From assembly GCA_903915225.1 (NCBI GenBank), contig CAIWSB010000048.1, positions 1-39,399 of the forward strand: a stretch of 39,399 bases of DNA, given 5' to 3'. The stretch comes from an uncultured Candidatus Woesearchaeota archaeon (GTDB lineage Archaea > Nanobdellota > Nanobdellia > Woesearchaeales > B29-G15). How positions within the stretch are numbered: the first letter of the stretch is position 1; each line of letters begins with the position of its first letter. Shown piece after piece: positions 1-39,399 of the stretch. A program made the position numbers and the translations under genes. A model generated the notes under the pieces. That model saw only the letters and a list, made by a program, of their open reading frames with translations, had not been told where the DNA came from and searched no databases.

Positions 1-484
1 AATCATACTTTATTAGTATCCATTGAAATCCGTTAGTAGCAATCCCGTAATCAGCTACAGATTTTCTGTTTAGAATCCAATCTTTAACTTGGGCCATACC
101 CGTATCTTTAGAATACAAATCTGTATTCAAAGGTTTGGCTTCGCATAATATGGGTGTAGCCTCTATAACCAGTTTATAATCGCTTACTTTGCGTTTGGTG
201 GCCCACGCTACACCTGTTTCAGACTTAATATCTCGTTCAGAATATCCTAAAAAAATGAAAATTTTTTCTATGATATTTTTTCTAGTATAAGCCTCAGGTG
301 ATTCATTATCCTTTAATCTATCGCGAGTTAATGGTTCTCTTTTTAAGAATATATTATCGAGCTCCTCTTTCGATTTAACATCTGAGGATAAGTGTTTCAC
401 AATTTCGTCTACAATCTGTAAGAACTTTGAAAATTCTTTTTTATACGTTTGCGTAAGGCTTAAGTGGCCAAATTTGAGTTGCAT
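1..484 (-). CDS. Truncated restriction-endonuclease-like protein (N-terminal part; type I R / type IIG-like nuclease N-terminus)
   Basis: Open frame on the minus strand from ATG at 484 to the window edge, absent from the ORF track because it has no stop. Translation: MQLKFGHLSLTQTYKKEFSKFLQIVDEIVKHLSSDVKSKEELDNIFLKREPLTRDRLKDNESPEAYTRKNIIEKIFIFLGYSERDIKSETGVAWATKRKVSDYKLVIEATPILCEAKPLNTDLYSKDTGMAQVKDWILNRKSVADYGIATNGFQWILIKYD. The (D)Y...LEA/CEAKPL...Q...YA.ATNG pattern resembles R-subunit/type IIG nuclease N-termini. Confidence 0.6.
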   Translation of the reverse strand, partial: MQLKFGHLSLTQTYKKEFSKFLQIVDEIVKHLSSDVKSKEELDNIFLKREPLTRDRLKDNESPEAYTRKNIIEKIFIFLGYSERDIKSETGVAWATKRKVSDYKLVIEATPILCEAKPLNTDLYSKDTGMAQVKDWILNRKSVADYGIATNGFQWILIKYD

Positions 485-651
485 TTTGTTTTTCTAAAAA
501 TTTCTCCAATATTTAAAAATATCTATGATAACTTAACAAACCTTCGTTAATAAGATTGTTTGAGGGTATCGTCGTGTTCAGTGTTACCTTTTAACTTTTA
601 AGTAGATAATTTCGAAAGATTTATATTATCGACATCTATTTCCAGATATTA

Positions 652-1455
652 ATGGAAAACGTCAATATCCGATTTCTCTTCTCAATTCTTCTTTTATTGT
701 CTCTATCCCCCCTTTTTGGATGCACGACAAAATCCTGCCAGAGTGGATTTGAAACGTGTGGCGGTAAGTGTATGAGTTGTGGTCAAGGAAATAAACTCTG
801 TTGCCAATCTCTATCTAATAACTGGTGCTGCCCTCAAGATACTACTTGCGGATACAATTTCGGGGCTTGTTTAAGGGGGACTTTAACCTCAACTTCTCAA
901 TCTAATGCGAAGGGAGGAATTTCCTCTGGAGAAAGTAACCAGGAAAGAGCTGCCCAAGGTTTTGCAATTGCTTGGCAACAAGAAGATTACGGAACAGTCT
1001 ATAATTATTTCATACCTGGACTCCAAGCAAGAAGAACTAAAGAAGATTTTATTACTTTCGCCACAACATCAGCTGCGATGAATGGTAAATTTAATCTAAT
1101 CTATGATAAAGTTGTAATTCAAAACAAAGATTTGGCTTATGCTTATTTTACAATGTCTTTTATAAAATCAGGCAATGACGTTAAGACTCCAGGGATTACG
1201 CTGAGATTAATAAATGGAAACTGGCAAATAGATGGATTTGCAAATTATTTCTTTGCAGATTGTGTCGTAGAGGATTGTAAACAGTGGGCTCATGATAGAT
1301 TTTATCTGGGATGGGTTCAAAAATGTTTTGAGGATTATTCGGGAGCTCTTACTTACTCTCAGTGCGAGAGTAGCGTGACAAACGCGTATTTTACAGATAT
1401 GGAAAGTCATTTAACATGTGATAAATCAAGTTTTTATGGTTGTAAGTACACTTAA
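652..1455 (+). CDS. Secreted Cys-rich lipoprotein with C-terminal NTF2/DUF4878-like region
   Basis: ORF with signal peptide and lipobox-like LSPLFGC, then a dense Cys cluster (CQSGFETCGGKCMSCGQGNKLCCQ...WCCPQDTTC). A TATA-like gatttatattatc lies just upstream. Confidence 0.6.
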   Translation: MENVNIRFLFSILLLLSLSPLFGCTTKSCQSGFETCGGKCMSCGQGNKLCCQSLSNNWCCPQDTTCGYNFGACLRGTLTSTSQSNAKGGISSGESNQERAAQGFAIAWQQEDYGTVYNYFIPGLQARRTKEDFITFATTSAAMNGKFNLIYDKVVIQNKDLAYAYFTMSFIKSGNDVKTPGITLRLINGNWQIDGFANYFFADCVVEDCKQWAHDRFYLGWVQKCFEDYSGALTYSQCESSVTNAYFTDMESHLTCDKSSFYGCKYT

Positions 1456-1567
1456 TCATAGCCAATTATAAGCCCCCCCTCCTGATTAAACAACTTTAAA
1501 GATGCGTAACCATCAAAATGTCTGACATTTGGAGCCAATTCCGTGACAAATTGAGCTGATTTTACTG

Positions 1568-1786
1568 TTAATACACTCTTCTGGCTATCGGGTTTGATTG
1601 GCGCTTTCTCATGAATACGACGTCCCAATCTTTGCTTACAAGTGCTTCCGTGACAAATTCTATGTGTTTTAGAGCAGTTTCAACGCCAAATTTCACAACT
1701 TTACTCATATCCTCCTCATTCAGATACTTGGCTAACATAGCTAACTTCAACTCTTCTACTTCATTAAACCTTATCGTCCTTCTCAT
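1568..1786 (-). CDS. Small ribbon-helix-helix-like hypothetical protein
   Basis: ORF in the track; the likely start is the internal MRRTIRFNEVEELKLAMLAKYLNEEDMSKVVKFGVETAL, typical of small RHH regulators. Confidence 0.45.
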   Translation of the reverse strand: MRRTIRFNEVEELKLAMLAKYLNEEDMSKVVKFGVETALKHIEFVTEALVSKDWDVVFMRKRQSNPIARRVY

Positions 1787-1903
1787 GCATATCACCAACA
1801 TCCACATTTATGCTTATCATTATAGTTAAACTACTCCAATAGAGTAAGGTTTGGAATAGTCTAATTGTCTGTTTTTGGCCATTATATTGGTGTGCCTAAC
1901 ATT

Positions 1904-2860
1904 TCAGTCACCCTCCTTGGAAATATTGTTGTTATGGAGCATATTCTCTAATACTGGCACAAGCTTTTCATACCAGAATGACGCCTGTTGGGATTTGGCT
2001 AAGTAGTGGTTAGCTGAGATGGATTGGCTAGCCCTACCCTGTATGAAATCTGCCACTGATTCCGGGACATTATTGTATAGCATGAGGTTATAGTGCCATT
2101 TCCTGAGGTATTTGAGAGAGAAGGTACACCCTTTTTTGTGGAATTTCTGACGAAGACTATCGTAAGAGCTATTTACTGGCTGAAGCAGACGAAACACAAA
2201 CAATGGAATGTATATGTTATTGATATTCTTGGTATTCCTTAATAGGCTAACATTAGAGTAAGCATAATTGCCATTTATAGTGAATTTATGGCTTTGTAAG
2301 TCTTTTAGCAGCGTTAGGCACTCTATATAGCGTATTCCAGATGTAGCAAGCACAAGGTATACAAGAGAATACTTGGGTACAGAAGCCACTTTTCTATAAT
2401 TGGCGATAACCTCTTCATTACTTGGCACAAAGAAATCTTTCCTGCTTTTAGAAATCTTAAGCACACTTCTGTATTTGGTTATAATGGGTTCTGGCAACAA
2501 TTCAAGCTTTTCACAGTAACGAAGGTATACTCTTGCAGTGTTGGTTAAAGCGTGTACACCATGTGTTTGTTGTTGTATGTATCTTTCAAGCTCTTGTGGG
2601 CTTTTGAAGCGCTTACCGCGTAAATGCCTGTTAAAATAAGACCTAAGGTGAGACACATGATTAGGGATGAACCCTTGGTAAGTAATCCATTCTAAGAAAT
2701 CTTCATTTATGCGAAAAATATGCGCATGTTTTACACCATAATCGTGATTTATTGACGAGAAATCAGAAAAAGCAGATGTGGGGAAAGGGATTCGAACCCT
2801 CGTAGGCACTAAGCCAACAGATCTTGAGTCTGTCCCGTTTGACCGCTCCGGCATCCCCAC
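1904..2860 (-). CDS. Archaeal tyrosine recombinase/integrase (SSV-type-like; apparent N-terminus is tRNA read-through)
   Basis: Catalytic-type motifs: TSGIRYIE (Arg), KYLRKWHYNLM (KxxR-like), PESVADFIQGRASQSISANHYL (Tyr). The first ~28 aa (GMPERSNGTDSRSVGLVPTRVRIPFPTSA) are the in-frame translation of the tRNA-Leu gene. Confidence 0.75.
   Translation of the reverse strand: MGMPERSNGTDSRSVGLVPTRVRIPFPTSAFSDFSSINHDYGVKHAHIFRINEDFLEWITYQGFIPNHVSHLRSYFNRHLRGKRFKSPQELERYIQQQTHGVHALTNTARVYLRYCEKLELLPEPIITKYRSVLKISKSRKDFFVPSNEEVIANYRKVASVPKYSLVYLVLATSGIRYIECLTLLKDLQSHKFTINGNYAYSNVSLLRNTKNINNIYIPLFVFRLLQPVNSSYDSLRQKFHKKGCTFSLKYLRKWHYNLMLYNNVPESVADFIQGRASQSISANHYLAKSQQASFWYEKLVPVLENMLHNNNISKEGD
2777..2860 (-). 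tRNA. tRNA-Leu (anticodon CAA)
   Basis: Minus-strand GTGGGGATGCCGGAGCGGTCAAACGGGACAGACTCAAGATCTGTTGGCTTAGTGCCTACGAGGGTTCGAATCCCTTTCCCCACA. 7-bp acceptor GTGGGGA/TCCCCAC, anticodon arm ACAGA-CTCAAGA-TCTGT, long variable arm, T-arm GAGGGTTCGAATCCCTT. No encoded CCA. Confidence 0.93.
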
Positions 2861-3104
2861 GTAACTGGCACAGAAATAAGGGGAATTTAAAAAGGTTGCG
2901 AGTAGAATAATTCCAATAAAAAATTTTAGGTGAGACTGCTTCCTGGCCAGTACTTCTAGGTACCTTAGTGGTACTCAAAAGTACTTGGAATTTTGATTTC
3001 TGGTCGAGAAATTTTTGGTTTACAAAAACTAAGTTTTAACAAGTTAATAACTGGATTTTCTAAGTTGTACCCTATTTACATCAAGAATATTGGAAAAAGA
3101 ATTA

Positions 3105-3500
3105 TCACAGCTCGGTTATCTGCTTCTCAATTGCCTCAATCTGGCGCTCGATTGCAGCAATCTCGCTCGGGCTTTTCTTTTCATCAGGGTGGCCCTTTTT
3201 CATGTGCGCACCCAGCATCTTCTCAGTCTTGAATGTCTGCCCGCAGATGGTGCACTGCAGCAGCTGCGACTTGAACCCAACTTTATCCATGTCCAGGGAA
3301 GGCATGTGGGCAATTACCCCCTTAACCTCGTCTGGCAATATCTCCAGCTGCTTGTCCAGGCCCGTAAGCTTTTCCTTAACCTTCGCTCTGGTGTCAGAAT
3401 CTGTCTCGCACTTTTTCAGGCTGTTCAGGGAATTAATCTTGGAAACCAAGATTGCCTTCCGTAGTTCGTTCGGCTCAGTGATTTTAATGAATATGCTCAT
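3105..3500 (-). CDS. C2H2 zinc-finger protein with coiled-coil flanks
   Basis: LQCTICGQTFKTEKMLGAHMKKGH C2H2 motif; likely start MSIFIKITEPNELRKAIL, just after the upstream gene's stop. Confidence 0.6.
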   Translation of the reverse strand: MSIFIKITEPNELRKAILVSKINSLNSLKKCETDSDTRAKVKEKLTGLDKQLEILPDEVKGVIAHMPSLDMDKVGFKSQLLQCTICGQTFKTEKMLGAHMKKGHPDEKKSPSEIAAIERQIEAIEKQITEL

Positions 3501-3501
3501 T

Positions 3502-3735
3502 TTAGGCCTGCTTTGACATTGTTTCTGTAATGAACTCAACCTTCTGGCTCATGGTCTCAAGCTCCTTGTCCCAGTCCAAAATCTCAGCATCCTCATCCCT
3601 CTTCAGGTCTTTTATCAAGGCAAGCTGCTCCCTGGCCTTCTGGAGATGCTGGTTCAAGGTCTTCACCTTGGAAATAATCTTCTCGTAATCATCAACTTTG
3701 ATAAAAACAGTCTTATCCTCAGCCATCAAATTCAC
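3502..3735 (-). CDS. Small coiled-coil hypothetical protein
   Basis: ORF MNLMAEDKTVFIKVDDYEKIISKVKTLNQHLQKAREQL...; 4-nt overlap with the upstream ORF supports an operon. Confidence 0.6.
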   Translation of the reverse strand: MNLMAEDKTVFIKVDDYEKIISKVKTLNQHLQKAREQLALIKDLKRDEDAEILDWDKELETMSQKVEFITETMSKQA

Positions 3736-4385
3736 CTCTTGAATGCAATCTTGTCTATCTCTTCTAGTGTCTCAAAAATTGTTTTGAGCTCCTTGCGGAA
3801 TTCCCCAACAGCGGCCTGCCTCTGCTCATCAAGGCGGGAAAGCTTGCCTGAATGCTTGCTCCCTGAAACGCTGGTTTGGACTTCCTTTAGGTTCTTCATT
3901 ATGTGCATGAACGCGAATTCCCTGATATACTCCTGCCCGCTGCTCACATAGGTGAGCTGGACAGGCTCAGAAATTACTGGAAAATGAGGTTTTGTCTCGA
4001 CAGGCTCTGGATTCTTCAGCTTAGAGGTCTCTATCTTTTGGAAGCTAATGTCACTAATGTTGACATCCCCCCACTCAGGCTCAGTTTCTCCCGGAACCTC
4101 ATCCAGGGTTTCTTGTCCTTGAGGTGGAGGGACAACCTTGGATTTGGGGCGAGGTATTGGCGGGGTTGGAACTGAAACCCTTGGACTGCCCTCTACTCCT
4201 TCTGGTATCTCCAGGTCTGGTAATTCTGGAATCTCTTCATCGAAGTCTGTCACCTTGGGAGGCGGGACAATCTCTTCAGAATACGGTGCACCCAGGTTTC
4301 CCATGGGTGGCGGGGGAAGTGTCTTTTGCTGTCTCTGTTGGCTGCTCTTGCTAAAGACCCCTTTAACTGTATCTAGGAAACCCAT
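3732..4385 (-). CDS. Proline-rich hypothetical protein with C-terminal helical domain
   Basis: 217-aa ORF; Pro-rich N-half (LPPPPMGNLGAPYSEEIVPPPK), helical C-terminus; first gene of the three-gene minus-strand cluster. Confidence 0.6.
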   Translation of the reverse strand: MGFLDTVKGVFSKSSQQRQQKTLPPPPMGNLGAPYSEEIVPPPKVTDFDEEIPELPDLEIPEGVEGSPRVSVPTPPIPRPKSKVVPPPQGQETLDEVPGETEPEWGDVNISDISFQKIETSKLKNPEPVETKPHFPVISEPVQLTYVSSGQEYIREFAFMHIMKNLKEVQTSVSGSKHSGKLSRLDEQRQAAVGEFRKELKTIFETLEEIDKIAFKR

Positions 4386-4531
4386 CGAGACACCTCTTTT
4401 TTAATAAGAGTTAGAATACTTCCTATTAAAAGTTTTTGTCCCACTATAAAATGGTGAACAGATTTTCCAACCCAGTAGTATACGAATTCCCCGTCGGAGA
4501 TGAAGAAAAATAAAGATAAGAAATTATTGAT

Positions 4532-4624
4532 GGCAGCAACAATAATGGCGGCCGTCGTCGCTAAAGCTCCTCCAGGGACACCCCGTAGGGGGCATCCCCC
4601 GTCCCTGCGGCACCATTGTTGCTG
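4532..4624 (-). ncRNA. Copy 1 of recurrent intergenic structured element
   Basis: Minus-strand GCAGCAACAATGGTGCCGCAGGGACGGGGGATGCCCCCTACGGGGTGTCCCTGGAGGAGCTTTAGCGACGACGGCCGCCATTATTGTTGCTGCC. Terminal arms are complementary; it shares conserved blocks with 9230-9320 and 29676-29823. Confidence 0.75.
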
Positions 4625-4680
4625 CTCGCTGTTTTTATCACGCAACAAAATTTATATAGTTTGGACAAAGAGGTTTTAGC

Positions 4681-5250
4681 ATGGTTGGGGTGGCTATTGC
4701 ACTTGTCGGCATGACGCTTGCCGGAAAGACAGAGGTATCCAATTTTCTGAGGTCCAGGGATTTTAGGTATATCCGCCTGGGGGCAATTACCGAGAAAAAA
4801 CTGATAGAAGCCGGACTTGAAAACACAGAAGCCACAAACCAAATCATGAGGAAAAAGCTCCGCGAGGAATACGGCATGGATGCCTATGCAAAGCTCAACT
4901 TCCCCGAGATTGAAGTGATGCTCAAAAAAGGGGATGTTGTCATTGACAACATGATGTCCTGGTCAGAATACAAATATTTCAAGGCAAAAATAAAAAAATT
5001 CTTTACAGTTGCAGTCTACGCCCCACCCAAGATAAGGTATCTACGGGCTGAGACCAGGGAAGAGCGCTCCACAAAGGATTTTTTCAAGAAGAACACGCCC
5101 GCAGAGCGCGATTACTCGGAGATTGAGAACCTTGAAAAAGGGGGCCCGATTGCAATGGCCGATTATACAATTAACAACAGCGAGCAAGGCAAAGCAAGGC
5201 TGCAGGAAGAGCTTGATAAATTCTGGAAGTGGTTTGAACATGAGGCCTGA
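4681..5250 (+). CDS. UPF0200/dephospho-CoA-kinase-like P-loop nucleotide kinase
   Basis: P-loop GMTLAGKT, LREEYGMDAYAKL, VVIDNMMSWSEY, and an Arg-rich lid-like region. Confidence 0.65.
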   Translation: MVGVAIALVGMTLAGKTEVSNFLRSRDFRYIRLGAITEKKLIEAGLENTEATNQIMRKKLREEYGMDAYAKLNFPEIEVMLKKGDVVIDNMMSWSEYKYFKAKIKKFFTVAVYAPPKIRYLRAETREERSTKDFFKKNTPAERDYSEIENLEKGGPIAMADYTINNSEQGKARLQEELDKFWKWFEHEA

Positions 5251-5713
5251 TTGGGACGCCTACTTTATGGGCATTGTTAATGAGGTTGCAAAGCGCGCAA
5301 CCTGCGACCGCGGCATGTCTGGGTGCGTCATTGTCAAGGAAAAGCAGATACTCACAACGGGCTATGTGGGATCTGCGGCAGGGATGCCCCACTGCGATGA
5401 GGCCGGGCACCAGCTCAAGCAGACCACGCATGATGACGGGAAAACCTCAACGCACTGCGTGAGGACAGTGCATGCAGAGCAGAATGCAATCTGCCAGGCA
5501 GCAAAATTTGGAATCGCACTGAGGGATTCAACGTTGTACTGCAGCATGACGCCGTGCTACACCTGCGCAAAAATGATTGTTAACGCGGGCATCAAGCGCG
5601 TGGTTTGCCAAAAACGTTATCATGTTGACAAGGACACAGAAGAGCTGTTTCTAAAGGCAGGGGTTTCGCTGGAAATCAAGAGCAATGAGGTCCAGCAATA
5701 CGAGAACCAGTGA
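5240..5713 (+). CDS. dCMP deaminase family protein
   Basis: HAEQNAI and MTPCYTCAKMI zinc-binding deaminase motifs. The start MRPDWDAYFM at 5240 overlaps the upstream stop; the longer ORF start in the track is unlikely. Confidence 0.85.
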   Translation: MRPDWDAYFMGIVNEVAKRATCDRGMSGCVIVKEKQILTTGYVGSAAGMPHCDEAGHQLKQTTHDDGKTSTHCVRTVHAEQNAICQAAKFGIALRDSTLYCSMTPCYTCAKMIVNAGIKRVVCQKRYHVDKDTEELFLKAGVSLEIKSNEVQQYENQ

Positions 5714-5769
5714 CTGAAAAATATACTTTTCACCATCAATTAATTTAAATAAGAGTGTGGGGATTATAG

Positions 5770-5915
5770 TTATCTTCTAAAAAGAGAGTGAGAGGGTTCT
5801 CGCTGGGGCTTGGGTCCTGGCTAGGGCGCGGTGGTTGCTCCTGGGCATCGTTCTGATTGGAGTGACTTGCTTTGGCCCAGCCCCGCGAGGCCACATCAAA
5901 TCTTCTCCGGTTTTT
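5770..5915 (+). ncRNA. Candidate structured intergenic RNA
   Basis: TATA-like tttaaata at ~5744. CTCGCTGGGGCTTGGG (5799-5814) pairs with CCCAGCCCCGCGAG (5876-5889) as a 14-bp stem with two bulged T. T-run (ccggttttt) at ~5908-5915. No ORF; GC-rich against AT-rich flanks. Confidence 0.55.
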
Positions 5916-5956
5916 GCATATGAGTTAATTTAAAGCCCGCCATTAATTTTGGCCCA

Positions 5957-6391
5957 ATGAAGCCGGTATTACTTTTTCTTGCGCTACTTCTCATCCAGCC
6001 AGTTTTTGCTTTTTCTGTTTCATTAAGTGCGGATGAGGTCCAGGTTGGGGAAACAATTGCTTATTGGTTTGAGGGTGCAAATAATTATACAATAAAATAT
6101 ACTATTGAAACCGGCGAGGGGGTTGTAAAGCCCAGGACTGCAACAACCTTTGCCGGGCGGAGGGAATACGAGCCAAAGAAACCTGGGGAATATTCAATCA
6201 TCGCCTGGCTGGGAAACCAGAGTTCAACGGCAAAATTCAGGGTGGTTCTACAAAAGCCAGTTAAGCAGCAAGCACCACCAAAAAATGAGATTTATAGCTC
6301 AAGCAACCTGGCTGCGCGGGTCGCTGCGAAAGATATTCTATTGGGGGTTAGCGTATTACTTTGTTGTGGTATGCTATGGAAAATTATTTAA
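5957..6391 (+). CDS. Secreted/membrane-anchored hypothetical protein
   Basis: Signal peptide MKPVLLFLALLLIQPVFA, Ig-like beta region, C-terminal TM helix. Confidence 0.6.
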   Translation: MKPVLLFLALLLIQPVFAFSVSLSADEVQVGETIAYWFEGANNYTIKYTIETGEGVVKPRTATTFAGRREYEPKKPGEYSIIAWLGNQSSTAKFRVVLQKPVKQQAPPKNEIYSSSNLAARVAAKDILLGVSVLLCCGMLWKII

Positions 6392-6415
6392 ACCGGGCTT
6401 GAGACTTCCAAACCC

Positions 6416-6985
6416 ATGACAGTCTTCCATACAAGGGCAATTATTGAAATAGCCGGCTCTCCTAAGAAATTTGTTGAAGATACAATGGACCTGCTCCTTA
6501 AAGATATGGATGATAAGGAGGGAATGAAGGTCACGAAAAAGGACAAGGCTGAGACAAAGGAGTTTGAAAGGGTATTTTCCACCTTCACAGAAGTGGAAGT
6601 GGAATTCAAGAATATGGATGCTCTAACCCAATTTTGCTTTGACTACCTCCCCTCCCACATTGAAATAATAGACCCGGATAGGATTGAACTGAGGAATGAG
6701 GAGCTTCAGGATTTTATGCAGGATATACTCATACGCCTCCACAAAACGGATATGTCCCTGAAAGATGCAATTGCTGAAAAGCAGCTCCATGAGGATGCCA
6801 ATAAGATCCTTATAAAAAATGCAATTTCCATGGCACTGAAGGACGGGCCTTTACCAACTAGTGAAATCTCCAAGGCCACGGGCATTAAGGAAGAGAACCT
6901 CCAGGCGATATTGGACTTTTATGAAGAGAATGGGCTTGTTGAGCAGAAGGACAAGGTTTACTCGCTCAAGAAGAAGCTAAAATGA
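6416..6985 (+). CDS. Hypothetical protein with C-terminal winged helix, upstream of ScpB
   Basis: C-terminal LPTSEISKATGIKEENLQAILDFYEENGLVEQ is HTH-like; 4-nt ATGA overlap with scpB. Confidence 0.65.
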   Translation: MTVFHTRAIIEIAGSPKKFVEDTMDLLLKDMDDKEGMKVTKKDKAETKEFERVFSTFTEVEVEFKNMDALTQFCFDYLPSHIEIIDPDRIELRNEELQDFMQDILIRLHKTDMSLKDAIAEKQLHEDANKILIKNAISMALKDGPLPTSEISKATGIKEENLQAILDFYEENGLVEQKDKVYSLKKKLK

Positions 6986-7587
6986 GTCTGAAGCAGCAGG
7001 TTGAGGCATTGTTGTTTTCTTCTGGCAGAAAAATGCTAGTTGAAGAGCTGGCAACAATACTTAAGGCTCAAAAACAATCTGTTCTGGAGGCATTGAGGTT
7101 GTTGCAGTCTGATTACAAGGGGAAGGAAACTGCGCTGATGATAATTGAAGAGGGAGATAACTGGAAGATTACAGTCCGCGAGGAGCATATGCATCTTGTC
7201 CGCAGCATTATTGTTGAGACTGAGCTCCCAAAGGCTGTGCTGGAAACACTGGCAATAATCGCATGGAGGGCTCCAATCCTCCAATCAGACATAATAAGGA
7301 TAAGGAACAACAAGGCTTACGAGCACATCCAAATGCTGGAGGATTCTGATTTCGTCGCCAGGGAAAAGTACGGCAGGTCATTCAAGCTCAAGCTAACCCC
7401 TAAATTCTTTGAGTACTTCGATGTTGACAACCTCAACAAGCTTAGGGAGCAGATGCAGCAGCAGCCGAAAGTTGAGGCTCCGACGCAACCTGAACAAAAT
7501 GTTGAAATTCCGCAGCCAAATAATGCAGAACCAAATCCTGCAAATGTGCAAGCAGAGCCTGAAGAGCAGCTGCCGAAATCAGAGTAG
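6982..7587 (+). CDS. scpB: Segregation and condensation protein B
   Basis: SLKQQVEALLFSSGRKMLVEELA...LPKAVLETLAIIAWRAPILQSDIIRIR is characteristic of ScpB. Confidence 0.88.
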   Translation: MSLKQQVEALLFSSGRKMLVEELATILKAQKQSVLEALRLLQSDYKGKETALMIIEEGDNWKITVREEHMHLVRSIIVETELPKAVLETLAIIAWRAPILQSDIIRIRNNKAYEHIQMLEDSDFVAREKYGRSFKLKLTPKFFEYFDVDNLNKLREQMQQQPKVEAPTQPEQNVEIPQPNNAEPNPANVQAEPEEQLPKSE

Positions 7588-8346
7588 AGAATATTGTGAG
7601 AGCGGAATTGCCTTTGGGTTCAAATCCTTAAGCTTTTTTTCTAGAATTGATAGGTGCGCCAGGCCGACAACTGCAATTATAGTTCCTTGGGCGCTCAGCT
7701 CGCGGATCCTTTTGGCCATGTGCTCGTCCCTTTCTGGGTTCAAGACCCGTTTTATTTCATCCACAGAATCGCCCGGGAGTATTTGATAAAGCTTGTCCAA
7801 TAGCCCGGGCTTTTGAACCAGCGGTGTGAGGCGCTCATACAACCTCCATCGCGGATAGGATTCCTCAACCTCTGCCTGGACCCGGGCAACATATTCCTCA
7901 ACCCCCATGTCCAATACGCTCTTGATTCCTTCAGCAACCCCTGGCTCTTCTGTCAAAAGTTTTTGGGCTTCCATCTTGAAAACCATTCTGGCCGCATCGG
8001 CGTTATTCCAATCGCCATTTGCCAGCGGGAGGTCTATATATTCCACCTGCACTTCCGGATGTACGCGGGCATGGCTCTTAATGGCCCTGTACTCAAACCC
8101 AATTGCTGCACTGCATTTCTTGCTAACCTCTAGGTAGGTTTCTTTTTGTTTGGGTGTGAGCTCAAGGTTGAGGCCATCAATCTGGTTGTCCAATTTCGTA
8201 CAATCCATCTCCTTCTCAAAACGTGACGCGCCTTCCGGGGATAGCTCTAGTGCTAGAATTGTTGGAGATAATTTATCTATTGCGCGATTTAGGCGTGACT
8301 CACCATAAAGGTCGGTGTGTATTGTACCAACTAGGCATATGCCCAT
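7579..8346 (-). CDS. TraB/TIKI-like domain protein (copy A)
   Basis: N-terminal VGTIHTD and C-terminal VGLAHLS motifs; similar along its length to the neighbouring 8356-9138 product. Confidence 0.72.
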   Translation of the reverse strand: MGICLVGTIHTDLYGESRLNRAIDKLSPTILALELSPEGASRFEKEMDCTKLDNQIDGLNLELTPKQKETYLEVSKKCSAAIGFEYRAIKSHARVHPEVQVEYIDLPLANGDWNNADAARMVFKMEAQKLLTEEPGVAEGIKSVLDMGVEEYVARVQAEVEESYPRWRLYERLTPLVQKPGLLDKLYQILPGDSVDEIKRVLNPERDEHMAKRIRELSAQGTIIAVVGLAHLSILEKKLKDLNPKAIPLSQYSLL

Positions 8347-8355
8347 GGGCTTCCC

Positions 8356-9138
8356 TCAAATTGATTTGTAATTAAGCAGCGATAGCGCTCGTGGATGCAG
8401 GTCTGAAAGCCTCTTTTTTATTCCCTTCATGTGGAGTAATCCGCAAACAACCAGGACCTTGCCCTGTGGGCTTAATTCACGTATCTTTTTGGCCATGTAC
8501 TCATCCCTATCCGGGCTGACTATTTTCTTAATCACGTCAACAGACTCCTTGGGGTATGTCCTGTTGAGCTGGTCCAGCACTCTCGGGCTCCTCATTAGCG
8601 GGGTCATAAGCCCCAGCAGGGGCTGCATCTTGTAAGCCATGTCCACCCTTTGCTGCAGGGTTGCAATAAAAGCATCCTTCCCCATCCGTGACATCATCTG
8701 ATCCACTCCAGCACGCACCTGGGGAGGGATATTCTTAACAGCATTATTCAATAGTTCCCCCATGGCCTTTTGGCCTGTCTCATCTCCCTCTCCAAACACA
8801 GATAGGTCAACATACTCAAGCCGGGTGCCCGGGTGGGCATCAACATATTTTTTTGGAGAATAATACTCAAAGCCAGAGGCCTTGTAAAGTTCTTTGGCAA
8901 TTCCGATTAAAGTGGGGTTTAGGGGCCCTTGACCAATATTTGCCTTCTTGATATCCTCCTCAAGCCGGGATTCCTTTTCCTTCTGGGTCGCAGGAAAGCC
9001 GCGGGTACGATCTTCTGAAAGCTCTATTGCGACAATGTCCGGAGAATACTTATCCAAAATATAATCTAGCCTCTTCTCACCATTAATATCCATGTGCACA
9101 GTGCCAACAATGCATATCTTGTTTGCCATTCCACCCAC
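8356..9138 (-). CDS. TraB/TIKI-like domain protein (copy B)
   Basis: VGTVHMD and CGLLHMK motifs; tandem paralogue of 7579-8346 (shared ..SP.RD.(H/Y)MAK.IRELS.QG motif). Likely start MANKICIVGTVH. Confidence 0.72.
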   Translation of the reverse strand: MGGMANKICIVGTVHMDINGEKRLDYILDKYSPDIVAIELSEDRTRGFPATQKEKESRLEEDIKKANIGQGPLNPTLIGIAKELYKASGFEYYSPKKYVDAHPGTRLEYVDLSVFGEGDETGQKAMGELLNNAVKNIPPQVRAGVDQMMSRMGKDAFIATLQQRVDMAYKMQPLLGLMTPLMRSPRVLDQLNRTYPKESVDVIKKIVSPDRDEYMAKKIRELSPQGKVLVVCGLLHMKGIKKRLSDLHPRALSLLNYKSI

Positions 9139-9229
9139 CCCCGAAAATGTGGAGTTGATTTGGTTAATAAAACTTTCTTATGTGACCATTTTTAAGTGGT
9201 TGTTTATAGGGGATTAAATCTTTTTCAAT

Positions 9230-9320
9230 GCAGCAACAATGGCGCCGCCCGGGCGGGGGCCGGCCCCGGGGTGCCCCGGGAGGAGCAATAGCGACGACGA
9301 CCGCCATTATTGTTGCTGCC
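9230..9320 (+). ncRNA. Copy 2 of recurrent intergenic structured element
   Basis: GCAGCAACAATGGCGCCGCCCGGGCGGGGGCCGGCCCCGGGGTGCCCCGGGAGGAGCAATAGCGACGACGACCGCCATTATTGTTGCTGCC; same layout as copies 1 and 3. Confidence 0.75.
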
Positions 9321-9406
9321 TTTAGAATAAAATGCTTTTTCATTTTTTCTTACCGCCAACTGAATCAAAAGATTAATAAACAATTTATCCTCCTTCCTGG
9401 CTCGAC

Positions 9407-11839
9407 ATGGCAGAGATACTGAAAGACCGGCTTATTGAGGACGAGATGCGGGAATCCTACCTGGATTACAGCATGTCTGTCATAGTTGGCAGGGCCTTGC
9501 CAGACCTGCGGGATGGCCTCAAGCCAGTGCACAGGCGAATCCTTTTTGCTATGTATGAAATGGGGCTTGTGCCTGAAAAGCCATTCAAGAAAGCAGCAAG
9601 GGTTGTGGGTGAGGTGCTGGGTAAATTCCATCCACATGGTGACCTTGCGGTTTATGACAGCCTGGTTCGCATGGCTCAGGAATTCTCACTAAGATATCCG
9701 CTAGTTAAGGGCCAGGGCAATTTTGGAAGCATTGATGGGGACAACGCAGCAGCAATGAGGTACACTGAAGTCAAGCTTGCCAAGCCAGCAATTGAGATTT
9801 TGGAAAACTTGGACCAGGACACGGTTGATTTTACGCCCAACTTTGACAACTCACTAAATGAGCCGGTTGTGCTGCCCAGCAGGCTGCCAAACATGATTAT
9901 CAATGGCGGCTCGGGAATTGCAGTGGGGATGGCAACCAACATACCGCCGCACAATCTCCGCGAGGCATGCAATGCAATTATTGCTTACATTGATAATCCT
10001 GAAATCGGTGTTGAGGAGATTCTTGCAATAATGCCTGGCCCTGACTTCCCAACAGGTGGCGAGGTTTATGGGGATGAGGGAATACGGCACGCCTACATGA
10101 GCGGGCGCGGCAAGATACTTGTTCGGAGTAAGACCCGTATTGAAACAGACAAGAACAATGAGCCCAAGGCAATAATTGTTGAGGAAATCCCCTACATGGT
10201 GAACAAGACCATGCTCATTGAGGAGATATCCAATTGCGTCAAGGGGGATGTCATCAAGCAGATTTCTGGGCTGAACGACGAGTCTGACAGGGAGGGCATG
10301 CGACTTGTCATATCCTTGAAGCGCGGAACAGACCCCGAAGTTGTGCTCAACCAACTGTATACTCACACCCATTTGCAGACCACTTTTGGGATAAATATGC
10401 TGGGTGTTATCCAGAACCGCCCAAAGACAGTCAACATGCGTGGGCTTTTTGAAATCTACGTGCAGCACCGGCTGGAAATAATTAGGCGGCGCTCGCAGTT
10501 TGAATACGTGAAATCAAAGGAGAGGATTCACATACTTGAGGGGCTTAGGATTGCCCTGAAGAATATTGATGCAATAATCAAGCTCATCAAGGGCTCGGAA
10601 TCACCAAAGGAGGCTGCTGTCGGGCTCATGCAGGGCTATTCCCTTTCTGACAAGCAGGCTCAGGCAATTCTTGAGATGAGGCTCTCCAGGCTCACTGCAC
10701 TTGAGACTAGTGCAATTGAGAAGGAGCACCAGGAATTGCTAAACAGGATTATTGAGCTTGAGGCAATTTTAGCATCTAGGGAAAAGCAGCTTGGGATAAT
10801 TAAGGATGAGCTCAGGCTCTTGGTGGATAAGTATGGGGACAATCGCCGCACGAAAATAACAGCTGGCTCGTTCATGGATTCAGAAATAGACTATGAAGAC
10901 TTGATTGAAGAGGCAGCTGTTGTGGTGACGCTTAGCCATAACGGCTACATAAAACGCACACTTTTGGATGTTTACAGAAGCCAAGGCCGCGGGGGCCGCG
11001 GGGTAACAGCCGGAAAGCTGCATGAGGATGACTTCATGGAAAAGGTGTTTGTCTGCTCAACCCATTCCACAATCCTGTGCTTTTCAAACAAGGGCAAGCT
11101 CTACTGGCTGAAGGGCTACCGCATCCCAGAATCCTCAAGGATTGCCCAGGGCACGCATGTGAGGAACCTGTTGCAATTAGATGAAGGTGAAATCATCAAT
11201 GCATTGATTCCAATCAAGGAGTTTGAATCAGAGCAGTACCTGAATTTCATAACAAAACTGGGCAAGATAAAGAAAACCACCCTTGCCGCTTACTCAAACC
11301 CCAGGAAAGGGGGAATTATTGCAATCTCACTTGGTGAGAAAGATGAGGTTGTGGCTGTCCTACTTACCACGGGACATAATGAGCTAATGGTTGCCTCTGC
11401 AGCGGGCAAGGCAATACGGTTCAAGGAAGAAGAAGCCAGACCTTTGGGGAGAAATGCAGAGGGCATGCGGGCAATCCGCCTCGCCTCAAATGATTCAGTT
11501 GTGGGGGCTGTTGTTGTGCACGAGAACAAGACATTGCTCACTGTGACTGCAAATGGCTTCGGTAAACGCTCCCCGTTCTCAGATTATTCAATTACCCATC
11601 GCGGTGGCCAAGGTGTTATTAACATAAAGACAAGCGATAGAAATGGCCCGGTTATTGGTGTAAAGGAGGTTGAGGACAAGGATGAGGTAATGATTGTCTC
11701 CTCCGGTGGGATTATGATAAGGATGCCCGCGCAAACCATTTCCACAATAGGCAGGAACACCCAGGGTGTGAGGCTGATGAGGCTCGAGGATGGGAAACGG
11801 GTCGCAGCAGTCGGCAGGGTGGAAGAACTTGAGGAGTGA
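9407..11839 (+). CDS. gyrA: DNA gyrase subunit A
   Basis: [35 protein letters not shown], catalytic AAMRYTE, GyrA-box-like QGRGGRG, and six C-terminal blade repeats; full length at 810 aa. Confidence 0.95.
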
Positions 11840-12803
11840 ATTCTGTGCCCTCACCAGCAAGGGCTTGGAGAGCCTGTGTGCAGATGAGATTTACAAAAAG
11901 TTTGGCTGCAAAGCAATAGCTGCGCGCGAGGGATGCGTGTTCTTCAATTATGAGGGGGATAAAGAAGCGCCTTACAATAATTTGCGTTCTGTCCATTTCC
12001 TTGTGCAGGTTATTGCCAAAAGCAAGCAGGTTAAGATTGATGAGGACACTGCTAAGCTGATTGGCAGCAGTATGCTTGTCCGGGTTACGCCCAGTAACAA
12101 TTCTCTCGAGTCAGAGGTTGGCGGCCAGATATTTGACCAGCTGGTTGCCATGGGGAAACAGATACGCGTTGAGTTTAAGCAGCCTGAGACGTTCATTAGA
12201 TGCTGGGCATTTGGGAAAAAGCTGGTGGTGGGGATTGACTGGGGGAAAACCCAGCTGAGCAAGCGCCTACGGGTTTTTACCACAAGGTTTAGCCTCAACC
12301 CGGTGAGCGCCTATGCATTGGCTGCTGCAAATAATGCTCAGGGGGATGGGGCATTTTTAGTAACAAATGAGGGCTCAGAGTTGGTTGAGGCTGCATTACT
12401 GGGTGGACAAGGGAAGTTATTTGGTGTGGCTATCAACAAAGTAATACATAGAGGCGTAAGGCAAAATGCAACTGTTGCGGGTGTAATTGACAAGGTCGAG
12501 CTTCTCGAGCAACCCTGGGAGGCTGCATTTGAATCCTTTCCAAACTCAAGCCTCGGCTCAGTTAGCGCCCAGCTGAATTTTGTGCGGGACTCTGAGGGAA
12601 ATGCTGCAGTTAAAACCTTTCAGAGGTTGATTGCTTGCGCCCGCGGGAAACTTGCCCCGGAGGGATGGATAAACATCCTTGCAAGGACAGAAGACAAGAA
12701 ATATTTTGAGAGGGCCGCAGTTGGATACAAACTGGATTCCACACTGGAATTCATGCAGGGCGAGCTCGGGTTTGCATTATTGAGCTTCAAATTCTTAGGT
12801 TAA
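11830..12803 (+). CDS. THUMP-domain/RNA methyltransferase-like protein with degenerate catalytic motifs
   Basis: [19 protein letters not shown]-like N-terminus; NPVSAYALA...[36 protein letters not shown] resembles a Trm14/RlmL-type fold. Start possibly TTG at 11830, overlapping the gyrA stop; the ORF track starts at 11790. Confidence 0.6.
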
Positions 12804-13416
12804 ACCCCTGCTGCCGTCTCCTTATTATAATCCAAACAATTATCCCTATAAGCACAATTGCCGCAGCCACAAAAATAAGTGTGTACTGCTGGCCGTTGCC
12901 AGAGCATTCGTGGTTGATATAGCCCCCGGGGCAATATATTGCGCGGCACTTGTTGTTCTGGCAGATCTCGTTGAAGGCACATGCATAATTATCAGTGCAT
13001 TCTAGGTCTGAGAGAGGTTTTACAAGCATCCTTGAGTGCTCATCAGAACACATCTCGCCATCTGGGAGCAGTATGCAGGGCTTGTAGAAAAGAGTATAGC
13101 CGCGAGAGGGCGGGGGCAAAAGCATGAGGAGTGAGAATGTTGTGGAGCTCCCAGGTTCAATTGTTGTATCAGTTGAACTTGAGTAGAAAACCGTGTCTGA
13201 TGAATCCTTTAGGGAAACCTTCAACACCCTCATGGGTTGGTCGCCTATGTTTGATATAATTAGGCTGGAATTTGCCGCGAAGCCCTCCCAGCAGGTCGTG
13301 CAATGGGGCTCAAACCTAAAGCTCCAGGCATAAATTGCAAAGGCACTTGGCATGCAGATTAACAGAAGTAATAGTATTATTACGATACCCCTCTTTTTCA
13401 TGCAAAGGATAAACAT
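12787..13416 (-). CDS. Secreted Cys-rich protein with C-terminal TM anchor
   Basis: Signal peptide, Cys motif CTDNYACAFNEICQNNKCRAIYCPGG, C-terminal TM followed by RRRQQ. The start may be MKKRGIVII. Confidence 0.6.
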   Translation of the reverse strand: MFILCMKKRGIVIILLLLLICMPSAFAIYAWSFRFEPHCTTCWEGFAANSSLIISNIGDQPMRVLKVSLKDSSDTVFYSSSTDTTIEPGSSTTFSLLMLLPPPSRGYTLFYKPCILLPDGEMCSDEHSRMLVKPLSDLECTDNYACAFNEICQNNKCRAIYCPGGYINHECSGNGQQYTLIFVAAAIVLIGIIVWIIIRRRQQGFNLRI

Positions 13417-13634
13417 TCCCCCATATTTATACTTTTTGTAGCCTGGGATTCTCCCTCTAATTTGTTTTTTGGATTACAAATGCGGCAACAATGATGCCAG
13501 CTCACTCAGTTGTGTCGCGTGTGCTGGGCCATACTAATAAATTCTGCTGAGGAGAAGGACCCAACTAAATAAAGTAACTGCATAGTAGTAAATGTTAGGA
13601 AAACTTTATAAACACAAAAATTAATATTAAGAAC

Positions 13635-15092
13635 ATGGCGACATTGGAAGAGGCATTGGACTTTGCATTTGCAGAATTGGATGTATTGCCTAATAACCAA
13701 GCCTCAGTCAAGAATTTCCTCAATATGCTCAAGGAAAAGGACCTGAGCACATATGAGCATTCGGTGAGGGTGGGCCTGCTTGGTGTGAAGGTGGCGCGCC
13801 ACATGCACCTTGATCCCAAGGTGTTTCTTTTTGCCGGGGCGCTGCATGATATCGGAAAAATCATGATTGACCCAGAGGTTTTGAAGAAAACGGGGAGTTT
13901 CTCCGACTCTGATATGGAGGAGATGAGAAAACACCCAGAGTACACCTATAATCTCCTACATGGGGTCCATGACTTTTCAGCAGAGGTTGCGTTGCGCCAT
14001 CATAAATTCCAGGAGGAGGGATACCCGGAGACGCTGCCCAGGCCACCCTTCTCGCCAAATACAAGGGTGATGATCGATTATTTCGCCAGGCTGCTTTCCT
14101 TGGTGGATTTTTACGATGCAATCACCTCAAGGATGAATGAAAAATTTGGAGCCGGAAAGGGGCTTTCCCGTGAAGAAGTTAAATCCATTGTGCTGATGAA
14201 AAACCCTGACCAGAGATACCTCATCGAGGATCTTTACAATAATGGGATTTTCGGAGCAGAGGAAGGAATGCCCACAACGCCGATACAGGACATGCTTTAT
14301 GGAGACATTTGGAAGGATTGGGACGGGAAGAGAAACCCACAGGAAACAAGGAGATATGTCACTCTGGCCTGTGCACTGGAGCCACTCCCCGACAAGGCAG
14401 GCTGTACCACCAGGGGGACAGATATAAGCCGGCATCTGAAGCTGGAGTATTTTATCACTGCAGCCATAAACGTGGGGGATGCGTTTGAGGAACTGGCTGA
14501 GATGTTATCAAGGGGGCAGCCAAGGGTAATCTATCACCTGGCACGCAAGGCTCAGGTAGATTGCGCGAAAAACCGGGGAGGGGGACGCATCAATCAGGGA
14601 ATGCTTGAGATGCTGGTTCCCATAGTGGCCTCCCAAATTTTATTTGACCCTAATTACCAATTAAAGGTAGAAGAGATACTGGAAAAGGCAAAGGGGGTTA
14701 TGAAAAGCACATCCAGGGAGGATGTGGAAGAGCTCATAAAAATGAAGAGGATTGCTTACGATTTGTCTGCCTACCATGAAAGGGAGGTTCCGGCGCACCC
14801 TGATGCGGCAACAGTCTATGATTACTACGCGTTGGATCTGGAGAATTCCAGCAACCAAACGGGAATTGCCCACAACCGGGAATTTGTTTCAGGGTTTCAG
14901 ACAATCAAGCAGATGTATTATTCAATTATGGAAAGCAAACAGAAAAGCTTTGAGGGGAAGGTGGAAGAGGCTTATTCGGCAGCCAGGGGTGGCGTCCAAA
15001 GGGGGACTGGAAAGGGGCTAACTGCTGACTGTATTGCCTGCGCTATTTATCTTGCATTGTCAATGCATCCAAAAGAGAAGATTATCGTCTAA
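13635..15092 (+). CDS. HD-domain phosphohydrolase (HD-GYP-like)
   Basis: YEHSVRVGLLG...FAGALHDIGKI and LRHHKFQEEGYPETLPR; TATA-like aaaactttataaac upstream. Confidence 0.75.
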   Translation: MATLEEALDFAFAELDVLPNNQASVKNFLNMLKEKDLSTYEHSVRVGLLGVKVARHMHLDPKVFLFAGALHDIGKIMIDPEVLKKTGSFSDSDMEEMRKHPEYTYNLLHGVHDFSAEVALRHHKFQEEGYPETLPRPPFSPNTRVMIDYFARLLSLVDFYDAITSRMNEKFGAGKGLSREEVKSIVLMKNPDQRYLIEDLYNNGIFGAEEGMPTTPIQDMLYGDIWKDWDGKRNPQETRRYVTLACALEPLPDKAGCTTRGTDISRHLKLEYFITAAINVGDAFEELAEMLSRGQPRVIYHLARKAQVDCAKNRGGGRINQGMLEMLVPIVASQILFDPNYQLKVEEILEKAKGVMKSTSREDVEELIKMKRIAYDLSAYHEREVPAHPDAATVYDYYALDLENSSNQTGIAHNREFVSGFQTIKQMYYSIMESKQKSFEGKVEEAYSAARGGVQRGTGKGLTADCIACAIYLALSMHPKEKIIV

Positions 15093-15133
15093 GGCGCCAG
15101 ATTTATAAACCCCCCAAAAGTCATCTATCCTGG

Positions 15134-16618
15134 ATGGGGCAGATCAAGGGATTTTTGGTTTTGTTTGTGGTTTTTGCTTTGGTTTTTGCCACCAGGGTGG
15201 GTTTCAACAGTTACCCTGCGCACTTTAGTGATAGCGAGAGCTATTACATACTGAGACAGGTGGATAGCATTAAAACAACTGGCATCCCTATCCAGGATGA
15301 TAAGCTTAGCTACGCAGGCAAGGCTGCCCCCACACTCCCGGGATATAGCTACCTGCTGGCTGGCGCATCATTATTGGGGGACTTCTTTGCATTCAAAATC
15401 CTCCCGGCCCTGTTGGCTACGGGATTAGCCATTGCCGTATATTTCACGGCCCTGGAGGTTGTGCGTAACAGCACACTGGCAGCCATCTGCGGGTTTTTTG
15501 CAGGGTTCATCCCCGAGCTGTTGAGGCTGACAACAAATTCATTAACTAAACACAATCTAACCCTGCTGCTTTTTGTATTAAGCGTCTACTACCTTATACG
15601 GCTTGAGAAAACCAAGGCTGCATTGCCGTGGCTTATCTTATCTTCAATGCTGCTCACAATGTTCAGCTCATTTGCCATAATCTTTGTGTTCGTCGTTTGG
15701 GTTTATCTCGGGATGCTCAAGATACAGGGGCTTGATATCCAGCCAAAAAGCTTCGAGTTCATGCTGTTTATCACTTTCCTCGTCCTACTGGTCAACAATT
15801 TGGCCATGATCCAGACTGGAATCCAAACCGGTATTCAGGGTATTGTCGCAAGCCTCCAGGGGAGCACTGTTTCAGGCTACGGCATTAACTGGGTGAATCT
15901 GCTCTCGGGTATAAATGTGGTCGTGCTGCTACTGGGGATATGGGGGGCTTACCTTGCCATGACAAAGGAAACAAAAAGGAGGGAGGCTGCGATGTTTATC
16001 AGCATCGCAGTGGCAATTATACTCATGGGGCTGTTTGGCGTCCTGGATTTGAGTATAATACTTAGCGCACTTGGTGTTACTTTCTCCATAACTGCAGCCT
16101 ATAGCCTTGAATCAATAATTGAGTATTTCTCAAAGCTGAGGCTTTCTGGCCGTCTACTACTGCTTGGCTTGTTTTTGCTGATACTGGCCCCGGTTGCATT
16201 GAGCGGGGTATACGAGGGATTCGCCAAGGCTGACGCCGGTGCGCAGGCGAGTGATGTGGCCGCATTGCTCTGGATGAAGAATAATTCTGGCAGCTATTCA
16301 ACTGTCCTTGCCCCCGTGGAGTATGGGCACCTAATAACTCTCTTTGCAGAGCGGCGTGATGTAATTGACACCAACCAGATAAGCTCCAAGGAGGCTGAGC
16401 AGCGGCTTAAGGAAGTGAATGTTGTGTACACTACCCAATTCGAGACAGAGGCGATGAGAATCCTTGATACATATAATATAAACTATATATTACTAAATCC
16501 AGAAATTGCCTCCCGGTTTAGGATAAACGGGCTGGCTTATGCAAACGATAAGGATTGCTTTGATCTTGTTTACAATAAAACAATGGAGATTTACTGGGTA
16601 AAATGCAGGCTAAGCTGA
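15134..16618 (+). CDS. Polytopic GT-C-type membrane glycosyltransferase-like protein (paralogue A)
   Basis: Many TM segments; N-terminal FSDSESYYILRQVDSI acidic motif; soluble C-terminal region WMKNNSGSYSTVLAPVEYGHLI...YNINYILLNPE. Confidence 0.6.
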   Translation: MGQIKGFLVLFVVFALVFATRVGFNSYPAHFSDSESYYILRQVDSIKTTGIPIQDDKLSYAGKAAPTLPGYSYLLAGASLLGDFFAFKILPALLATGLAIAVYFTALEVVRNSTLAAICGFFAGFIPELLRLTTNSLTKHNLTLLLFVLSVYYLIRLEKTKAALPWLILSSMLLTMFSSFAIIFVFVVWVYLGMLKIQGLDIQPKSFEFMLFITFLVLLVNNLAMIQTGIQTGIQGIVASLQGSTVSGYGINWVNLLSGINVVVLLLGIWGAYLAMTKETKRREAAMFISIAVAIILMGLFGVLDLSIILSALGVTFSITAAYSLESIIEYFSKLRLSGRLLLLGLFLLILAPVALSGVYEGFAKADAGAQASDVAALLWMKNNSGSYSTVLAPVEYGHLITLFAERRDVIDTNQISSKEAEQRLKEVNVVYTTQFETEAMRILDTYNINYILLNPEIASRFRINGLAYANDKDCFDLVYNKTMEIYWVKCRLS

Positions 16619-18015
16619 TACGTTCCCTGGTTTTTGTACTATTGCTGGGTGCGCTGTTACTTGGCTCTGTGCCACTCATCCGCGGCCTCACTGGGCGCCC
16701 TTTGATTCATGACCCGCAGGGTTTCCAGAATTGCCGGATGGCCTCCATGGCCGGCCCAACAAATATCGTGTTCTGGGACAACCTTGTCAGGCCTGACAGG
16801 CTTGTCCACGCAAACCTGTACCATTTGTTCCTGGGGGCCTTTGCCAACAGCTGCGACCTGGCCGTGATTGCGCAGGTCTTGCTGGGTATATTGCTCAGCG
16901 TGGGTTTTTGGCTGCTGATGCAGCAGCTGGGTGTGGGCCAGGAACTTGCCCTGGTGGCAACACTTATCCTTCAACTCTCCCCAACTTATGTCTATGTATT
17001 CACAAACCCATTTTCAGCTGGTTTTGGCATTACTGGGATGGTGTTTGGTGCCTTGTTCTTGACAATGAAATGCAGGGGGGTCAAGGGCTGGATTTACCGG
17101 GGATTGACTGTTCTTTGCTTTATTATTTCCATGGGCTCTGGGCCTTGGTATCTTTTTGCTTCCCTAATAATACTCTGGGGCGAAACAATCGTAAATAAGA
17201 TGAGGCCTTATCTAGCAATCGTTGCCACATTAATTGCAGGGTTTGTGTTTTACTATCTGGATTATGCTGGGGTGCTTGTGCCAGGTTTAGTGCCTTTTTC
17301 AACTATCTTGAATAATCTGGTGTTTGAGCTGGGTAGCGCCGGGGGATTGAGTACCAGTTGTATTATCCTGGGGATTACCGGGGTGCTGGTTTCCTGGGTC
17401 AAGTTACCCAGGCTCATTACCTGTTATGTGCTGCTTTTCGCCACCTTTGTTGGGGTTTTCTTCTTTAAAGACGCAGGTTTTATACTCCTCGTCATCCTCC
17501 CTGGATTTGCGGCCTTTATAGTCTTGAGGATTTTTGAGCACAAATGGGTATCACAAACTCTAAAATATGTCACACTGGGGCTTGCATTCTTTTGCCTGGC
17601 CTTCTCGGGGGTAATGGCCTGCATACATGATGTTTCAGTGGGCCCAACCCAATCTGAATTTGATGCGTTTAAATTCCTCAAGGAGTTGCCCTCGCACCAG
17701 ACTGTGCTCTCATCCCCCGAATATGGGGCTGCTATCCAGGCAATTGCGGGGAAACCCGTGATGCTGGATTCAATCTCCGATATAAAACCCTCACTCAATG
17801 AGACCAGGACAATTTTATACACCAGAAATTTGATTCGGGCGAAAACCCTATTGGATAAATACAGTGTGGGCTACATAATGATTACCCCTGCAATGAAAAC
17901 TGGTGGGATTTGGGACGAAAGCGATCAGGGCCTGCTATTCTTGCTGCGCAACAATGAAACATTTAAAAAATTGGAATCGGTTAACGGGATTGAGGTCTGG
18001 CAGGTGTTGAGATGA
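16603..18015 (+). CDS. Polytopic GT-C-like membrane protein (paralogue B)
   Basis: TM-rich; C-terminal region TVLSSPEYGAAIQAIAGKPVMLD...LDKYSVGYIMITPA parallels the 15134-16618 product; 16-nt overlap with upstream gene. Confidence 0.6.
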   Translation: MQAKLIRSLVFVLLLGALLLGSVPLIRGLTGRPLIHDPQGFQNCRMASMAGPTNIVFWDNLVRPDRLVHANLYHLFLGAFANSCDLAVIAQVLLGILLSVGFWLLMQQLGVGQELALVATLILQLSPTYVYVFTNPFSAGFGITGMVFGALFLTMKCRGVKGWIYRGLTVLCFIISMGSGPWYLFASLIILWGETIVNKMRPYLAIVATLIAGFVFYYLDYAGVLVPGLVPFSTILNNLVFELGSAGGLSTSCIILGITGVLVSWVKLPRLITCYVLLFATFVGVFFFKDAGFILLVILPGFAAFIVLRIFEHKWVSQTLKYVTLGLAFFCLAFSGVMACIHDVSVGPTQSEFDAFKFLKELPSHQTVLSSPEYGAAIQAIAGKPVMLDSISDIKPSLNETRTILYTRNLIRAKTLLDKYSVGYIMITPAMKTGGIWDESDQGLLFLLRNNETFKKLESVNGIEVWQVLR

Positions 18016-19277
18016 ATCTCCTACTACGCATACCGCTGTTGCTGCTCTATTTTGGGCTGCTCTACTCCCTGGTGTTCTTCCTGCTCACTTTTTTGCAAGG
18101 TAACGATTCATTCAAGAAAGTTAAAACTTCACGCATTACAAAAACACTCAGCGTTACTATTGCTGTGCCCGCTTACAACGAAGGGGACACAATTTACAGG
18201 ACAATTGAATCTATTGTCAAGCTCCAGTACCCAAGGGATAAGCTCCAGATAATTGTGGTTAATGATGGCTCCAAGGATAACACAGAGGAAGAGGCCAAAC
18301 GTGCCGTGGTGGATTTCCCGGAATTTGATATTGCTGTTGTGAGCCAGGAGAATCAGGGTAAGGCGACTGCAATGAACCGGGCTCTGGCACTGGCTCGCGG
18401 AGAGCTTTTTGCCTGCCTTGATGCAGACTCCCAGGTGGACCCGGCTACTCTAAAAAAGATAGTTGGGGTTTTTAATGAGAAGGGCACGGCAGTTGCGCTT
18501 GTGACGCCTGCAATGCGGGTGCGTGAGCCAAAAAACCTGCTCCAGAGGCTTCAAAGAATAGAGTATATTGTCTCAATCCTGCTCCAGAGGCTTCTCGCGC
18601 ATATGGACTCAATCTATGTCGCCCCGGGGCCCTTTAGTGTTTATAGAACTAAGATAATTAAAGGGCTGGGCGGGTTTGACAGGAGGAATCTAACAGAGGA
18701 CCAGGAGATCGCTTACAGGATGCAATTCAATGATATGAAGATTGAGCATTGCCCGGATGGTTATGTTTACACCGAGTGCCCAAAGAGTGTTTTCAAGCTC
18801 TTCAAGCAGAGGAACCGCTGGTTCAAGGGGAGCCTTATTAACATCTTCAAATACAAGAGGATGATGCTCAACAAGCGTTACGGCCATTTTGGGGTTTTTC
18901 AGATGCCCCTCAACCTCTTTTCCTTTTTCCTGGGGATTGGTGCTGTTTTTTTCTTTGTCTACATCTCATTGAGGCCGCTGGCCCGGCAATTCAAGGATCT
19001 TTGGCTGACAAACTTTGACATATTGACCTGGTTGCGGGATTTTAAGATAAGATTTAGTCTACTGGACCTTAATATGGGTGTGCTTTTTATTCTTGCTATG
19101 CTTCTCGTATTCACCTTGGCAATATTTTACCTAGCGCATAGGAATGTGGATGAGAAGATGGGCTCAGAGCGGTTTCTGCCTTTATTGGGCTACTTTTTCG
19201 TGTATTACCTTTTACTGGCAGTCTTCTGCTGCCTGGCCATCATCGAGCTAGGGGTTGGAAGGAGGCAGAAATGGTGA
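18012..19277 (+). CDS. Family 2 (GT-A) processive-type membrane glycosyltransferase
   Basis: VTIAVPAYNEGDTIYRTIESI, VVNDGSKDNT, CLDADSQVDP, TEDQEIAYRM, QRNRWFKG motifs plus C-terminal TM helices. Confidence 0.9.
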   Translation: MNLLLRIPLLLLYFGLLYSLVFFLLTFLQGNDSFKKVKTSRITKTLSVTIAVPAYNEGDTIYRTIESIVKLQYPRDKLQIIVVNDGSKDNTEEEAKRAVVDFPEFDIAVVSQENQGKATAMNRALALARGELFACLDADSQVDPATLKKIVGVFNEKGTAVALVTPAMRVREPKNLLQRLQRIEYIVSILLQRLLAHMDSIYVAPGPFSVYRTKIIKGLGGFDRRNLTEDQEIAYRMQFNDMKIEHCPDGYVYTECPKSVFKLFKQRNRWFKGSLINIFKYKRMMLNKRYGHFGVFQMPLNLFSFFLGIGAVFFFVYISLRPLARQFKDLWLTNFDILTWLRDFKIRFSLLDLNMGVLFILAMLLVFTLAIFYLAHRNVDEKMGSERFLPLLGYFFVYYLLLAVFCCLAIIELGVGRRQKW

Positions 19278-19963
19278 AGCGTGAGCTCTATATATCCAGG
19301 TATATTGTGGCGGGAGTAATAACTGCGCTAATATTTATTCTGGGGCTTATGCTGGGCCTGATTATAGACTACGCAAGGGTTCAGTATGCCAACGGGGCCG
19401 GGAATGAGCAAGATGTCAATTTTAAAAGCCTCCAGGTTAATTCCCTTCTCCTGGACCAGTTTCAGTCCAGCAGCGAGCTCTGCAACGTGCTCAAGGTTTC
19501 GCTGGAGCAGGTGCTTGTTGACCTCAGCTACTCCCTCGATAAGGTGACCCAGTACGAGAAGGATAGTGATATCAACAAACAGGAGTACCAGCTTGCACTG
19601 CGCAATTATCTGCTGGATAACATAAGGTACTGGCTTTATGCAACACGGGGCAACGAGCTATGCAACATGGATATGGTGACTGTGCTTTACTTTTATTCCG
19701 GCCAAACCTGTGACATCTGCCCAACCCAGGGTACGCTTTTAACTTACTATAAGAAGAAATACGGGAACGAGCTCCTGGTGTTCCCCATAGATGTGGACCT
19801 CAGGAAGCAGGAAAAGGTCGTGCCGGTGCTTCAGGGCATTTTTGACATAAAGCAATATCCAACCTTGATAATAAATAATCAAAAGTTTGAGGGGATTGTC
19901 AACAATGAGGACCTGGGGAAACTTATCTGCCATTCATACAAGAATCAGAGCAAATGCAAGTAA
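19271..19963 (+). CDS. Membrane-anchored thioredoxin-fold protein
   Basis: N-terminal TM; YFYSGQTCDICPTQ (CxxC) and cis-Pro-like IKQYPTLIINNQKFEG. Confidence 0.7.
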   Translation: MVKRELYISRYIVAGVITALIFILGLMLGLIIDYARVQYANGAGNEQDVNFKSLQVNSLLLDQFQSSSELCNVLKVSLEQVLVDLSYSLDKVTQYEKDSDINKQEYQLALRNYLLDNIRYWLYATRGNELCNMDMVTVLYFYSGQTCDICPTQGTLLTYYKKKYGNELLVFPIDVDLRKQEKVVPVLQGIFDIKQYPTLIINNQKFEGIVNNEDLGKLICHSYKNQSKCK

Positions 19964-21383
19964 AATCTGGCTGGGGCTTGTGCTCGCCATCTTTCTTGGG
20001 GTAAAGCTGTTCCAGCTCACGGAGTACCATCTCCCCATCTGGGATGAGGCTGTCTATGTTGGCATGGGGAAATGGCTTTTTTCAGGAGGCTCAGTGGGGC
20101 TCTGGGAGCCTATACGGCCGCTCTTATTCCCGGTGGTGCTTGGATTCTACTGGTGGCTTGGCTTGCCCGTTGTGCTTATGGGCGAAATTACTCAGGTGTT
20201 AGTCGGGGCTGCAATTCTGGTGCTGACTTACCTGATTGCCATGAGGGTATTCAATTGGAGGGTTGGGATTCTTGCAAGCCTTACCCTCTCAATATACCCC
20301 ATATTTTTCCAAAACTCGAACCTGCTGCTTGTTGAAACGACATCTACCCTGTTTGTGCTCCTGGCCCTATATTCATTCATTTGCGGGAGAGCAATGGCTG
20401 CAGGGGTTTTCGCAGGCTTGGCATTTCTCACCAGGTTTCCCCAAGGGCTTGTGCTGCCCGTTCTAATGTTTGCCTGCTTAGGAAAGCGAGGTTGGTGGAA
20501 GCGTGCAGCGGCCATCTGTATAGGGTTTGGGCTTATCTGCATCCCTTTCCTTGTTTTCAATCTAATATCCTATTCTGGGCAAGGCCCGATTGCAGCCATG
20601 CTATACCCCCTCAAGGTTGCATCAGTTCACCAAAGCAACCCTTTCGAGGCTGCTCCGGGGAATTGGTGGCAGAAACTGCTGTTTTATTTCACCGAGCTCA
20701 CCACGCAGAGTTGGCTATTCCTGCTTATCCTGCCCGGCCTGCTGTTCACCGTATTATACCGGCTCTTCAGACAGCAGAAGGTAAGGCTAATGCTTATAAT
20801 GATTTTGCTCTATATTATGTATTATACATATATAATAAATAAGCAGACTCGGTTTGCCATTTCATTTTTGCCAGTTGCCTGCATATTCATTGCATATGGC
20901 GGGTTTGCACTCTACCACCTATTTGCAGGAGGGATCCCACGTGCACGTTTCTTTTTTACCTTTATCTGCCTGGCCGTTCTCCTGCTGCTGTTGGTTCAAC
21001 CTATTAAACAGGATCTGAAGTACATTGGCTGGCGCTACAAATCAGAGCCGCCTATTGTTGAAGGGTTTTACCGTTACTTTGAAACCCATAAAACCTATGA
21101 GGCAATTCTCACAGCCGATCCCGTGCCTGCGGCATACACAGACGCCTTGTTCATACCTGCCTATAACAATGTGTCAGATGGGCTATCAAAGTTTGGCTCA
21201 GCAATGGGTGCAGGCTGGATAATATTCAAGCTAAGCCCATACCCGTGCCTACAGGGCGACTTGAAATGCGCCTCAGAAAAAGATGAAATGGTGCGGGCTG
21301 TTAGTAGAAACCAGTTAATCTATACTGAGAGCTTTTTCGGAGAGACCTATCAAATATACCATATAGTAAGCTCACCGGATTAG
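19905..21383 (+). CDS. ArnT/PMT-like membrane glycosyltransferase
   Basis: Polytopic; LPIWDEAVYVGMGKWLF acidic first-loop motif. Start uncertain (track uses 19887); overlaps the upstream gene. Confidence 0.7.
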   Translation: MRTWGNLSAIHTRIRANASKIWLGLVLAIFLGVKLFQLTEYHLPIWDEAVYVGMGKWLFSGGSVGLWEPIRPLLFPVVLGFYWWLGLPVVLMGEITQVLVGAAILVLTYLIAMRVFNWRVGILASLTLSIYPIFFQNSNLLLVETTSTLFVLLALYSFICGRAMAAGVFAGLAFLTRFPQGLVLPVLMFACLGKRGWWKRAAAICIGFGLICIPFLVFNLISYSGQGPIAAMLYPLKVASVHQSNPFEAAPGNWWQKLLFYFTELTTQSWLFLLILPGLLFTVLYRLFRQQKVRLMLIMILLYIMYYTYIINKQTRFAISFLPVACIFIAYGGFALYHLFAGGIPRARFFFTFICLAVLLLLLVQPIKQDLKYIGWRYKSEPPIVEGFYRYFETHKTYEAILTADPVPAAYTDALFIPAYNNVSDGLSKFGSAMGAGWIIFKLSPYPCLQGDLKCASEKDEMVRAVSRNQLIYTESFFGETYQIYHIVSSPD

Positions 21384-22046
21384 GGATTTGAGCATGCATA
21401 CTAGGTGCCTCTTGCTAATCTTGCTCTCCCCTGCAGTCCTCAACCCGAATGTGTAATTAACCTTCCCTATTCTTGTGCTGCGCGGAAGGCCCTTGGCAAC
21501 ATCAAACAATACCTTGAAACCCTCGGGCACAAAATGGTTTTTGTTGGCCTTCTGAATTAGCTCTGTCCTTATGCCAAAAAAGCCCGACATTGGGTCTGGA
21601 ATCGGCCGTCTGAATGTGATGAGCATTCTCTTGGCTGCCAGGATTGTGCCTCCAATTGAAATCAGCTTGCGCTTAAGCGACCAGCCCGGGGTTCCGGTGC
21701 GGGCACCCACAACAAGGTCATACTTTTCCAAAGCTGCTGCAATCTCCCCCACTTTCTCCGGCGGATGCTGGAAGTCGCAGTCCATGACAATTATGTTTTT
21801 CGTTTTGGCTTTGGAGGCTGCATCAAGAACAGAGGCTGTTAAACCTTTTACCTTTTCCTTTCCCCTATCTAATAGAATAACTCCTTGAGCAGAGAACTCG
21901 TTAACTATTTCCTGGGTCTTGTCCTTGGAGCCGTCATCGCTCACAATAATTGGGGTTGAAGGGTAAAGCTTGAGGAGTGTATCTAACATTCTTCCAATGT
22001 TCCCCTCCTCGTTTAGGGTCGGCAGTATTATTGCAATGTTTTTCAT
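21372..22046 (-). CDS. Family 2 glycosyltransferase, dolichol-phosphate mannosyltransferase-like
   Basis: AIILPTLNEEGNIGRML, VSDDGSKDKT, VMDCDFQHPPE, PMSGFFGIR. Confidence 0.88.
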   Translation of the reverse strand: MKNIAIILPTLNEEGNIGRMLDTLLKLYPSTPIIVSDDGSKDKTQEIVNEFSAQGVILLDRGKEKVKGLTASVLDAASKAKTKNIIVMDCDFQHPPEKVGEIAAALEKYDLVVGARTGTPGWSLKRKLISIGGTILAAKRMLITFRRPIPDPMSGFFGIRTELIQKANKNHFVPEGFKVLFDVAKGLPRSTRIGKVNYTFGLRTAGESKISKRHLVCMLKSLIR

Positions 22047-22507
22047 TTCTTGAGCTTTATTGCATCCCCCAGTGTTAGTTCATCCGGCTTACCGGATTTT
22101 GCAGATGCTGCTGCTGCCTTATCCTCTGCCGCAACCTCCACTAGTTTTACCCCCAGGAAATGCTCGAGCTTGTGGGCAAGCTCAATTGAGGGTGTTATTG
22201 TTCCGGTCTCAATCTTGTGCACCAAGGATTCCTTCTCATTTATCTTCTTGGCAAAATCAATTTGCTTTAGCCCCAGCTGCTCCCTCTTGTTCTTGATAAT
22301 TGAAGCAAACCACGGCACAACCTGCTGCAGGGGCTCTTCGCGGGAGGGAGTTTTTACTACAGGTTTTGATTGTTGGGTTGGAACGTGTTCTGCAATCTTG
22401 CCAATTATCTCACCAAAAGATGCGCAGGATTGGCATGCATTCAATACTGTGCCCTCCACCTTGGCCTTGAAAAGTTGTGCTTCCTTACCGCAAATATCAC
22501 ATTGCAT
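22043..22507 (-). CDS. Multiprotein bridging factor 1-like (zinc ribbon + XRE HTH)
   Basis: MQCDICGKEA...CQSC N-terminal ribbon; IKNKREQLGLKQIDFAKKINEKESLVHKIETGTITPSIELAHKLEHFLGVKL HTH. Confidence 0.88.
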   Translation of the reverse strand: MQCDICGKEAQLFKAKVEGTVLNACQSCASFGEIIGKIAEHVPTQQSKPVVKTPSREEPLQQVVPWFASIIKNKREQLGLKQIDFAKKINEKESLVHKIETGTITPSIELAHKLEHFLGVKLVEVAAEDKAAAASAKSGKPDELTLGDAIKLKK

Positions 22508-22526
22508 TTTTAACACCTTATTTTGT

Positions 22527-23858
22527 TTAGCCTACTGGCTTCAGATTCTTGCTGCTGCATGTGTAGTCTTTCCCACCAATGGATATTTCAGAGCCCTCTG
22601 CCAAGCATTTATCCACATAGGTGCAACCTTTTGTGCAAAGCCCCGGGCCCCACAACGAGGGTTCACCTTTCATTTTTGCAACACAATCCCAGGGGCATAT
22701 CTCCCTTGTTTCCCCATACTCACAGAAACGGTTGGGGCACTTTGAAAGTGCGGGGCTTCGCAGCAGCAGATTGATTGAGTTGCCGCCACATGAAGCGTCT
22801 GTTATAATAAGTGAAACTGACCCAAATAATGGGAAAGTATCTCCCACAAGAACATTGATATTCCTCGTTTGGTTGAGGAATGAGGCCAAAAACCCCACCT
22901 CAGAGCCGCATCCAGAAATATACTTTAATGTCACCTCAATCCCTGTGAAATTAACTGAATATGTTGAATTTGGTTCCATTGTGAAAGGAAAGGTTATGAC
23001 GGGTGAACCGGAATAGGTGAATGGGATTTGGATTTTGGTTTTATTATCTAACCCAACATAAACCTTCCATGAACCGTATTCATCCCCAATATTGGATTTA
23101 ATGTTGTATGAAATAACAGGGGAAAATGAGACACAGGTGCCTTCCTGAATACCAACCGGCTTGCCGCTGGGCCCAATTAATCCAACGGAACAAGGCGCAT
23201 TGTACCTGTCCCCAAAATAATAGGCCGTCAGGAATTCATCTGAGTTATAAAGCCCCTTGTTTGTTATAACAAGTGGCTCGTTGAGAAAGTTGAGGCAACA
23301 GTTGCGTGAACTCTCAACAAACTTCTCAATTATTTTTGTGGCTGAAACAGGCATTGTACCTTTCGGGCAACCCTCTTCTCCGGGTTGTACCCCGCTAAAG
23401 TCTTCGCAAACAAGGCGGCAGTTGGCATCCTGGAAACAGGCCTTTAGCTTGGCAGTAACTTCGCTCACATTATATTTTCCATCGTGAGTGATGGCAACGC
23501 GCACCCCCGCAGGGTAAACAGAGACGACCTGGAAATAGAGCTCATCTTGGATAAAGGCGGGGCGTCCAGTGGTTAATTGATATTCCTGGGATTTAAGCTG
23601 CGTCTGCTCTACCTTAACCTTGGGGCCAGAATCGCCTTTCCCTTGATAAGAAAGCATGTAGGAGCAGCCTAATGGCTGACCCTGAAGCCTGAAGCGCTCA
23701 CCCTCTGTCAGGGATGCGATGATAGGCATTTCAGTCTCATTGAAGGTGCAAATCCATTTTTTTATTAACCCTGCACCTGATTGCTGTGCTGTTCTGGCAC
23801 AGCTGGTTAATAGAATTACCAGCATGAAAGCCAGTAGTACGCGGTTCAGAGCCCCCAT
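22527..23858 (-). CDS. Secreted lipoprotein, Cys-rich C-terminus
   Basis: Signal with LLTSCA lipobox; C-terminal CPNRFCEYGETREICPWDC motif. Confidence 0.6.
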   Translation of the reverse strand: MGALNRVLLAFMLVILLTSCARTAQQSGAGLIKKWICTFNETEMPIIASLTEGERFRLQGQPLGCSYMLSYQGKGDSGPKVKVEQTQLKSQEYQLTTGRPAFIQDELYFQVVSVYPAGVRVAITHDGKYNVSEVTAKLKACFQDANCRLVCEDFSGVQPGEEGCPKGTMPVSATKIIEKFVESSRNCCLNFLNEPLVITNKGLYNSDEFLTAYYFGDRYNAPCSVGLIGPSGKPVGIQEGTCVSFSPVISYNIKSNIGDEYGSWKVYVGLDNKTKIQIPFTYSGSPVITFPFTMEPNSTYSVNFTGIEVTLKYISGCGSEVGFLASFLNQTRNINVLVGDTFPLFGSVSLIITDASCGGNSINLLLRSPALSKCPNRFCEYGETREICPWDCVAKMKGEPSLWGPGLCTKGCTYVDKCLAEGSEISIGGKDYTCSSKNLKPVG

Positions 23859-23898
23859 AATTGGGCCTTAGCCCTTGAGATTTATAAAAGTTATGACA

Positions 23899-25140
23899 TT
23901 AGGGGAATATGCCTCTAACCAAGGTTGCCTCTGCCACCCGCCCTATTGCCAGGACAAATGCTGCGGTGCGCATATCCGTCTTCTTTTCTGCTGCAATCTT
24001 GGCAACCTCGCCATATGCACGATGGATTATGTGCTGGAGCCTGTCATTAACCTCTTTCTCATCCCAGAACAGCTTTTGAATGTTCTGGACCCATTCAAAG
24101 TAGCTTACGACTACCCCGCCGGCATTTGCGAGTATGTCTGGCACAATAAAGACCCCTTTTTTGGTGAGGTATTCGTCTGCCTCGGGGGTTGTGGGGCCGT
24201 TTGCACCCTCAACTATAATCTTGGCCTTGATATTCTTCATATTATCCCCTGTTATTTGGTTCTCCAGTGCCGCAGGGATGAGGATATCAACTGGCAGCTC
24301 AAGCAACTTTAATTCTTTATTGTGACCTGGGAACCCAAGCAAAGATTTTTGCTTTGCCACATGTTCCTGGGCCTTGAGAACATCAATCCCTTTGGGATTG
24401 TAAATCCCGCCAGAGGCATCACTCACTGCCACTATTTTTGCCCCCTCTGCCTGGATAAGTTGGGCGGCGATTGAGCCCACATTTCCAAAACCCTGAACTG
24501 CAACAGTGCATTTTTCCAGCTTCATTTTATTCTGCAGGCATGCTTCCTTAGTTGCAAACATGACTCCACGCCCCGTGGCCTCGCGCCTGCCGAGTGAGCC
24601 GCCGCAGCAGATTGGCTTCCCCGTCACAACATCTGGAATTGAATAGCCCTCTTCCATGCTGTAGGTGTCCATCATCCAGGCCATTGTCTGCTCGTTGGTA
24701 TTCACATCTGGCGCAGGTATATCCCTTGCCGGGCCTATGATGGGCCGGATTTCAGTAATATATCGCCTTGTCATCCTCTCCAGTTCTGCGAGACTAAGCT
24801 TGCTTGGGTCGCATGTGACTCCACCTTTGGCGCCCCCAAATGGGATATTCACAACTGCGCATTTCCATGTCATCCAGGAGGCCAGTGCCCTCACTTCATC
24901 AATGTCTACATTCGGGTGATAGCGGACCCCTCCCTTGAATGGGCCGCGATTGTCATTGTGCTGAACCCTGTAACCGGTGAAAAGTTGGATCTCCCCATTG
25001 TCCATCTTGACTGGGAAGTTAACCACCAACTCGCGGTTTGGCTTCTTGAGATATTCCTGCAGGCCTTTCTTTAGATTCATCAATTTGGCCGCTTTATCAA
25101 ACTGTATTTGGGCAACTTCATAGGACGTGAGCTGTTTCAT
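23899..25140 (-). CDS. gdhA: Glutamate dehydrogenase
   Basis: GYRVQHNDNRGPFKGGVRYHP, PFGGAKGGV, VQGFGNVG, EGANGPTTPEAD. Likely start MKQLTSYEVAQIQF at 25140. Confidence 0.95.
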   Translation of the reverse strand: MKQLTSYEVAQIQFDKAAKLMNLKKGLQEYLKKPNRELVVNFPVKMDNGEIQLFTGYRVQHNDNRGPFKGGVRYHPNVDIDEVRALASWMTWKCAVVNIPFGGAKGGVTCDPSKLSLAELERMTRRYITEIRPIIGPARDIPAPDVNTNEQTMAWMMDTYSMEEGYSIPDVVTGKPICCGGSLGRREATGRGVMFATKEACLQNKMKLEKCTVAVQGFGNVGSIAAQLIQAEGAKIVAVSDASGGIYNPKGIDVLKAQEHVAKQKSLLGFPGHNKELKLLELPVDILIPAALENQITGDNMKNIKAKIIVEGANGPTTPEADEYLTKKGVFIVPDILANAGGVVVSYFEWVQNIQKLFWDEKEVNDRLQHIIHRAYGEVAKIAAEKKTDMRTAAFVLAIGRVAEATLVRGIFP

Positions 25141-25389
25141 GGGTATCACCTGCCATTGGAGGATTTGAGGGGATTTATAAGTTTTAGCAAAGAGAATTTT
25201 CATTCAAATTGCCAAAAAAATGTGAATTTTAACAAACGGGGCCCGCGGGGCATCATTATTTGGTATCGAGAGAGAGGTACCGGAAGGTTTATAAGTGAGT
25301 ATATTTATCTATTTATAAAGATATCGGTTGGGGCAGTGTCATTCCTATAGTGAAGTGAAACCCGAATGTAAGAATGAGGGTGATATCAA

Positions 25390-26340
25390 ATGAAATCACA
25401 AGTCAAGAAATGTCCGGAATGCGGGAATGATAATCTATATGTCAATGCAGAGAAGGGTGAAATAATCTGCAAAGAGTGCGGTCTTGTCATTGAAGACAAG
25501 ATGGTTGACTTTGGCCAGGACTGGAGAGAGTTTGAGGGGGGCGAGGAGTCCCAGAGGAGGGGCGGTGCGCCATTGACTTATACCCAGGCAGATAAGGGGC
25601 TTTCAACCCAGGTCGGCACAAGCGCGGACCTGAGTGTCTTGAAAGGCAAGGAGCGCCAGAAATTCTACAGGCTGCAGCAGTGGCAGCGCCGTGTATCAAC
25701 TGCCATTGAGAGGAACCTCAGGCTCGCTTTGACTGAAATAAAGAGGATATCTTCCAACCTCAACCTGCCTGATAGCATTGAGGAGGAGGCATCCAGGATT
25801 TACACAATGGCTGTCCAGAAGGGGCTTGTCCGGGGACGCAGCATGGAACAGGTTGTGGCAGGCACAATGTACATAACCTGCAAGCGTAACGATTGCCCGC
25901 GAACTCTCGAGGAGATTTCTGAGGTCACTGGCCTCGACAAGAAGGAGGTTGCAAAAAACTCAAGGTTTGTGGCCAGGCAGCTCAACATTAAAGTCCTGCC
26001 AGTTAGCCCTGTGACTTACATTGCCCGTTTTGCCTCTGACCTGAAAATAAGTGCGGCAACCCAGACGAAGGCGGTAAAACTTATAGAAAAGGCCCAGAAG
26101 GTGGGCTTGACATCTGGCAAGTCGCCAAAAGGAATTGCAGCTGCATCAATCTATGTCTCCTCGCTGCTCAATGCTGAGAGGAAGACGCAGAGCAAGATTT
26201 CTGAGATTTCGGGCGTGACTGAGGTTACCATCAGGAACCGCTACAAGGAGCTTGTCAAAGCCCTTGACCTGGAAGAGGAAATCAGAAAGTCCAAAAAGCT
26301 CCTTGAAGAGGAGAACCAGAAAGTTACGGCCTCGCCCTGA
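25390..26340 (+). CDS. tfb: Transcription initiation factor B (TFIIB homologue)
   Basis: CPECGNDNLYVNAEKGEIICKECG zinc ribbon plus two cyclin-like repeats. Confidence 0.95.
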   Translation: MKSQVKKCPECGNDNLYVNAEKGEIICKECGLVIEDKMVDFGQDWREFEGGEESQRRGGAPLTYTQADKGLSTQVGTSADLSVLKGKERQKFYRLQQWQRRVSTAIERNLRLALTEIKRISSNLNLPDSIEEEASRIYTMAVQKGLVRGRSMEQVVAGTMYITCKRNDCPRTLEEISEVTGLDKKEVAKNSRFVARQLNIKVLPVSPVTYIARFASDLKISAATQTKAVKLIEKAQKVGLTSGKSPKGIAAASIYVSSLLNAERKTQSKISEISGVTEVTIRNRYKELVKALDLEEEIRKSKKLLEEENQKVTASP

Positions 26341-26465
26341 GTTCCACATGAAATCGTGGGGGTTACCTCTCTGTAAAATATACATCCTAAAACCGTATCA
26401 TTTATAAATGAGCGGGGATTCTTATTTTTAAACTCCTTATAAAGAGTAGATTGGGGGGATATGAC

Positions 26466-27005
26466 ATGGCTAAACGTGAAATTGAAATAGTAAACATTGT
26501 TGTGAGCTCTTCGCTTGAGAAGAAGATCCCACTCGAGAAAATGGCAGCCAGTTTGCCCAATACAGAATACAACCCCGAGCAGTTCCCCGGGCTGGTGCTC
26601 AGGATAAAAGAACCCAGGACCTCGGCGTTGATCTTTAACTCGGGCAAGATTGTGTGCACGGGCGCACGCTCAATTGAGATGGTTGAGGAGTCAATCCAGA
26701 AGATAATTGAGAGCCTCAAGAAGATAAACATCCATGTGGAGATTAAGCCCAAGATTGAAGTGCAGAACATTGTTGCATCAGGTAGTATTGGGATGAAACT
26801 CAACCTGAACACGCTGGCTATTAAGCTGAGAAACACAGAGTACGAACCGGAACAGTTCCCGGGGCTGGTGTACAAGCTCAAGGGCACGAACGCGACGTTC
26901 CTGCTATTCACAAATGGCAAGATTGTCTGCACCGGCACAAGGAGCCGGGAAGCTGTGGACAAGGCAGTTGAGATGCTCATCGAAAACCTCAAGAGTGTTT
27001 CGTAA
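26466..27005 (+). CDS. tbp: TATA-box binding protein
   Basis: Two repeats with EYNPEQFPGLVLRI...SGKIVCTGARS and EYEPEQFPGLVYKL...NGKIVCTGTRS; likely start MAKREIEIVNIV. Confidence 0.95.
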   Translation: MAKREIEIVNIVVSSSLEKKIPLEKMAASLPNTEYNPEQFPGLVLRIKEPRTSALIFNSGKIVCTGARSIEMVEESIQKIIESLKKINIHVEIKPKIEVQNIVASGSIGMKLNLNTLAIKLRNTEYEPEQFPGLVYKLKGTNATFLLFTNGKIVCTGTRSREAVDKAVEMLIENLKSVS

Positions 27006-27008
27006 GGC

Positions 27009-29030
27009 ATGGAACCAGAAGACCAGATAGAGCACTTCCATCAATTCCTGAATGATAACTACTATGAGGAATTGATGGAGCAGATAAGGAAGGGCTTAAG
27101 ATTTCTGGTCATAGATTTTCCCGCGCTTCTCAAGTTTGATACTGAGCTTGCTGAAGAGCTCCTTGAAAAGCCAGATGACGTTCTCAAGGCAGGGGAGATG
27201 GCTGTCGCTAAGTTTAATTTGCCTGAGCAGCTAACAAAATTCTACATAAGGATAAAGGGACTGCCCGAGTCTCAGAAAATGCTTATTAGGGATGTCAGGA
27301 GCAGCGACCTCCACAAGTTCACAGTAATTGAGGGGTTAATACGTCAAAAATCAGATGTCCGGCCAAGGGTAACATCCGCGGTGTTTGAATGCCCCGCATG
27401 TGGCACGAGGATAACTGTGCTCCAGCTGGAAACCAGGTTCAAGGAGCCAAGCGCATGCTCATGCGGCAGGCGCGGCAGGTTCCGTGAGGTTGACAAGGAG
27501 CTTGTTGACGCGCAGGGGCTTGTGGTTGAGGAAACCCCGGAAATGCTAGAGGGTGGCGAGCAGCCGAAGCGCCTCAATGTTTTCCTCAAAGAGGACCTTG
27601 TGAGCCCTATCACAGAGAAGCGCACGAATCCCGGTTCCAAGGTGAGGATCACCGGATGGATCAAGGAAATCCCGAAGATTATGCGCACAGGCGCGAAATC
27701 CACCCGGTTTGACATCATGCTTGAGGGGAACTTTGTGGAGTCTATTGATGAATCCTTTTACGATATCCTCATCAGCAAGAAAGAGGAAAAGGAGATTATG
27801 GAGTTTTCAAGGCGTGAGAACCTCTACCAGGATTTTGTTGATGCCCTCGCCCCCTCAATCTATGGCTACGAGCTTGTCAAACAGGCCTTATTGTTCCAGC
27901 TGGTTGGTGGCGCTAGGAAAAAGATGGGTGACGGAATGGTAACCAGGGGGGATATTCACGTGCTCCTGGTTGGAGACCCGGGTGCAGGCAAGTCGCAGCT
28001 TTTGAAAAGAGTCTCGGTAATTGCACCCAAGGGGCGCTATGTGTCGGGTAAGGGTGTATCTGGCGCTGGTTTAACGGCCAGCGTTGTCAAGGATGAGTTT
28101 TTAGGAGGATGGAGCCTTGAGGCAGGCGCACTTGTGTTGGCAAACAACGGCTTGTGTTGCATCGATGAGATGGACAAGATGAGCAATGATGACAGGAGCG
28201 CAATGCATGAGGCGCTGGAGCAGCAGACAATCAGCATTTCAAAGGCCAACATCCAGGCAACACTTGTGGCGAAGACAACTGTGCTGGCTGCAGCCAACCC
28301 AAAATTCGGGAGATTTGACCCGTATGAAATGATTGCAAAGCAGATTGACCTGCCCCCTGCGCTTATCAACAGGTTTGACTTAATATTCCCAATACGTGAT
28401 ATGCCTGATGAGGTGAAAGACGAGAAAATGGCCAGCCATATACTCCACCTCCACCAGAAGCCCGCTGCTGACAAACCCTCTATTGACAATGTGTTTTTTA
28501 GGAAGTATCTGGCTTTTGCCAGGCAGCGTGTTTCACCCACAATCTCCACCGAAGCCCTCAATGAGATAAAAAAATATTACGTGAACATGAGGAAGAAAGG
28601 GATTAAGGAAGAGGGCGGGATAAAAAGCATCCCCATCTCTCCTAGGCAGCTTGAGGCCCTTGTCAGGCTTGCTGAGGCTTCGGCAAAATTACGCCTCTCA
28701 CTTGAGGTTACTAAAGAGGATGCCCAGCGCGCAATCAAGCTTGTGCAATATTGCCTAACCCAGGTGGGGATGGACCCCGAGACAGGCGAGATTGACATTG
28801 ACAGGATTTCCACTGGCGTTAGCGCGACGTTCAGGAACAGGATAATGACGGTTAAGGAGACAATTGCAGAGCTTGAGGAGAAGGTTGGAAAGCAAATTCC
28901 AATCGAGCAAGTAACTGCGGCTTGTGGGGATAGGGAGATAGACAAGGATGAGGTTGAGGAGATTATACAAAAGCTGGTACGCGCAGGCGACCTTTACGAA
29001 CCAAAACCCGGGTTTGTGAGCAGACTATGA
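27009..29030 (+). CDS. mcm: MCM replicative helicase
   Basis: GDPGAGKSQLLK Walker A, CIDEMDKM Walker B, zinc-binding CPACGTR...CSCGRRGRF, PALINRFDLIF arginine finger. Confidence 0.96.
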   Translation: MEPEDQIEHFHQFLNDNYYEELMEQIRKGLRFLVIDFPALLKFDTELAEELLEKPDDVLKAGEMAVAKFNLPEQLTKFYIRIKGLPESQKMLIRDVRSSDLHKFTVIEGLIRQKSDVRPRVTSAVFECPACGTRITVLQLETRFKEPSACSCGRRGRFREVDKELVDAQGLVVEETPEMLEGGEQPKRLNVFLKEDLVSPITEKRTNPGSKVRITGWIKEIPKIMRTGAKSTRFDIMLEGNFVESIDESFYDILISKKEEKEIMEFSRRENLYQDFVDALAPSIYGYELVKQALLFQLVGGARKKMGDGMVTRGDIHVLLVGDPGAGKSQLLKRVSVIAPKGRYVSGKGVSGAGLTASVVKDEFLGGWSLEAGALVLANNGLCCIDEMDKMSNDDRSAMHEALEQQTISISKANIQATLVAKTTVLAAANPKFGRFDPYEMIAKQIDLPPALINRFDLIFPIRDMPDEVKDEKMASHILHLHQKPAADKPSIDNVFFRKYLAFARQRVSPTISTEALNEIKKYYVNMRKKGIKEEGGIKSIPISPRQLEALVRLAEASAKLRLSLEVTKEDAQRAIKLVQYCLTQVGMDPETGEIDIDRISTGVSATFRNRIMTVKETIAELEEKVGKQIPIEQVTAACGDREIDKDEVEEIIQKLVRAGDLYEPKPGFVSRL

Positions 29031-29647
29031 ACAGGCAAACTGCATTTTTGGTTAAGGTGGGTGAGCTCCTTGAGGCTCATCCTACGGACCAACAGCCAGC
29101 TGCCTTCTTTTTACCCGCAAGAAAAATCTTGGTGGGCAGGGCAAACCTAATGGGGTTTATAATAAATAAAGAGAATACCGGCGCGGGGTATGATGAGTTT
29201 GTGCTTGATGACGGGAGCGGCAAGATAGCTGTGAGGAATTTCGATGCCTCACTCTCTATGGGAAACCTGACTATTGGGGATGTTGTCAATGTTGTCGGCC
29301 GGGTCAGGGATTACAACAATGTCCGCTATGTCATTCCAGAAGTGGTACGCAAGGTTGACAAGGCAATGCTGGATTTGAGGGAGCTGGAATTATCAAGGCA
29401 AAGGCTTCCAGAAGAGGCAGAGCCAAAGGCTGTGCCAAAGCCAGATGTGCAACCCAAGCCGCTGGATGAGGCCAGCCCGAAACAGTCTGTGTATGAGGTT
29501 ATCCGGGAGCTTGATACTGGCGCGGGGGTTGAAATCCAGGACGTTAAGCAGAGGTGCAATGTCAATGACATTGATAAGGTTATTAACAACCTAATAGAGG
29601 ATGGCGAGATATTCAAAGTGAGTTCTAGTAGGGTTAAGGTTCTTTAA
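29027..29647 (+). CDS. OB-fold single-stranded DNA-binding/RPA-like protein
   Basis: OB-fold core VLDDGSGKIAVRNFD...GDVVNVVGRVRDYNNVRYVIPEVVR plus a C-terminal winged-helix-like region; 4-nt overlap with mcm. Confidence 0.75.
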   Translation: MNRQTAFLVKVGELLEAHPTDQQPAAFFLPARKILVGRANLMGFIINKENTGAGYDEFVLDDGSGKIAVRNFDASLSMGNLTIGDVVNVVGRVRDYNNVRYVIPEVVRKVDKAMLDLRELELSRQRLPEEAEPKAVPKPDVQPKPLDEASPKQSVYEVIRELDTGAGVEIQDVKQRCNVNDIDKVINNLIEDGEIFKVSSSRVKVL

Positions 29648-29675
29648 CCCAAATTCTCTTTATTTGATACTATTT

Positions 29676-29823
29676 GCAGCAGCAATGGCGCAGGTCTGAC
29701 GGGGGATGTCCCGAGGTTTCCGATGGACACCAGAGATTCAGAGAATTTCTATGTCTCTGAGTGCCCCCGCGGGGTGCCAGACGAGGAGCGTTAGCTCCGA
29801 CTGCCGCCATTATTGTTGCTGCC
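29676..29823 (+). ncRNA. Copy 3 of recurrent intergenic structured element (with internal hairpin insertion)
   Basis: GCAGCAGCAATGGCGCAGGTCTGACGGGGGATGTCCC...CCCCCGCGGGGTGCCAGACGAGGAGCGTTAGCTCCGACTGCCGCCATTATTGTTGCTGCC; same terminal arms and core blocks as copies 1 and 2. Confidence 0.75.
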
Positions 29824-29919
29824 TTCGAAAGAACTATCTAACTTTCTGCACCCTTTCAATCCAAAAACCTTTTAAATGAGCCTTGGTTAAAGAGTCAAAA
29901 AACTAAAGGGTGGTGCTAC

Positions 29920-30474
29920 ATGACTCCATTACTATGGGTTATTCTTGTATTTGTGGTCCTGTTGGTGTTCTACATCATTAGCCTTTTCAACGGGCTGATA
30001 CGCCTCAGGAACGAAGTGGACAACTCAATGTCGCAGATTGATGTCCAGCTTAAGCGAAGGTTTGACCTTATCCCCAACCTGGTGGAGACGGTGAAGGGGT
30101 ATGCCAAGCACGAAAAGACTCTGTTTGAGAACATAACCAAGGCCAGGGCTGCTGTCATGTCTGCCAGCAACCTGAAGGACAAGGCGAGCGCATCAAACAA
30201 GCTCACTGCGACACTCAAATCATTATTTGCTGTTGCAGAGAACTACCCTGACCTGAAGGCCAACCAGAATTTCCTGCAGCTGCAGGAAGAGTTAACTGGA
30301 ACTGAAAACAAAATCTCCTATGCCAGGCAGCATTACAACGACATTGTGATGATGTTCAACAACAGGATACAAACATTCCCGAACAATGCAGTTTCAGGGA
30401 TGCTGGGTTTCAACAAGAGAGACATGTTTGAAGCCCCAGCTGGCGAGAAGGAGCCTGTCCGAGTCAAGTTTTAA
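29920..30474 (+). CDS. lemA: LemA family protein
   Basis: N-terminal [38 protein letters not shown]...[24 protein letters not shown]. Confidence 0.93.
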
Positions 30475-30476
30475 TT

Positions 30477-31370
30477 ATGGCCCGGTCAATGTTCGAGGAG
30501 ATAAGGCATAATAAATCCAGGTCCTGGATTATTATGTCATTTTTCTTTTTGATTATCCTTGCACTTGGGGGAGTGTTCGGGATGGCATTCGGGGCTCCAA
30601 TTTTTGGGCTTGTCCTGGCCGGCTTTATCGGATTTATTTACGCCCTGGTGGGCTACTATTCGGGCGACAGCATGATTCTCTCCATGAGCGGGGCTAAGCC
30701 CGTAACTAAAACGCAGTTCCCGTTTTTGGTTAATACAGTTGAGGGGCTGGCTGTTGCCGCAGGGCTAAAGAATGTGCCCCAGGTTTATGTGATAAATGAC
30801 TCGGCGCTCAATGCATTTGCCACTGGCCGCGACCCGGAGCATAGCAGCATTACTGTAACAACTGGGCTTCTGGAGAAGATGAACCGCCAGGAGCTGGAGG
30901 GGGTTGTTGCACACGAGATGTCGCATATCCAGAATTACGACATCAGGATGATGATGCTGGCTGCTGTGCTTGCAGGGGTTATAGTGCTTATAAGCGACTT
31001 TATGTTTAGGTCATTTATTTGGGGGAGGCGCGATGATAATGAGCGTGGCTCGGGTGGCTTTATTGTTCTCGCAATCCTGCTTGCAATCCTGGCCCCAATA
31101 TTTGCCCAGCTGATAAAACTCGCAGTGAGCCGTGGACGCGAGTACCTGGCTGATGCAAATGGCGCTGCGCTCACAAGGTATCCTCCGGGGCTTGCTGGTG
31201 CTTTGGAGAAGATAAAGAACGACCCGGACCCGCTGGTGGACAACGCCAACCGGGCAACAGCACACCTCTTCATATCCAATCCATTCAGGAAGACAACTAC
31301 TAATTTTGCATCCTTGTTCTCAACCCACCCGCCTATTGAGGAGCGCATAAAGCGCCTGCGGGCGATGTGA
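30477..31370 (+). CDS. htpX: HtpX-type M48 zinc metalloprotease
   Basis: VVAHEMSHIQNYD HEXXH motif, SRGREYLADANGA, FSTHPPIEERIKRL; adjacent to lemA. Confidence 0.94.
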   Translation: MARSMFEEIRHNKSRSWIIMSFFFLIILALGGVFGMAFGAPIFGLVLAGFIGFIYALVGYYSGDSMILSMSGAKPVTKTQFPFLVNTVEGLAVAAGLKNVPQVYVINDSALNAFATGRDPEHSSITVTTGLLEKMNRQELEGVVAHEMSHIQNYDIRMMMLAAVLAGVIVLISDFMFRSFIWGRRDDNERGSGGFIVLAILLAILAPIFAQLIKLAVSRGREYLADANGAALTRYPPGLAGALEKIKNDPDPLVDNANRATAHLFISNPFRKTTTNFASLFSTHPPIEERIKRLRAM

Positions 31371-31371
31371 G

Positions 31372-31968
31372 ATGTTTCTTAGAAACAAGCTATCCCTGGC
31401 TGTGCAGGACAAGATGGCATTCCTGATTGAGCCTGTCCGCCCGAGTTCAATTAAGAGCCATGATAGGTTCATCCTGGAGCGGAAGATTTTTCCTTACATT
31501 TTGTCCAACTGCAAAAAAGTCCTGTTTGTGGGCTGCGCGAAATACACAAAGAGCTACAACCAGGTTTTCAGTAATATTGAGTATTGGACATTGGATTTTC
31601 TGGAGGCTAAAGCCCGTTACGGCTCAAAGAACCACGTGCAGGGGAGCCTGACAGAACTTTCTAAATATTTCAAGAAGGATTACTTCGATGCCATAATCCT
31701 AAACAGTGTCTTTGGGTGGGGCGTTGATACTGCCCCGGAGATTAGGCTGGCCCTGGTCGAATGCAATCAGGTGCTGCGCTCGGGAGGCATACTAATTATC
31801 GGCTGGAATGACCTTGGCACAAGAAGCTCAAAGGAATTCCGGGAGATGATTAACAGCAACAGGCTCTTTGAACTGTTTGACCTGCCCACACTAAACACCT
31901 ATGAGTACCGCACCGAGAGCCACAGGCATGTCTTCAACTTTCTCAGGAAACCCTGCAATACAGCGTAG
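31372..31968 (+). CDS. Class I SAM-dependent methyltransferase-like protein
   Basis: KVLFVGCAKYTKSYNQ..., YFDAIILNSVFGWG, LVECNQVLRSGGILIIGWND. Confidence 0.65.
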   Translation: MFLRNKLSLAVQDKMAFLIEPVRPSSIKSHDRFILERKIFPYILSNCKKVLFVGCAKYTKSYNQVFSNIEYWTLDFLEAKARYGSKNHVQGSLTELSKYFKKDYFDAIILNSVFGWGVDTAPEIRLALVECNQVLRSGGILIIGWNDLGTRSSKEFREMINSNRLFELFDLPTLNTYEYRTESHRHVFNFLRKPCNTA

Positions 31969-32000
31969 GGTTTTTAAAGTCCCCCCTATTCCCAAGCCAT

Positions 32001-32399
32001 ATGGATTACGAAGCAATGCTCAAAGAGGCCCGAAAGCACTTCCCGGACTCCGCGCTCAATGTGGCCCGCTTTGAAATACCTAAGGTTAAGGGGCATATAC
32101 AGGGCAACCGCACAATCATCAGTAACTTCAGGCAGATTGCAGACACCCTGCGCAGAAAGCCGGAGCATCTTCTCAAATATATCCTAAAAGAGCTTGCAAC
32201 ACCTGGCGAGATAAAGCCCAAGGGGCTCATACTCGGGACAAAGGTGGCTGCATCATTGGTAAACTCGAAAATAAGGGATTATGCAGCAAAATTCGTGCTG
32301 TGCCCCGAATGCGGCAAGCCGGATACCAACCTTCTTGAAGATGACAAGAATGTCATGCTGAAATGCTCAGCCTGCGGGGCTGAGACCCGGATAAAGTGA
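32001..32399 (+). CDS. Translation initiation factor aIF2 beta subunit
   Basis: FEIPKVKGHIQGNRTIISNF, KFVLCPECGKPDTNL...LKCSACGAE zinc ribbon. Confidence 0.92.
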   Translation: MDYEAMLKEARKHFPDSALNVARFEIPKVKGHIQGNRTIISNFRQIADTLRRKPEHLLKYILKELATPGEIKPKGLILGTKVAASLVNSKIRDYAAKFVLCPECGKPDTNLLEDDKNVMLKCSACGAETRIK

Positions 32400-32400
32400 A

Positions 32401-32699
32401 ATGCTAATTGCGAAAAGACACGTAGCACGGGAAAAACATTGCTGGCTGTGTGCGATTCTGAGCTTCTTGGGAAATGCATCTCAGATGGCAAGCTGCAGCT
32501 TGATTTGACTTCTCCATTCTACGCCGGAAAAGAGCTTACTGAGAAGGAGTTTGAGGAGACACTGGGGCAGTATGACAACCTGAACATTGTTGGGGAACGC
32601 GCAGTAGCAATAGGTAAGAAATGCGGGCTTGTTGATAAGATAATAACTGTGAAAGGCGTTCCGCACGCACAGGTCTGCAACCTAAACCCAGTCCCGTAA
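32401..32699 (+). CDS. DUF424 family protein, apparently frameshifted
   Basis: Track ORF 32439-32699 (TTG start): LLAVCDSELLGK...NIVGERAVAIGKKCGLVDKI...KGVPHAQVCN. The natural N-terminus MLIAKRHVAREK is in another frame from ATG 32401; one extra A in gggaaaaaca would join them. Confidence 0.7.
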
Positions 32700-35600
32700 T
32701 CCTATCTGCTTTTCCTTCTCCCTGCCGAAGTACTCCTCTATCCTGTTCTTGGTTAGCTCCAGAGATTGCTTGAGATAGGTTGAGACATCAAAGCGCTCAG
32801 CCAATTGTATTGCTGGGTCAAGGTATTTTGTGATTGAGCCCTTGGATATTGTAAAGAGTATATTCCCGCCGCATTCATCACACTTTCCAATTAGTGGCGG
32901 CCTCCTGAATTTCTTGTTGCAGTCAACGCACCTGAACTGCTGCATTGAGAATTTCCTCAGGTTTCCCTTTATATCCCTTATGAAGTGCTTCTCAATCACC
33001 AGGCGGGCAACATCTGTTGAGTCCACCGCCCGGATTATTTTCGCAAGCCCCATCTGTGCCACCAGCTTGTCATCCATTGTGGGCAATGTCTTGTATGTTG
33101 AGCACAGGATTCCATCATTCAGGTTCTCTGTGTCCATTGAAAACAGGAAATCATTGCAATTGTTATCCAATTTAATGCGTGCACTAACCTGCTCAACCTT
33201 TACTGAATATGGCAACTGATATTTCATGGCAGCCTCATAGAGCTCCAGAGGGTAGTTTGGGGCAATGTCAAGGTCCAGAACCATGTCATCAATTTCCGTC
33301 GGCCGTAAACGCGAGACCAGGACTAATGGCGCGTCCTGGGTTGACCCGCGGTGGGCTGGCAGATAAGCCCTTGAAAAATTAATCAGGGTGTCCAGCAGCA
33401 GCATTGCACAGGCCTCATCACCATCACAGTCACGCCTAGTGGCAGCATGCAACATGGGGTGTGCAAACAAGGCCTGGGTATTGCTAAACCCAATTATCCT
33501 GCCAACAATCCCCGCAGATGTGTGCGGCGCAAGCATCAGCACAAGATGGCCTATGAGGTCGTCTGCTGTTTTAATATTATAGTAAGGCTTGAGTTTATAG
33601 AAGGTTTTCAGCAAGTCGTCAATAAACTGTGCAGTCCGCAGGAAAATCTTGTCTGCGCCTTCCTCTGAAGAGCCTATGCACCTTGGCAGGATAATGTCTT
33701 GCGGGCGCAGCTCCACAACCTGGGTTTCATTCACCAATGGGTTTCCATATGTGTCAACGGTGTAGCCGCAGCGTTTCAGTGTTTCAATGCTCGTGCCAAT
33801 TTCAACTGGCCGGAAATGGGTGATGGGCAGCTGCGTCATGTCGAAACGTATTGTTCCATCCTTGTTCACAGTCAGGTTATGTTTTGCCCTGAGAATTCCC
33901 TTTGCCAGGTGCTCTGGAACATGGTCCTTGTTTGACGTTCCGCGTACACCTTTGATGAGGTCCGGGTAAGCACTCATACCAAGCTGCCTCAGTACTGCCT
34001 TAAAATATCCTCTGAGGTCGAATTTGATTTCACGGTATGGTATGCATTGGTCTGGATGCTGCTCACATTTCACAACCGCCTTTTGGCATTTCTTGCAGTA
34101 CACTAGCTTTATAGTCTCAGAACCGCAATCCTCGCAGATTGAATTTATTGTTTCCTTTTTGCATTTCTTGCAGTAGTATATGGGGAACTCCCCATTTACA
34201 TAACCGGTCTCCAGGGCGGCCTGGAAGCTCCTCATCCTGCCACCCTCATCGCCAACAGGGAAAAGCACATGTGGGGAGCCCTTGAGTTTTCTCAGCTTGC
34301 CTTTCTCGGGCCTGCCCATTCTGGCCCCTATGTAGAACCCGCCTTTGTCCCTGAGGCAAATTCCGGAAATTTTATTCACAGCCTCCAAGGTGCTGCCAGC
34401 ATCCAATGGGACATATGCCTGGGGAATCAGCTTTAACCCCAATAAGCATTTTGTTTGCTCGCGTGCTATAACCACAAACTCATTGCTGGCCACCAAGTGC
34501 GGAATCCCGATGAGCTCAAGGCCCCTTTTCTCAGGCTCCCTGAGCGGCAGGACAAACTTCTCCGGCCCATTCTCGCCGGCAATCAAACGCCCTTCCTTGA
34601 ACCACTCCAATATCTGCTTGAATGAGTCAATGCTTAATTCATCCCAATAATATGTAAATGCGGGATGTAATGGGATGTTAAGGTGAGTGGATAGGGCAAA
34701 GCATACCTCAATAGGGGCGGATCTCGGCTGCTTTATGGCTGCCCTAACCTGCTCTGGCTCCAGGCCAGTAAACTCAGCCACCTTTTCCTCGTCGAGTGTT
34801 CCAAACATGCCCACAATCGCCTTCTCAAGCTCATGCACCCACCATTCCTCACAATAGCCTGCGGGGATTAAGGGGTGACCGCGGTTGAAAAAATCTCCAT
34901 ATGAGATTAAAATATCACCCAGGTGTATTATCTCAGCAATGTCCTTCCGGTGACGCTTGGCTACCTCAACTGTGGTGAGCTGAAGCACAGAACCATCAAT
35001 CAGCTTCACAATAGGGCCCTCAACGTTTGTGCATGGTGTTACAGTTGCACCCTTGCCCGGCCGTTCCATCTTCAGCTGGGTGCCTATGCCAATCATGCCG
35101 TTTAGCGCAATCATCGTTGCTGGATTTATTGAGACCGCAGAATACCCAGAGAGCCTGCAGCGCCCGTACCGCAGCCTGAAGCCTCCTTTCTGCATTGGAT
35201 GTGAAAGCACGGGCCGGCCTGCAACAATATCTTTAATGTATGTAAAGTCTGGTGTGATTTTTGGTCCGCCACCCTCCCCAGCCTCCTTTTTTGAGCCCAT
35301 GGCCTTGGCTGCCTTCTGGATTTTCAGGAATTCCTCCAGGAAAACCCAGTGCTCCATGTCAAAATCCTTTGCCCACTTGGAAATATTCTTCCACAGCTTG
35401 GTGGCTTTCTGCGAGAGGCATTCGGCCATCACCAGCGCAAACCCGCCCCGGATGCAGTTGCTGGCTATCCTGGGCTGGTCGCGGAAATTCGAGACCAGTA
35501 TGTTTGAGGAGTCTGGACCGTCAATCTGGACAGGGAGCCTTTCCGCCATGAAAGCAATCTCGGCCTCGCTGGGAAAGTATTGGAGGTTTGCAACACGCTC

Positions 35601-36194
35601 GTGATAGTCCACAACTTCAGTGACTGCCCGCTTGATTTCCTCTGGTGTGGCATCGTAAGTGGCAAACCCAAATTTTTTTCTGAGGTAATCGCCGATAAGA
35701 ACTGAAACAGACGCGCCGGTGCCGCCTGCTGAACGTATCGGGCCGGCGTAATTTAGTGAGATATACTCCTTGCCATCTTTTCTCTTCTTAATGTCCAAGT
35801 CTATGAATCCTTCTAGTGGCGATGAGACTGTGCCCAGAGTATGGTATGCAAACCCCACCCGGAGCCCGATCTCCATGGCCTCCTTTAATGAGTTGAACTT
35901 GCAGAATTTCTCTCTGGCAATCTCCTCGGCAATAACTAAAGAGATTCTCCAGTCCAGGGAGCCATACTTCTTTTCAAGCTCAGTAATTCTCTCTGGGATT
36001 CCCTTTCCCATAATATTGGGGGCGGCAGCTGAGATCAGACCCTCCACACGCTCTGCCATGTTCCTGGCACAGGGTATGTCCACCTCGCGTTTCGGATCAA
36101 AACCACGCTGCCGTGCGCTGTTTGCCCTCTCGTATATGGCCTTAAGCTCTTTTTCAATATCCTCAAAATAGGGCTCAAGACTCTCTTTTGCCAT
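32682..36194 (-). CDS. polC: Archaeal DNA polymerase II (PolD) large subunit DP2
   Basis: 1170 aa; SAGGTGASVSVLIGDYLRKKFG, PMQKGGFRLRYGRCR, ATRRDCDGDEACAMLLLD catalytic region, multiple zinc motifs. Confidence 0.96.
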   Translation of the reverse strand: MAKESLEPYFEDIEKELKAIYERANSARQRGFDPKREVDIPCARNMAERVEGLISAAAPNIMGKGIPERITELEKKYGSLDWRISLVIAEEIAREKFCKFNSLKEAMEIGLRVGFAYHTLGTVSSPLEGFIDLDIKKRKDGKEYISLNYAGPIRSAGGTGASVSVLIGDYLRKKFGFATYDATPEEIKRAVTEVVDYHERVANLQYFPSEAEIAFMAERLPVQIDGPDSSNILVSNFRDQPRIASNCIRGGFALVMAECLSQKATKLWKNISKWAKDFDMEHWVFLEEFLKIQKAAKAMGSKKEAGEGGGPKITPDFTYIKDIVAGRPVLSHPMQKGGFRLRYGRCRLSGYSAVSINPATMIALNGMIGIGTQLKMERPGKGATVTPCTNVEGPIVKLIDGSVLQLTTVEVAKRHRKDIAEIIHLGDILISYGDFFNRGHPLIPAGYCEEWWVHELEKAIVGMFGTLDEEKVAEFTGLEPEQVRAAIKQPRSAPIEVCFALSTHLNIPLHPAFTYYWDELSIDSFKQILEWFKEGRLIAGENGPEKFVLPLREPEKRGLELIGIPHLVASNEFVVIAREQTKCLLGLKLIPQAYVPLDAGSTLEAVNKISGICLRDKGGFYIGARMGRPEKGKLRKLKGSPHVLFPVGDEGGRMRSFQAALETGYVNGEFPIYYCKKCKKETINSICEDCGSETIKLVYCKKCQKAVVKCEQHPDQCIPYREIKFDLRGYFKAVLRQLGMSAYPDLIKGVRGTSNKDHVPEHLAKGILRAKHNLTVNKDGTIRFDMTQLPITHFRPVEIGTSIETLKRCGYTVDTYGNPLVNETQVVELRPQDIILPRCIGSSEEGADKIFLRTAQFIDDLLKTFYKLKPYYNIKTADDLIGHLVLMLAPHTSAGIVGRIIGFSNTQALFAHPMLHAATRRDCDGDEACAMLLLDTLINFSRAYLPAHRGSTQDAPLVLVSRLRPTEIDDMVLDLDIAPNYPLELYEAAMKYQLPYSVKVEQVSARIKLDNNCNDFLFSMDTENLNDGILCSTYKTLPTMDDKLVAQMGLAKIIRAVDSTDVARLVIEKHFIRDIKGNLRKFSMQQFRCVDCNKKFRRPPLIGKCDECGGNILFTISKGSITKYLDPAIQLAERFDVSTYLKQSLELTKNRIEEYFGREKEKQIGLRDWV

Positions 36195-36196
36195 GG

Positions 36197-37768
36197 CTAT
36201 CCTCCAAACTTCAGGAGTTTCATCCTCCTGGTGTGTAGGTCTATTATCGGAACCCTGCAGGGTTCTGGCTCATGCCCCACTTTCTCCTGGAAAGAGGTTT
36301 TCGACTGCCAACAGGAGCCGCAAACTAAAGTAATGTTTTTATGGTTCTGGAGAGCCGCCTTGTGAATGTGGCCAGTAATGAAGAAATCTGGTATCCTTTC
36401 TATAGTGAGGGGATCCCTCGTCTTGTCGGGCACGTACAAGGTTGAACCATGTGATGGGGCAAGATGGCGGCGCTTGAGCAGGTATGCCATTATTAATTCC
36501 GGCCTGTTATAGCCCCCGGCGCTACGTAATGACTCCACATTGGCAACATAATAATCAAAACTATAGCCATGATACATCAATACGTTGAATCCTGAAAAGT
36601 TCGCAGTGCGCCCTATGTTAATGAAAGAGGGGTTGCTGACCATAATCACATTGGGAATCTCGTAAAGCGGCCTCGCAAGGGCCTGGTTTAGTGGCGGCTG
36701 CGGCTCTGACAAGCGCAGGGCATCGTGGTTCCCAGGACATACAATTATCGCCTTATCCTTTGGTATTTGTGATATAAGCTCAGCACAAAGCTTGTACTGC
36801 TCGTAGATATCCTTCACTGCAAGCTCACCATACTGGTCAGGGTATATCCCCACACCATCCACCAAGTCCCCAACTATGAAGATATATTTTGTCCTCTTTG
36901 CAATCTCTGTCTGCGTGGGATTGCCCAGCTCGCCCCGTATCCATGCAAGGAACCTTCTGAACTCTGTCTCCAAGAATAGTTTAGAGCCCACGTGCAAGTC
37001 TGAAAGCACAATGGCAAACTCATGGTTTGGTGATTTCTTCGACTCCAGCATGGGGATATCGGGCCATACGATTGATGAGGCAAAGAGTATGTTTGCTCCA
37101 CCCATGCCTGTGACGCCGATGACCTCATCAAGGGTTATGCCAATGGCCTCAGCATACATCTCCCTGTTGCTCTTCTGTACAACTACCTTCACCGAGCCGG
37201 TTGGGTCCTCCAGTGTGAGCATCAGGTTGTTGTTTTTTGTCATTGCAATGTCTCTGACAAGCCCAATTATTGAGGCTGTTTCGCCACCTGGCTTGTTCTT
37301 TAGCCGGGCAATTGAAACATTATTCATGAGTCCTGGCCTGCCGCTGATTAACCTACTCAGGGATTTGTAGCGGGCGTTAAAAAATGACACAAAATCCTGC
37401 ACTGCGCGGTCTGAGGAGGCTTCGTTATAGCTTTCCACTATCTCTACATTGAATTCCTCTGCCCTCTTGGCCTCTTCCTGGGCCACATTTGAGAGGAAAC
37501 CCTGGTATTTTGAGCTGTCTCTGGTTATCTCAGACTCTGCACGGAGTTTTTCAAGCTGAATCCAATCAAATTCCTCGCCTCTTTTGGGAAGCAGGTGCAG
37601 AATATCCCCATTTACAACGAGTGGGGAGTTGGGTCTTCCGAGAATTGGTCTTAGCCTCTCAAACACGCTGGGCTCAGAGAGCTTCTCTACTAGCTCGGGG
37701 CTTGCCAGCAGCCCTTGGCCCATTAGCCATTCTATGCATTTTTCCCTTTCGAGAACCTCAGACGCCAT
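36197..37768 (-). CDS. polB: Archaeal DNA polymerase II (PolD) small subunit DP1
   Basis: OB-fold plus phosphoesterase motifs VLSDLHVGSKLF, IVGDLVDGVG, CPGNHDALR, FFITGHIHKA. Confidence 0.95.
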   Translation of the reverse strand: MASEVLEREKCIEWLMGQGLLASPELVEKLSEPSVFERLRPILGRPNSPLVVNGDILHLLPKRGEEFDWIQLEKLRAESEITRDSSKYQGFLSNVAQEEAKRAEEFNVEIVESYNEASSDRAVQDFVSFFNARYKSLSRLISGRPGLMNNVSIARLKNKPGGETASIIGLVRDIAMTKNNNLMLTLEDPTGSVKVVVQKSNREMYAEAIGITLDEVIGVTGMGGANILFASSIVWPDIPMLESKKSPNHEFAIVLSDLHVGSKLFLETEFRRFLAWIRGELGNPTQTEIAKRTKYIFIVGDLVDGVGIYPDQYGELAVKDIYEQYKLCAELISQIPKDKAIIVCPGNHDALRLSEPQPPLNQALARPLYEIPNVIMVSNPSFINIGRTANFSGFNVLMYHGYSFDYYVANVESLRSAGGYNRPELIMAYLLKRRHLAPSHGSTLYVPDKTRDPLTIERIPDFFITGHIHKAALQNHKNITLVCGSCWQSKTSFQEKVGHEPEPCRVPIIDLHTRRMKLLKFGG

Positions 37769-37784
37769 TTTCCAACAATATCCA

Positions 37785-39005
37785 CTAGCGCAGGTTTAGA
37801 GAGGTGTCAAGTATTTCCTCTATCTGCGGTAGCAGCGCCTGGGGGATTGAGAGCGAGATTTCCCGGGTACGGCCGTACCTCCCCTTGGAGATGACCTTGG
37901 CGTTTATCAGGCCCAGCATATCCAGCTCCCCAACGATGTCAGAGACTCTCCTTTGTGTCAGTGCTGAGATGCCAACACGGTTGCAGAGCCCTTTGTAAAT
38001 CTCGTAGATTTCCCCTGTGTAGAGCGGCTCTTTCTGCCTCTTACGCAATGCAACTATGGAATGCAATGCAACCTGGAACTGCTTAGGGTAGGTGGAAACA
38101 ATGTCTAGTACCCTATCCTTCTCAATCTTGCGCTCGGCCTCATCTATGTGCTTAATCATTATTTCTCCTGCCCCCTCCCTGTCTGCAACCTCGCCTGCCA
38201 CCCTCAGCAAGTCCAGCGCGCGCCTGGCATCGCCATGCTCCCGGGCTGCGTATGCGGCGCATTTCTCAATGACACCCTCATTAATTACCCCCTCACGGAA
38301 TGCCTTTCCTGCCCTAGTATGCAAAATCTCCTGAATCTGAATCGCGTTGTATGGTGGAAAAACAATCTCCTCCTCGGAAAGGCTGGATTTTATGCGCGGG
38401 TCAATATTGTCTACGAAGAGTACATCGTTTGAGATCCCGATAAGGCACACCTGCGAGTTGACTAACTGCTCGTTTATCCTGGTGAGATTGTACAGTATTT
38501 CGTCACCTGCCTTGTGTATCAGCTGGTCTATTTCGTCGAGTATAAGGACAACTATCTGTTTTGATGAATCAAGTGCCTTGAAGAAAATATTATACACTTC
38601 GTCTGTTGGCAGCCCAGTTGGCGGAATGGCTTTCCCAAACATCCTCGAGATGTGGGCGATTAGCCTGTATTCTGTGTCTGCTATCTTCTTCATCTTGCAG
38701 TTGAGGTAGCATACCTTGATAGGTTTGTTGTGCTCTCCGGCCACCTTTAATATCTCATTTGTGGTGTATCGCACAGTGACTGTCTTGCCCGTGCCTGTTT
38801 TCCCGTATACAAATAGGTTTGAGGGCTTTTCCATTTTGAGAAGGGGGGAAAGTATGTCTGCAATAACCTTTATCTGGTCATCCCTATGAAGGATGGCTGT
38901 AGGCGTGTAGTTTGACTGTAGAAGATGCTTGTCGAGAAATATGGAATCTTTGGTGATAAACCGTTCGAAATACGTGTGGAGGGGTTCTGCCATGGATGTT
39001 TCCAT
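37785..39005 (-). CDS. cdc6: Orc1/Cdc6 origin recognition protein
   Basis: VYGKTGTGKTVTVRY Walker A, VLILDEIDQL Walker B, sensor-like LIGISND, C-terminal winged helix. Confidence 0.95.
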   Translation of the reverse strand: METSMAEPLHTYFERFITKDSIFLDKHLLQSNYTPTAILHRDDQIKVIADILSPLLKMEKPSNLFVYGKTGTGKTVTVRYTTNEILKVAGEHNKPIKVCYLNCKMKKIADTEYRLIAHISRMFGKAIPPTGLPTDEVYNIFFKALDSSKQIVVLILDEIDQLIHKAGDEILYNLTRINEQLVNSQVCLIGISNDVLFVDNIDPRIKSSLSEEEIVFPPYNAIQIQEILHTRAGKAFREGVINEGVIEKCAAYAAREHGDARRALDLLRVAGEVADREGAGEIMIKHIDEAERKIEKDRVLDIVSTYPKQFQVALHSIVALRKRQKEPLYTGEIYEIYKGLCNRVGISALTQRRVSDIVGELDMLGLINAKVISKGRYGRTREISLSIPQALLPQIEEILDTSLNLR

Positions 39006-39399
39006 GAGAAAAAGAGGTATATAAATATTTGTGTCGTTTCAAATATATATAAGAACAACCATGCCCCCTACCCCTTGGTTTCCTATGGAGAGTATTAGTT
39101 ATTATTAATTATTTTCAATAATGAAAAGAATAAGAATAAGAATAAGATAACATGTTTCCATGAGAAATCAGGGGCTCTGTCCTTATATTTACTCTCAACC
39201 CTGAAAAATTTCACCTACAATGTATTATGTATTACTATAATAAACCAAAATAAACCAAAATTAAGAATTGAATAAATAAAGGAAATAACAAATGAATAAA
39301 TGAAAAAAGTGGCTAACTAACAGATTTCTATCCTAACTAACCTAGATTATTTATTTTTTACAAGAGTTTTATTTATAAATAAAAACCCTGAAATTTAGG
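38996..39399. other. Candidate replication origin (ORB-like repeats plus AT-rich region)
   Basis: ATGTTTCCATGAGAAA at 38996-39011 and 39152-39167. Minus-strand CTCTCCATAGGAAACCAAGGGGTAGGGGG at ~39064-39092. AT-rich spacer and AT-rich 39220-39380. Directly upstream of orc1/cdc6. Confidence 0.7.
39239..39300. repeat. Short AT-rich repeats (ataaaccaaa x2 and aaataaa-type units)
   Basis: ...ataataaaccaaaataaaccaaaattaagaattgaataaataaagg...; candidate duplex-unwinding region. Confidence 0.45.

Follow-up and report, generated by a model that had tools for sequence, protein, structure and literature searches.

The window, a 39,399-nt stretch of DNA from an uncultured woesearchaeal archaeon, carries three copies of an apparently unreported family of folded repeats. 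The family has a conserved, strand-specific fold, has expanded in copy number, pairs exclusively head to head, exchanges internal modules and differs in presence or absence between congeneric genomes. We tentatively interpret it, at close to an even call, as non-autonomous mobile or recombinogenic intergenic DNA in which a trans-acting partner recognises the folded single strand. On this best reading, the repeat would resemble REPINs and attC sites in how it works while being a member of neither family. Three parts of this reading are inferred: single-stranded DNA as the substrate, the existence of a trans-acting protein, and transposition, as opposed to deletion or recombination, as the route by which copies come and go.

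Window copies and distribution of the repeat

The original prediction had placed a structured non-coding element on the minus strand at 4532–4624; the element is present on that strand, but the coordinates proved to be off by one (4533–4625). As predicted, it stands between divergent genes (3732–4385, minus strand, and 4681–5250, plus strand) and recurs at 9230 and 29676, where copies 2 (9230–9319) and 3 (29676–29822) were located on the plus strand (Table 1). The terminal arms are common to all three copies, and the 3-nt bulge foreseen on one side was found on the 3′ side; the inner stems, which differ among the three copies, and the GGGGG..CCCC..GGGG unit were likewise recovered. Copies 1 and 2 are similar beyond chance (E = 1.6e-22 in a search within their own genome), the folding z-scores of the modelled strand were -4.1, -2.4 and -5.5 for copies 1, 2 and 3, respectively, and a covariance model built without the window copies (R2) retrieved exactly these three elements from the window (E from 6e-20 to 6e-14).

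Table 1 Positions in the window of the folded repeat copies and of the parts of copy 1
Feature	Position	Strand	Details
Copy 1, whole element	4533–4625	-	5′ end at 4625; R2 87.5 bits, E 6.4e-20
Copy 1, P1 5′ arm	4611–4625	-	GCAGCAACAATGGTG
Copy 1, P1 3′ arm	4533–4549	-	unpaired 3-nt bulge at ~4543–4545
Copy 1, P3 5′ strand	4601–4607	-	CAGGGAC; R2 match and P3 covariation
Copy 1, P3 3′ strand	4573–4579	-	GTCCCTG; R2 match and P3 covariation
Copy 1, P4 unit	4581–4600	-	GGGGG-ATG-CCCCC-TAC-GGGG; C strand able to pair with either G strand
Copy 1, P5 hairpin	4558–4569	-	GAGC-TTTA-GCGA; closed by a tandem G-A mismatch
Copy 2	9230–9319	+	R2 64 bits, E 6.1e-14
Copy 3	29676–29822	+	R2 71 bits, E 1e-15; 54-nt multi-hairpin insert in P4, ~29710–29763

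That the element belongs to a larger family was borne out: blastn with copy 2 hit 46 places in the same assembly (G000; 1.69 Mb in 116 contigs, 97% complete), and a first covariance model (R1), made from 19 own-genome copies, gave 49 matches, which puts the family at about 50 copies in this 1.69-Mb genome. Two copies sit at contig ends (C33 and C45), so the assembly probably breaks within copies. R1 also matched 19 of 60 relatives (for example, 29 copies in G038, 27 in G048, 23 in G006, 19 in G035 and 17 in G054) and gave zero matches in both sampled congeners. R2, made from 72 hits in relatives plus extra own-genome copies, found matches in at least 58 of 382 genomes sampled from the phylum, every one of them from the same order or the own genome; at most 10 candidates were scored per genome, so these counts are lower bounds. 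The repeat was not found in most sampled genomes of its own order. A search of 85,488 species genomes for an exact 19-mer of the arm returned 16 scattered singletons, seven of which were tested with the covariance model; only one was a true member (L045, 316–402, E = 2.4e-9, in JAHIVG010000110.1, ‘Nanoarchaeota archaeon MM_PC_MetaG.mb.67’). Two patterns specific to P4 had no hits in viral contigs, where a 16-mer of the arm had 30, none matching the covariance model. Elements are 88–150 nt long and, by crude gene calls, mostly intergenic.

The original prediction could name no known family, and neither could we. None of the 4227 families of Rfam 15 matched at the gathering threshold, where the window yielded only tRNA and its three copies went unmatched; a lax search with element copies in five loci gave no match at E ≤ 5; and a search of the open-access literature, which left out preprints and subscription papers, turned up no account of repeats of this kind for Woesearchaeota or for DPANN archaea in general.

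Among the products encoded in the window are Cdc6, MCM, DNA polymerase D and TFB-like proteins (read by eye) beside DNA gyrase A (confirmed). This set marks the host as archaeal, and the small genomes of its relatives, from one order very rich in families, suggest a DPANN archaeon, probably one of the Woesearchaeales. An archaeal-type tyrosine integrase (1904–2860, minus strand; PF16795, E = 1.8e-32) adjoins tRNA-Leu(CAA) (2777–2860, minus strand), an arrangement typical of integrated elements; the start listed for the integrase frame falls inside the tRNA and is probably wrong. The tRNA-Leu of a congener, G001 (L147, ~8032–8167), aligns with window positions 2769–2860 as two blocks ~43 bp apart, an alignment that suggests a tRNA-Leu intron in G001 that would be absent from the window's genome. 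Two TraB-like genes (7579–9138; the one at 7579–8346 matched PF01963 and its neighbour looks similar) lie together with copy 2 between a ScpB-like gene and gyrA, and in G001 the ScpB-like gene and gyrA are adjacent, without the TraB-like genes and copy 2. In a further congener, G002, gyrA (L126/L127, G002:C6 53843–57547) is split by ~1.3 kb within one open frame of 1240 aa, an interruption that looks like an intein.

A conserved fold carried by one strand

The family shares a common fold of one strand: the P1 arms, whose 3′ side carries the 3-nt bulge, lead through P2 to a three-way junction, from which P3, with the apical P4 unit, and P5 branch off. The consensus reads arm - TGRCG - P2 - P3 - GGGGG.NNG.CCCN.TNC.GGGG.TG - P3′ - NTAGG - P5 - CCGTC - P2′ - N - CRYCA - NNN - arm′. 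Two-sided changes were found in six of seven P3 pairs in the own genome and in 29 of 33 pairs of alignment A3, with a covariation of 0.607 compared with 0.166 when shuffled and at most 0.089 when slid. In alignment A5, composed of 77 copies outside the building of R2, two-sided changes affected 28 of 31 pairs, 92% of cells were paired and covariation reached 0.621 (0.175 shuffled, at most 0.18 slid), in support of the selection on structure that had been proposed. Both alignments were fitted to the model, so the covariation figures are inflated; such fitting cannot, however, explain copies like those of G006, whose arms are wholly different within one genome yet pair with the same bulge. The claim that the inner stems are compensatory survived with a refinement: pairing is kept, but much of the ‘compensation’ is a swap of whole hairpin modules and not a set of independent point changes.

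Arms, P3, P4 and P5 vary even inside one genome, and the conserved portion is the interior, not the ends. In G000, near-identical cores occur both with and without GCAGCAAC arms (C30:19398 versus C109:12040), and a search of this genome for an empty arm palindrome, following the idea of a target hairpin, found none. A subtype (G000:C58:34354–34500 and C13:10097) has a larger, different interior within unchanged outer arms and could represent another set of modules within the family. The GAUGA..GAAUA letters of one subtype fail the hammerhead core by inspection, and a hammerhead was rejected.

The fold belongs to one strand, as RNA or single-stranded DNA, because tandem G-A mismatches (5′-GA/GA-3′) occupy two adjacent P3 pairs in ~52 of 171 copies, alternating with Watson–Crick pairs, whereas the complementary tandem T-C was never seen at these pairs in the 171 copies, and because G-U exceeds A-C by 76 to 39 when each genome and pair is counted once. 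Structure in RNA or in a DNA cruciform had been predicted; the structure stands, but a symmetric cruciform is disfavoured by a fold that is specific to one strand. By whole-strand folding energy, the modelled strand came out ahead in 189 of 214 copies, but this measure was dropped as strand evidence, since composition alone favours the G-rich strand and z-scores are similar on both strands.

In 169 parsed copies of P4, the C strand complements the 3′ G strand across a TNC loop, and the 5′ G strand varies alongside. The types include GGGG/CCCN/GGGG (106 copies), GAGG/CTCC/GGAG (16 copies, 8 genomes), AGGG/TCCN/GGGA (13 copies) and TGGG/GCCC/GGGC (11 copies, 6 genomes); in all but the last the 5′ strand mirrors the 3′ strand and does not complement the C strand, a rule with exceptions such as AGGG/CCCC/GGGG. 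P4 also accepts inserts of 20 to ~130 nt with further hairpins (window copy 3; G054). Antiparallel triplexes are built from the triplets G*G-C, A*A-T and T*C-G, and the strand register of P4 is that of an antiparallel triplex, not of a second Watson–Crick helix. It is conceivable, though distinctly unlikely, that P4 forms a purine-motif DNA triplex within one molecule and that the element is a strand-specific DNA fold read by a DPANN recombinase not yet identified. No more than about three independent triple changes bear on this idea, exceptions occur, and part of these changes is explained by alternative pairing that includes wobble. If true, such an element would be a kind of mobile or structural DNA without precedent.

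Arrangement, turnover and competing explanations

Among 217 distinct copies we found 35 adjacent pairs, all 35 head to head: 18 overlap by 11–19 nt (mode 17, equal to one shared P1 arm), 16 are spaced by 9–31 nt and one by 75 nt. In the own genome only singles, and no head-to-head pairs, were seen. By crude gene calls, the orientation of singles relative to codirectional genes is random (36 same/same versus 33 opposite/opposite), and divergent gaps hold 41 singles versus 13 in convergent gaps. No TATA-like peak was seen upstream of the elements and no U-tract downstream. A UTR element or terminator was rejected because orientation is not fixed, 3′ ends are not enriched (divergent gaps exceed convergent ones) and there is no U-tract; a gene with an ordinary promoter was rejected because there is no TATA-like peak and overlapping pairs leave no room.

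Between the congeneric genomes G054 and G341, which share ~88% identity in alignable DNA, three loci hold orthologous elements with the same arms and with P4 and P5 modules swapped or a large insert in P4. At one intergenic site G341 has a CACGCC-armed pair and G054 an AATCC-armed single, three G054 singles are absent at collinear orthologous sites of G341, and at two further loci the counterpart in G341 or G054 contains other sequence. The empty sites differ by ~150–200 bp, not by exactly one element, so deletion is not excluded. The G001 counterpart of the gap that holds window copy 1 is without the element. Some orthologous elements are kept, their arms preserved at ~88% nucleotide identity, and orthologous copies show a paired G-to-A/C-to-T change in P1; this retention is as suggestive of a host function or of gene conversion as it is of mobility. 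The G054–G341 comparison also revealed at least two other dispersed repeat families (~120 and ~150 bp), distinct from the folded repeat (for example, L140, ~5961–6078 and 14477–14628; L135, several places).

A mobile repeat acted on in trans fits best because it accommodates the strand-specific fold, patchy copy number, head-to-head pairing, module exchange and site polymorphism. In the proposed mechanism, one strand would be exposed as a single strand during replication or repair and would fold into a branched hairpin (P1 with its 3-nt bulge, P2, three-way junction, P3 with P4, and P5); a DNA-processing protein supplied in trans would recognise this folded strand and might move, exchange or recombine copies, as the REP-associated transposase acts on REP hairpins and the integron integrase on attC. 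None of Y1_Tnp, Phage_integrase and RVT_1 tracks the element (DDE families were outside the screen). Each is missing from several genomes rich in the element; any partner is therefore either a different protein or one since lost. Y1_Tnp (PF01797) is absent from G000, G035, G038, G048 and G054, and four Y1_Tnp genes from other genomes had no element within 1.5 kb. Counted against mobility, besides the missing partner, are the lack of target-site duplication, for which own-genome flanks gave the shuffled expectation, and the absence of any recognised copy from the scanned viral contigs.

The main rival is a multi-copy structured non-coding RNA, for which the modelled strand would be transcribed (an inference, without expression data) and the RNA fold would be functional. 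Such an RNA explains the strand-specific fold, with its G-U excess and tandem G-A pairs, equally well, and the conserved TNC loop of P4 (UNC as RNA), the order-wide covariation and the orthologues kept with a paired change in P1 are in its favour. It does not explain the missing promoter-like peak, the head-to-head pairs that share or abut their 5′ arms with no space for two promoters, or the random orientation to neighbouring genes, and a copy number ranging from ~50 to 0 within one genus also speaks against it; we keep it as a live though minority possibility. Conserved orthologous pairs with modules swapped inside constant arms, mostly intergenic positions (crude gene calls) and the strict head-to-head arrangement could instead reflect a host-maintained DNA site, serving nucleoid protein binding, supercoiling or control of forks or recombination, and spread and homogenised by gene conversion as has been proposed for bacterial REP/BIME. 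We consider this unlikely, given that the repeat is absent from most genomes of the order and from congeners, that its sites are polymorphic between congeners and that a duplex-binding site would not predict strand specificity.

An ordinary MITE would have arisen by deletion from a cut-and-paste (DDE) insertion sequence, and the outer arms would then be its terminal inverted repeats; the lack of target-site duplication above shuffles weighs against this origin too. Dispersed intergenic copies of 90–150 bp with terminal inverted repeats, near-identical in most own-genome copies, are what a MITE would leave, but arms differ among copies of one genome though pairing is kept, the interior rather than the ends is conserved, and a MITE has no need of a covarying three-way junction; this origin is disfavoured as very unlikely. 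Near-perfect P1 arms and the one paired change between orthologues might also arise as a mutational artefact, with template switching correcting hairpin arms against each other in the absence of selection on structure. Such switching would erase bulges and mismatches. Across family-level genera, however, the 3-nt bulge and the tandem G-A pairs persist, as do the unpaired letters of the junction and the sequence unit of P4, so that for the interior this account is largely refuted and, overall, scarcely credible.

Significance and comparison with known systems

Most DPANN-type archaea have yet to be cultured, and their non-coding DNA, whether mobile or regulatory, is poorly known. The family described here is widespread in one order, reaches ~50 copies in a 1.7-Mb genome and has an elaborate, clearly constrained fold, yet lies outside Rfam. 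Its fold, P4 unit, head-to-head pairs and polymorphic sites provide a defined handle toward an unknown recombinase or RNA system, and the covariance model is directly applicable to any archaeal metagenome.

REP, REPIN and BIME sequences are short, dispersed, intergenic palindromic repeats with GTAG and CGTC tags; REPs are simple hairpins of 20–40 bp with a terminal GTAG or CGTC and are often tied to a Y1 (RAYT) transposase (PMC3733652, PMC3116915). Head-to-head dimers are common in several REP families, and some families lie inside larger palindromes (PMC3733652). The folded repeat is likewise dispersed, intergenic and palindromic, and its adjacent pairs, none of them in the own genome, are head to head (35/35). 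Unlike REPs, it is 88–150 nt long with a three-way junction, it has no terminal tag (GTAG or CGTC in the 15-nt flanks of 0–16 of 214 copies, by tag and side) and several element-rich genomes are without Y1_Tnp. Of 162 copies from other genomes, 60 have GTAGG and CCGTC internally, on either side of P5; these resemble the two REP tags, and the resemblance is unexplained.

An attC site is strand-specific folded DNA with an imperfect stem, bulges on one side and a variable apical part; its R″ (RYYYAAC) and R′ (GTTRRRY) core sites lie at the stem base, and tandem sites in the same orientation separate cassette genes. Archaeal integrons carry attC recombination sites (PMC9668308). The folded repeat shares the strand-specific fold, similar length, one-sided bulge and variable apical part, but none of 214 copies has the RYYYAAC/GTTRRRY core pair on either strand, the elements are scattered and lie head to head instead of in tandem behind cassette genes, and the sequence of the outer stem is not conserved; an integron attC was rejected on the missing core sites and the non-tandem arrangement. 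Like MITEs, the repeat is non-autonomous and multi-copy with inverted terminal arms; unlike them, it has no target duplication, its interior is conserved and covarying and its ends are variable. Although it matches none of the Rfam families, it has in common with the structured RNAs collected there a covarying multi-helix fold, a UNC loop and tandem G-A pairs.

Follow-up and report, generated by a model that had tools for sequence, protein, structure and literature searches.

The structured element that precedes gyrA in this archaeal contig is almost certainly one copy of a dispersed, structure-conserved repeat family specific to its order. The window, i.e. the whole stretch of 39,399 nucleotides that was analysed, derives from an uncultured Candidatus Woesearchaeota archaeon. 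A sequence-only reading had described a repeated structured element near 9230-9320 in plus orientation with intact arms and an inner stem, and such an element was indeed found at 9230-9319 between two divergent neighbours, a TraB/PrgY-family gene and gyrA. Its outer arms are GCAGCAACAA and TTGTTGCTGC, its inner stem is CCCGGGC / GCCCCGG(G) and its apical sequence is GGGGGCCGGCCCCGGGG, followed by CTTTAGAATAAAATGCTTTTTCATTTTTTC. The copy scores 87.7 bits with the covariance model of the family (E 1.7e-17, own genome), and its fold as single-strand DNA has a z of -3.2 against dinucleotide shuffles; with its recurrence in the window and in the genome, the element is far beyond chance. Because it is devoid of the 3-nt TNC apical loop which nearly all other copies have, it is a partly degenerate member and not the archetype of the family. 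The features of the window are:

4533-4625, minus strand: element copy 1, typical form
8356-9138, minus strand: TraB/PrgY-family gene, divergent neighbour of gyrA
9230-9319, plus strand: element copy 2, partly degenerate, covariance-model match
9230-9239, plus strand: outer stem P1, 5' arm GCAGCAACAA, partner 9310-9319
9240-9244, plus strand: inner part of P1, TGGCG, partner CGCCA at 9302-9306
9248-9254, plus strand: stem P2, 5' arm CCCGGGC, partner GCCCCGG at 9273-9279
9255-9259, plus strand: first G block, which the tip mirror rule suggests as the third strand of a triplex
9264-9271, plus strand: CCCCGGGG, comprising the C block and the second G block without the intervening TNC loop
9280-9297, plus strand: region of arm P3, GAGGAGCAATAGCGACGA, where GGAG/CGAC permits tandem G.A pairs
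9307-9309, plus strand: 3-nt bulge TTA, constant in length and variable in sequence across copies
9310-9319, plus strand: outer stem P1, 3' arm TTGTTGCTGC
9407-11839, plus strand: gyrA (Pfam DNA_topoisoIV, 2.5e-157), starting 87 nt beyond the element
29676-29822, plus strand: element copy 3, with extra hairpins within the apical loop

With a covariance model built from 14 own-genome copies, 46 copies of 80-160 nt were found in the genome, three of them in the window. The assembly comprises 1.69 Mb in 116 contigs, with an estimated completeness of 97%. The exact-arm pattern occurs at 17 places in the own genome and at 0 in the backwards control, and it had no match in viral contigs. Of the 287 genomes sampled within its order, 69 match the model at E ≤ 0.01 (best E beyond the own genome 1.2e-16); the matching genomes often hold at least 10 copies, and these copy numbers are lower bounds because the wide searches scored 11-15 candidates per genome. 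Throughout, the genomes are assemblies, several of them fragmented. A phylum-wide sample yielded 44 matching genomes out of 371, all labelled as same order, and none of the matches listed for this sample lies outside the order. One carrier, Nanoarchaeota archaeon isolate MM_PC_MetaG.mb.67 (C9:68677-68778 and C42:8316-8402), is named under Nanobdellota in the taxonomy files and appears to belong to the order of the window genome, as the same matches recur under G066 with the label "same order". The covariance-model search gave no copy in either of the two same-genus genomes, and the distribution of the family is wide but patchy. A known RNA family was rejected, as no score above the gathering threshold was obtained for the element in Rfam 15. 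No description of the repeats was found in the open-access literature, and the family is apparently undescribed to date.

The copies share a branched fold. Stem P1 has ten outer pairs, followed by a bulge of 3 nt on the 3' side, TGGCG/CGCCA and three more pairs. It encloses the 7-bp stem P2, whose sequence is almost free, and a second hairpin, P3, which occurs in two main types in the own genome. In the wider set, 21 copies have tandem G.A/A.G pairs instead of two Watson-Crick pairs of P2, and such tandem pairs are found again in P3. A kink-turn in P1 was rejected, because the 3-nt bulge is present but no G.A pairs follow it. Among the own-genome copies, two-sided changes occur at six of the seven P2 pairs. 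A set of 105 copies taken from other genomes has standard pairs in 94.2% of the cells and two-sided changes in 787 cells compared with 213 in shuffles, figures that are flattered by the fitting of this alignment to the covariance model; controls with slid partners reached pairing of 31-63% or less, and 36-48% in the 105 copies. The covariation effect is far larger than this fitting bias. When the plain ungapped outer ten bases were counted in those 100 copies that have seven or more Watson-Crick pairs there, 944 of 1,000 cells were Watson-Crick. The fold is thus under strong constraint, and this complicated fold, more than a sequence, is preserved across one archaeal order.

Several further features of the fold were observed. 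The 5' arm of P1 has a nearly fixed C at every third base (positions 5, 8 and often 2), matched by G on the 3' arm; the P1 sequences otherwise differ widely among copies (alignment A5). In other genomes P1 is often lengthened by pairs of A-runs with T-runs. A near-perfect core without a matching P1 was seen at L011:1502-1593, L013:1500-1576, L014:1489-1577, L017:1491-1580 and L021:1416-1552; either the core exists or moves alone, or P1 decays first. A few own-genome copies have extra hairpins put into the apical loop, and the insertion point is common to window 29676-29822, L029:1411-1530 and L039:1002-1124. These hairpins sit in the loop that joins the first G block to the C block, a modular growth point. 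The flank consensus in the own genome, CGA before the element and C[A/T]TCAA after it, may belong to the unit or represent its target site.

The most conserved portion of the element is the P2 tip, which reads G-rich block, GWYGN, C-rich block, TNC, G-rich block, T. Blocks 2 and 3 pair with each other (CTCC/GGAG, TCCC/GGGA, GCCC/GGGC), and block 1 is the mirror image of block 3 (GAGG/GGAG, AGGG/GGGA, TGGG/GGGC). In the 105 other-genome copies A31 goes with A95-T86 (12/12 vs 1/93, p=7e-15), A30 with A96 (8/15 vs 1/90, p=2e-7) and T30 with C96-G85. The third block differs from GGGG in 27 copies, 21 of which fit the mirror rule fully compared with a mean of 2.4 and a maximum of 10 when first blocks are permuted; these fitting copies come from 13 genomes, whose kinship lowers the independent number. 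The rule is broken in the own-genome copies L006, L008, L019, L036 and L049. Read as a code, the mirror rule is that of an antiparallel purine-motif triplex with the triads G.GC and A.AT, and T.CG is an accepted triad for a pyrimidine interruption. The P2 tip hence seems to encode a three-stranded core. A G-quadruplex was rejected, because the G-runs are interrupted in GAGGG/AGGGG variants and the C block varies along with them. A simple alternative tip hairpin was rejected as well, because A30-T85/A96 and T30-G85/C96 match no Watson-Crick register; A31 is able to pair with T86 in one register. The strand order of the tip is third strand, C block (pyrimidine), G block (purine), which lies outside the four classes of PMC4666352, and the loop would therefore need to pass across the short triplex.

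The placement of the copies shows no linkage to particular genes. Nearly all of the 46 own-genome copies lie in spacers between called genes, beside unrelated genes. According to a simple home-made gene caller, the 38 own-genome copies with both neighbours are found in 12 divergent, 20 co-directional and 6 convergent spacers, and the picture in other genomes is similar (convergent 7/66; 3 sites within called reading frames). Neither in the own nor in other genomes was a preference for gene orientation or gene distance seen. The earlier view that the element lies between divergent genes holds for the 9230-9319 copy and fails as a rule, copy 3 (29676-29822) being situated between co-directional genes. 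Small RNA or 5'-UTR roles, which the sequence-only reading had also considered, have no positional support. Upstream of gyrA, the 87 nt beyond the element contain the A/T-rich stretch ATTAATAAACAATTTA (9372-9387), which could be the gyrA promoter and would leave the element outside it. The TraB/PrgY/gumN-family genes near gyrA are adjacent and apparently form a tandem pair (7579-8346 and 8356-9138, both on the minus strand). A TATA-binding-protein-like reading frame was read from the sequence near 26451-27005 and speaks for an archaeal origin of the DNA. In the same-genus genome G002, gyrA (L060/L061, G002:C6:53843-57547) has an open frame of 1240 aa with an in-frame interruption of ~1.3 kb near residue 117-120 that looks like an intein.

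A strong palindrome located 87 nt ahead of the start of gyrA invites the idea of a supercoiling-sensitive cruciform controlling gyrA, which the sequence-only reading had proposed together with a comparison of sister genomes. That comparison turned out in favour of a MITE-like repeat: the element is absent before gyrA in 2/2 same-genus genomes, and the gene directly in front of gyrA in both is scpB-like, as judged from its translation. Because the same-genus gyrA genes are without the element and the placement of copies is mixed, the supercoiling idea is unsupported; the other copies adjoin unrelated genes, and the copy before gyrA is itself partly degenerate. A two-strand cruciform also does not explain the one-strand features described below. 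We therefore rejected a gyrA-specific regulator, consider control of gyrA by a cruciform extremely improbable and regard the placement before gyrA as incidental. A role between genes as transcription terminator or topological insulator is in keeping with the mostly intergenic location and with the A-run/T-run extensions of P1 in other genomes. The terminator reading was rejected on the ground that convergent spacers are the rarest context both in the own genome (6/38) and elsewhere (7/66), and the same-genus genomes do without the element; we hold a terminator or insulator to be very unlikely.

Two other explanations concern the strand that does the work and the force that preserves it. A structured RNA family, with the plus strand folded as RNA in dispersed small RNAs or in leader or trailer modules of mRNA, would account for the strong covariation. 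Prediction as RNA gives the plus strand a higher stability than the minus strand in 90/105 and 43/46 copies, and there is more G.T than A.C at pairs 15-175 and 21-106; these observations speak for RNA, or failing that for a single working strand. However, wobble pairs are scarce for an RNA (WC 3074, GT 116, AC 36; wobble about 1.8% in P1), copies show neither a preferred orientation nor a preferred distance relative to genes, Rfam gives no match, and the tip mirror corresponds to a purine-motif code. Purine-motif triplexes are said to be unable to form in RNA (PMC4666352), an exclusion that is not general where an RNA strand binds a DNA duplex (PMC7515735). The scarce wobble pairs, the purine code and the absent orientation bias are points for DNA. 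Both lines of evidence agree in that one strand is the working form, and we prefer single-stranded DNA, which we take to be about twice as probable as RNA; the RNA family as such has a small but real chance of being correct. Slightly less credible to us, and likewise improbable, is that the copies are inert repeats in which hairpin template switching during replication and conversion between copies match arms and blocks, with no functional selection. The near-perfect Watson-Crick arms and the existence of P1-less copies are compatible with this. At orthologous loci of G112 and G054 the three tip blocks change together with P1 nearly identical; this concerted change is in line with the triplex code of the tip, and conversion from another copy could also give it. 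Arm copying, however, yields inverted repeats and not the mirror of blocks 1 and 3, and the invariant tip bases together with the fixed bulge length suggest recognition.

The repeats also occur in pairs. In other genomes, close pairs are arranged head-to-head in 14/14 cases, some with a common 5' arm, and doublets of ~200 nt recur at unrelated loci. The similarity of these doublets stops at the end of the element, which shows dispersal as a unit. Some doublets adjoin tRNA genes (Rfam tRNA match in L112:1786-1898; tRNA-like sequence in the downstream flank of L130/L171). No clean target-site duplication was visible in the flanks examined, and in an empty-site comparison for a doublet locus the flanks were not found in the related genome. 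The search for a partner enzyme covered Y1 transposases only: this family was not found in the own genome, and the element lies near only 1 of 20 Y1 loci checked. Co-occurrence of Y1 transposases and the element across genomes is loose (odds ratio 3.3, uncorrected for genome size or kinship). Due to the missing linkage and the absence of the family from the own genome, a RAYT/Y1 transposase partner was rejected.

The family resembles several known systems and is identical to none of those compared. ERIC and BOX are imperfect intergenic palindromes of ~100-150 nt that are modular and carry inserted hairpins, like the repeat described here; their sequence and fold are presumably unrelated, and here the stem sequence is nearly free with pairing kept. 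Integron attC sites and the ends of IS200/IS605 elements likewise conserve structure more than sequence and serve as substrates in the form of folded single-stranded DNA with extrahelical bases. These differ from the repeats here, for which head-to-head doublets were seen and neither a cassette array nor a linked integrase or tnpA. As in MITEs, the units are short, multi-copy, non-coding and patchy, with the P1 arms as terminal inverted repeats; unlike MITEs they show a conserved internal branched fold. No target duplication was visible in the flanks examined, and the Y1 search gave no autonomous partner. With the REP/BIME elements and their RAYT (TnpA-REP) proteins (PMC3733652, PMC2817692) the family shares many intergenic palindromic copies, an imperfect bulged stem and inverted doublets that disperse as units. 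REP/BIME sequences are 20-40 bp long, have a GTAG/CGTC tag and are associated with a RAYT/Y1 transposase, whereas the present repeats measure 80-160 nt, are branched and confined to an archaeal order, show CGA / C[AT]TCAA without such a tag in their flanks, and have no linked Y1 transposase. The intrastrand triplex repeats TM_ECO and BoxC (PMC4666352) are similarly dispersed, G/C-rich and based on a purine-motif intrastrand triplex code. TM_ECO classes I/II have the order third-purine-pyrimidine or pyrimidine-purine-third and not third-pyrimidine-purine as here, where only about four triads are present, embedded in a junction and supported by covariation.

We propose that the working form of the repeat would be a folded single strand of DNA, in which stem P1, with the bulge of 3 nt, opens into a junction carrying the arms P2 and P3. 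P2 may be capped by a small intrastrand triplex in the cell, with a purine third strand running antiparallel on a purine-pyrimidine hairpin, and P3 would often contain tandem G.A pairs. A recombinase or transposase acting in trans might read this folded strand and insert copies of single units, and of head-to-head doublets of ~200 nt, into intergenic gaps. Taken as a whole, a REP/BIME- or MITE-like Nanobdellota repeat that works as folded single-stranded DNA and is moved in trans by an enzyme is a tentative reading, in which our doubt slightly outweighs our confidence. The more demanding version, namely a mobile family with a branched single-stranded fold, a genuine triplex cap, coevolution of the triads G.GC, A.AT and T.CG over many genera and a new enzyme, we consider unlikely, though well within reach.

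In conclusion, hairpins located before interesting genes, here gyrA, may be copies of a repeat and not regulators. Natural triplex DNA has so far mostly been inferred from sequence motifs; if our reading of the tip is true, coevolution of three positions in many genomes would argue, on evolutionary grounds, that such a structure is used. The family provides an order of mostly uncultured, small-genome archaea with a REP/MITE-like element of its own, and it points to an enzyme that handles folded DNA.
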